Virus record (IMG/VR): IMGVR_UViG_3300001533_003197
Coordinates: 1 to 36,205 of that record
Source: a virus
Reading direction: 5' to 3' (one strand)
Length of the DNA: 36,205 nucleotides
Below are positions 1-36,205 of the stretch, one piece after another. Made by a program: the position numbers and the translations under genes. The notes beneath the pieces were generated by a model. That model ran no database searches. It was not told the origin of the DNA and was given only the letters and a program-made list of their open reading frames with translations. Every line of letters starts with the position of its first letter. Within the stretch, counting starts at the first letter, position 1.

Positions 1-100
1 TGTTCTTCAAATGATCAAAGATCAGAAGCAAAAAGAGGAAAGAAAGCATCAAGCCGCTTTGTGTCAGATTGGACAATGTAAAACTAAAATCTCAAAATAA
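1..100 (+). CDS. 3' end of a hypothetical protein (partial)
   Basis: An open frame entering from the left edge, read from base 2, ends at TAA 98-100. About 32 residues are visible. They are Lys/Gln/Glu-rich and look like a charged helical tail, with two cysteines near the end. The next small ORF starts at the base directly after this stop, so the two are probably co-transcribed. No family can be assigned from this fragment. Confidence 0.45.
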   Translation, partial: VLQMIKDQKQKEERKHQAALCQIGQCKTKISK

Positions 101-256
101 ATGAATCACTATGTCTATCATGATGATGACATGGACAAAGACAATAGACCTCCTGCATGTTATCAATTAACATATCGAGGTTGTAAATATTGGTCTTGCT
201 ATCTTATTCATTTAAGAGATTGGTTTGAAAAAATGTTGAATGTAGAAGGGTCTTGA
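101..256 (+). CDS. small hypothetical protein, possibly DUF4278-like
   Basis: This 51-residue ORF begins with ATG directly after the previous stop codon. It is acidic at the N-terminus and then carries the segment YQLTYRGCKYWSCYLIH. The LTYRG-x-x-Y core resembles the short DUF4278 proteins of cyanobacteria and their phages, but this is a motif resemblance only. Two cysteines and several aromatic residues occur in the middle. Its stop codon lies in the loop of the following terminator hairpin, so it is the last gene of its transcript. Function unknown. Confidence 0.5.
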   Translation: MNHYVYHDDDMDKDNRPPACYQLTYRGCKYWSCYLIHLRDWFEKMLNVEGS

Positions 257-272
257 CAACCCTTCTTTTTTT
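244..272 (+). terminator. Rho-independent terminator with TTGACA in its loop
   Basis: AGAAGGGT (244-251) pairs perfectly with ACCCTTCT (259-266) around a 7-base loop, and six T follow (267-272). The loop contains TTGACA (253-258), identical to the sigma70 -35 consensus. At 17-bp spacing, however, only a weak TATGTA follows. It ends the transcript of the 101-256 ORF. Confidence 0.8.
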
Positions 273-306
273 ACTTATGTAAAAAATTTTATACTTATGT
301 AAAAAA
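272..306 (+). repeat. two direct copies of a 15-bp AT-rich repeat
   Basis: The sequence TACTTATGTAAAAAA occurs at 272-286 and again at 292-306, a 20-bp period. It lies between the terminator at 244-272 and the late-promoter-like CTAAATA at 340. It could be a protein-binding site in the 181-bp non-coding stretch 257-437, or a simple slippage duplication. Nothing in the sequence decides between them. Confidence 0.5.
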
Positions 307-339
307 GACATAAAAGTTAGTAAAGTTAAGTATTAATAC

Positions 340-346
340 CTAAATA
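340..346 (+). promoter_or_regulatory. candidate late promoter (CTAAATA)
   Basis: CTAAATA in the non-coding stretch ahead of the 438-641 ORF matches the late promoter core of T4-like cyanophages (T4 form TATAAATA), which is read by the gp55 sigma factor with gp33. The distance to the ATG is about 90 bp. A seven-base motif is expected by chance in AT-rich DNA, so this rests on position. Confidence 0.35.
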
Positions 347-437
347 ATTACAGAAGTAAAGAGAAGATAAAATGAAAAAGAGAAAATAGGTAAATTGAAA
401 TATTCAATATGATATTCTTTATAAATTGGAGGACATC

Positions 438-641
438 ATGAATAAAACAATAATTTACAATCAGTTTGATAAGTGGGTAGATGGTATTGAACATTTAAAT
501 CATAGTCTTGAGGATCTAAATCATACTCTAGATGATATAATCCAAGAAACCGATTATTTAAATACTTACTATACTCATACAATGAATGAGCAGAACAAAA
601 AACTAAAACCCAAAAGAACAATCATTAATTTTTTAGAATAG
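438..641 (+). CDS. small hypothetical helical protein
   Basis: This 67-residue ORF opens at ATG 438, chosen over an in-frame TTG at 426 because GGAGG (428-432) sits five bases upstream. It contains a heptad-like stretch, HLNHSLEDLNHTLDDI, which suggests a short amphipathic coiled coil, and a basic tail (KKLKPKR). A strong terminator starts six bases after the stop. No recognised family. It is likely one of the small early or accessory proteins common in these phages. Confidence 0.6.
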   Translation: MNKTIIYNQFDKWVDGIEHLNHSLEDLNHTLDDIIQETDYLNTYYTHTMNEQNKKLKPKRTIINFLE

Positions 642-646
642 ATTGC

Positions 647-676
647 AGAGAGGTGTTTGACACTCTCTCTTTTTTT
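647..676 (+). terminator. terminator hairpin overlapping an early promoter
   Basis: The 5' arm AGAGAGGTGT (647-656) pairs with ACACTCTCT (660-668) with one bulged G and a 3-base loop, and a run of T follows (670-676). It lies directly after the stop of the 438-641 ORF. The loop and 3' arm begin a consensus -35 box, so the element overlaps the promoter at 657-685. Confidence 0.7.
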
Positions 677-685
677 GTATATAAT
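657..685 (+). promoter_or_regulatory. consensus sigma70-type early promoter
   Basis: TTGACA (657-662), a 17-bp spacer and TATAAT (680-685) form a perfect match to the bacterial sigma70 consensus. T4-like phages use host sigma70-type promoters for early genes. The -35 box lies in the loop and 3' arm of a terminator hairpin and the T tract fills the spacer. It would drive the 717-878 ORF and possibly thyX. Confidence 0.8.
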
Positions 686-716
686 TAGTTTTGTCTTGAT
701 TAACATATCTAATATT

Positions 717-878
717 ATGGAAAGAGATCAGTTAAAACTCATTGTAAGAAATCTTCGACTTTTAGTTGATGCACTAGAGGCTGAAGTTTATTCTGATGTT
801 GATTCTTATCGAAACAGAATGGAACAAACACTTCCTCCATTAGCGGATTATGATGAAGTATTTGAAGATGATGAATAA
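717..878 (+). CDS. small acidic hypothetical protein
   Basis: The 53-residue ORF begins at ATG 717 (MERDQLKLIVRN...). A longer in-frame TTG start at 657 is rejected because it lies in the terminator loop and -35 box. The N-terminal half looks like an amphipathic helix, LKLIVRNLRLLVDALEAEV, and the C-terminus is strongly acidic (DEVFEDDE). No clear Shine-Dalgarno precedes the ATG. It lies just downstream of the consensus early promoter and 27 bp before thyX. Unknown function. Confidence 0.55.
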   Translation: MERDQLKLIVRNLRLLVDALEAEVYSDVDSYRNRMEQTLPPLADYDEVFEDDE

Positions 879-905
879 AAATTTCAAAGAGGTAATAAAC
901 GTTCA

Positions 906-1541
906 ATGAATCATGCAAGTTTAATTTCTGTTACACCTGATGCAGAGAAGCACATTGCATATTGTGCTCGTGTAAGTAATCCAAATAATCAGGATAATGA
1001 AAACTATGCTAAACTATTGGCATATTGTATCAAACATCGTCATTGGTCGATTTTTGAACAAGCATTTATGACTCTTGAGATTGAAACTACAAGAGGACTA
1101 GCAGCACAAGTTTTACGTCATAGGTCTTTTACTTTTCAAGAGTTTTCTCAGCGATACGCAAGTACAAATCTTTTGTCATCGAACATTGAACTTCCTGAAC
1201 TTCGTCGTCAAGATACAAAGAACCGTCAGAATTCAATTGATGATCTTGATTCAGAAATGATAGAAAAGTTTAATCGCCAAATGGTAACTCTTTTTAGTTC
1301 TGCATCAAATCTTTATAATCAGATGTTGGAAGCTGGAGTTGCAAAAGAATGTGCTCGTTTTGTTCTTCCACTTGCTACTCCTACTAAGATGTATATGAGT
1401 GGCTCATTGCGGAGCTGGATTCATTACATTGAATTACGATCTGCCAATGGAACTCAGAAAGAACATATGGACATTGCTCTTTCTTGTAAGGAAATTTTTA
1501 AAGAACAATTTCCTGTCATTTCAGAAGCTCTGGAGTGGTAA
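906..1541 (+). CDS. thyX: flavin-dependent thymidylate synthase ThyX
   Basis: The 211-residue protein catalyses reductive methylation of dUMP to dTMP, using methylene-tetrahydrofolate, NAD(P)H and FAD. It carries the ThyX signature RHRX7S: RHR at residues 71-73 and Ser at 81, within RHRSFTFQEFSQR. A further conserved-looking C-terminal region SGSLRSWIHYIELR is also present. The length is normal for a compact ThyX. ThyX is widespread in marine T4-like phages and supplies dTMP for an AT-rich genome during infection. It is followed 30 bp later by a small ORF and then phoH, which suggests a DNA-metabolism operon. The start ATG 906 lies shortly after an AGAGG-like ribosome site. Confidence 0.95.
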   Translation: MNHASLISVTPDAEKHIAYCARVSNPNNQDNENYAKLLAYCIKHRHWSIFEQAFMTLEIETTRGLAAQVLRHRSFTFQEFSQRYASTNLLSSNIELPELRRQDTKNRQNSIDDLDSEMIEKFNRQMVTLFSSASNLYNQMLEAGVAKECARFVLPLATPTKMYMSGSLRSWIHYIELRSANGTQKEHMDIALSCKEIFKEQFPVISEALEW

Positions 1542-1547
1542 TAAATA
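1539..1547 (+). promoter_or_regulatory. candidate late promoter (TAATAAATA)
   Basis: TAATAAATA overlaps the thyX stop codon, 25 bp before the TTG start of the next ORF. It matches the T4-type late -10 motif at seven or more positions. The same nonamer appears before other structural genes in this window. Confidence 0.35.
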
Positions 1548-1571
1548 TTAATATATCATGGAGGAAATAAT

Positions 1572-1823
1572 TTGGCATCGTATCCAGTAATTAACACCAA
1601 GACTGGTGAACAGAAAGAAGTGAAAATGAGTGTTCATGAATGGGACCAGTGGAGAAAAGATAATCCAGATTGGCTCAGAGATTACTCAGACCCTTCTACT
1701 CTTCCTGGAGTGGGTGAGGTAGGTGAATGGTCAGACAAGATGATGAAGACTCATCCTGGATGGAATGATGTACTTACAAAGGCATCTAAAGCGCCAGGAT
1801 CAAAAGTAAAACCTTTCAAGTAA
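1572..1823 (+). CDS. conserved phage hypothetical protein, TTG start
   Basis: An 83-residue protein beginning at TTG 1572, supported by GGAGG at 1560-1564 with seven bases of spacing. No nearby in-frame ATG would keep the N-terminus MASYPVINTKTGEQKEV. It has several Trp and Pro residues (HEWDQWRKDNPDW, EWSDKMMK, HPGWNDVL) and a basic C-terminus. It resembles small proteins found next to phoH in cyanophages. No catalytic motif or zinc-binding cysteines are visible. It lies one base upstream of the phoH start, so it is probably translated with it. Function unknown. Confidence 0.75.
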   Translation: MASYPVINTKTGEQKEVKMSVHEWDQWRKDNPDWLRDYSDPSTLPGVGEVGEWSDKMMKTHPGWNDVLTKASKAPGSKVKPFK

Positions 1824-1824
1824 T

Positions 1825-2589
1825 ATGGCGACTAAGAAAAAGACGGGTATCGGCAGCACCAATCCAGTTCCATTTGGTATGAGTAATCGAACTATGAAAA
1901 GAAAGAAACCAATTAATCTTGATTATATCAAGAAAGTTGAACCAATCACAGAGAACCAAGAGTTATTCTTTGAAAAGTATAAGTTGGAGCAGAACCTTGT
2001 TGCATATGGTTGTGCTGGTACTGGAAAGACCTTTATAACCCTCTACAATGCCCTTCTAGATGTCTTAGATCCCAAGACACCCTACGAGAAGATTTACATC
2101 GTCAGGTCTCTTGTACCCACCAGAGAAATTGGTTTTCTTCCTGGTGATCATGAAGATAAATCATCTCTTTATCAGATTCCTTATAAGAATATGGTGAAGT
2201 ATATGTTTGAGATGCCTGATGATGCTTCTTTTGAGATGTTGTATAATAATCTCAAAGCACAAGGAACAATTTCTTTTTGGTCTACTTCATTTATTCGTGG
2301 AACAACATTGGATAATGTCATTATAATTGTTGATGAATTTCAAAATCTAAATTTTCATGAGTTAGATTCGATGATTACTCGTGTTGGAGAAAATTCAAAA
2401 ATGATGTTCTGTGGTGATGCAAGTCAATCTGATTTGATAAAACAGAATGAGAGGAATGGTATTGCTGATTTTATGAGAATCTTGACAAACATGCCATCCT
2501 TTGATATTATTGAATTTAATGCAGAAGATATCTGTCGTAGTGGACTCGTAAAAGAGTACATCATTGCTAAACTTGAACTTGGTATGTAA
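1825..2589 (+). CDS. phoH: PhoH-like P-loop ATPase
   Basis: A 254-residue PhoH-family protein. Walker A is GCAGTGKT at residues 62-69 and Walker B is VIIIVDE at 165-171, followed by FQNL. A short basic N-terminal tail precedes the ATPase core. PhoH is a common auxiliary gene of marine phages. In bacteria it belongs to the phosphate-starvation regulon and is related to helicase-type ATPases and RNA metabolism, but its role in phages is unsettled. The stop overlaps the start of the next gene in a TAATG junction. Its place among replication genes is consistent with nucleic-acid metabolism. Confidence 0.93.
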   Translation: MATKKKTGIGSTNPVPFGMSNRTMKRKKPINLDYIKKVEPITENQELFFEKYKLEQNLVAYGCAGTGKTFITLYNALLDVLDPKTPYEKIYIVRSLVPTREIGFLPGDHEDKSSLYQIPYKNMVKYMFEMPDDASFEMLYNNLKAQGTISFWSTSFIRGTTLDNVIIIVDEFQNLNFHELDSMITRVGENSKMMFCGDASQSDLIKQNERNGIADFMRILTNMPSFDIIEFNAEDICRSGLVKEYIIAKLELGM

Positions 2590-3260
2590 TGTTTAATCAT
2601 ATTGAAATAGATTATCCTCAACTTGAAAGAGAGACAATTGATGGTGTAAGATATTATGATACTCCTGATGGACAAAAATTAGTATCTATCACTTCTGTCA
2701 TTAGTCATTACAATCGTGAGATCTTCAGGGAATGGAGAGCAAAAATTGGTAATGATGAAGCAAATAAAATTACCAAAGCTGCAACAAGTCGTGGTACTGA
2801 TATGCACACTTTGGTTGAAAACTATTTGTTGAATCAAGAACTTCCTGAAGTTCAACCACTATCAGATCTTCTTTTCAAACAATCAAAACCTTATCTGAAT
2901 AAAATTGATAATATTCATGCTATTGAACAATCTCTTTTTAGTAAAGAGTTGGGAGTGGCAGGAACAGTTGATTGTATTGCTGAATACGAAGGTGAACTAG
3001 CAGTTATTGATTTTAAGACAAGTAAAAAACCAAAACCAGAAAAGTGGATTGAACATTATTTTGTACAGTGTGCTGCATATGCATGTATGTTGTATGAAAT
3101 GACTGGTATTATAGTAAAAAAGTTTGTAATCATTATGTCCTGTGAGGATGGAGATTGTGTAGTCTATGAAAAATATGATAAAAGAAAGTACATCAACCTT
3201 CTTGCAAAGTACGTTGGCGAGTTTGTTGAATTTAAACTGCAGGAATATGGAAAAACCTGA
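2589..3260 (+). CDS. PD-(D/E)XK exonuclease, RecB-like
   Basis: This 223-residue protein has the hallmarks of a RecB/Cas4-type nuclease. An N-terminal SRGTDMHTLVE segment (residues 67-77) contains the conserved His. The core metal site is GTVD with Asp128, followed by VIDFKTS with Asp141 and Lys143 (D-x-K). Four cysteines lie in the C-terminal third, but they do not form an obvious Cas4 iron-sulfur pattern. Similar proteins are annotated as exonucleases in cyanomyoviruses, where they probably act in recombination or in degradation of host DNA. It overlaps phoH by one base and gp33 by 14 bases. The exact substrate cannot be inferred. Confidence 0.85.
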   Translation: MFNHIEIDYPQLERETIDGVRYYDTPDGQKLVSITSVISHYNREIFREWRAKIGNDEANKITKAATSRGTDMHTLVENYLLNQELPEVQPLSDLLFKQSKPYLNKIDNIHAIEQSLFSKELGVAGTVDCIAEYEGELAVIDFKTSKKPKPEKWIEHYFVQCAAYACMLYEMTGIIVKKFVIIMSCEDGDCVVYEKYDKRKYINLLAKYVGEFVEFKLQEYGKT

Positions 3261-3516
3261 AGAACTCAGTATTGATCAACTTATTGAAAATAAATTCTAT
3301 AACAGTAGAACTTTTTCTGAAGAAATTGAGAAGATCACAAAACAAAATAAAGACATGAAATACATGGATGCTATTGTCTTCTTTTGTGAAAAAAATAATA
3401 TTGATGTTGAGTCTATTCCAAAACTAATGTCTAAACCATTGAAAGAAAGACTTAAGTGTGAAGCAATGGAACTCAACCTTTTGAAAAAAACATCACATGC
3501 AAAACTTCCTATATGA
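3247..3516 (+). CDS. gp33: gp33-like late transcription coactivator
   Basis: An 89-residue protein starting at ATG 3247 (MEKPEELSIDQLIENKFYNS). In T4, gp33 bridges RNA polymerase and the gp45 sliding clamp so that gp55 can recognise late promoters. Identification rests on its likeness to cyanophage gp33 (the segment DAIVFFCEKNNIDVESIPKL and the SKPLKERLK core) and on the T4-type neighbourhood with gp59 and gp32. It is shorter than T4 gp33 (112 residues). A longer in-frame start at 3166 is rejected because it would overlap the exonuclease by about 95 bases. The stop overlaps the gp59 start (ATGA). Confidence 0.8.
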   Translation: MEKPEELSIDQLIENKFYNSRTFSEEIEKITKQNKDMKYMDAIVFFCEKNNIDVESIPKLMSKPLKERLKCEAMELNLLKKTSHAKLPI

Positions 3517-4124
3517 TTCCTAAAGTGAGTCCATTCGATTGCTATAAATCCTACTTAGGATTAAAAAATCATTTTACAAAAGAGAAGTATGATTTTCACA
3601 AATATTCTGGAAAATCAAGAGCGTCATTAAATTCTTTTTATAAAAGACGTGATCGGTTCTTCTTTGAAAAATTAAGTAGACAAAAAGATGATAGTGAAGT
3701 TGTTGAATTCTTTGTTTCAAATTTTGTAAGTTGTGATGATCCTCAATCATTGTGGATTGGTGAGATTGTCAAAAATGGTGAACAGAATTATACTGATTGG
3801 AAGAGAAGGCTTCAATCATTAAGTTATACATTTAAATCAGAAATCGAATCTGTATTTGGTGAAAAGAATTTTGATGATATGTTTAGAATTGAGGGGACTA
3901 AACATCCTCCAGCAATTAAAGAACATTTGTTAAAAAATCTATCACTTGAATCTTTAGTAATCTTAAATAAAATCATCGGATTCAAAAATGATTTTGATAA
4001 AAAACTTGATGATCCTGTTTGGAAGTTTTTATCGATGAGAATCAATAAGTATGATTCTTTTATACATATTGATGTATTCAAGTTCAAAACAATTCTAAAG
4101 GAGGTAATTATTCATGACAATTGA
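3513..4124 (+). CDS. gp59: gp59-like replicative helicase loader
   Basis: At 203 residues it is close to T4 gp59 (217). gp59 binds fork DNA and gp32 and loads the gp41 helicase. The segment YKRRDRFFFEKLS (residues 43-55) closely matches T4 YQKRRDKYFFQKLSE. Other matches are VEFFVSNFVSCDDPQSLWIG and the C-terminal DDPVWKFLSMRINKY, with the helical, basic character expected. It starts by overlapping the gp33 stop, and its 3' end carries the ribosome site (AAAGGAGG, about 4097-4104) of the next ORF. Confidence 0.9.
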   Translation: MIPKVSPFDCYKSYLGLKNHFTKEKYDFHKYSGKSRASLNSFYKRRDRFFFEKLSRQKDDSEVVEFFVSNFVSCDDPQSLWIGEIVKNGEQNYTDWKRRLQSLSYTFKSEIESVFGEKNFDDMFRIEGTKHPPAIKEHLLKNLSLESLVILNKIIGFKNDFDKKLDDPVWKFLSMRINKYDSFIHIDVFKFKTILKEVIIHDN

Positions 4125-4305
4125 TAATGCAACTGTACTTGAAAACTTGAAAGTTCAAAGAACTGAAATTGAAAAAGCTTTAGAAAGTAATAGAGAAATG
4201 TATCTTAAAATTCAAGGAGCTATTGAAATTCTTGAACAAATAGAAGAACAAAATTCAGAATCAGAAGAAGAACCAGAAGAAGAACCAGAAGAAGGGAAAG
4301 AATGA
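4114..4305 (+). CDS. small coiled-coil hypothetical protein
   Basis: A 63-residue protein made of one long predicted helix (LENLKVQRTEIEKALESN, then MYLKIQGAIEILEQIEEQ) followed by a Glu/Pro-rich acidic tail of about 20 residues. The helix has hydrophobic residues at coiled-coil spacing, so it may form a dimer. It has a strong Shine-Dalgarno (AAAGGAGG) inside gp59 and overlaps genes on both sides (11 bases with gp59, 4 with the DUF1825 gene). This indicates coupled translation. Similar short ORFs occur at this place in cyanomyoviruses. No function is known. Confidence 0.75.
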   Translation: MTIDNATVLENLKVQRTEIEKALESNREMYLKIQGAIEILEQIEEQNSESEEEPEEEPEEGKE

Positions 4306-4634
4306 GCTTTTTTCAATCAGAAATTGTTCAGACAGAAATGAAAGAAATTGCTGAACTACAAGATGAAATTTATAAAAATGTGTTTACTTTTTCATCTATG
4401 GATAGAAACGGTAAACTCAAACATATTGAAATGCTTGAAGAGTTATTAAAGAAACAACAAGTTCTTTATACAAGATTAAGTCTTTCCGATGATCCTGAAG
4501 CAAAGTATATGAAAGATACTATTATGGTTTCCGCAAGACAGCTGGGATTTCCTGAAGATGTTGATCTATCATATATCTTTTCCAACATGTGTCATATTAT
4601 TGATAATATGAAAAAGTCTCTTGATGCGAGTTGA
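4302..4634 (+). CDS. DUF1825 family protein (cyanobacterial-type)
   Basis: This 110-residue protein has the full features of DUF1825: the opening MSFFQSEIVQTEMKEIAELQ, a helical middle (KLKHIEMLEELLKKQQVLY), the conserved TRLSLSDDPEAKYMKD block, and a C-terminal helix ending in NMKKSLD. DUF1825 is known as a small conserved family of cyanobacteria with no established function. Its presence here points to a cyanobacterial host and to past transfer between host and phage. It overlaps the preceding ORF (ATGA) and its stop overlaps the -35 box of the gp32 promoter. Confidence 0.8.
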   Translation: MSFFQSEIVQTEMKEIAELQDEIYKNVFTFSSMDRNGKLKHIEMLEELLKKQQVLYTRLSLSDDPEAKYMKDTIMVSARQLGFPEDVDLSYIFSNMCHIIDNMKKSLDAS

Positions 4635-4659
4635 CAATAGGTAAAAAAGGTTCTATATT
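4631..4659 (+). promoter_or_regulatory. early sigma70-type promoter of gp32
   Basis: TTGACA (4631-4636), a 17-bp spacer and TATATT (4654-4659) match the sigma70 consensus at 11 of 12 positions. The -35 box contains the TGA stop of the DUF1825 gene. The predicted transcript starts near 4666 and has a leader of nearly 60 nucleotides before gp32, which lets gp32 be made independently of the upstream operon. Confidence 0.8.
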
Positions 4660-4723
4660 GAGGCTGGCTGATCCTCTACCAAGCTAAAGTACAAAGGCCA
4701 AATACATCTAATACGGAGTAAAC

Positions 4724-5659
4724 ATGTCGTTTTCTGATCTTAAAAAACAATCTTCTTTGGGTTCTCTTACCAGTAAGTTGGTAAAAGAAGTTGAAAAGAT
4801 GAATAACACTGGTGGTAGTAGTGATGATCGTCTCTGGAAACCAGAGATGGATAAAAGTGGAAATGGTTATGCAGTCATTCGTTTTCTTCCTGCACCTGAA
4901 GGAGAAGATCTTCCCTGGGTTAAACTGTTCTCTCATGCCTTTCAAGGTCCTGGAGGATGGTATATTGAAAATTCTCTGACTACAATTGGTCAGAAGGATC
5001 CTATTAGTGAACTCAACAGGGAACTGTGGAATACTGGAAGTGAAGCAGATAAAGATACTGTTCGTAAACAAAAACGTAAATTGTCTTTCTATGCAAACAT
5101 TTATGTTGTAAAAGATCCTGCCAATCCTCAAAACGAGGGAGGTGTGTTTCTTTACAAGTTTGGTAAGAAGATCTTTGATAAGATCATGGATGTGATGCAA
5201 CCAGAGTTTGAGGATGAAACACCAATTAATCCTTTTGACTTTTGGCAAGGTGCTAACTTCAAACTGAAGTTGCAAAAGAAAGATGGGTACTGGAATTACG
5301 ATAAGTCTGAATTCGATCGTCCTGGTCCTCTTTTGGATGATGACGATGCAATGGAAGCAATTTGGAAGAAACAATATTCACTGACGGCATTGACTGCTCC
5401 TGATCAGTTCAAATCATATGATGAACTGAAAAAACGTCTTGATTATGTTCTGGGCAATAAGTCCAGTCGTATGACAACTGTAGAAGAGGAGACGGAATAT
5501 GACAACTATGCTGCGACAGAACGAAAGTCAGTCAGTGAAGATGAAGTCATGCAAAAACTTGAAGAATCTTACAAAGCATCAAAGAATGTTGAAACAACAT
5601 CCGTTGATGATGACGATGATGATGCTCTTAGTTATTTCTCAAAGTTGGCTGATTCCTGA
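4724..5659 (+). CDS. gp32: gp32-like single-stranded DNA-binding protein
   Basis: A 311-residue cooperative ssDNA-binding protein of the T4 gp32 type, coating DNA at the replication fork and binding gp59. The core segments AVIRFLPAP (50-58), NIYVVKDPANPQNEGG (125-140) and YKFGKKIFDKI (144-154) match T4 gp32. The acidic C-terminus, six Asp then ALSYFSKLADS, is the typical protein-protein interaction tail. The Cys residues of the T4 zinc site are absent: the corresponding part (residues 81-100) has no Cys, although His71 remains. It has its own early promoter and ends at a strong bidirectional terminator. Confidence 0.95.
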   Translation: MSFSDLKKQSSLGSLTSKLVKEVEKMNNTGGSSDDRLWKPEMDKSGNGYAVIRFLPAPEGEDLPWVKLFSHAFQGPGGWYIENSLTTIGQKDPISELNRELWNTGSEADKDTVRKQKRKLSFYANIYVVKDPANPQNEGGVFLYKFGKKIFDKIMDVMQPEFEDETPINPFDFWQGANFKLKLQKKDGYWNYDKSEFDRPGPLLDDDDAMEAIWKKQYSLTALTAPDQFKSYDELKKRLDYVLGNKSSRMTTVEEETEYDNYAATERKSVSEDEVMQKLEESYKASKNVETTSVDDDDDDALSYFSKLADS

Positions 5660-5685
5660 TACAAAAATCAATAATTAATTCTCAT

Positions 5686-5717
5686 ATACCCCGAAAAAAA
5701 AATCGGGGTATTTTTTT
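5686..5717. terminator. bidirectional terminator between convergent genes
   Basis: ATACCCCGA (5686-5694) pairs perfectly with TCGGGGTAT (5703-5711) around an all-A loop, and seven T follow at 5711-5717. On the other strand the loop A's do not serve as a U tract, so minus-strand termination relies on weaker flanking T's. It separates gp32 (+) from gp53 (-), which are transcribed towards each other. Confidence 0.85.
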
Positions 5718-5733
5718 GTCTTATTACTTTTTT

Positions 5734-6402
5734 TTATTCGTATAATTTGATATTATCTCCTCGTACCAGACTGTCAGACACATACTGACTTGAACCTTCT
5801 GGATATGGCATAATTGTTTCAAGATCATCAATTATTAGACCAAGATAAAACTCTTTAAGTAAGAAAATATTTCTTCTTTGATTTTGAATATTTAATTCAT
5901 ATTGATAGTTTGTAATTTCACTTACACTTGATGTTGTAATACTTTGACCTAACCCAGAATCAAAATATGTAACACTGTAGTCTGAAGGAACTTCAAGACC
6001 TGCAGGAATGATTATTCTCTTCAGACTATCTCTAATTTCTCTGGTTTCATAATGTCTAACAGAATATATTGTTTGATTATCACCATACTTATATGTTAGA
6101 TATTTTTCAAATCCTTCCTGTGTCAATGGCCATTCGGTTTCAATATTAAGAATATTATTTGAAAGTAATACTAACCAATCAAGATTTGGATCATCATATA
6201 CCTTTTCTGCAACATTATCTGGTCGATCATCTCCGACAATCGTGTATTTTGTAAAATATGCTAAATCCTGAAATATATCTTCTCTAAGTTTTGTTCTTTT
6301 GAAAAGATTTTTTACTTGAATGTAATTTGAAACACTATTGGTATTTGGAGTACGATCAACGTACTCAAAATTAGGAACGTAGCTGAAGTATTGTTGTGTC
6401 AT
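5734..6402 (-). CDS. gp53: baseplate wedge protein gp53
   Basis: A 222-residue protein with the gp53 pattern: N-terminal YFSYVPNFEY, then basic FKRTKLREDI, the block IVGDDRPDNVAEKVYDDPNL, and DWLVLLSNNI. T4 gp53 (196 residues) has the same order (GSPRPEELANAIYGNPQLYW). gp53 joins neighbouring wedges to complete the baseplate around the hub. The C-terminal part (QYELNIQNQRRNIFLLKEFY) resembles that of other phage gp53 proteins. It is the last gene of the minus-strand baseplate block, three bases after the gp48-like gene. Confidence 0.88.
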   Translation of the reverse strand: MTQQYFSYVPNFEYVDRTPNTNSVSNYIQVKNLFKRTKLREDIFQDLAYFTKYTIVGDDRPDNVAEKVYDDPNLDWLVLLSNNILNIETEWPLTQEGFEKYLTYKYGDNQTIYSVRHYETREIRDSLKRIIIPAGLEVPSDYSVTYFDSGLGQSITTSSVSEITNYQYELNIQNQRRNIFLLKEFYLGLIIDDLETIMPYPEGSSQYVSDSLVRGDNIKLYE

Positions 6403-6405
6403 TTG

Positions 6406-7929
6406 TTAAAATCCCATTGTGGTTCCAGTATCATCAAGTTTATCCACTCCTGGTTCTATTGTACCCATTCCAATTTGATCAGCGTAATTTGGCTGCAACT
6501 CAGTGAATGAAAGACTTACATCATAAGATGTAAGTGATCCAGTTGAACCAAATGTCATATAAGAACCATCTGGAGTGTAATCAATTGAAAGATTTGTTAA
6601 AGCACAGGGTTTGAACTGATTTAGATATGGATGTACCTCTCCAATGGTTTCTCTGTTACCCATATAAACATACTCAAGTTCAAAGACTCTTGGAGATCTT
6701 AGAAATAAATTTGAACTAGTTCTTTGTGGTAATGAATTTCTTTTAAATGCTCGAATTATTTTTCGGATTTCTTCAGATTCTTTGTCAAATCTAGGAGTAA
6801 ATCTGAAATTAAAGTTGAATGTTCTTAGTGTTGGTCCATTGAATAACAACTCAAGATTTGGATTTATGACCATACCAGAAGCTCTTCCTACAAGATTTAC
6901 TCCGACTGCTTGTCCAGCAAAGTATGCAGATATAAATGGTTTCAAGTTAGGATCATCTGTAAGACCTCGTACTGTGTCAAATAAATTCTTTGTATTATTC
7001 ACTATTCCACCAAAATCGGCACTTCCGATACTATTGATATTGGCCATAGCAAATTCACCAAGTACTTTTTTTACAGGATTAAGAGTATCATCTGACCAAT
7101 TTACTTGATTTGATTCTGTCAGTTTTGGTTGCATTGGTAAATATATGGTTTCATATTGAGTAGAATTTGTTGTATTTACAAAACCATTAGTAATATTAAG
7201 ATTTTCATTAGAAATACTTGGTACATAATCATAAGCAGTGATTCTAATATAATCAATTCCAAATTCTTCTGGTGGTTCTAGTAAAGGATATCTAAGAGTG
7301 ACTCCTTTTCCACCACCAACTTTAGTTGATGTTAATGATTTATTTGTATCCGTTAATTTATTATAAGATAGACCTTCATCAGTATATGGATCTTCTACAT
7401 CCACACCTTCAGGAGAAAGAATAGGAACTTGTGCATCAGGTTCTTGAGTTTCTGGTTGTAATTGTGGTCCTGTATTGGGTTGTGAACTTAATTGTCCTCT
7501 ACTACTTACAACTTGACCAGTTACTGAATCTTTTACATAAGGAATTTTATATACCTGAGCATAAGTACTCCTACTTCTTTCTGATAGATCTACAGAACTA
7601 TAATTATTAAGATCATTTAATACATCACCTCTAGTTTCATTGAATTCATTAAATCCTTGTGTGTAGAAAAGACTATTAAATTCTGGTTGTGAGGTTTCTT
7701 GAAATCCTTGAGATCTTTTAGATCTATTGTAATCTAGTCTAAAAACTTCTTGATTGATATAGTTCCAGTTTCCTCCATTTACTTTAGGATCTGATTTGGC
7801 ATATTCAAATAAAAATTCTCCAGGTTTATTCTGATATGGTCTTCTTATAGTTATGACACCAGTACTTGTGTCAGTAACTGACTCTACTAAAAGACCATTC
7901 CAGGTTTGTTTTTTTATTACTTCTGCCAT
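6406..7929 (-). CDS. gp48: gp48-like baseplate-tail tube cap protein
   Basis: At 507 residues this is longer than T4 gp48 (364). The C-terminal half carries the fold shared by gp48 and gp54: GMVINPNLELLFNGPTLRTF, FRFTPRFDKESEEIRKIIRAF, then FELEYVYMGN and ALTNLSIDYTPDGSYMTF. The N-terminal third has a Pro/Gln/Ser-rich linker around residues 140-185, which explains the extra length. gp48 caps the hub and starts the tail tube. The gene lies between gp53 and two cyanophage-specific ORFs. It could be gp54 instead, because the families are related, but size and neighbourhood favour gp48. Confidence 0.75.
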   Translation of the reverse strand: MAEVIKKQTWNGLLVESVTDTSTGVITIRRPYQNKPGEFLFEYAKSDPKVNGGNWNYINQEVFRLDYNRSKRSQGFQETSQPEFNSLFYTQGFNEFNETRGDVLNDLNNYSSVDLSERSRSTYAQVYKIPYVKDSVTGQVVSSRGQLSSQPNTGPQLQPETQEPDAQVPILSPEGVDVEDPYTDEGLSYNKLTDTNKSLTSTKVGGGKGVTLRYPLLEPPEEFGIDYIRITAYDYVPSISNENLNITNGFVNTTNSTQYETIYLPMQPKLTESNQVNWSDDTLNPVKKVLGEFAMANINSIGSADFGGIVNNTKNLFDTVRGLTDDPNLKPFISAYFAGQAVGVNLVGRASGMVINPNLELLFNGPTLRTFNFNFRFTPRFDKESEEIRKIIRAFKRNSLPQRTSSNLFLRSPRVFELEYVYMGNRETIGEVHPYLNQFKPCALTNLSIDYTPDGSYMTFGSTGSLTSYDVSLSFTELQPNYADQIGMGTIEPGVDKLDDTGTTMGF

Positions 7930-7950
7930 TAAATTTGAGGAAAGTCTTTT

Positions 7951-8334
7951 TTACTTATTTATTTTAAATTTTTGATAAGGAATAGATCTTAAAGTCATTA
8001 GTTCTTGTGGATATATTACATGAAGACCTTGATATTCATTCCAAGTATAGTTTCTAAAATCTCCCCAGTGATAATTTAGTCCTTTAAATCCCCACATGTA
8101 CATTCCAACACAAGCAATTAATGGAAATTCATCGTATTCAATTCTAGGAGTCTTTGGATTATAAACAAAAGTATAATATTTACCTATTGTAGGAAAACTT
8201 TCTCTTTCATCAGCAAGTTCCATAATTCTCATCATCATATTGTCTTCATTCGTTTGAGACATTATGTCATTCACATCTTTCTCAGAGAATCTGTCAATCT
8301 CACTGGATTGATATCTTTCTAAATCTTCATCCAC
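7951..8334 (-). CDS. conserved cyanophage protein of unknown function
   Basis: A 127-residue protein with an acidic N-terminal helix region (residues 1-45) and an aromatic-rich C-terminal domain: GKYYTFVYNPKTPRIEYDEF, MYMWGFKGLNYHWGDFRNYT and HVIYPQELMTL. The pattern is like proteins found between gp48 and gp54 in other cyanomyoviruses. It is probably a baseplate or tail-assembly factor by location. No catalytic motif or membrane segment is visible. It overlaps the upstream ORF by eight bases, which suggests coupled translation. Confidence 0.7.
   Translation of the reverse strand: MDEDLERYQSSEIDRFSEKDVNDIMSQTNEDNMMMRIMELADERESFPTIGKYYTFVYNPKTPRIEYDEFPLIACVGMYMWGFKGLNYHWGDFRNYTWNEYQGLHVIYPQELMTLRSIPYQKFKINK
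7956..7962 (-). promoter_or_regulatory. candidate late promoter on minus strand (ATAAATA)
   Basis: Read on the minus strand, AAAATAAATAAGTA is found about 25-30 bp before the gp48-like start. It is a T4-type late motif inside the end of the upstream ORF. It may be one of several internal late promoters in the minus-strand block. Confidence 0.3.
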
Positions 8335-8929
8335 GAGCTGGAGGGAGTTGTTTTCTTTGTTGTACTGGTTCTAATCTCTTTTGAGATTGATTATTTGAAG
8401 GTGGTAATGATTTTCTTTGTGAACTTCCACCCAACATAGGTCTTTCATTTCCTGGTCTAATTGCTGGTCTTTGTCTACTTCCAGCCATAGCTGTTGAGAC
8501 GGGTCTTGCTGAAATTTGTCTGTGCTGTGGTGGTTGTTGTGATGCTGCAGTTCTTCTTGCAACCATCGAATTATTTGAAGACGGTGGTCTATTTGCAAGA
8601 GGTCCACCTTTTTCACGTTCTGGTCTTTCTACTTTCTTGTATCTATAAGGAAGTGGTTGTCTTTGATTTTGTGTTGTACTGGTTTCGGGATTAGTTTCAG
8701 GAGTTTGTGGTTGATCTTTAGCTGTTGTTTTTTTCTTATCTTCTTGATTTTTCTTCGATCCAATTCTTTTCCATCTAAGTGGATTCCAATCTCTTTTTTG
8801 AAAACCTGCTGCACCTACACCTCTAGTATATCCAGAACTCCCAGAACCAGATCCAGATCTTGATATTGCGGATGATGTTTGACCAGATGCAGAATCAGCT
8901 TCAATTATAAATTGAGAAAAAGTTTTCAT
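8327..8929 (-). CDS. disordered Pro/Gln/Arg/Ser-rich protein in baseplate block
   Basis: The 200-residue protein opens with MKTFSQFIIEA, an N-terminal segment seen in several T4-like phage proteins. After residue 20 it is low-complexity: Gly/Ser repeats, then Lys/Arg/Thr, then long Pro, Gln, Arg and Ser runs (QQPPQHRQISARPVSTAM). Such composition suggests an intrinsically disordered, strongly basic protein. It may bind DNA or another structural protein, but nothing specific can be read. It overlaps the next gene and is 30 bp downstream of the gp54-like gene. The start is preceded by a late-type motif on the minus strand. Confidence 0.65.
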   Translation of the reverse strand: MKTFSQFIIEADSASGQTSSAISRSGSGSGSSGYTRGVGAAGFQKRDWNPLRWKRIGSKKNQEDKKKTTAKDQPQTPETNPETSTTQNQRQPLPYRYKKVERPEREKGGPLANRPPSSNNSMVARRTAASQQPPQHRQISARPVSTAMAGSRQRPAIRPGNERPMLGGSSQRKSLPPSNNQSQKRLEPVQQRKQLPPARG

Positions 8930-8942
8930 GAGACTTTTTGAT

Positions 8943-8951
8943 TATTTATTA
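8943..8951 (-). promoter_or_regulatory. candidate late promoter on minus strand (TAATAAATA)
   Basis: In the 30-bp gap between the gp54-like gene and the disordered ORF, the minus strand reads TAATAAATA, identical to the copies at 1539 and 24077. The start codon is only 13 bases away, so the leader would be very short. Confidence 0.35.
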
Positions 8952-8959
8952 TGTACTTT

Positions 8960-9667
8960 TTACCTGATAAGTTTTCTTTGTCTTACATATCTTGAATATC
9001 CAAATGAAACATCAAGTGTTAATGATTCACTATTTGAAGAATAACTAAATGACATACTATCAACTCTTTTTGGATATGCTTTAATTAAGACGTATTCCAT
9101 AGAATACTTTTTTTGTCTAGAATCTTTTATACGTTTTGAATACTCATCTTCAACTTCGGAATCACTTTCTATTATATCTTTTTCAAACTTAGTGATATAT
9201 ATGTCATTCGTATAATCATTATAATAATTCATTCTGTAATTTACATAAGGTGCATAATAAGAATCTCTTGTGCGATTTCCTGTTCCAACTCCACTCATAT
9301 AATCCATCCATCCTTCAAAAAACTCTACAATATCATAATTATTATCGACATAAAATGAAAGTGCTATTTCATTTTCATAACTTCTTCGATATGGTATTTC
9401 TTCAACAACACCATGATAATCAGCACTTGTTGCATGAGTCATAAATGATGAAGATGGAGTAGTTGTTTGATAACATCTAAGTTCAATATCCTCTCCAATA
9501 ACATCATAATTTATATCTCTTCCTTCACTTTTTAAAAAATCCACAACAGTTTGAGGTGGTCTAAACTTAACCACAAATAAGTTTGGTTTAGCAACATTGA
9601 GAATTCTACTCTTTAACTGACTTGTCTTTATTGGTCTTGGAGTAGGTCCCCCACTTGGAGCAGCCAT
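8960..9667 (-). CDS. gp54: tail tube-like baseplate protein (gp54/gp19 family)
   Basis: A 235-residue protein with the tail-tube fold pattern: KPNLFVVKF near residue 29, a middle ELRCYQTTTPSSSF, then EIPYRRSYENEIALSFYVDN, a helix IVEFFEGWMDYM, and a C-terminal SLTLDVSFGYSRYVRQ. In T4 both gp19 (tube) and gp54 (tube initiator) have this fold. Its location in the gp53/gp48 block suggests gp54, while the main tube gene normally lies elsewhere. It is the first gene of the minus-strand block and diverges from gp4. A tube role cannot be ruled out. Confidence 0.65.
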   Translation of the reverse strand: MAAPSGGPTPRPIKTSQLKSRILNVAKPNLFVVKFRPPQTVVDFLKSEGRDINYDVIGEDIELRCYQTTTPSSSFMTHATSADYHGVVEEIPYRRSYENEIALSFYVDNNYDIVEFFEGWMDYMSGVGTGNRTRDSYYAPYVNYRMNYYNDYTNDIYITKFEKDIIESDSEVEDEYSKRIKDSRQKKYSMEYVLIKAYPKRVDSMSFSYSSNSESLTLDVSFGYSRYVRQRKLIR

Positions 9668-9674
9668 CTAAATA
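9668..9674 (+). promoter_or_regulatory. candidate late promoter for gp4 (CTAAATA)
   Basis: CTAAATACTT starts directly after the gp54-like start codon, in the 36-bp divergent gap, with gp4 beginning 30 bp downstream. The opposite strand carries a related TAATAAGTA motif, so one short gap may hold late promoters in both directions. Confidence 0.4.
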
Positions 9675-9703
9675 CTTATTACTACCATTACTATGTATAA
9701 CTG

Positions 9704-10183
9704 ATGCCGAAGGATTCTAAATGGCACCAAGGTAGATTTCATCCCCAAAATCCAAAAAAATACCTTGGTGATTCAAATAATATTATTTACAGAAGTAGTT
9801 GGGAGTTACATTTTTTGAAATGGTGTGATAGAAATGATGCTGTCATTGAGTATGCATCAGAAGAATTTTCTATTCCTTATGTATCTCCAGTGGATAACAG
9901 AGTTCATAGATATTATCCTGATGGATTTGTGAAAATAAAACATAAAGATGGAAGTATCAAGAAATATATTATTGAAATTAAGCCAGAAAAACAAACTAAA
10001 GAACCTAAGAAACCATTAAGAGTTACTAAAAACTATATCAATGAGGTGAAAAATTATGCTGTCAACCAAGCTAAGTGGAAGTATGCCGAAGAATTTGCAA
10101 AGGATAATGGTATTGAATTTAAGGTATTGACTGAAAATGATTTGGGAATTTCATTATCAAAAAAGCGTAAAAAACACAAATAA
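9704..10183 (+). CDS. gp4: gp4 head completion protein with nuclease-like fold
   Basis: A 159-residue protein matching T4 gp4 (gp50), needed to finish DNA-filled heads before tail joining. The N-terminal motif QGRFHPQNPKKYLGD and the segment NIIYRSSWELHFLKW are characteristic. It retains residues expected for a TnsA-like PD-(D/E)XK nuclease: Glu34, Asp73 in YYPDGF, and Glu91-x-Lys93 (IEIKP). It may therefore trim or protect DNA ends. The C-terminus is Lys-rich. It is followed by a 32-bp gap with a late-promoter-like motif before the gp26-like gene. Confidence 0.9.
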   Translation: MPKDSKWHQGRFHPQNPKKYLGDSNNIIYRSSWELHFLKWCDRNDAVIEYASEEFSIPYVSPVDNRVHRYYPDGFVKIKHKDGSIKKYIIEIKPEKQTKEPKKPLRVTKNYINEVKNYAVNQAKWKYAEEFAKDNGIEFKVLTENDLGISLSKKRKKHK

Positions 10184-10187
10184 ATAA
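10179..10187 (+). promoter_or_regulatory. candidate late promoter (AAATAAATA)
   Basis: AAATAAATAACTC overlaps the gp4 stop and precedes the gp26-like start by about 30 bp. The TAAATAACTC part is repeated before the 24114 gene, suggesting a shared late promoter. Confidence 0.35.
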
Positions 10188-10215
10188 CTCTACCTGAACT
10201 CATTATTAGGTCGTT

Positions 10216-10935
10216 ATGCCTTTACCAAAAATATCCACACCAACATATGAGTTGGAGTTGCCATCTTCCAAACAGAAAATCAAGTATAGACCATTTTTAG
10301 TAAAAGAAGAAAAACTTCTTGTACTTGCATTAGAGAGTGAAGATACTAAACAAATTACGATGGCAATTAAAAATGTCATCAAGAGTTGTATTTCAACAAG
10401 AGGAATTAAAGTAGAGGAACTTCCTACTTTTGATATTGAATATCTCTTTTTAAATATTAGAGGTAAGTCTGTTGGTGAAGAAGTCGAACTTAATATTACA
10501 GCTCCAGATGATAATGAAACTCCGATTCCTGTTACTATTTCTTTAGACGATATTAAAGTTGTTGAAAGTGAAGATCATACTAAACAGATCAAACTAGATG
10601 ATGACTTAATGATGGAAATGAAATATCCATCATTGGATCAGTTTATTAAAAATAATTTTGATTTCAGTGATGGTAGAAATATTGATGATTCATTTGAACT
10701 GATTGCTTCTTGTGTTGATAAAATTTATAATGATGAAGAGGTATGGTCAACTGCTGACGTTAGTAAAAAAGAAGTTGTTGAATTTCTTGATCAATTGAAT
10801 TCAATTCAGTTCAAAGAAATTGAAAAGTTTTTTGACACGATGCCAAAACTTTCTTATACATTGGAAGTTACAAATCCAAAAACTAAAGTTAAAAGTACTG
10901 TCGTACTGGAGGGACTATCAAGTTTTTTCGGATAG
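10216..10935 (+). CDS. gp26: gp26-like baseplate hub / tail assembly chaperone-like protein
   Basis: A 239-residue protein of the T4 gp26 type, recognised from PLPKISTPTYELELPSS, KIKYRPFLVKEEKLLVLALE and the block ISTRGIKVEELPTFDIEYLF. T4 gp26 (208 residues) takes part in hub assembly. Its last codons are AGT TTT TTC GGA TAG, forming a T_TTT_TTC heptamer just before the stop. A small ORF in the -1 frame overlaps this end, and a tape-measure-like gene follows. This suggests a frameshifting chaperone role like lambda gpG/gpGT. The unshifted product would be 239 residues and the shifted one about 300. Confidence 0.87.
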   Translation: MPLPKISTPTYELELPSSKQKIKYRPFLVKEEKLLVLALESEDTKQITMAIKNVIKSCISTRGIKVEELPTFDIEYLFLNIRGKSVGEEVELNITAPDDNETPIPVTISLDDIKVVESEDHTKQIKLDDDLMMEMKYPSLDQFIKNNFDFSDGRNIDDSFELIASCVDKIYNDEEVWSTADVSKKEVVEFLDQLNSIQFKEIEKFFDTMPKLSYTLEVTNPKTKVKSTVVLEGLSSFFG

Positions 10936-10953
10936 GACTGATCCATATGGATC
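10908..10953 (+). other. candidate programmed -1 frameshift signal
   Basis: Three elements line up: GGAGGG (10908-10913, a Shine-Dalgarno-like stimulator), nine bases, T_TTT_TTC (10923-10929) in the correct zero frame, ten bases, then GATCC-ATAT-GGATC (10940-10953), a 5-bp hairpin. The zero-frame stop is at 10933. A -1 slip continues with CGG ATA GGA CTG into the open frame of the 10947-11117 ORF, which is open from 10893. Confidence 0.6.
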
Positions 10954-11117
10954 TGGAAAATTATTTCCGACTTAACTTTGCCTTGATGCAATACCATAAA
11001 TATTCTTTAACAGAGATTGAAAATATGATGCCTTGGGAGAGAGATGTATATGTGTCTCTTTTACAACAACATTTAGAAGAAGAGGAACAGAAACTTAAGG
11101 CACGACAAAATGGCTAG
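10947..11117 (+). CDS. small overlapping ORF, probably a -1 frameshift extension
   Basis: A 56-residue ORF from ATG 10947 in the -1 frame relative to the gp26-like gene. It overlaps the start of the next gene by eight bases. The sequence is helical and aromatic (YFRLNFALMQYHKYS), then LTEIENMMPWERDVYVSLL, then a charged tail. The MPWER-type motif resembles short proteins found just before tape-measure genes. The position corresponds to gene 51 in T4, but at 56 residues it is far shorter than T4 gp51. It may be translated from its own ATG (weak AGGA nine bases upstream) or as the T-part of a fusion of about 300 residues. Confidence 0.7.
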   Translation: MDLENYFRLNFALMQYHKYSLTEIENMMPWERDVYVSLLQQHLEEEEQKLKARQNG

Positions 11118-13908
11118 AGATCCTAAGACATTAAGAAAGGCTTACGAGTATAAACTCGGAAAGGATCTCGCATCCAAACTTTCTGATACTCAAATTAAAA
11201 AGTTATCACAATACTATAATTCACTCTCAGCAAAAGAACAAAGTAAAGTTGATAGTGATCTCATAGCAGGTAAAGGTGATTTTCTGGATGTTGCCAGAGG
11301 AATGGCAGAGGGTATTGTTGATGGTGAAGTGGCATCAGTCTCAGAAGCTGATAAGAAAAAATTTACTAAGAAAGAAGATAAAGTACCTGAAGGACTTGAT
11401 GACCTTTTAAATGATATTAAGAAAGAAATTGATGAAAAAGTTCCTGAGGGACTTGATGACCTTTTAAATGATATCAAAAATGAAGTCGAAGAAAAAGTTC
11501 CTGAAGGACTTGATGATCTTCTAAACGATATCAAAAATGAAGTTGAAGAAATTAAAGAGGATAATGAAAAAGTTCCTGAAGGACTTGATGATCTTCTAAA
11601 CGAGATACAAAAAGAAGTTAAAGAAACTAAAAGTAAGACTGATAATATACCTGAAGGTCTTGATGAATTACTTGATGAAATCCGAAAGGAAGATGATAAA
11701 AGTAAAGAACAATCTAAACCATTAACATCTTCTACTCTTACAGTATATAAAGGAAAGAAAGATGATGATTTAGTTGAAGAAGAAATTGATGAGAAAATTC
11801 TCAATCTTCTGGGACTAGAAGATGTATTTGATTTAGATTATGGTACTTATGCAACACTCCTCAAAGCTTCGATTGTAGAAAATAAGGATAAAATACCAGC
11901 AGAAGAACTTGCAATTCTTTCAAATGAAAGAAAAAGAATTAGAGATAAAGTTGGTAGATTCAAAGTAAAAGGAAAGAAAATAAATGCAGAGACATTCAAA
12001 AAAACAAAAAAACCGACAGCAGTAAAAGTTGATACTAAAAAACTATTACCTGCTGCCAAGATAAAATCTGAAGACCTAAAAGAAGAAGTCAAAGAAGATA
12101 CAACAGAACAACTAATACCTTTATCTGATTCTCTTTCTGATATTGAAAAAAATCTTGCAAAAATTTTAGAACTCAATCAAAAAAGACTTGATCTAGAAAA
12201 GACACAAGCAAAAACCGAAGCAAGAGAACAAGAAAAGGCTGGGGCAACACAAAGAGAAGAAAGATTAGAAGGTGATCAAGGAAAGAGATCTGTAACAAAG
12301 ATTCAAAGAGTATTAGCTCCAGCAAAAGGTTTAATTGATACAATTATTGACTTTTTTAAAAATATTTTATTTGGTGGTGCAATTCAGTTATTACTTGATG
12401 TTATCAAGGATCCAGGAAAATATCTCAGAGGTATCATTGATTTTATAAATGGATTCATAACAAAAATTGATGATTTGTTTGAGTGGATGTATGATACTTT
12501 AATTTTAGGAACAATCAATCAATTTATTGGTTTAGCAAATTCTATCATCACAACCATTGAAGATACTATCAATGATATTGCAAATAAAGTTCCATTCTTT
12601 GATCCAATAACTTTAGGAAAGATCGATCCCATAGATACAACTTTAGATCAAGTACCTAATCTTCCTCAAGTTCCCACTCCTCAATGGGCACAACAACAAG
12701 AGGGTGGTGGTACAGTACTTTCTAATCAAGAAAATGGATTTGGCACAATAGTTAACAAAATTTTTATTCCTCAATGGGCACAACAACAAGAGGGTGGTGG
12801 TACAGTACTGAACAAAATTTTTATTCCTCAATGGGCACAACAACAAGAGGGTGGTGGTACAGTACTGAACATAGATAAAATTTCTTTCACCAATGGAGGT
12901 AAAATTGGAAAAGATTCTGGTATTACAATCACAGGAATGGGTAGAGACACTCAACTGATTGCTGCTCAACCTGGTGAAATTATGATGAGTAAGAAGGCTG
13001 TTGATAAGTATGGTGCAGAAAATCTTCTCGGTGCAAATGAAGCAGCAGGTGGAACAAATCAACCAAAATTTGGTAAGTTTATGGGATTTGAAGGTGGTGG
13101 TTTGATCGGTGTCAAAAATCCAAAAGGATTTAGTCCAGGTAAGGGAGACAGAAGTAAAAAAATATTCTTACACTGGACAGCTAGTAGTTATAATAGTGAT
13201 TATGGTGCATATCATACAATTTTCCAAGGTGATGGAACACCAATCAGAAAAGGAGATTATGGTGTAGATAGAGGTGGTCATACTGGTGGCGCAAATAGTA
13301 ATTCTGTTGGATTGAGCATTGCATCAATGCAAGGTGCAACACCAAATAATTTTGGCAAATATCCTCCCACACAAGCACAGTTAAAAGCAATGGCTGCTGA
13401 GGCTGCAGCCTTAGCGGTGAATTGGGGTTGGTCAAAATCTGATGTAGATAAAAATGTTATGACTCATGGTGAATGGGAAAGATATGCTGTGGCAAATGGA
13501 TTATTATCTTCTCCTGTTCAGAGATGGGATCTTGATATGTTAAAACAAGGAGATCCAGTAGGTAGTGGGGGTAAGGCTTTAAGAGCAATGATCAAGTCTT
13601 ATATGGATGGAATGGAACCAACATCCAGTGTTCAGGCTTCCTCATCATCACCTGTTGCTCCAGGATCAATTTCTAGAGGAAGTAGTCCATCATCAGGTAC
13701 TCAGTCAATAAGACCACCAATTCCATTAGAAGATCTTGGTTCATTATACAGAAAGAATTTTATGGAATTCGTTGGTCAGGGAGGTCAAAAAAGTCAGGGT
13801 TCATCTGGATCTTCGGCTTCACAAAAAAGAGTTCCGTCATTTTCTGCTGAAGATTTAAATAATGATGAATTGATAGTTGTCAAATCAATTTACAACATTG
13901 TAGGGTAA
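11110..13908 (+). CDS. tape-measure-like tail protein with N-acetylmuramoyl-L-alanine amidase domain
   Basis: A 932-residue multidomain protein. The N-terminus is helical. Residues 91-200 hold five VPEGLDDLLNDI-type repeats, 300-400 is Lys/Glu-rich, and 398-500 is hydrophobic (FKNILFGGAIQLLLDVI). Residues 520-590 hold three PQWAQQQEGGGTVL repeats. The segment PGEIMMSKKAVDKYGAENLL is typical of tape-measure C-termini. An Amidase_2/AmpD-type domain spans about 678-830, with probable zinc ligands His688 (LHWTAS), His786 (THGEW) and Asp807 (RWDLD). This indicates cell-wall hydrolysis during tail penetration. The C-terminus is Ser-rich. It follows the gp26-like chaperone region, as tape-measure genes usually do. 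T4 gp29 is not obviously homologous. Confidence 0.75.
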   Translation: MARDPKTLRKAYEYKLGKDLASKLSDTQIKKLSQYYNSLSAKEQSKVDSDLIAGKGDFLDVARGMAEGIVDGEVASVSEADKKKFTKKEDKVPEGLDDLLNDIKKEIDEKVPEGLDDLLNDIKNEVEEKVPEGLDDLLNDIKNEVEEIKEDNEKVPEGLDDLLNEIQKEVKETKSKTDNIPEGLDELLDEIRKEDDKSKEQSKPLTSSTLTVYKGKKDDDLVEEEIDEKILNLLGLEDVFDLDYGTYATLLKASIVENKDKIPAEELAILSNERKRIRDKVGRFKVKGKKINAETFKKTKKPTAVKVDTKKLLPAAKIKSEDLKEEVKEDTTEQLIPLSDSLSDIEKNLAKILELNQKRLDLEKTQAKTEAREQEKAGATQREERLEGDQGKRSVTKIQRVLAPAKGLIDTIIDFFKNILFGGAIQLLLDVIKDPGKYLRGIIDFINGFITKIDDLFEWMYDTLILGTINQFIGLANSIITTIEDTINDIANKVPFFDPITLGKIDPIDTTLDQVPNLPQVPTPQWAQQQEGGGTVLSNQENGFGTIVNKIFIPQWAQQQEGGGTVLNKIFIPQWAQQQEGGGTVLNIDKISFTNGGKIGKDSGITITGMGRDTQLIAAQPGEIMMSKKAVDKYGAENLLGANEAAGGTNQPKFGKFMGFEGGGLIGVKNPKGFSPGKGDRSKKIFLHWTASSYNSDYGAYHTIFQGDGTPIRKGDYGVDRGGHTGGANSNSVGLSIASMQGATPNNFGKYPPTQAQLKAMAAEAAALAVNWGWSKSDVDKNVMTHGEWERYAVANGLLSSPVQRWDLDMLKQGDPVGSGGKALRAMIKSYMDGMEPTSSVQASSSSPVAPGSISRGSSPSSGTQSIRPPIPLEDLGSLYRKNFMEFVGQGGQKSQGSSGSSASQKRVPSFSAEDLNNDELIVVKSIYNIVG
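11380..11703 (+). repeat. five in-frame VPEGLDDLLNDIK coding repeats
   Basis: Five units with the core (V/I)PEGLD(D/E)LL(N/D)(D/E)I and charged spacers of different length occupy this stretch of the tape-measure-like gene. The first three share much of their DNA sequence, including CTTGATGACCTT or close variants. The units look like amphipathic helices and probably lengthen a rod-like region. Confidence 0.85.
12754..12867 (+). repeat. two perfect 57-bp in-frame tandem repeats plus a related upstream copy
   Basis: Bases 12754-12810 and 12811-12867 appear identical, each encoding a 19-residue unit with the core IPQWAQQQEGGGTVL. A third copy of the core lies upstream at about 12678-12719. Because the DNA itself is unchanged, including third codon positions, the duplication is probably recent or maintained by recombination. 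Confidence 0.9.
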
Positions 13909-13914
13909 TCTAAT

Positions 13915-16176
13915 ATGTTACCATTATTAACTGGAGCTGTAAGTGGAATTGCTAAAGGAGCGGTAAAAGGTGCTGCTAAAAATAAAGCAAAAAGTTTTGT
14001 TACTGGTAGGGGTAAAAAAAAGGATCCTACTCTAAGAAAGGGTGATAAGACTTATAATAAAGGTGTTGAAACAGCTACAACAGTATCAAATCCAAAAGTA
14101 AAAAAAGTGGCATCAATAAAGATGTCAAAGTTATCTATTCCTACTGGTAAGATAAAAATAACTCCGAAAAGTAAAAAAGTAAGTTATGAATCACTCAATA
14201 AGACTCTGAATAATATTACTAAGGTAACAAATTCTCTTGTAAAATCATCAGAAGCAGAACTGAATTATATAAAACAAAAAAATGAATTTGAAAGAAAAAA
14301 ATCTGAAGCTAAAAGAGCCAAGAAAAGAGAAGAAAAATTAGAAAAGAAAAAACGTGGATTTTCGATTCCGAGTATTGGAATGATTCCATCTGTTAAAGGA
14401 ACAGGAGAGATATTTAATTTTCTAAGTAATATCTTGTTAGGAGGTCTTGCACTCTTTCTTCTCAACAATCTCCCTGCAATAGAAAATTTATTCACAACTC
14501 TTAAAGATAATTTTCTAAATCCATTTAAATTTATTAAGTCAGTAATTGTTGGTCTAGGAACTGTATTTTCTAAACCTATTGCTTCAACACTTGGAGGGTT
14601 GTTTAATGGTGTTAGATTAGTTACTAGAAAAGTTTTAAACTTTATTGGTCCATTAACAAATAAAGTTAAAAGATCTGTTGTAAGACTTGGTAAAGGACTG
14701 AAGAATTTTGTTCTTAATATTATCAACAAAGCAAAAAATGTTGTGACAAGAGGTGTAGTAGGTGGTGCGGGAGCTGCGGCTGGAGCAAAACCAAGAACTT
14801 TAAACCAGTTAAAATCTCAATCAAGATCTGCATCACAAAGTACAATACGACAGTCATCTGCTGCAAGAAATTTTTACTCTAGAAAAGGATTTAAAAGACT
14901 TTCTGGAATATCTAAGATCTTCAAAAGAATTCCATTAATTGGAGCATTACTTTCGATTGGAATTGATTTGGCATTAGGGGAAAGTATTGACAGAACTGTT
15001 GTTGGAGCAATGGGTGGTGGACTTGGTGCATGGATTGGTGGTGGTATTGGATCTTTAGTTTTTCCTTTTGCAGGAACTGCTGCTGGAGCTATACTTGGTA
15101 GTATGATTGGTGACTGGGCAGCCAAAGCTTTATATGAAAAAGTTAAAAGTGGATTTGATCAGATAGATCCACTTTCCGATGTAAGTTCGATAGATTCAAT
15201 GACATGGAGAAATATATTTGGGGTTGATGAACCATGGACTCCTCCAGAAGACTCTGAAATAGGAACAACATATCAGGGACAACCAACAGGTTCTGGAAGT
15301 GGTAGTTCAACTACTGGATTGAATATTACTGGAGCTAAAACAACATATTATGATCCTTCTTTGGGTGGTATTAACGCAAGTGGATATAAAACTCCTGAAG
15401 GTCTTCCTGCAACATCTACAGGAGAAGGATATAAACCAGAAGTATTTTCTGCTGCTGCCTTTCCACCACTACTCAAAATGTTACCTTCAAATATGACGGT
15501 TCCTGCAAGAAACTTTCCTGGTGGAAGAACTTTAAAGAAACCATTTACTGTTATTGTGACTAATAGTCAGGGTAAAAGTGCAGTTGTTAGAGTCAATGAT
15601 GTTGGTCCTGGTGTTTCAGGTCATTCTTCAAATCACATGTTAGATTTTAGTGTGGCTGCAAAGAATTATTTGGGAACTGGTCAAGGTTTTACTATTCAAA
15701 TGGCAGAACCTGGTTCTAAACCTGGTCCATTGAAAGATGGTCAGATAACTCCACAACAACAAACACCTCAAGTTAGACCATCACCAACTCAAACTTCTCC
15801 AGGAGAAAATGATCCTAAAACTCAATTTCATGATAAAGGAAAAGATGGAAGAGGAGATGGACCACAAGTTGGAGCTTCAGTTAGACCATCTGCTGAAAGT
15901 GAACAAGAGATGGGTGGATTACTTCCATCAGGAGTCGATTTTAATCCAGCAAGAGGAGATGCTCCTGGTTCTATGGCAGAGGGTGTAAGTCGAAGAGCAT
16001 CATATGAACAACAAGCATTTGGTTCTCCTACAATTATGTTACCACCTCAAACTCAACCTATGATGAGTGGAGGCGGTGGAGGTGGAATGTCGATGACTGG
16101 AAGTCCATCTACATCACAGATATTAAATAGTTACTACAAAGCTCAACTAATGGGTTTCTTATATAAACAAGGTTAA
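13915..16176 (+). CDS. large tail protein with RlpA-like double-psi beta-barrel domain
   Basis: A 753-residue protein. Residues 1-150 are strongly basic and helical (Lys-rich coiled coil at 105-155). Residues 166-182 (FNFLSNILLGGLALFLL) resemble the hydrophobic segment of the preceding protein, and further hydrophobic and glycine-rich stretches lie near 310-400. About residues 486-605 look like a DPBB/RlpA-like domain: TYYDPSLGGINASGYKTPEG, FTVIVTNSQGKSAVVRVND, GPG and LDFSVAAKNYLG. RlpA-type domains include peptidoglycan-active enzymes, so a second tail lysin or wall-binding role is inferred. The C-terminus is Pro/Gln/Gly-rich. It overlaps gp27 by one base. Confidence 0.65.
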   Translation: MLPLLTGAVSGIAKGAVKGAAKNKAKSFVTGRGKKKDPTLRKGDKTYNKGVETATTVSNPKVKKVASIKMSKLSIPTGKIKITPKSKKVSYESLNKTLNNITKVTNSLVKSSEAELNYIKQKNEFERKKSEAKRAKKREEKLEKKKRGFSIPSIGMIPSVKGTGEIFNFLSNILLGGLALFLLNNLPAIENLFTTLKDNFLNPFKFIKSVIVGLGTVFSKPIASTLGGLFNGVRLVTRKVLNFIGPLTNKVKRSVVRLGKGLKNFVLNIINKAKNVVTRGVVGGAGAAAGAKPRTLNQLKSQSRSASQSTIRQSSAARNFYSRKGFKRLSGISKIFKRIPLIGALLSIGIDLALGESIDRTVVGAMGGGLGAWIGGGIGSLVFPFAGTAAGAILGSMIGDWAAKALYEKVKSGFDQIDPLSDVSSIDSMTWRNIFGVDEPWTPPEDSEIGTTYQGQPTGSGSGSSTTGLNITGAKTTYYDPSLGGINASGYKTPEGLPATSTGEGYKPEVFSAAAFPPLLKMLPSNMTVPARNFPGGRTLKKPFTVIVTNSQGKSAVVRVNDVGPGVSGHSSNHMLDFSVAAKNYLGTGQGFTIQMAEPGSKPGPLKDGQITPQQQTPQVRPSPTQTSPGENDPKTQFHDKGKDGRGDGPQVGASVRPSAESEQEMGGLLPSGVDFNPARGDAPGSMAEGVSRRASYEQQAFGSPTIMLPPQTQPMMSGGGGGGMSMTGSPSTSQILNSYYKAQLMGFLYKQG

Positions 16177-17486
16177 TGTCATCACAGAATTCTCCATCAC
16201 AAGCTGGTAATATTCAAAAATTTAAAATATCTTCTAATCTTACAGATAGGGCTGTTGATTTATCTGGAGGTGTAGTCGAATTTAGATATTATGAAAGTGT
16301 ACTATCAAATAATATTACGGCTACAGCTGTGATTGTTGATAGTGGATATGAAGGTGAAGGTGAAGAGATTAAAACAAGTAAAGGTATATTGGATGCTTTA
16401 CCTATACGAGGAGGAGAAAGAACTGATATTGTAATAGAAGATAATCTTGAAAATAAGTTATCATTTACCAACGGACTTTATGTAAATAGGGTTAGAAATG
16501 CTGATCCTGGAACATCAAAGGACGTATTTTTTGTTGATTTTGCATCAAAAGAATATTTTGCAAATGAACAAATGAGAGTGATGGATAGATATGAAGGAAA
16601 GATATCTGATCATGTGAGAGAGATACTTTCTGATATAAATGGAAGAGTTGAAAAGATTGATAATACATCTCTTGATTATAACTTTTTAGGTAATGATAAG
16701 AAACCTTTTTATACATGTACATGGTTAGCATCAAAGGCTGTACCAGATAAAGATGTTGGGTCAAGAGCTGGTTATCTTTTCTATCAAACGAGAGATGGTT
16801 TTAATTTTAGATCAATAGATTCTCTTTTTGAAGGAGAACCTAAAAAGAAATATATCTTTAACAATACTGGTCAAACTCCTGCAGAGTATGATGGTAATAT
16901 TTTATCGGTAAGTATCGATAGTGATATTGATCTTAAACAAAACATGACCTTAGGAACTTATAATACTCGATCAATCTTTTTTGATTTCTTTGCGATGAAT
17001 TATTTTGTAAGAGAATATAAGTATGAACCAAAGAATCTTGGAAAATCTGGGAAAAACTTCGGAGCAGATCTTGTAGCAAAAGAATTCACTGAGACACCAA
17101 CTCGTCTCACGAGTCATATTTTTGATTATGGTGCTATGCCATCTGGAACTGGAAATAATCAGTTAGAACAATGGAAAAAAGATCCTCAAAATGCAAACTA
17201 TGACGCAGAAAACACATTATCTCAATCTTTTATGAGATATAATCAAATGTTTACGATTAAAACTAATATCACAATTTCTGCTGACTTTAGTATTAAAGCT
17301 GGAGATATTATAAGTTGTGATTTTCCTGAAGTGACTGGGGATAGAAATAAAGAAAAAAATAAACAAACAGGAGGTATATATATGGTAGCCAGTGTATGCC
17401 ATAGAATTACACCAAGAGAAACTTTTACAAGTCTTGCTCTGGTCAGAGATTCATTTGGTAAAAAACAAGGATTTAGTGACCAATAA
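16176..17486 (+). CDS. gp27: baseplate hub protein gp27
   Basis: A 436-residue gp27-type hub protein (T4 391). The N-terminal beta domain SGGVVEFRYYESVLSNNITA, the segment KLSFTNGLYVNRVRNAD, and a middle domain beginning YEGKISDHVREILSD are characteristic. gp27 forms a trimeric torus that holds the gp5 spike and connects to the tail tube. The next gene encodes the gp5 homologue and starts in a TAATG junction with it, which fits the need for equal amounts. The C-terminal ISADFSIKAGDIISCDFPEV also fits hub proteins. Confidence 0.87.
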   Translation: MSSQNSPSQAGNIQKFKISSNLTDRAVDLSGGVVEFRYYESVLSNNITATAVIVDSGYEGEGEEIKTSKGILDALPIRGGERTDIVIEDNLENKLSFTNGLYVNRVRNADPGTSKDVFFVDFASKEYFANEQMRVMDRYEGKISDHVREILSDINGRVEKIDNTSLDYNFLGNDKKPFYTCTWLASKAVPDKDVGSRAGYLFYQTRDGFNFRSIDSLFEGEPKKKYIFNNTGQTPAEYDGNILSVSIDSDIDLKQNMTLGTYNTRSIFFDFFAMNYFVREYKYEPKNLGKSGKNFGADLVAKEFTETPTRLTSHIFDYGAMPSGTGNNQLEQWKKDPQNANYDAENTLSQSFMRYNQMFTIKTNITISADFSIKAGDIISCDFPEVTGDRNKEKNKQTGGIYMVASVCHRITPRETFTSLALVRDSFGKKQGFSDQ

Positions 17487-19870
17487 TGATTGAACAAGGA
17501 TTATTTAAAAGACATTTTGTAGGAAGAGATGGTTTCATCTGGTGGATAGGTCAGATTGCTTCTGAAAAATCATGGAAAGATAATATTCCAGCTTTGCCTG
17601 TTGGTTCTAATAATGATGTTCAAGGATTTGGTGAGAGATATCGTGTCCGTATCATGGGATATCATACATATGATCCAGAAAGAATTACTGACGAAGAATT
17701 ACCCTGGGCGTATATAATGTATCCACCCACTGCTGGAAGTGGTGGAAGATCAAGTAGTCAATCTTCAAATTTGACACAAGGAACCTTTGTCTTTGGGTTC
17801 TTTTTAGATGGAGAAGATGCACAGACACCAATTATCATGGGTGTACTTGGGAATAATGACTATGCGGCAGTGAGTAAAAACATACCTCCTGTTAGATTTG
17901 TTCCGTTCAGTGGTTATACTGAAAATGATTATGTTGCATGGTATGCACAAAGAACTGAAACTGGTGGAGAAGTTGTAAAACAAAACGGACCACAAGCAGC
18001 AAAAGGAACGGCAGAAGTTCCAGGAGAAAAAACTGGAGAATCAAACAATCAAAAAATTACTGAAAGTGCGAATCATGATTTAACAGAAGCTGCAAGTGAA
18101 GCTGCAGCAGATGAACCAACACAACCACTTGCAAAACCATCAAGATGTGAACCAGTCCCAGTTGGTAAAATTCAACAACAAATCAAAAATGTTGTTGTAG
18201 AGATACAAAAAATACAAAAATCGGTATACAAATATTCAAGTGCTGTACAGAATCAAATTGGTGACATTCAAAACTTCATCGATAAACAAATCAGAAAGGC
18301 AACAAAATTTATATCAGAATCTTTGAAGTGGATATTTGTCGAGTCACAAAAATATATTATTAATAAAGTAAACAATACCTTAAAAGATACCTATTATCTT
18401 ATTTTTCCAAATGAAAGACCAGGACTTAAGAGGGCAATAGAAAATATTAATGATCTTATTGCTTGTTTGTTTAGAAAATTAATTAAGAATCTTTTCAATT
18501 TAGTACTACAGTTTTTAACAGATTCTGTCAGTAGAGTTATCAATACCGCACAATGTTTCGTAGAAAATTTTATTGCAAATATTCTTGGTCAAATTATCGG
18601 TTTAGTTACAAATATTGTTAATGGTGCACTTTCGGTAGTCAACTCTCTTGTTGGACAGATATCAAGTATTACTGATAGTATTTTAGGAATTTTGATAGAT
18701 CTTCTTTCTTTCTTAACTTGTGAAGAAGAACCTCAATGTTCAAAAGTAAATCAATGGAATATTTTGAATGGAACATCTGCATTTTCAATATCTGATTTCG
18801 ATTCGATCATAACTAAAGCACAAAATATTGCTCAAACTTTTACTGATGCTATTGATATTGATAACTTTGACTTTGATTTAAACTTTGATGATGTCTTCAA
18901 TCAGGATTCATGCAATATTGGACCATTGGTTTGTGGTCCTCCTGTTCCTCAGTTCTTTGGAGGAAATGGAATTGGTGCAGCAGGAAACTTAATTATTTCT
19001 GCGGCTGGTGAAGTTATCGGAATTGATATGATCAGTTTTGGAGTTGGATATGATAGAGAAAATACTTTTGCTAATGTCTATGATAACTGTGGAAAAGGTA
19101 GAGGTGCTGTAATTTTACCTGTGATTGAAGATTATACAGACGATGATGGAAATACTCAAACAGGAGTTGTTGACATTATTGTAATTGAACCAGGAACTGG
19201 TTATTTAGCAGCTCCAGATGGAAGTAAAGGTGGCAATGGTTATACATGGGCAGATCCTGGTGATACTATCGTAAAACATTCTGATGGTTCATATGATATA
19301 CCAAAACCACCTGGTAATGTGATATCAGTTATTCCAGGAGATGAAGTAACAGTACCTGTAGGAACAACAGTAACTACAGAACCAAATAATGATCAGGGAG
19401 GTGGTGAAGTCATTGTTGGTGGAAATCCATATACGATAACCTCTCCTGGTTTATTTACATCACCATTACCAAGTTATGTCAATCCTGATAATACAAGAGT
19501 TGATTATCCAAAAGGAGAATATCCTACTGATGGATTAGGTTCTTATCCAGTAATACTTTATCTTTGTGACATTATAATTCAAGAATCTGGTATCAATTAT
19601 TCACCTGGAGATGAAGTTATCATTACACCAGATATTGGTGCTGTTGTAGAGCTAAAATTTGATTCACAAGGAAGAGTGATTTCAGTTAAGGTCACTGAAA
19701 GTGGTGAAGGTTTTACGGAATATCCTCAGATTTACATTCAATCAGAAACAGGTTATAATGCGGTATTACGACCAAAACTTTGTATAGATAGAATTGGTGT
19801 TGATCAACTTAAGGAACCTACATTCCAAGATCAGATCGTAACAGTCATAGATTGTGTGGGTAAATTTTAA
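17486..19870 (+). CDS. gp5: gp5-like baseplate hub OB-fold protein lacking lysozyme
   Basis: A 794-residue protein. Residues 1-135 match the gp5 OB domain: HFVGRDGFIWWIGQI, YRVRIMGYHTYDPERI, TDEELPWAYIMYPPTAGS and FVFGFFLDGEDAQTPIIMGV. The T4 lysozyme domain is not seen. Instead residues 220-420 form long helical and very hydrophobic segments. The C-terminal third has Gly-rich beta repeats (VTESGEGFTEYPQIYI). The spike probably continues in the next ORF. Wall hydrolysis may be done by the upstream amidase protein. It overlaps gp27 and the next gene by one base each. Confidence 0.83.
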   Translation: MIEQGLFKRHFVGRDGFIWWIGQIASEKSWKDNIPALPVGSNNDVQGFGERYRVRIMGYHTYDPERITDEELPWAYIMYPPTAGSGGRSSSQSSNLTQGTFVFGFFLDGEDAQTPIIMGVLGNNDYAAVSKNIPPVRFVPFSGYTENDYVAWYAQRTETGGEVVKQNGPQAAKGTAEVPGEKTGESNNQKITESANHDLTEAASEAAADEPTQPLAKPSRCEPVPVGKIQQQIKNVVVEIQKIQKSVYKYSSAVQNQIGDIQNFIDKQIRKATKFISESLKWIFVESQKYIINKVNNTLKDTYYLIFPNERPGLKRAIENINDLIACLFRKLIKNLFNLVLQFLTDSVSRVINTAQCFVENFIANILGQIIGLVTNIVNGALSVVNSLVGQISSITDSILGILIDLLSFLTCEEEPQCSKVNQWNILNGTSAFSISDFDSIITKAQNIAQTFTDAIDIDNFDFDLNFDDVFNQDSCNIGPLVCGPPVPQFFGGNGIGAAGNLIISAAGEVIGIDMISFGVGYDRENTFANVYDNCGKGRGAVILPVIEDYTDDDGNTQTGVVDIIVIEPGTGYLAAPDGSKGGNGYTWADPGDTIVKHSDGSYDIPKPPGNVISVIPGDEVTVPVGTTVTTEPNNDQGGGEVIVGGNPYTITSPGLFTSPLPSYVNPDNTRVDYPKGEYPTDGLGSYPVILYLCDIIIQESGINYSPGDEVIITPDIGAVVELKFDSQGRVISVKVTESGEGFTEYPQIYIQSETGYNAVLRPKLCIDRIGVDQLKEPTFQDQIVTVIDCVGKF

Positions 19871-20442
19871 TGGCAGAACTTAAAAATTATCATACCATTC
19901 GATATGGTACAGCTCAAGGTGAATTAAAGTTTGGACATATTACTGCAGATAATGTTTTGTCTGCGGCAATGTTGAGAAATGGTTCTGTTAAAAACCATTA
20001 CTTTACTTTAGATTCAACAGGAGAGGATCATAGAAAATATGGAACTATTTCAAGATCTCCTGGATCATTTCAAGTTCGAGCTGGAGATAATGTAGGAGAA
20101 GATATTCCTGGTGTTTATGTTGAAGCAGTGAGTGGTGATCTTGTTCTTCGAGCTCCAAGTGGAAGAGTTAGAATTGAAGGAATTAATATTGATCTTGTTG
20201 CTTCTGGTTCTGACGGAAGAAATGGAGTGATTCATCTAAGTTCTAATGAAAAAGTAATTATTGATTCTCAAACAGTTGATATAAGTTCAAAGGTAAGTAC
20301 AAAAATATTTTCAGAAAAAACAGTAGATATGATTGGAAAAGCGATATTAAATTTATATGGTGGATTATTGGATTGTGCTGATGGAGCAACTAAAGTTATC
20401 GGATCAAAAGGTGGTTCAACTAATGAGGAGCAAAACAAATGA
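19870..20442 (+). CDS. probable baseplate spike / gp5-C-like beta-helix protein
   Basis: A 190-residue protein directly after the gp5-like gene. From about residue 75 it has regularly spaced hydrophobic beta strands (VYVEAVSGDLVLRAPSGRVR, INIDLVASGSDGR, VIIDSQTVDISSKVSTKIF), resembling the trimeric beta-helix of the gp5 C-terminus. It may thus be the membrane-piercing spike part split off as a separate gene. The N-terminus shows KNYHTIRYGTAQGELKFGHI. It overlaps the neighbouring genes, consistent with coupled expression. Alternatively it is a tip adaptor. No enzyme motif is visible. Confidence 0.65.
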   Translation: MAELKNYHTIRYGTAQGELKFGHITADNVLSAAMLRNGSVKNHYFTLDSTGEDHRKYGTISRSPGSFQVRAGDNVGEDIPGVYVEAVSGDLVLRAPSGRVRIEGINIDLVASGSDGRNGVIHLSSNEKVIIDSQTVDISSKVSTKIFSEKTVDMIGKAILNLYGGLLDCADGATKVIGSKGGSTNEEQNK

Positions 20443-21110
20443 AAACACCTGATTTATTTGTCGGGAAAAGGTTTTTCTGTGGTGTTGGGAAACCAGAAAT
20501 TTTAGGAAGAGGTCAAGCTGAAGTTCGTGGTTCTGCTTATGTAGAAGGACCACAAATTACAGGAGATCCTACAGGATTTAATAATCCCAATCCATTTGAA
20601 TTGGGAGCAACAATGGCAGGACAGAATGCTAACATTGAAATGAATAAACCTTATCCATTTTATGCATTCATTGCGAAAACTTATGCACGAATTAAAAGTT
20701 TCTTGAAAGTTGATAAACTTTTTATCTCAGAAAATATTAGAAGTAAACTCATCATCACCGAAGTGTTGATGGCAAAAGTTAAGAACTTTTCAATTTCTCA
20801 TCCACAAAAGAAAGGATATAATCTAGTATATTCTTGTCTTGAAGGTCCAGAAAATGGTGTATATTATAGAGGAAGACTTCGTGGACATAATAAAATTATT
20901 CTTCCTGAAGTTTGGAAAGATTTAGTGGAAGAACTTTCAATCACAGTTTCTCTGACTCCGATTGGTGTAGAGCAAAATCTTATTGTAAAAGGAATACAAA
21001 ATAATGAAATTCATGTAGAAGCAAAAGCAGGATATCCAATTGACTGTTATTATCACGTTTATGCAGAAAGAAAAGACATACCTAGATTAATCACGGAGGT
21101 TAAATCATAA
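20439..21110 (+). CDS. structural protein with C-terminal HP-LEGPE module (copy 1)
   Basis: This 223-residue protein has a Gly/Ala-rich N-terminus (EILGRGQAEVRGSAYVEGPQ) and a C-terminal module from about residue 115: FSISHPQKKGYNLVYSCLEG, PENGVYYRGRLRG, LPEVWKDLV, SITVSLTPIG, then CYYHVYAERKD. The same order of motifs occurs in the next gene and in many marine phage tail proteins. By position it is a baseplate or short-fibre component. No known catalytic residues are evident. It begins with an ATGA overlap and ends with a TAATG overlap. Confidence 0.7.
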   Translation: MKTPDLFVGKRFFCGVGKPEILGRGQAEVRGSAYVEGPQITGDPTGFNNPNPFELGATMAGQNANIEMNKPYPFYAFIAKTYARIKSFLKVDKLFISENIRSKLIITEVLMAKVKNFSISHPQKKGYNLVYSCLEGPENGVYYRGRLRGHNKIILPEVWKDLVEELSITVSLTPIGVEQNLIVKGIQNNEIHVEAKAGYPIDCYYHVYAERKDIPRLITEVKS

Positions 21111-21964
21111 TGTTAGGAGATTTTGATACTACTGAAGTTCCATTTCCATTTTATTTTAGACATTTTGGAACTTTTGCTGGACCACAATATGAAACAGGAA
21201 GTTATGATTATGATACAGCATCACAGGAAGGTGTATGGCATACTCTGATCAACGAAGATTTGTCTTTTAAAAACACTGATCTTGGAGCATATCTTTTTAA
21301 TAGTTTTTATGATTATGTTGGATTTCATTGTGACTATGTGAGTACAGCACAAATGACACTGGAAGCTTCATATGGAAATATACCAGTTTTTAATGTTTAT
21401 GCAAGTCAGACAAATGTCAATGGTAATATTAAAGCAATAGGTGATATTACCGCAATTGGTAATATTACTTCATATGGTCAGTACACTTTGAATGGTGTTC
21501 TAAATCTTACTGGTGTAGGTGATGCTGCATCATACATGCAAACTACAAGATCAATTGCAAATAGTAAAAAGTCATTTGATATTTCTCATCCGTCAAAAGA
21601 AAATCATAGACTTAGATATGTTTGTCTGGAGGGACCAGAGGCAGCAGTATATTATAGAGGAAGACTTAAAGGAACTGTCATTGAACTTCCAGATTATTGG
21701 AAAGATTTAGTTGATTCTGATACCATTACAGTTAATCTGACTCCTCACGGATCATATCAAGAACTTTATGTTAAATCTATTGAATGGGGAACTAAAATTC
21801 AAATTAGAAATGCAAATGGTGGATCAATTGATTGTAGTTTTGTGGTCTGTGGTGAAAGAAAAGATGTAGCAAAGAATATACCTGAGTATCAAGGAAATAG
21901 TCCATCTGATTATCCAGGTGACAATATGGAATATACGGTAGCAGGTTATAAAGAGGTAGCATAA
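21110..21964 (+). CDS. structural protein with C-terminal HP-LEGPE module (copy 2)
   Basis: A 284-residue paralogue of the preceding protein at its C-terminus: FDISHPSKENHRLRYVCLEG, PEAAVYYRGRLKG, LPDYWKDLVDSD, TITVNLTPHG, SFVVCGERKD. The N-terminal half differs, being rich in aromatic residues and then in short shaft-like repeats (NVNGNIKAIGDITAIGNITS). The arrangement suggests a short fibre or tail-associated protein with a shared C-terminal module and a variable N-terminal attachment part. It lies in the same overlapping gene chain as gp27 and gp5. Confidence 0.7.
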   Translation: MLGDFDTTEVPFPFYFRHFGTFAGPQYETGSYDYDTASQEGVWHTLINEDLSFKNTDLGAYLFNSFYDYVGFHCDYVSTAQMTLEASYGNIPVFNVYASQTNVNGNIKAIGDITAIGNITSYGQYTLNGVLNLTGVGDAASYMQTTRSIANSKKSFDISHPSKENHRLRYVCLEGPEAAVYYRGRLKGTVIELPDYWKDLVDSDTITVNLTPHGSYQELYVKSIEWGTKIQIRNANGGSIDCSFVVCGERKDVAKNIPEYQGNSPSDYPGDNMEYTVAGYKEVA

Positions 21965-23022
21965 TGGGATTTGCAGTTACAAGTTATCCAAATATTACAC
22001 CAGTCGTTGGTCTTTTATCTGCACAAGTAGATTCTCAAAAAGAATTACTTAGAATTAATTCAAGTCAAACAACACTTGGAGTGAATTCGGAAAGATATAA
22101 TATGATGTTAGAACCTTGTCAGGTGATGGATAATATCACTCTTGGATATTTGAATGATATTAGTACAGATAAAAACAGTATTATTTCTTTATCTGATCAT
22201 ACTAATTTTGAAACATATTCAATTTACTATGGTTCTTCAAGTGCTGCTGAATCAGCAACAGAAACTTTATTTGATGATGTCTTGACAAGTGTCGAGGCAA
22301 TGTCCAATCTCAATTTTATTGGAGCAAGTGTTAACTCAAGTACAAATTTTCCAGTCGGAGCTTCAGTCACATCATCTGATGGTGGATCAGGAATTGTTGC
22401 TATCGAAGAAACTTCCTCTGTAGGTGTTGCTTTTAGTGTCATCGTTAAAAGTGTTTCTGGTTCATTTGGAATTGGTTCTACAATCTTTTTAGGTTCTCCT
22501 GGTATTGCTTTTACTACACTATCTTCATTGAATTATGTTGGTACTGGACAAATCTATCCAGACAATACAATTATTACATATTATCCAGACTTAGAACCTC
22601 CTAACACAAGTGTCGATAATCCTTTTGGAAATGAACAACTCAAAGTACTTGTAAATGGAATTAAAGGTATTGGAGTTGCAAATACATTCTATAAAAATTC
22701 ACTAACAAATCCATTCACACTTGGAGGAGTTGTACAATCTGATGATTCGATTAGTTCTCTTGGAACTGTTTACACCTTTAATACAGTTTCTGGTTCGTCT
22801 GTAAAGTCAAGTGTTGATAGTTTAATTTCTTCCATAGATAGTGACAGAACGAATTTAGTGTCGTTTAATAGTGGGTCATCAACAATTAAGGGATATAAAA
22901 AAGGATATTCTGTGAATATGTGGTCATTAAATAAAAGTAATGTTGACATTCAGACAAACATCAGTGGTCTTGAAGCGGCGATTAACATTCTTAATGGTCC
23001 AGCTAATGGTGGACCATATTAA
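21964..23022 (+). CDS. hypothetical virion structural protein
   Basis: A 352-residue protein. The first half has helical and mixed segments (GLLSAQVDSQKELLRIN, NSERYNMMLEPCQVMDNITL). The second half is Ser/Gly/Thr-rich with beta-strand character (SVIVKSVSGSFGIGSTIFLG). It ends the + strand structural operon before a small early-gene island. The composition suggests a tail or fibre-associated protein, but no domain was recognised. It starts at a TAATG junction. Confidence 0.65.
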   Translation: MGFAVTSYPNITPVVGLLSAQVDSQKELLRINSSQTTLGVNSERYNMMLEPCQVMDNITLGYLNDISTDKNSIISLSDHTNFETYSIYYGSSSAAESATETLFDDVLTSVEAMSNLNFIGASVNSSTNFPVGASVTSSDGGSGIVAIEETSSVGVAFSVIVKSVSGSFGIGSTIFLGSPGIAFTTLSSLNYVGTGQIYPDNTIITYYPDLEPPNTSVDNPFGNEQLKVLVNGIKGIGVANTFYKNSLTNPFTLGGVVQSDDSISSLGTVYTFNTVSGSSVKSSVDSLISSIDSDRTNLVSFNSGSSTIKGYKKGYSVNMWSLNKSNVDIQTNISGLEAAINILNGPANGGPY

Positions 23023-23039
23023 AACTGACCACAGACCCC

Positions 23040-23068
23040 TTGACAGTCCTCATATGATCGTCTATGAT
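23040..23068 (+). promoter_or_regulatory. early sigma70-type promoter
   Basis: TTGACA (23040-23045), a 17-bp spacer and TATGAT (23063-23068) lie between the structural operon and the 78-residue ORF that starts at 23091. An AGGAG ribosome site (about 23080-23084) follows. The match is 11 of 12 positions. It opens the small-ORF and tRNA island, separating it from late expression. Confidence 0.75.
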
Positions 23069-23090
23069 GGTTAAGTAGTCAGGAGACCAA

Positions 23091-23327
23091 ATGAGTAAAC
23101 CAGTTCCCGAAAATCATAATATTGAAAATAATGATGAACAATGGCTAACTCGGGTTGTAGTTGACACAAGTCTTCGTAAGTTTTATCTTTACTCCAACGA
23201 AGGTGAACAAAGAACAGTCGTATGTGATACAGTCAAACAGTTTATGGATGTTCTTGATGTTGTCAGAAAATTGGTAGATGAACAGTTTGTTATTTATGCT
23301 GAACCCCTCACCAAAAACGGCCTTTGA
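23091..23327 (+). CDS. small hypothetical early protein
   Basis: A 78-residue ORF with an acidic N-terminus (ENHNIENNDEQWLTRVVVD), short beta-like segments (KFYLYSNEGEQRTVVCDT) and a helix (VKQFMDVLDVVRKLVDEQ). The pattern resembles a small conserved family of cyanomyovirus proteins. It has a clear promoter and a Shine-Dalgarno of its own. A weak TGGG/CCCA hairpin and T-run follow its stop. The likely role is in early takeover, but no evidence for a specific target is visible. Confidence 0.7.
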   Translation: MSKPVPENHNIENNDEQWLTRVVVDTSLRKFYLYSNEGEQRTVVCDTVKQFMDVLDVVRKLVDEQFVIYAEPLTKNGL

Positions 23328-23385
23328 TTTCAAAAATGGGTGCAAAAAAATCCCAGTAATTTTTTGACTCTATTACTTTTTTAAA

Positions 23386-23541
23386 ATGAGACCAGAAACA
23401 AGACAATCGATGGAAATGCTATTTTCCGCAAAATGGAACGTTCCTCAAGCAGCCAAAAACTGTGGGTTGACAACCAAGGAGATGAAGATTACATTTAATG
23501 AGTACTGTCGTCTCAATCCTCCTACTTATAAAGAAGAGTAG
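23386..23541 (+). CDS. small HTH-like hypothetical protein
   Basis: A 51-residue ORF: MRPETRQSMEMLFSAKWNVP, then QAAKNCGLTTKEMKITFNEY and a short tail. The segment WNVPQAAKNCGLTTKEM looks like a helix-turn-helix (helix, GLT turn, helix), so DNA binding is possible. It lies immediately before the tRNA gene. The start ATG 23386 has no strong Shine-Dalgarno. Similar tiny proteins are seen in cyanomyoviruses, with unknown function. Confidence 0.6.
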   Translation: MRPETRQSMEMLFSAKWNVPQAAKNCGLTTKEMKITFNEYCRLNPPTYKEE

Positions 23542-23547
23542 ATTTAT

Positions 23548-23632
23548 GGGGCGGTGATGAAATTGGTAAACATAGCAGACTTAAAATCTGCCGGACGTTA
23601 CGTCCTTGCGGGTTCAAGTCCCGCTCGCCCTA
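23548..23632 (+). tRNA. tRNA-Leu (UAA)
   Basis: An 85-nt class II tRNA. The acceptor stem GGGGCGG pairs with TCGCCCT using G:U at both ends. The D stem is ATG/CAT. The anticodon stem GCAGA/TCTGC encloses loop CTTAAAA with anticodon TAA at 23582-23584. A long variable arm (GGACG/CGTCC) is typical for Leu. The T arm is GCGGG/CCCGC with TTCAAGT. CCA is not encoded. It reads UUA codons, frequent in this AT-rich phage. Confidence 0.95.
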
Positions 23633-23660
23633 TTAACTAAATTAAAAGTTTATTATTTTT

Positions 23661-23819
23661 ATGTCTTTACTTTCACAAAAAGATCGTCAAAACGTCATTA
23701 AGTCTCTTGACTTTTATCTTTTCAATAAAGGACAAGATATGACTGAAATGGAAAGAGCAGAACTTAATGCTCTTGTAAATTGGGTTAAATTGGAATACGA
23801 TAAAAACGAAAAATCATGA
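23661..23819 (+). CDS. small hypothetical protein
   Basis: A 52-residue ORF beginning at ATG 23661: MSLLSQKDRQNVIKSLDFYL, with the helix EMERAELNALVNWVKLEYDK. It appears entirely alpha-helical and charged. It overlaps the start of the next ORF by four bases (ATGA). No family assigned. Confidence 0.6.
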   Translation: MSLLSQKDRQNVIKSLDFYLFNKGQDMTEMERAELNALVNWVKLEYDKNEKS

Positions 23820-24004
23820 CTATCAAAATTAATTTGTGGTATTCTGAACATAATAGCCAATGGAGATGGACTCTTTGTGATGATCATTCAAATCCATATA
23901 AAATGGAATCTGGACAACAACATGATCTTCGTATTGCTATGAATGATGTTGCAAATACAGTAGAGTATATACTTGACACAAAATATGAATCTGTGATAGA
24001 ATAA
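23816..24004 (+). CDS. small hypothetical protein
   Basis: A 62-residue ORF with a beta-like N-terminus rich in Trp (NLWYSEHNSQWRWTLCDDHS), followed by a helix (DLRIAMNDVANTVEYILD). It is translationally coupled to the preceding ORF by an ATGA overlap. Its 3' end contains a TTGACA and TAGAAT pair (23973-24002) that could act as a promoter for the region up to the terminator at 24041. Function unknown. Confidence 0.65.
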   Translation: MTIKINLWYSEHNSQWRWTLCDDHSNPYKMESGQQHDLRIAMNDVANTVEYILDTKYESVIE

Positions 24005-24008
24005 TCCT

Positions 24009-24073
24009 GTGTGAAGGAAGGCGCACTTCATGTGCATATGACCCTCAGGAGTTCAAGCTCTTGGGGGTTTTTT
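24009..24073 (+). ncRNA. candidate short RNA ending at a terminator
   Basis: A possible promoter (TTGACA 23973-23978, 18-bp spacer, TAGAAT 23997-24002) is followed within about 40 bases by a terminator. This would yield an RNA of about 65 nt with a small GCAC/GTGC hairpin and the terminator hairpin. The 109-bp gap 24005-24113 has no ORF. It may equally be only the end of the upstream transcript. Confidence 0.25.
24041..24073 (+). terminator. Rho-independent terminator of the small-ORF island
   Basis: ACCCTCAGGAG (24041-24051) pairs with CTCTTGGGGGT (24058-24068) over 11 bp with two G:U pairs, with a 6-base loop and six T (24068-24073). It ends the early small-ORF and tRNA island before the giant fibre-like gene. 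Confidence 0.85.
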
Positions 24074-24076
24074 ATG

Positions 24077-24085
24077 TAATAAATA
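24077..24085 (+). promoter_or_regulatory. candidate late promoter (TAATAAATA)
   Basis: TAATAAATAACTC lies just after the terminator and 29 bp before the start of the 1634-residue gene. Its position between a terminator and a structural gene makes it one of the better-supported late promoter candidates. Confidence 0.5.
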
Positions 24086-24113
24086 ACTCATAACGGATTA
24101 TAGTGCAAATAAA

Positions 24114-27100
24114 ATGCCTTTGTCAAGATTAGACAATTTTCTGAAGAATGTACGTGGAAATATTTTATATGTTGATCCAAGTAACTTGGATGCGACGGAT
24201 GGTATTGAAAATCAAGGAAATTCATTAGCTAGACCATTTAAAACTCTTCAGAGAGCTCTGGTTGAAGCTTCAAGATTTTCCTATCAAAGAGGATTAGATA
24301 ACGATAGATTTGAAAAGACATCAATTTATCTTCTTCCTGGTGATCATTTCATTGATAACAGACCTGGTTGGATACCTACAGGTACATCGGGAAGTCCAAA
24401 TACATTTTTGTTGAGAAATGGACAAACCTCAACAGATTTTCCTTCATTTAGTAATACAACTAATTTTGGTATTTTAGATTCCAATAATATACTGTATCGA
24501 TTTAACAGTATCTATGGTGGAGTTATTGTTCCCAGAGGTGTATCTATTGTTGGACAAGATTTGAGAAAGACAAAAATTCGTCCACTTTATGTACCTAATC
24601 CACAAAATGATCTCATTGAAAGATCTGCTATTTTTAGAGTCACTGGTGCTTGTTACTTCTTCCAGTTTTCAGTTTTTGACGCGTCTACAAGTCGAGGAGT
24701 ATATAAAGATTATACAACGAATACATTTACACCATCATTTTCTCATCATAAACTGACAGCATTTGAATATGCTGATGGTAAAAATAGTGTCAATATTAAT
24801 GATGAATTCAATACATTTTCCACCAGTAGAACTGATTTGGATATGTATTATGAAAAAATTGGTAGAGCATATGGTCCAGCAAGTGGAAGAGAAATATCAC
24901 CAGACTATCCAAATGCTGGGGTAGATATTAATCCAAAAATTGATGAATATCGAATCGTTGGACCAATTAGTGGTTCTGTAGGTATTTCGAGCATTAAGGC
25001 TGGAGATGGAAATACTCCAACATCCACGGTGAATGTAAAACTTAATAATGGAATTACTGGTCTGAATGTTGATACTAATGTCATCATTAATAGTGTCACT
25101 GATTCACGATATAATGGAACATATTTGGTTAAGAGTATTTTAGATACTGATGCCAATGGTGTTACAGAATTTACATATGATGTTCCTGTTCCTCCATCCA
25201 ATGCACTTCCAAATCCACTAGGTTCATCTATAGAACTTTCAACTGATACTGTTTCTAGTGCTTCTCCATATATTTTCAACATCTCAATGAGATCTATCTA
25301 CGGCATGTGTGGTATGCATGCTGATGGATCAAAGGCTAATGGTTTCAAATCAATGGTTGTTGCACAATTCACAGGAATTAGTCTTCAAGTTGATGATCAA
25401 GCATTCGTCAAGTATAATGCAACAAGTGGAACATTTGATGATTCAAATACAATTCCAAATCTTCACACTGATATTAACGCAGTATTTAAACCAGATTATG
25501 AGAATTATCATATTAAAGCGTCGAATAATGCATTTATTCAGTTAGTTTCTATTTTTGCTATTGGTTATTCAGATCACTTTGTAGTTGAAAGTGGTGGTGA
25601 TTTCTCAGTTACAAACTCAAACTCAAACTTTGGTCAAAGAGCATTAAGATCTGATGGATATAGACCAAATACATTTAGTCAGGATGATGTTGGATACATT
25701 ACACATATAGCACCTCCAAGATCTTTACTTCCTAGAACAGTCACAGTCGAATATCCTGCTATTGATATTACAAAAACAGTTGGTGTTGGTCAAACTCATA
25801 AGTTATATCTTTATGATTACACCAATCAAGGTTCACCACCTCCATCCGAATTACAAGGATATCGTTTTGGTGCACATTCCAATGATACGATTAATGTCAT
25901 TCTTTCCACAGGTGGAGTTCCAACACAAAGATCTGCAAAAATCTGTATGGAAGATACTGCAGATACATCAAAACTTTCTGGAGTCAAGAGATCTAGAGTT
26001 GGAAATAATGTCTCAACAGGAAATAGTATTTCAAACTCCACCTTAAACTTTACTCAAAATCATGATTTCTTACAAGGAGAGTCTGTAAGAGTTATATCAA
26101 GTAATGGAAGACTTCCTGACGGACTTGATGAAAATAGACCTTATTTTGCAATTGTTGACGGTCTTGCTGCTAATCAAATTCAACTCGCACAATCATTCAA
26201 TGATTCTCTGAATGGGAATAAGATAAGACTCAATAACTTGGGAGGAACAATCACAGTTGAAAGTCGAGTCAATGATAAGATCTCAGGACAGATTGGTCAC
26301 CCAATTCAATACGACGAAACCGAAGGTCAATGGTATGTAAATGTATCAACTGCAGCAACAGAAAATAACATTTATTCCACAATTGAAGGTGGTGGATATG
26401 GAACTGCAACTCCAAGAACATATATCTTAAGACAACCTGATAATAGATCATCAAACGATCGTGTTTATAAGTTTAGATATGTAATTCCATCAAACATTGG
26501 AGTATCTTCTGCAAGACCACCATTAGATGGATTTATTCTACAAGAATCTTCTACAGTTACAGGTAGAAATAACACCGAAGTTCAACTGGAATTTAATCCA
26601 GTTTCGGTGACCATGAGTAATGACGCTCAAATGAGAAACTTCAGTTTTATTGCTAATACTACGTATTCTAATGGAATTGCATATTATGATACTGAAAGAC
26701 CACATGGTTTGTCTATCGGATCTACAGTAGAAATTAATGGAGTTAGAAGTACTTTATTCCCAACTGTTGGTGCTGGAAATTCTGGTTATAATGGAGTTTA
26801 TGAGGTTACTGGTATTTCAAGTGCAAAAACATTCTCAGTTGACCAAATTCCTTCAAATCCAGGAATCTTCTTAAATAACACATCTCAAAGAAATACAAGT
26901 CTTCCAACTTTCAGAAGAAAGAGTTTTACAAAGAACTTATATGTTTATGATGTTAATACTATTAATGAATATGTAAGTGGCGAACAAGATGGAATCTATT
27001 ATATTACTGTTTTGGATTCTTCTAAACATCCACTCATTTCACCTTTCAATCAAAAGAAATATTCCTTCTCACAACCTTTAGCAAATTATTATCCACAATT

Positions 27101-29018
27101 AGATCGAGATAATCCAGTTTCAAGTCCAAAGAGTTCTACATCTTATGCTCTGGCAAATGATCTTGGAAAAGTTGTTATTGATGAACCAAAGAGTAGTATT
27201 ACTGCTGAAACTTTAGAGGAATTTATTAGTGATGGTGGAATTGGTATTGGTATTACTGATATCATATCAAATCCTGTAGGAACAGCATATACAATCTATA
27301 CTGATCATGATCATGGACTTAATCCAATTACAATTCCAACTATCGATAATGGTGGTGCTGGATATGGAGATGGAACTTCAACCATTCAATATTATTATAA
27401 TGCTAAACTAATTAATATTGGTGCTGGTTCTTTGGGTAGAAATGCTACAGCAAGAGTGACTGTTGATGGAACATCGTCTGGAGAAATTATTGATATTCAA
27501 ATTATGGATGGTGGATCATCCTTTGTAGAGGGTGATCTTTGTAGAATTGCAGGTATTGCTACAACCACTGGATTCTCCCCTGCAACAATATCTGTAAATA
27601 AAATTTACGATAACAGAGGTGATACCTTAAGAGTGAGTGGTATTAATGATTATGATGGTAGAAAATATAATAAACTATACAGAATCTCTGCAGTAACTGA
27701 TATCAATAAAATTGAAGTTACTCCAGTTGGTGAATCACCTGGTATTTCAACATTAGGTCTCGGAAGAAATGTATCAGCTCCTGGATCCTTATATCTGACT
27801 GGTTCAACCTTGAATGTCACAAATTTTGAATATAATAATGTCACTGGACTGGCAACGGTTACGACACAACAAAATAACAACATCAGAGTTAACAACGCAA
27901 TTCAGATTGATAATGTCGATTCTTCACTGTATAATGGCATCTTTGTTTGTCGAGATAAAGTTGGACTTTCAACTTTAATTATCGATATAGGTATCTCAAC
28001 AGATATTCCAGTTACAACAGGAAACATCAGAATTCATCCAATTGGGTTTCAAGAGAATTATGGAGAGTTGGTGACAGGTGATGGAGAATTAAACGGAAGA
28101 GAAACTCATATTTATGCAGGAATTACAACAATCACTTCTGCAGCTATCACCAGTAAAACAACAGATACAATCAATGTTGAAAATATGATTAACTTTGGTT
28201 TTTTGATTGGTGATTATATCAAAATCAATGATGAAATTATGAGAATTAAGACAACTGTAAGTAGAGTGTCTGGGACAACACAATTAAAAGTGTTTAGAGG
28301 TGTTTATGGTTCGATTGCAAACACACATCCAGTAGGATCTGTTGTCACGAGAATTAAATTCTATCCATTAGAATTCAGAAGAAACTCAATTATCAGAGCA
28401 TCAGGACACACATTTGAATATATTGGATTTGGTCCTGGAAACTACTCAACCGCATTCCCAGATAAACAGACAAAGAGGCTGACACTTCCTCAACAAATTA
28501 GTGCTCAAGCATTAAAAACTAATGGAGGGGTTGTAAATTATACTGGAATGAATGATAGAGGTGATTTCTTTATTGGCAATAAGAGAATCGCATCGAATAC
28601 TGGTAGAGAACAAGTTTATGATACTCCAGTACAGACAGTTAGTGGAGAAGATCCTTTTAGTTCTCAAGGTGTTGTTGACACTTCAAACTTCAACTATATT
28701 GAAGGATCAACAATTAAAGTTGAAAGAAATCTGGTAGTTGATGGTGGTGATAGAGGAAGTATTATTTCTGAGTTTAATGCTCCAGTTTCATTTACCAAGA
28801 AGGTCACAATTTCTGGAAATGATGGAATTGAAACTAACAATCTATTCCTTCAGGGAAATGTTCAGGTTTCAAGAAAACTTACGGTTGGTATTTCAACTCC
28901 AATTCTTTCAGGAAATCCAGGTGATGTTGTATTCAATGCAAACCCAACAAATGGAGGAACAGTTGGTTGGGTATATACAACAAATAATGAATGGAGAGAA
29001 TTTGGTTCGATTAGTTGA
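24114..29018 (+). CDS. giant tail fibre / baseplate appendage protein with beta-helix-like region
   Basis: A 1634-residue structural protein. The N-terminal 200 residues (NILYVDPSNLDATDG, ARPFKTLQRALVEASRFSYQ, TSIYLLPGDH, GVIVPRGVSIVGQDLRKTKI) have the pattern of a pectate-lyase-like right-handed beta-helix, common in phage appendages. Residues about 460-545 (FIQLVSIFAIGYSDHFVVES, FSVTNSNSNFGQRALRSDGY) recur in the 32066 gene. Middle segments repeat Gly-rich beta modules (GGAGYGDGTST). Near the C-terminus, FRRNSIIRASGHTFEYIGFG is again shared with that gene. The protein may anchor fibres or bind host polysaccharide. No catalytic triad was identified, so enzyme activity is not claimed. Confidence 0.75.
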   Translation: MPLSRLDNFLKNVRGNILYVDPSNLDATDGIENQGNSLARPFKTLQRALVEASRFSYQRGLDNDRFEKTSIYLLPGDHFIDNRPGWIPTGTSGSPNTFLLRNGQTSTDFPSFSNTTNFGILDSNNILYRFNSIYGGVIVPRGVSIVGQDLRKTKIRPLYVPNPQNDLIERSAIFRVTGACYFFQFSVFDASTSRGVYKDYTTNTFTPSFSHHKLTAFEYADGKNSVNINDEFNTFSTSRTDLDMYYEKIGRAYGPASGREISPDYPNAGVDINPKIDEYRIVGPISGSVGISSIKAGDGNTPTSTVNVKLNNGITGLNVDTNVIINSVTDSRYNGTYLVKSILDTDANGVTEFTYDVPVPPSNALPNPLGSSIELSTDTVSSASPYIFNISMRSIYGMCGMHADGSKANGFKSMVVAQFTGISLQVDDQAFVKYNATSGTFDDSNTIPNLHTDINAVFKPDYENYHIKASNNAFIQLVSIFAIGYSDHFVVESGGDFSVTNSNSNFGQRALRSDGYRPNTFSQDDVGYITHIAPPRSLLPRTVTVEYPAIDITKTVGVGQTHKLYLYDYTNQGSPPPSELQGYRFGAHSNDTINVILSTGGVPTQRSAKICMEDTADTSKLSGVKRSRVGNNVSTGNSISNSTLNFTQNHDFLQGESVRVISSNGRLPDGLDENRPYFAIVDGLAANQIQLAQSFNDSLNGNKIRLNNLGGTITVESRVNDKISGQIGHPIQYDETEGQWYVNVSTAATENNIYSTIEGGGYGTATPRTYILRQPDNRSSNDRVYKFRYVIPSNIGVSSARPPLDGFILQESSTVTGRNNTEVQLEFNPVSVTMSNDAQMRNFSFIANTTYSNGIAYYDTERPHGLSIGSTVEINGVRSTLFPTVGAGNSGYNGVYEVTGISSAKTFSVDQIPSNPGIFLNNTSQRNTSLPTFRRKSFTKNLYVYDVNTINEYVSGEQDGIYYITVLDSSKHPLISPFNQKKYSFSQPLANYYPQLDRDNPVSSPKSSTSYALANDLGKVVIDEPKSSITAETLEEFISDGGIGIGITDIISNPVGTAYTIYTDHDHGLNPITIPTIDNGGAGYGDGTSTIQYYYNAKLINIGAGSLGRNATARVTVDGTSSGEIIDIQIMDGGSSFVEGDLCRIAGIATTTGFSPATISVNKIYDNRGDTLRVSGINDYDGRKYNKLYRISAVTDINKIEVTPVGESPGISTLGLGRNVSAPGSLYLTGSTLNVTNFEYNNVTGLATVTTQQNNNIRVNNAIQIDNVDSSLYNGIFVCRDKVGLSTLIIDIGISTDIPVTTGNIRIHPIGFQENYGELVTGDGELNGRETHIYAGITTITSAAITSKTTDTINVENMINFGFLIGDYIKINDEIMRIKTTVSRVSGTTQLKVFRGVYGSIANTHPVGSVVTRIKFYPLEFRRNSIIRASGHTFEYIGFGPGNYSTAFPDKQTKRLTLPQQISAQALKTNGGVVNYTGMNDRGDFFIGNKRIASNTGREQVYDTPVQTVSGEDPFSSQGVVDTSNFNYIEGSTIKVERNLVVDGGDRGSIISEFNAPVSFTKKVTISGNDGIETNNLFLQGNVQVSRKLTVGISTPILSGNPGDVVFNANPTNGGTVGWVYTTNNEWREFGSIS

Positions 29019-29024
29019 TAAATA
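29017..29024 (+). promoter_or_regulatory. candidate late promoter (GATAAATA)
   Basis: GATAAATA overlaps the stop codon of the 1634-residue gene and precedes the next ATG by 30 bp, which is a typical spacing for the late motifs in this window. Confidence 0.4.
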
Positions 29025-29054
29025 AAAAGAAGACCCATGAATCTCATTAGTTAA

Positions 29055-31673
29055 ATGGCAATAGATAAGGATTTTGTCATTCGTAATGGCATAGAAGTAA
29101 ATGAAGATTTAATATATGCTGATCCCACTTTAAGTCGAGTGGGTGTTGGTACAACACTACCTAGTACTAAATTTGATGTTAACGGAGATATTCATTCCAC
29201 AGATTCTATCACTTCTGAAACTTTAATTTCTTCAAAAGATGGTTCATACACAGGAATTATAACTGCTAATGATGGTTATGAAATTGGTATTGGTGGTACA
29301 TTCATCAAAGCGTCTGTAAATGATAGAAAAATTGGTATTGGTTCCACAAATCCAGTCTATACAGTAGATCTTTATGGTCCAGTTTCGACTGGAACAACAG
29401 CAGCATATGTTTTTGGTGATGTAGAAGTCACTGGTTCAATTAAAGCAACATCATTACAAGGTCAAATCTCTGCTGGTGGTACAGTAGGATTTACAAATGT
29501 AAGTGTTGAAAATGTTTTAGAAGCAAATAACGCAGAAGTATATACTCGATTTACCGTACAAGAAACAGGATCTGATACATTTACTTTTGTTGCTGCTGGG
29601 AATCCTCCTGGTATTGGATTTACTCAGAATACTGACAATCCAGAAATTTATTTAGCAAGAGGTCAAAAATATCTATTTGATCTTGATTCTGGTGGTTTTC
29701 CTTTCTATATTAAATCACAACCAACAGCAGATTTGAATAATCTTTATGGTGATGGTGTTGATAATAATGGAGCTCAGGTAGGAATTGTAACATTTAAGGT
29801 TCCATTTAATTCACCAAATATTTTATATTATCAAGCATCAAATGTCAGTGGAATGGGAGGAACGATCTATATCACAAATGATTATAAATCTATCGTCACT
29901 GGTATAGCAACAATTATAACACTAGATGCTGAAAATGGTGATTTTGAATATGTCAATGTCAGTGGAATGGCAACATTAGCTAATATCAGATCTACTGATT
30001 TTAGTGTCAGTTCTGGTATTGTAACAGCTAAAAAGTTTGTTGGTGTATCTACTGGTTCTGATATGATCAGTGTACATCAAAAAAATGATAGTGTAGATTA
30101 TCAAGTTCTATTTACAGAATCAGTTGGTGTTGGTTCTTACTATCAACTTGCTTATGTGGATGAAGACTCTACTCATTTGACATATAATCCTTCGACAAGA
30201 ACTCTGACTTCGCAGACATTTGCAGGAATTGCAACTGGAGCAGATTTGATTAATATTGATGAGAAGAACGATAATATAAATTATCAAGTCTTGTTTAGTA
30301 GTTCAGATTTATCAGCATATCAAAGACCTTATATTGATTCAGATAATTCTCATTTCACATATAATCCATCTACTCAAACACTTACAATTTCAAATCTTGT
30401 CGGTAATTTGACTGGTGATGTGAGTGGCACGGTTACAAATGCTAATTTTATTAACATTGATGAGAAGAATGATAATGTAAATTATCAAATCATATTCAAT
30501 GATAATCAAGGTGCTAGTTATCAGAGACTTTATATTGATAGTGATTCTGGTCAATTTGTATATAATCCATCAACAAGAACTTTTAATGTTCAAAATATTT
30601 CATCAACAAACGTAACAGGTACAACATTTACTGGTACTGATTTTATTGGTCAGGCATCGAATGCAACCAATCTAAATCTTCAAGCAAGAAACACTACAAA
30701 TGCTACACATTATATAACTTTTGGTACATCAACAACAGGAAATCAAAGACTCAACACTGACACTTCTTTAACATATAATCCAGGCACAAATACTTTAACA
30801 ACAGGAAGTTTTAGTGGTAATGGAGCTTCTGTTACAAATATTGATGGTGGTAATATTTCAACTGGTGTTATTAATGAAGCTCGACTTCCAAATGCATCAA
30901 CTTCTGCACAAGGTGTAGTTCAACTTGATAACACTTATCCACCTACAAATAGTTCAACAACAACTGCTCCAACTGCAAATGTTGCAAGAAGACTTTACAA
31001 TGAATCTGTAGGAGTTATTCCTTCTGGAACAACAATGTTGTTCTGTCAAGCTTCTGCACCTACTGGTTGGACAAAAGTCACATCACATAACAACAAAGCT
31101 TTGAGAGTTGTAAGTGGTACTGGTGGAGGGAGTGGAGGAAATAATACCTTTACTTCTACTTTTGATACAAGAACTGTTCCTCTCCCAAGACATAACCATG
31201 ATGCTAGTACAGGTGATGCTGGGGGTCACTCTCATAGTGGTTCTACTAATAGTGCTGGAAGTCACTCTCACGGTGCTAGTACAGGTGGTGCTGGATCTCA
31301 CTCTCACAGTATTAATGATCCAGGTCATAGACATACTTACGAAAGAGAAAGAATTGAAGATAGAGATAGGGATGGAGGAGGGGCAACCGCAGATAATAAT
31401 ACTAATACTACTTTTACATCATTTTCAACTACTGGTATTAGTATTAATGGAGTAGGTAATCATAGTCACTCCGTATCAATTAATGCTGCAGGTAATCATA
31501 GTCACTCATTATCAATTAATGCTGCAGGTGATCACAGTCACTCATTATTAATTAATGGAGTAGGTAATCACTCTCACAGTGTAAGTGTAAGTAATGTGGG
31601 AACTTCTGGAGCATCAATGGACTTTAGAGTTCAGTATGTGGATGTAATTATTTGTAGTAAAAATAGTTATTGA
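29055..31673 (+). CDS. tail fibre with cupredoxin-like module and HxH-rich tip (gp12-like C-terminus)
   Basis: An 872-residue fibre. N-terminal shaft units (VGVGTTLPSTKFDVNGDI, IGIGSTNPVYTVDLYG) are followed by a cupredoxin-like module at about residues 165-280 (IYLARGQKYLFDLDSGGFPF, YYQASNVSGMGGTIYI). Next come four repeats of about 55 residues with the core YQVLF and YNPST-TL at about 335-590. A tail-collar-like domain starts with GVIPSGTTMLFCQASAPTGW, and a His-rich tip carries nine HxH motifs. In T4 gp12 and gp37, HxH motifs hold metal ions in trimeric fibres. It likely contacts host receptors. The stop overlaps the end of a minus-strand ORF by seven bases. Confidence 0.8.
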   Translation: MAIDKDFVIRNGIEVNEDLIYADPTLSRVGVGTTLPSTKFDVNGDIHSTDSITSETLISSKDGSYTGIITANDGYEIGIGGTFIKASVNDRKIGIGSTNPVYTVDLYGPVSTGTTAAYVFGDVEVTGSIKATSLQGQISAGGTVGFTNVSVENVLEANNAEVYTRFTVQETGSDTFTFVAAGNPPGIGFTQNTDNPEIYLARGQKYLFDLDSGGFPFYIKSQPTADLNNLYGDGVDNNGAQVGIVTFKVPFNSPNILYYQASNVSGMGGTIYITNDYKSIVTGIATIITLDAENGDFEYVNVSGMATLANIRSTDFSVSSGIVTAKKFVGVSTGSDMISVHQKNDSVDYQVLFTESVGVGSYYQLAYVDEDSTHLTYNPSTRTLTSQTFAGIATGADLINIDEKNDNINYQVLFSSSDLSAYQRPYIDSDNSHFTYNPSTQTLTISNLVGNLTGDVSGTVTNANFINIDEKNDNVNYQIIFNDNQGASYQRLYIDSDSGQFVYNPSTRTFNVQNISSTNVTGTTFTGTDFIGQASNATNLNLQARNTTNATHYITFGTSTTGNQRLNTDTSLTYNPGTNTLTTGSFSGNGASVTNIDGGNISTGVINEARLPNASTSAQGVVQLDNTYPPTNSSTTTAPTANVARRLYNESVGVIPSGTTMLFCQASAPTGWTKVTSHNNKALRVVSGTGGGSGGNNTFTSTFDTRTVPLPRHNHDASTGDAGGHSHSGSTNSAGSHSHGASTGGAGSHSHSINDPGHRHTYERERIEDRDRDGGGATADNNTNTTFTSFSTTGISINGVGNHSHSVSINAAGNHSHSLSINAAGDHSHSLLINGVGNHSHSVSVSNVGTSGASMDFRVQYVDVIICSKNSY

Positions 31674-31987
31674 CCTTCGATCATTGGAGGATTGAGAGGT
31701 GTGACCTGAGCAACATTAATTCCTTGTTGAAGAGCATGTGCATAAAGTTGTTGATTCTGATGATTAGCTTCGACAACTTCATTTCTGAAACTTTCTACAG
31801 CGGCTCCAGTTTGATTTGATTTTTGTGCGATCTCCACAGCCATCATTGGCATCCATGAAACTGCACATTTCCATTCATCAATTTCCTGACCAGTATTTGG
31901 ATTTGTTCCACGAACAAGTGTATACCAAGCACATTTATGTCCTACACATTTCTTCTTAATCAGAGGACAAAATTCTCCATCTTTCAT
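31667..31987 (-). CDS. small Cys-containing conserved phage protein
   Basis: A 106-residue protein on the minus strand between two + strand fibre genes. The N-terminus has a potential metal-binding cluster: Cys7, Cys14, His17, Cys19 and Cys41, in FCPLIKKKCVGHKCAWY and EWKCAVSW. It is followed by helical SFRNEVVEANHQNQQLYAHA and a hydrophobic C-terminus. Similar proteins occur in marine T4-like phages. No function is known. It overlaps the preceding fibre gene tail-to-tail by seven bases, and the minus strand has ATAAATATTT about 25 bp before its start. Confidence 0.75.
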   Translation of the reverse strand: MKDGEFCPLIKKKCVGHKCAWYTLVRGTNPNTGQEIDEWKCAVSWMPMMAVEIAQKSNQTGAAVESFRNEVVEANHQNQQLYAHALQQGINVAQVTPLNPPMIEGQ

Positions 31988-32010
31988 ATTCTAAAATTAT
32001 AAATTTCAAA

Positions 32011-32017
32011 AAATATT
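32011..32017 (-). promoter_or_regulatory. candidate late promoter on minus strand
   Basis: Within 32011-32020 the minus strand reads ATAAATATTT, about 25 bp ahead of the 106-residue ORF. Together with TATAAATA at 32031 on the + strand it forms a divergent late-promoter pair in a 78-bp gap. Confidence 0.35.
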
Positions 32018-32030
32018 TATCTACGGATAT

Positions 32031-32038
32031 TATAAATA
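32031..32038 (+). promoter_or_regulatory. candidate late promoter (TATAAATA)
   Basis: A perfect copy of the T4 late promoter core TATAAATA, 27 bp before the ATG of the 1169-residue gene. The intergenic location and exact match make it the best late promoter candidate in the window. Confidence 0.6.
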
Positions 32039-32065
32039 AAACTAACGGAATACATTGTAAATATA

Positions 32066-35000
32066 ATGTCACTGCTTAGGGCCGACCGTATTGCAAATAG
32101 ATATAATAATACAGGTCCTATCATTGTAGGTCCCAGCACAGTACATGGTGATTTCACAATCACTGGGAATCTCATTGTAGCAGGAATAGCAGTCACAAAT
32201 GGTGTCACTGTTGGTGGAGCTCTGACTGCAAATACCCTCAAAGCAACGAATTTAGTTGAGTCTGTATACGGAAATATTACTGGTGTTGCAACCATCAATA
32301 CTATTCGTGGTGCAACATATTTTGGTGTTGGTAACAATATCACTGGTGTTACGACACTTATAAAAGAAGGAAGTGGTATCTTAGTTCTTTCTGGAACTCC
32401 TCAAGACGGAGGTTTCACTAATAATGTCACTCTTTCAGCAAGAAATGTAGTTGAATCTCAATTTGCAACTGAAGCTGGAGTCTCAACAAATCTTGTTGGT
32501 GGTGATGCAGGAAAGATTCCTTATCAGTCAGCAACAGACACAACAGGATTTACTGATGTAGGAAGTGCCGGACAAATTCTACAATCACAAGGAACTGCAA
32601 AACCAACATGGACAAGTCTTTCTGCATTTAATGTAGCATATGCAGATAGTGCTGGTATCAGTACAGATATTTTTGGTGGTTCTGCAGGTAGACTGGTTTA
32701 TCAAAGTGGTATCGATCAGACTTCATTTGTTCCTGTTGGTGCATCTGGAAGAGTTCTTGTTGCTCAAGGTTCATTATCACCCGCTTGGGTTGATCCAAAT
32801 GTTGGATTAAGTGTATCCTTTGCAAAATTTGCTGGTCTTTCAACAAATGTAAGTGGTGGTATTGCATCTGTCACTCAATTAAATGTTGGACCAGGTATTT
32901 CCACATTTAATGGTCCACTGTTAGCTCAAGGAAATATTAATGTTACAGGTGTTACAACAACTGTTGATTTAAGAGTATCCTCTGCAGCAACAATTAATAA
33001 TCTTACATTACAAACTGGACCAGGTGTTGCAGTCACTGCAATTCTTGATGAAGATACCTTTGTCTCTGATCGAGATGATGCTCTTGCAACTCAACAATCA
33101 ATCAAAGCATATGTTGACAGTCAGGTCACTGCTCAAGATCTTGATGTAAGTACAGATGATGGAACAATTGCGATTGATCTTGATAGTGAAGTTCTTGGAA
33201 TCAATGGTGCTTCAAATGAAATTTATATTACTGCAACTGGAAATGATGTTACTGTTGGTCTGAACACAGATGTCATAATTTCAAATGATCTAACTGTTAC
33301 TGGTAATGCTGGAATTGGAAGTCTGAGTGTATCAGGTATTTCAACATTCACAAATGGTCCCGTATTCATTGGAACCGATACTTCAAATGGTAACCAACTT
33401 CTTCAAATTGATGGTAGTGGATATGTCAGTGGAAATCTTGGTATTGGAGAAACACAACCTACTGGAATTGCAACAGAAACTAACACTTCGATTTTAAATG
33501 TAGGTGTTGTTACTGCAAATTTCTTTTATGGTGATGGTGGTAATCTTACAAATGTAGAAGGATATCCTGATGTAGAAAATATTCTATATGTTTCTAAGAG
33601 CGGAAATGATTTGAATTCTGGTACAAGACTTTCAACTGCAAAACGAACTGTTGGAGCTGCACTTACTTTAGCAAAAGATGGGACAGTTATCAAAATTAGT
33701 GCAGGTACATATGAAGAGAACAATCCCCTCAAAGTACCAGCTCAAGTATCTTTGATTGGTGATAGTTTAAGAGATACTACTATTATTCCACTCAATGTAG
33801 ATCAAGATTTATTTCATGTTAAAGGTGGAGATTATATCTCTGATATGTCATTTGTAGGAACAATGAATAGTGACAAGGCTGTTATTGCCTTTGATCCAGA
33901 TTCACCAGATTATATTATTCAGTCTCCATATGTTAGAAACTGTACCAACTTTATTAATGAAAGTATTGGTATGAAAATTGATGGTGCTGATGCAATTGGA
34001 AGAATCAAATCAATGGTTGTTGATTCTTATACACAATATAATCAAGGTGGTATTGGTGTTTCGATTACAAATGAAGGATATGCTCAGTTAGTTTCGATCT
34101 TTACAATTTGTAGTGAAATTGCAATTTATTGTGGAGCAGGTGGTGCATGTGATCTAACTAACTCAAACTCATCTTTTGGAGATTATGGTCTAATTGCAGA
34201 AGGTATTGGTCCAAGAAACTTTACTGGTGTTGTAACTGAAGCTGCTGAAGTAAGTTCATCCCAATTTGTATTAGATTTAACACCAACAACATTAAATGTC
34301 AGTAATGCTGATTATGATAACGTAAGTGGATTAGTAACATTTACAACAACTACAGATCATAATCTTGTTGTTGGAACAGCTATAACAATTAAGGATCTTA
34401 AATTTACTTGTGACTCATTCAATCCTGTCACATCATTTAGCATCTCAACTGCAAATTATGACAATGTAAGTGGTATTATGACTGTTCAAACGAACACAGA
34501 TCATAATTTTGTTGTTGGTCTTGCAGTTACATTCAATGGTTTAGTATTTGAATGTGATTCTGGTGGTGGTCTCTCAACAGCAATATTCCCACCAGCACCT
34601 GGCGATGGAAATGGACCAGCGAATCATGTATTTGATGTTATCACAGTTGGTACAAGTACAGAATTTAGTGTTCTTGTTGGACCATCAACAATTTCTCATG
34701 GATATGTTGAAAGTGGAAATGTTGCAATCAGTACAATATCAACATTCCCAAGTGGAACATATGGAAATATTTTTGTTGTAGAAGATGTTGTAGGACCACA
34801 ATCATTCTCTGTTTATGTCGGTGTTTCCTCTTTTGTTCACTCTTATGATAGTGGTGGTGAGATTGAAGAGTTTATTACAAGACCATATGATGGTCAGGTA
34901 ATTTATTTTGGTGACTTGTTTTATACTGTTGATAGTATTACAGTTACAAATCGTGGATCAGGATATACAAGTGGTCCTCCAACTGTCACGATTGATTCAC

Positions 35001-35575
35001 CTTCAGAAGATTGGGGAATTGCTGCTACAGCTACAGCATCTGTAGTTGGAGGAATTGTTGATGAAATTGATATTGTTTCGACTGGAAGAGGATATACTTC
35101 TACGCCACCTACAGTTACATTTAGTGCTCCTGCTGTCGGAATAAATACAGCTGAAGGAACAGCTAATCTTCTTCCCACATATTATGTAATTTCGGAATCA
35201 ACTCCTATTAGTAATGGTATTTGTACTATTACTGTTACCGAAAATGTTCCATTTGCTGTTGGAGTTGGAACAACTACACCATTCTTTAAACAAAGTAGAA
35301 TATTAGCATCCAGTCATTCATTTGAATATATTGGTTCTGGGACATCCTTAAATTCTGCTCTTCCTCAAGATGGAGGAGTTCCAATTCAAGAAAATGAAAT
35401 TGTGAATCGAAATGGTGGTTTGGTGATTTATACTTCGACAGATCAAGCAGGTAATTTCAGAATTGGTGATGGTGTCATTATTAACCAACAGACTGGAACA
35501 ATTACAGGTGATGATTATACAAGAAGTTTATTTGCAACTATGACACCATTTATCTTAGCTTTAGGAGGAGATTAA
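32066..35575 (+). CDS. large tail fibre-like protein with beta-helix domain
   Basis: A 1169-residue structural protein. Residues 1-480 contain shaft-type repeats (GGDAGKIPYQSATDTTGFTD and GGSAGRLVYQSGIDQTSFVP are two related units; further units have ISTFNGPL-type cores). About residues 505-600 hold a pectate-lyase-like beta-helix (NILYVSKSGNDLNSGTRLST, GTVIKISAGTYEENNPLKV, VSLIGDSLRDTTI). A block YAQLVSIFTICSEIAIYCGA is shared with the 1634-residue protein. Two tandem NYDNVSG...TDHN-VVG units at about 750-830 and GSGYTSGPPTVTI repeats at about 960-1015 follow, then an SFEYIG block. It is followed by two small fibre-type genes. Host recognition or polysaccharide binding is inferred from its architecture. 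Confidence 0.75.
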   Translation: MSLLRADRIANRYNNTGPIIVGPSTVHGDFTITGNLIVAGIAVTNGVTVGGALTANTLKATNLVESVYGNITGVATINTIRGATYFGVGNNITGVTTLIKEGSGILVLSGTPQDGGFTNNVTLSARNVVESQFATEAGVSTNLVGGDAGKIPYQSATDTTGFTDVGSAGQILQSQGTAKPTWTSLSAFNVAYADSAGISTDIFGGSAGRLVYQSGIDQTSFVPVGASGRVLVAQGSLSPAWVDPNVGLSVSFAKFAGLSTNVSGGIASVTQLNVGPGISTFNGPLLAQGNINVTGVTTTVDLRVSSAATINNLTLQTGPGVAVTAILDEDTFVSDRDDALATQQSIKAYVDSQVTAQDLDVSTDDGTIAIDLDSEVLGINGASNEIYITATGNDVTVGLNTDVIISNDLTVTGNAGIGSLSVSGISTFTNGPVFIGTDTSNGNQLLQIDGSGYVSGNLGIGETQPTGIATETNTSILNVGVVTANFFYGDGGNLTNVEGYPDVENILYVSKSGNDLNSGTRLSTAKRTVGAALTLAKDGTVIKISAGTYEENNPLKVPAQVSLIGDSLRDTTIIPLNVDQDLFHVKGGDYISDMSFVGTMNSDKAVIAFDPDSPDYIIQSPYVRNCTNFINESIGMKIDGADAIGRIKSMVVDSYTQYNQGGIGVSITNEGYAQLVSIFTICSEIAIYCGAGGACDLTNSNSSFGDYGLIAEGIGPRNFTGVVTEAAEVSSSQFVLDLTPTTLNVSNADYDNVSGLVTFTTTTDHNLVVGTAITIKDLKFTCDSFNPVTSFSISTANYDNVSGIMTVQTNTDHNFVVGLAVTFNGLVFECDSGGGLSTAIFPPAPGDGNGPANHVFDVITVGTSTEFSVLVGPSTISHGYVESGNVAISTISTFPSGTYGNIFVVEDVVGPQSFSVYVGVSSFVHSYDSGGEIEEFITRPYDGQVIYFGDLFYTVDSITVTNRGSGYTSGPPTVTIDSPSEDWGIAATATASVVGGIVDEIDIVSTGRGYTSTPPTVTFSAPAVGINTAEGTANLLPTYYVISESTPISNGICTITVTENVPFAVGVGTTTPFFKQSRILASSHSFEYIGSGTSLNSALPQDGGVPIQENEIVNRNGGLVIYTSTDQAGNFRIGDGVIINQQTGTITGDDYTRSLFATMTPFILALGGD

Positions 35576-35579
35576 TCAA

Positions 35580-35921
35580 ATGGCACTAGCTCTAAATGTT
35601 TTTAGAACAATTGCTCAAGTTGCACCAACTAGTGCTGTGGGGATTTATACTGCCCCAACAGGTTATACTGGAGTGGTGCTTTTAGCATCTGCTACAAATA
35701 TCGGTAGTGATACTCATACAATTTCTTTTTCTCATGAGAGAACTGTATCTGGTACAGCAGTAACTACGGAAATTTTAAAAGATTTTCCTCTTGATGGTAA
35801 TGATTCTGCTAATCTTCTTTCAGGAAAATTAGTTTTAGAAACTGGTGATGTGTTAGTACTAGAGGCTAACAATGCAACTGATATTAAATTTATTGGAAGC
35901 ATACTAGAGACACTGAACTAA
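35580..35921 (+). CDS. small structural protein
   Basis: A 113-residue protein with GGAGGAG (35563-35569) eleven bases before its ATG. It shows repeated beta strands: TAPTGYTGVVLLASATNIGS, TISFSHERTVSGTAV, ETGDVLVLEANNATDIKFIG. This looks like a compact beta-sandwich of a virion decoration or fibre-associated protein. It follows the fibre gene by four bases, so the two are in one operon. No known family is recognised with confidence. Confidence 0.7.
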   Translation: MALALNVFRTIAQVAPTSAVGIYTAPTGYTGVVLLASATNIGSDTHTISFSHERTVSGTAVTTEILKDFPLDGNDSANLLSGKLVLETGDVLVLEANNATDIKFIGSILETLN

Positions 35922-35922
35922 A

Positions 35923-36205
35923 ATGGCAAATAAGTACACCAACACAAGATATACAAGCGGAAAACAAGTTTCTGCGAAGATAGGTATAGAATCATATAGT
36001 GAAAATGATACTTCATTAGAGGTCATTGGTCGTGTTGGTGTCAATACTTCCATTGCAACACAAGAATTACATGTAGAAGGAAGTGCATATATCTCTGAAA
36101 ATCTTGGTGTTGGCACCACCAACCCAACTCAAGATTTGGATGTCGATGGTAATCTCAGAATAAGAGGAGCACTTTATGATGAATTAAATGAAAGTGGTAC
36201 TTCTG
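35923..36205 (+). CDS. 5' part of another fibre-type protein (partial)
   Basis: An ORF starting at ATG 35923 runs off the right edge, giving 94 visible residues. It has the shaft-type motif twice: LEVIGRVGVNTSIATQELHV and ISENLGVGTTNPTQDLDVDG. This pattern also occurs in the 29055 fibre gene. It starts one base after the stop of the preceding gene. The full length and C-terminal function cannot be judged. Confidence 0.75.
   Translation, partial: MANKYTNTRYTSGKQVSAKIGIESYSENDTSLEVIGRVGVNTSIATQELHVEGSAYISENLGVGTTNPTQDLDVDGNLRIRGALYDELNESGTS

Follow-up and report, generated by a model that had tools for sequence, protein, structure and literature searches.

The gp26-gp51 junction

We analyzed a window of 36,205 bases, an IMG/VR virus record from a marine T4-like phage whose relatives are found among cyanophages such as RN05-S and P-TIM68. 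The window carries a gp26-like gene whose product scores 249.9 bits against the curated T4_baseplate family (PF12322, cut-off 24.5) and is therefore a member of it. The features at the 3′ end of this gene and beyond are the following:

10216..10935, + strand: gp26-like gene, 239 aa, unshifted ("G"-type) short product; PF12322 E 2.8e-74, phrog_150 E 4.1e-80
10908..10913, + strand: GGAGGG, resembling a Shine-Dalgarno (SD) sequence and ending 9 nt upstream of the heptamer; candidate stimulator
10923..10929, + strand: putative slippery heptamer T_TTT_TTC; T_TTT_TT(C/T/G) kept in 331 of 333 loci
10933..10935, + strand: gp26 stop codon TAG, one codon past the heptamer; spacing identical in 151 of 175 nonredundant loci
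10929..11117, + strand: predicted −1 frame extension ("T"-type), 62 codons and a stop, decoded once the ribosome has slipped; constrained in the −1 frame upstream of the ATG
10940..10953, + strand: short hairpin GATCC-ATAT-GGATC, candidate downstream stimulator, starting 10 nt after the heptamer
10947..11117, + strand: small ORF (gp51) as conventionally annotated, starting at its own ATG, about 56 aa; phrog_634 E 1.9e-27
11110..13908, + strand: next gene, 932 aa, tape-measure-like with an Amidase_2 domain; phrog_4200 (tape measure) E 5e-4, Amidase_2 E 1.2e-7

A sequence-only reading of the window had proposed that a programmed −1 frameshift joins the gp26-like gene to the small ORF, and checking the letters bore out the layout it described. 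The gene (10216-10935) ends in AGT TTT TTC GGA TAG, with TTTTTTC at 10923-10929, which fits the X_XXY_YYZ register and lies two codons ahead of the gp26 stop. GGAGGG lies nine bases 5′ of the heptamer (10908-10913), the arms of the GATCC/GGATC hairpin, ten bases 3′ of it, occupy 10940-10944 and 10949-10953, and the −1 frame is free of stops from 10893 to 11117, adding exactly 62 residues to give a product of 300 aa. A trans-frame peptide of this predicted gp26-gp51 fusion would be one across ...SSFFRIGLIHMDLENYFR. Within the window, T_TTT_TTC at 10923-10929 is the sole in-frame T_TTT_TTN heptamer near any gene end, and the part of gp51 from the ATG onward also matches columns 242-281 of phrog_150.

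Conservation of the heptamer and of the −1 frame

We collected 333 gp26 loci from IMG/VR and from named phages, ranging from cyanophages to phages of Vibrio, Pseudomonas, Sinorhizobium, Caulobacter, and Acidovorax. Clustering at 90% identity left a nonredundant set of 179 sequences, 164 of which carry a Phe-Phe pair among their final eight residues. The sequence-only reading had proposed, as a check, to ask whether cyanomyoviruses keep the heptamer and the −1 ORF with no conserved ATG. In the loci collected here, the heptamer is present in 331 of the 333 loci, the small ORF lies in the −1 frame in 329 of the 330 gp26 loci that have a detectable one, and its ATG is absent from 55 of 175 nonredundant loci. 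As the loci share ancestry these counts are not independent events, yet the bases that stay fixed are surrounded by many amino acid and codon changes. The codon preceding the Phe pair ends in T in all 164 nonredundant sequences (97 expected) and is of eight types (AGT, TCT, GAT, AAT, GCT, GGT, ACT, and CAT), and the first Phe codon of the terminal pair is TTT in every one of the 164. XXT TTT therefore occurs at 164 of 164 terminal pairs, against 15 of 200 control Phe-Phe pairs in the same genes. Moreover, both Phe codons are identical in all 101 cyanophage-like sequences, the top rank among 231 columns for synonymous identity. This synonymous conservation of the heptamer argues against the explanation that gp51 is a separate small protein made from its own ATG (10947), with the heptamer incidental to a conserved Phe-Phe end.

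Two loci are better fitted by such a separate gp51. D510 is without the heptamer, and its small ORF has a TAATG start; a scan of viral contigs found no relatives of this gene. In S-SCSM1 (3215-3250 of the locus), an 11-nt insertion, AATCCTAATAG, at the gp26 stop ends the −1 reading, and represents either a sequencing error or a real loss of the fusion. The Ackermannviridae (Det7, May, Bue1, and relatives; 3158-3200 in locus L343, also L344 and L371-L385) have the extension in the −1 frame with no ATG near its start, and carry G_ATT_TTC or A_ATT_TTC in place of the canonical heptamer. In Det7- and May-like loci this non-canonical site lies within ATTTTCATTTAATTTTTGAAATTGATTTA, which is invariant in the loci examined at about 70% protein identity. 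A non-canonical frameshift is thus possible in this family.

Reading of the extension upstream of its ATG

No ATG is found within the first 11 codons of the small ORF in the 55 ATG-less homologues, and in 40 nonredundant loci the first 12 codons hold no ATG, GTG, or TTG. In addition, no gp51 is annotated at the junction in Acidovorax phage ACP17 or in cyanophages Syn30, S-CAM1, and S-PRM1. The trans-frame reading is under selection, as base variability between the gp26 stop and the small-ORF ATG tracks the −1 frame: the second codon positions of that frame at +16 and +22 are near invariant, with T in 151 of 151 and A in 147 of 151 at second positions before the ATG, while third positions vary freely.

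These observations bear directly on a gp51 with a start of its own. The window has an ATG, as do about two thirds of the nonredundant loci, and a separate gene is the conventional GenBank annotation in many cyanophage genomes. Against this stand the loci lacking any of the three start codons, the constraint on the −1 frame 5′ of the ATG, and the finding that SD-like motifs are not enriched before the small-ORF ATG (14 of 100, with 18.5 expected). Taken with the synonymous conservation of the heptamer and the fused form of T4 gp51 described below, they make a separate gp51 very improbable. An intermediate arrangement, in which the cyanophage group makes the frameshift fusion and also some independently started gp51, agrees with base counts at the aligned position, by which most cyanophage-like loci do have the ATG. 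However, the ribosome site before that ATG is not enriched, and the ATG itself overlaps both loop and stem in the hairpin at 10940-10953; we regard this double route as unlikely. The small ORF called gp51 is probably just the C-terminal domain of the fusion.

Candidate stimulators of the slip

SD-like 5-mers are found 8-10 nt before the heptamer in 143 of 177 nonredundant loci, compared with 89 ± 6 expected from synonymous shuffles. In 79 of 100 cyanophage-like loci the hairpin keeps at least 4 of its 5 base pairs, and across this group the region folds more favorably than synonymous shuffles do (mean z −2.34). For the window alone, single-sequence folding was not significant (z −0.6 to −1.3), and the hairpin is not retained in distant relatives. 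It is probably a stimulator specific to the cyanophage-like group. We infer stimulator roles for both the SD-like sequence and the hairpin, and likewise the efficiency of the slip.

The spacing of these elements also bears on how the fusion would be made. The site is a run of T, on which the transcript rather than the ribosome could slip, but the run is just 6 T in 158 of 177 nonredundant loci, short for transcriptional slippage, and the SD-like and hairpin features sit at the spacings of ribosomal stimulators. We give transcriptional slippage hardly any weight. The register and conservation of the heptamer, the T-ending codon rule, the ATG-less homologues, and the −1-frame constraint before the ATG all support ribosomal −1 frameshifting joining gp26 to gp51, and we are confident that a programmed −1 frameshift makes a gp26-gp51 fusion that would serve as a tail assembly chaperone of the G/GT type.

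T4 gp26 and gp51

In T4, genes 26 and 51 are divergent, and therefore T4 itself cannot use the frameshift. Residues 1-201 of T4 gp51 belong to the gp26 family (PF12322 E 3.9e-52); over its full length the protein matches phrog_150, and the C-terminal part also has a match to phrog_634. A profile built from predicted frameshift products only has matches to six T4-type gp51 proteins that run on into the extension and through the C-terminus, with E-values down to 1.2e-18, and the alignment passes the junction without a gap. The same profile matches T4-type gp26 proteins up to the slip point only. T4 gp51 is thus colinear with the predicted fusion over its entire length, and T4 gp26 with the product made without a shift, indicating that T4 uses two divergent paralogous genes, and no frameshift, for what the frameshift encodes elsewhere. 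This arrangement also accounts for an earlier observation by Sullivan et al. (2010; PMC3037559), who noted that cyanophage gp51 is without about 200 N-terminal residues and has about 20% of the length of T4 gp51: the N-terminal part would be supplied by gp26 in the fusion.

In an unrooted tree of gp26 and gp51 proteins, a supported branch (99/98) separates T4-type gp26 and gp51 together from all frameshift-type proteins, which fits one duplication in the T4 lineage. The frameshift arrangement is retained in phiAS5, EniLVp02, and CZ01, also members of the Straboviridae. Tentatively, and with less than even confidence, we propose that the frameshift is the general and probably ancestral route to gp26/gp51 across T4-like phages outside the T4 clade, that a single gene duplication took its place in T4 and its close relatives, and that the Ackermannviridae use a non-canonical −1 site.

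Comparison with known tail assembly chaperones

G-T frameshifting is widespread in long-tailed phages "except T4" (Atkins et al., 2016; PMC5009743). As with gpG/gpGT of lambda (also P2, HK97, and other long-tailed phages), the slip would occur late in a chaperone gene, close to its 3′ end and ahead of a tape-measure-like gene, and yield a short and a C-terminally extended form (PMC5009743). The heptamer here is T_TTT_TTC and the protein belongs to PF12322, so that the two systems are likened by arrangement and not by sequence homology. The gp26-gp51 frameshift adds one more example to a mechanism already described for other long-tailed phages. The tail chaperones of the Vandenendeviridae and Andersonviridae resemble it in that a conserved poly-T motif is the site of a −1 frameshift and the ORF that follows is annotated as a gene of its own, although these are other phage families and their motif is GTTTTT (PMC12846349). 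Phage 0305phi8-36, from another, distant lineage, has two paralogous genes, gp143 and gp144, in place of a frameshift, as proposed for T4, and is compared by gene arrangement (PMC2147016).

Vladimirov, Gautam, and Davidson (Virology, 2022) are cited in a paper (PMC12846349) according to which the TAC-N genes of T4-like phages are known to carry poly-T slippery sequences. The title of the 2022 work speaks for an alternative to frameshifting, in agreement with the two genes of T4 itself, and from that title the work very likely concerns the same gene family; the tail chaperone identity of the T4-like genes has apparently been published there. That the T4 two-gene arrangement is a new finding is ruled out by the prior identification given as reference 76 of PMC12846349. 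Judged by its title, two points may go beyond the 2022 work: how widely the frameshift form occurs, and the signs of constraint on the −1 frame.

From known systems, we infer the following chaperone mechanism. The majority of ribosomes would terminate at the gp26 TAG to give the 239-aa, G-like chaperone, while a fraction, held by the upstream SD-like sequence and, in the cyanophage-like group, by the short downstream hairpin, would slip one base back on U_UUU_UUC to give the 300-aa, GT-like fusion. By analogy with lambda, the tape measure protein would be coated by the short form, the C-terminal extension would recruit tail tube subunits and start their polymerization, and neither form would remain in the virion. 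If so, the annotation of gp26 and gp51 would be corrected in hundreds of phage genomes, the T4 hub proteins of these names would gain a concrete role, one as the short and the other as the long tail assembly chaperone, and the locus would document the change of a frameshift-encoded pair into two genes.

The likeness to G/GT, which the sequence-only reading had drawn, is supported with qualifications. It is favored by the gene order (tube-like gene, chaperone, extension, and large tape-measure-like gene, although in the window the tube-like gene is encoded on the other strand) and by the listing of T4 gp26 and gp51 as hub assembly chaperones (PMC3004832); on the other side, the hairpin is not universal and the tape-measure matches of the next gene, large as it is, are weak (PHROG E about 5e-4). 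Profile comparison (hhalign) of the genes following gp51 in CZ01, EniLVp02, and phiAS5 with T4 gp29 gave no match. In the window, a second large gene at 13915-16176 has a better tape-measure match (phrog_167 E 1.7e-9) than the one that directly follows gp51, and therefore either large gene may be the tape measure.

A Foldseek search with a model of gp26 gave the HK97 tail assembly chaperone 2ob9_A the highest probability among the matches listed (0.75, TMt 0.53), but with an E-value of 1.3, so the likeness in fold is only suggestive. With a T4-type gp51 model, no tail chaperone, 2ob9_A included, was among the 50 matches listed. A sequence search of the PDB matched no chain to gp26 or gp51, which is consistent with the absence of both from the solved parts of the virion.

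Other features of the window

The N-terminal part of the tape-measure-like protein (11110-13908) carries four tandem repeats of a KVPEGLDDLLNDIK-like unit, at 11380-11640 of the window. Finally, the head closure (gp4-like) protein encoded at 9704-10183 matches a TnsA-like endonuclease N-terminal domain (PF08722 E 5.6e-24).
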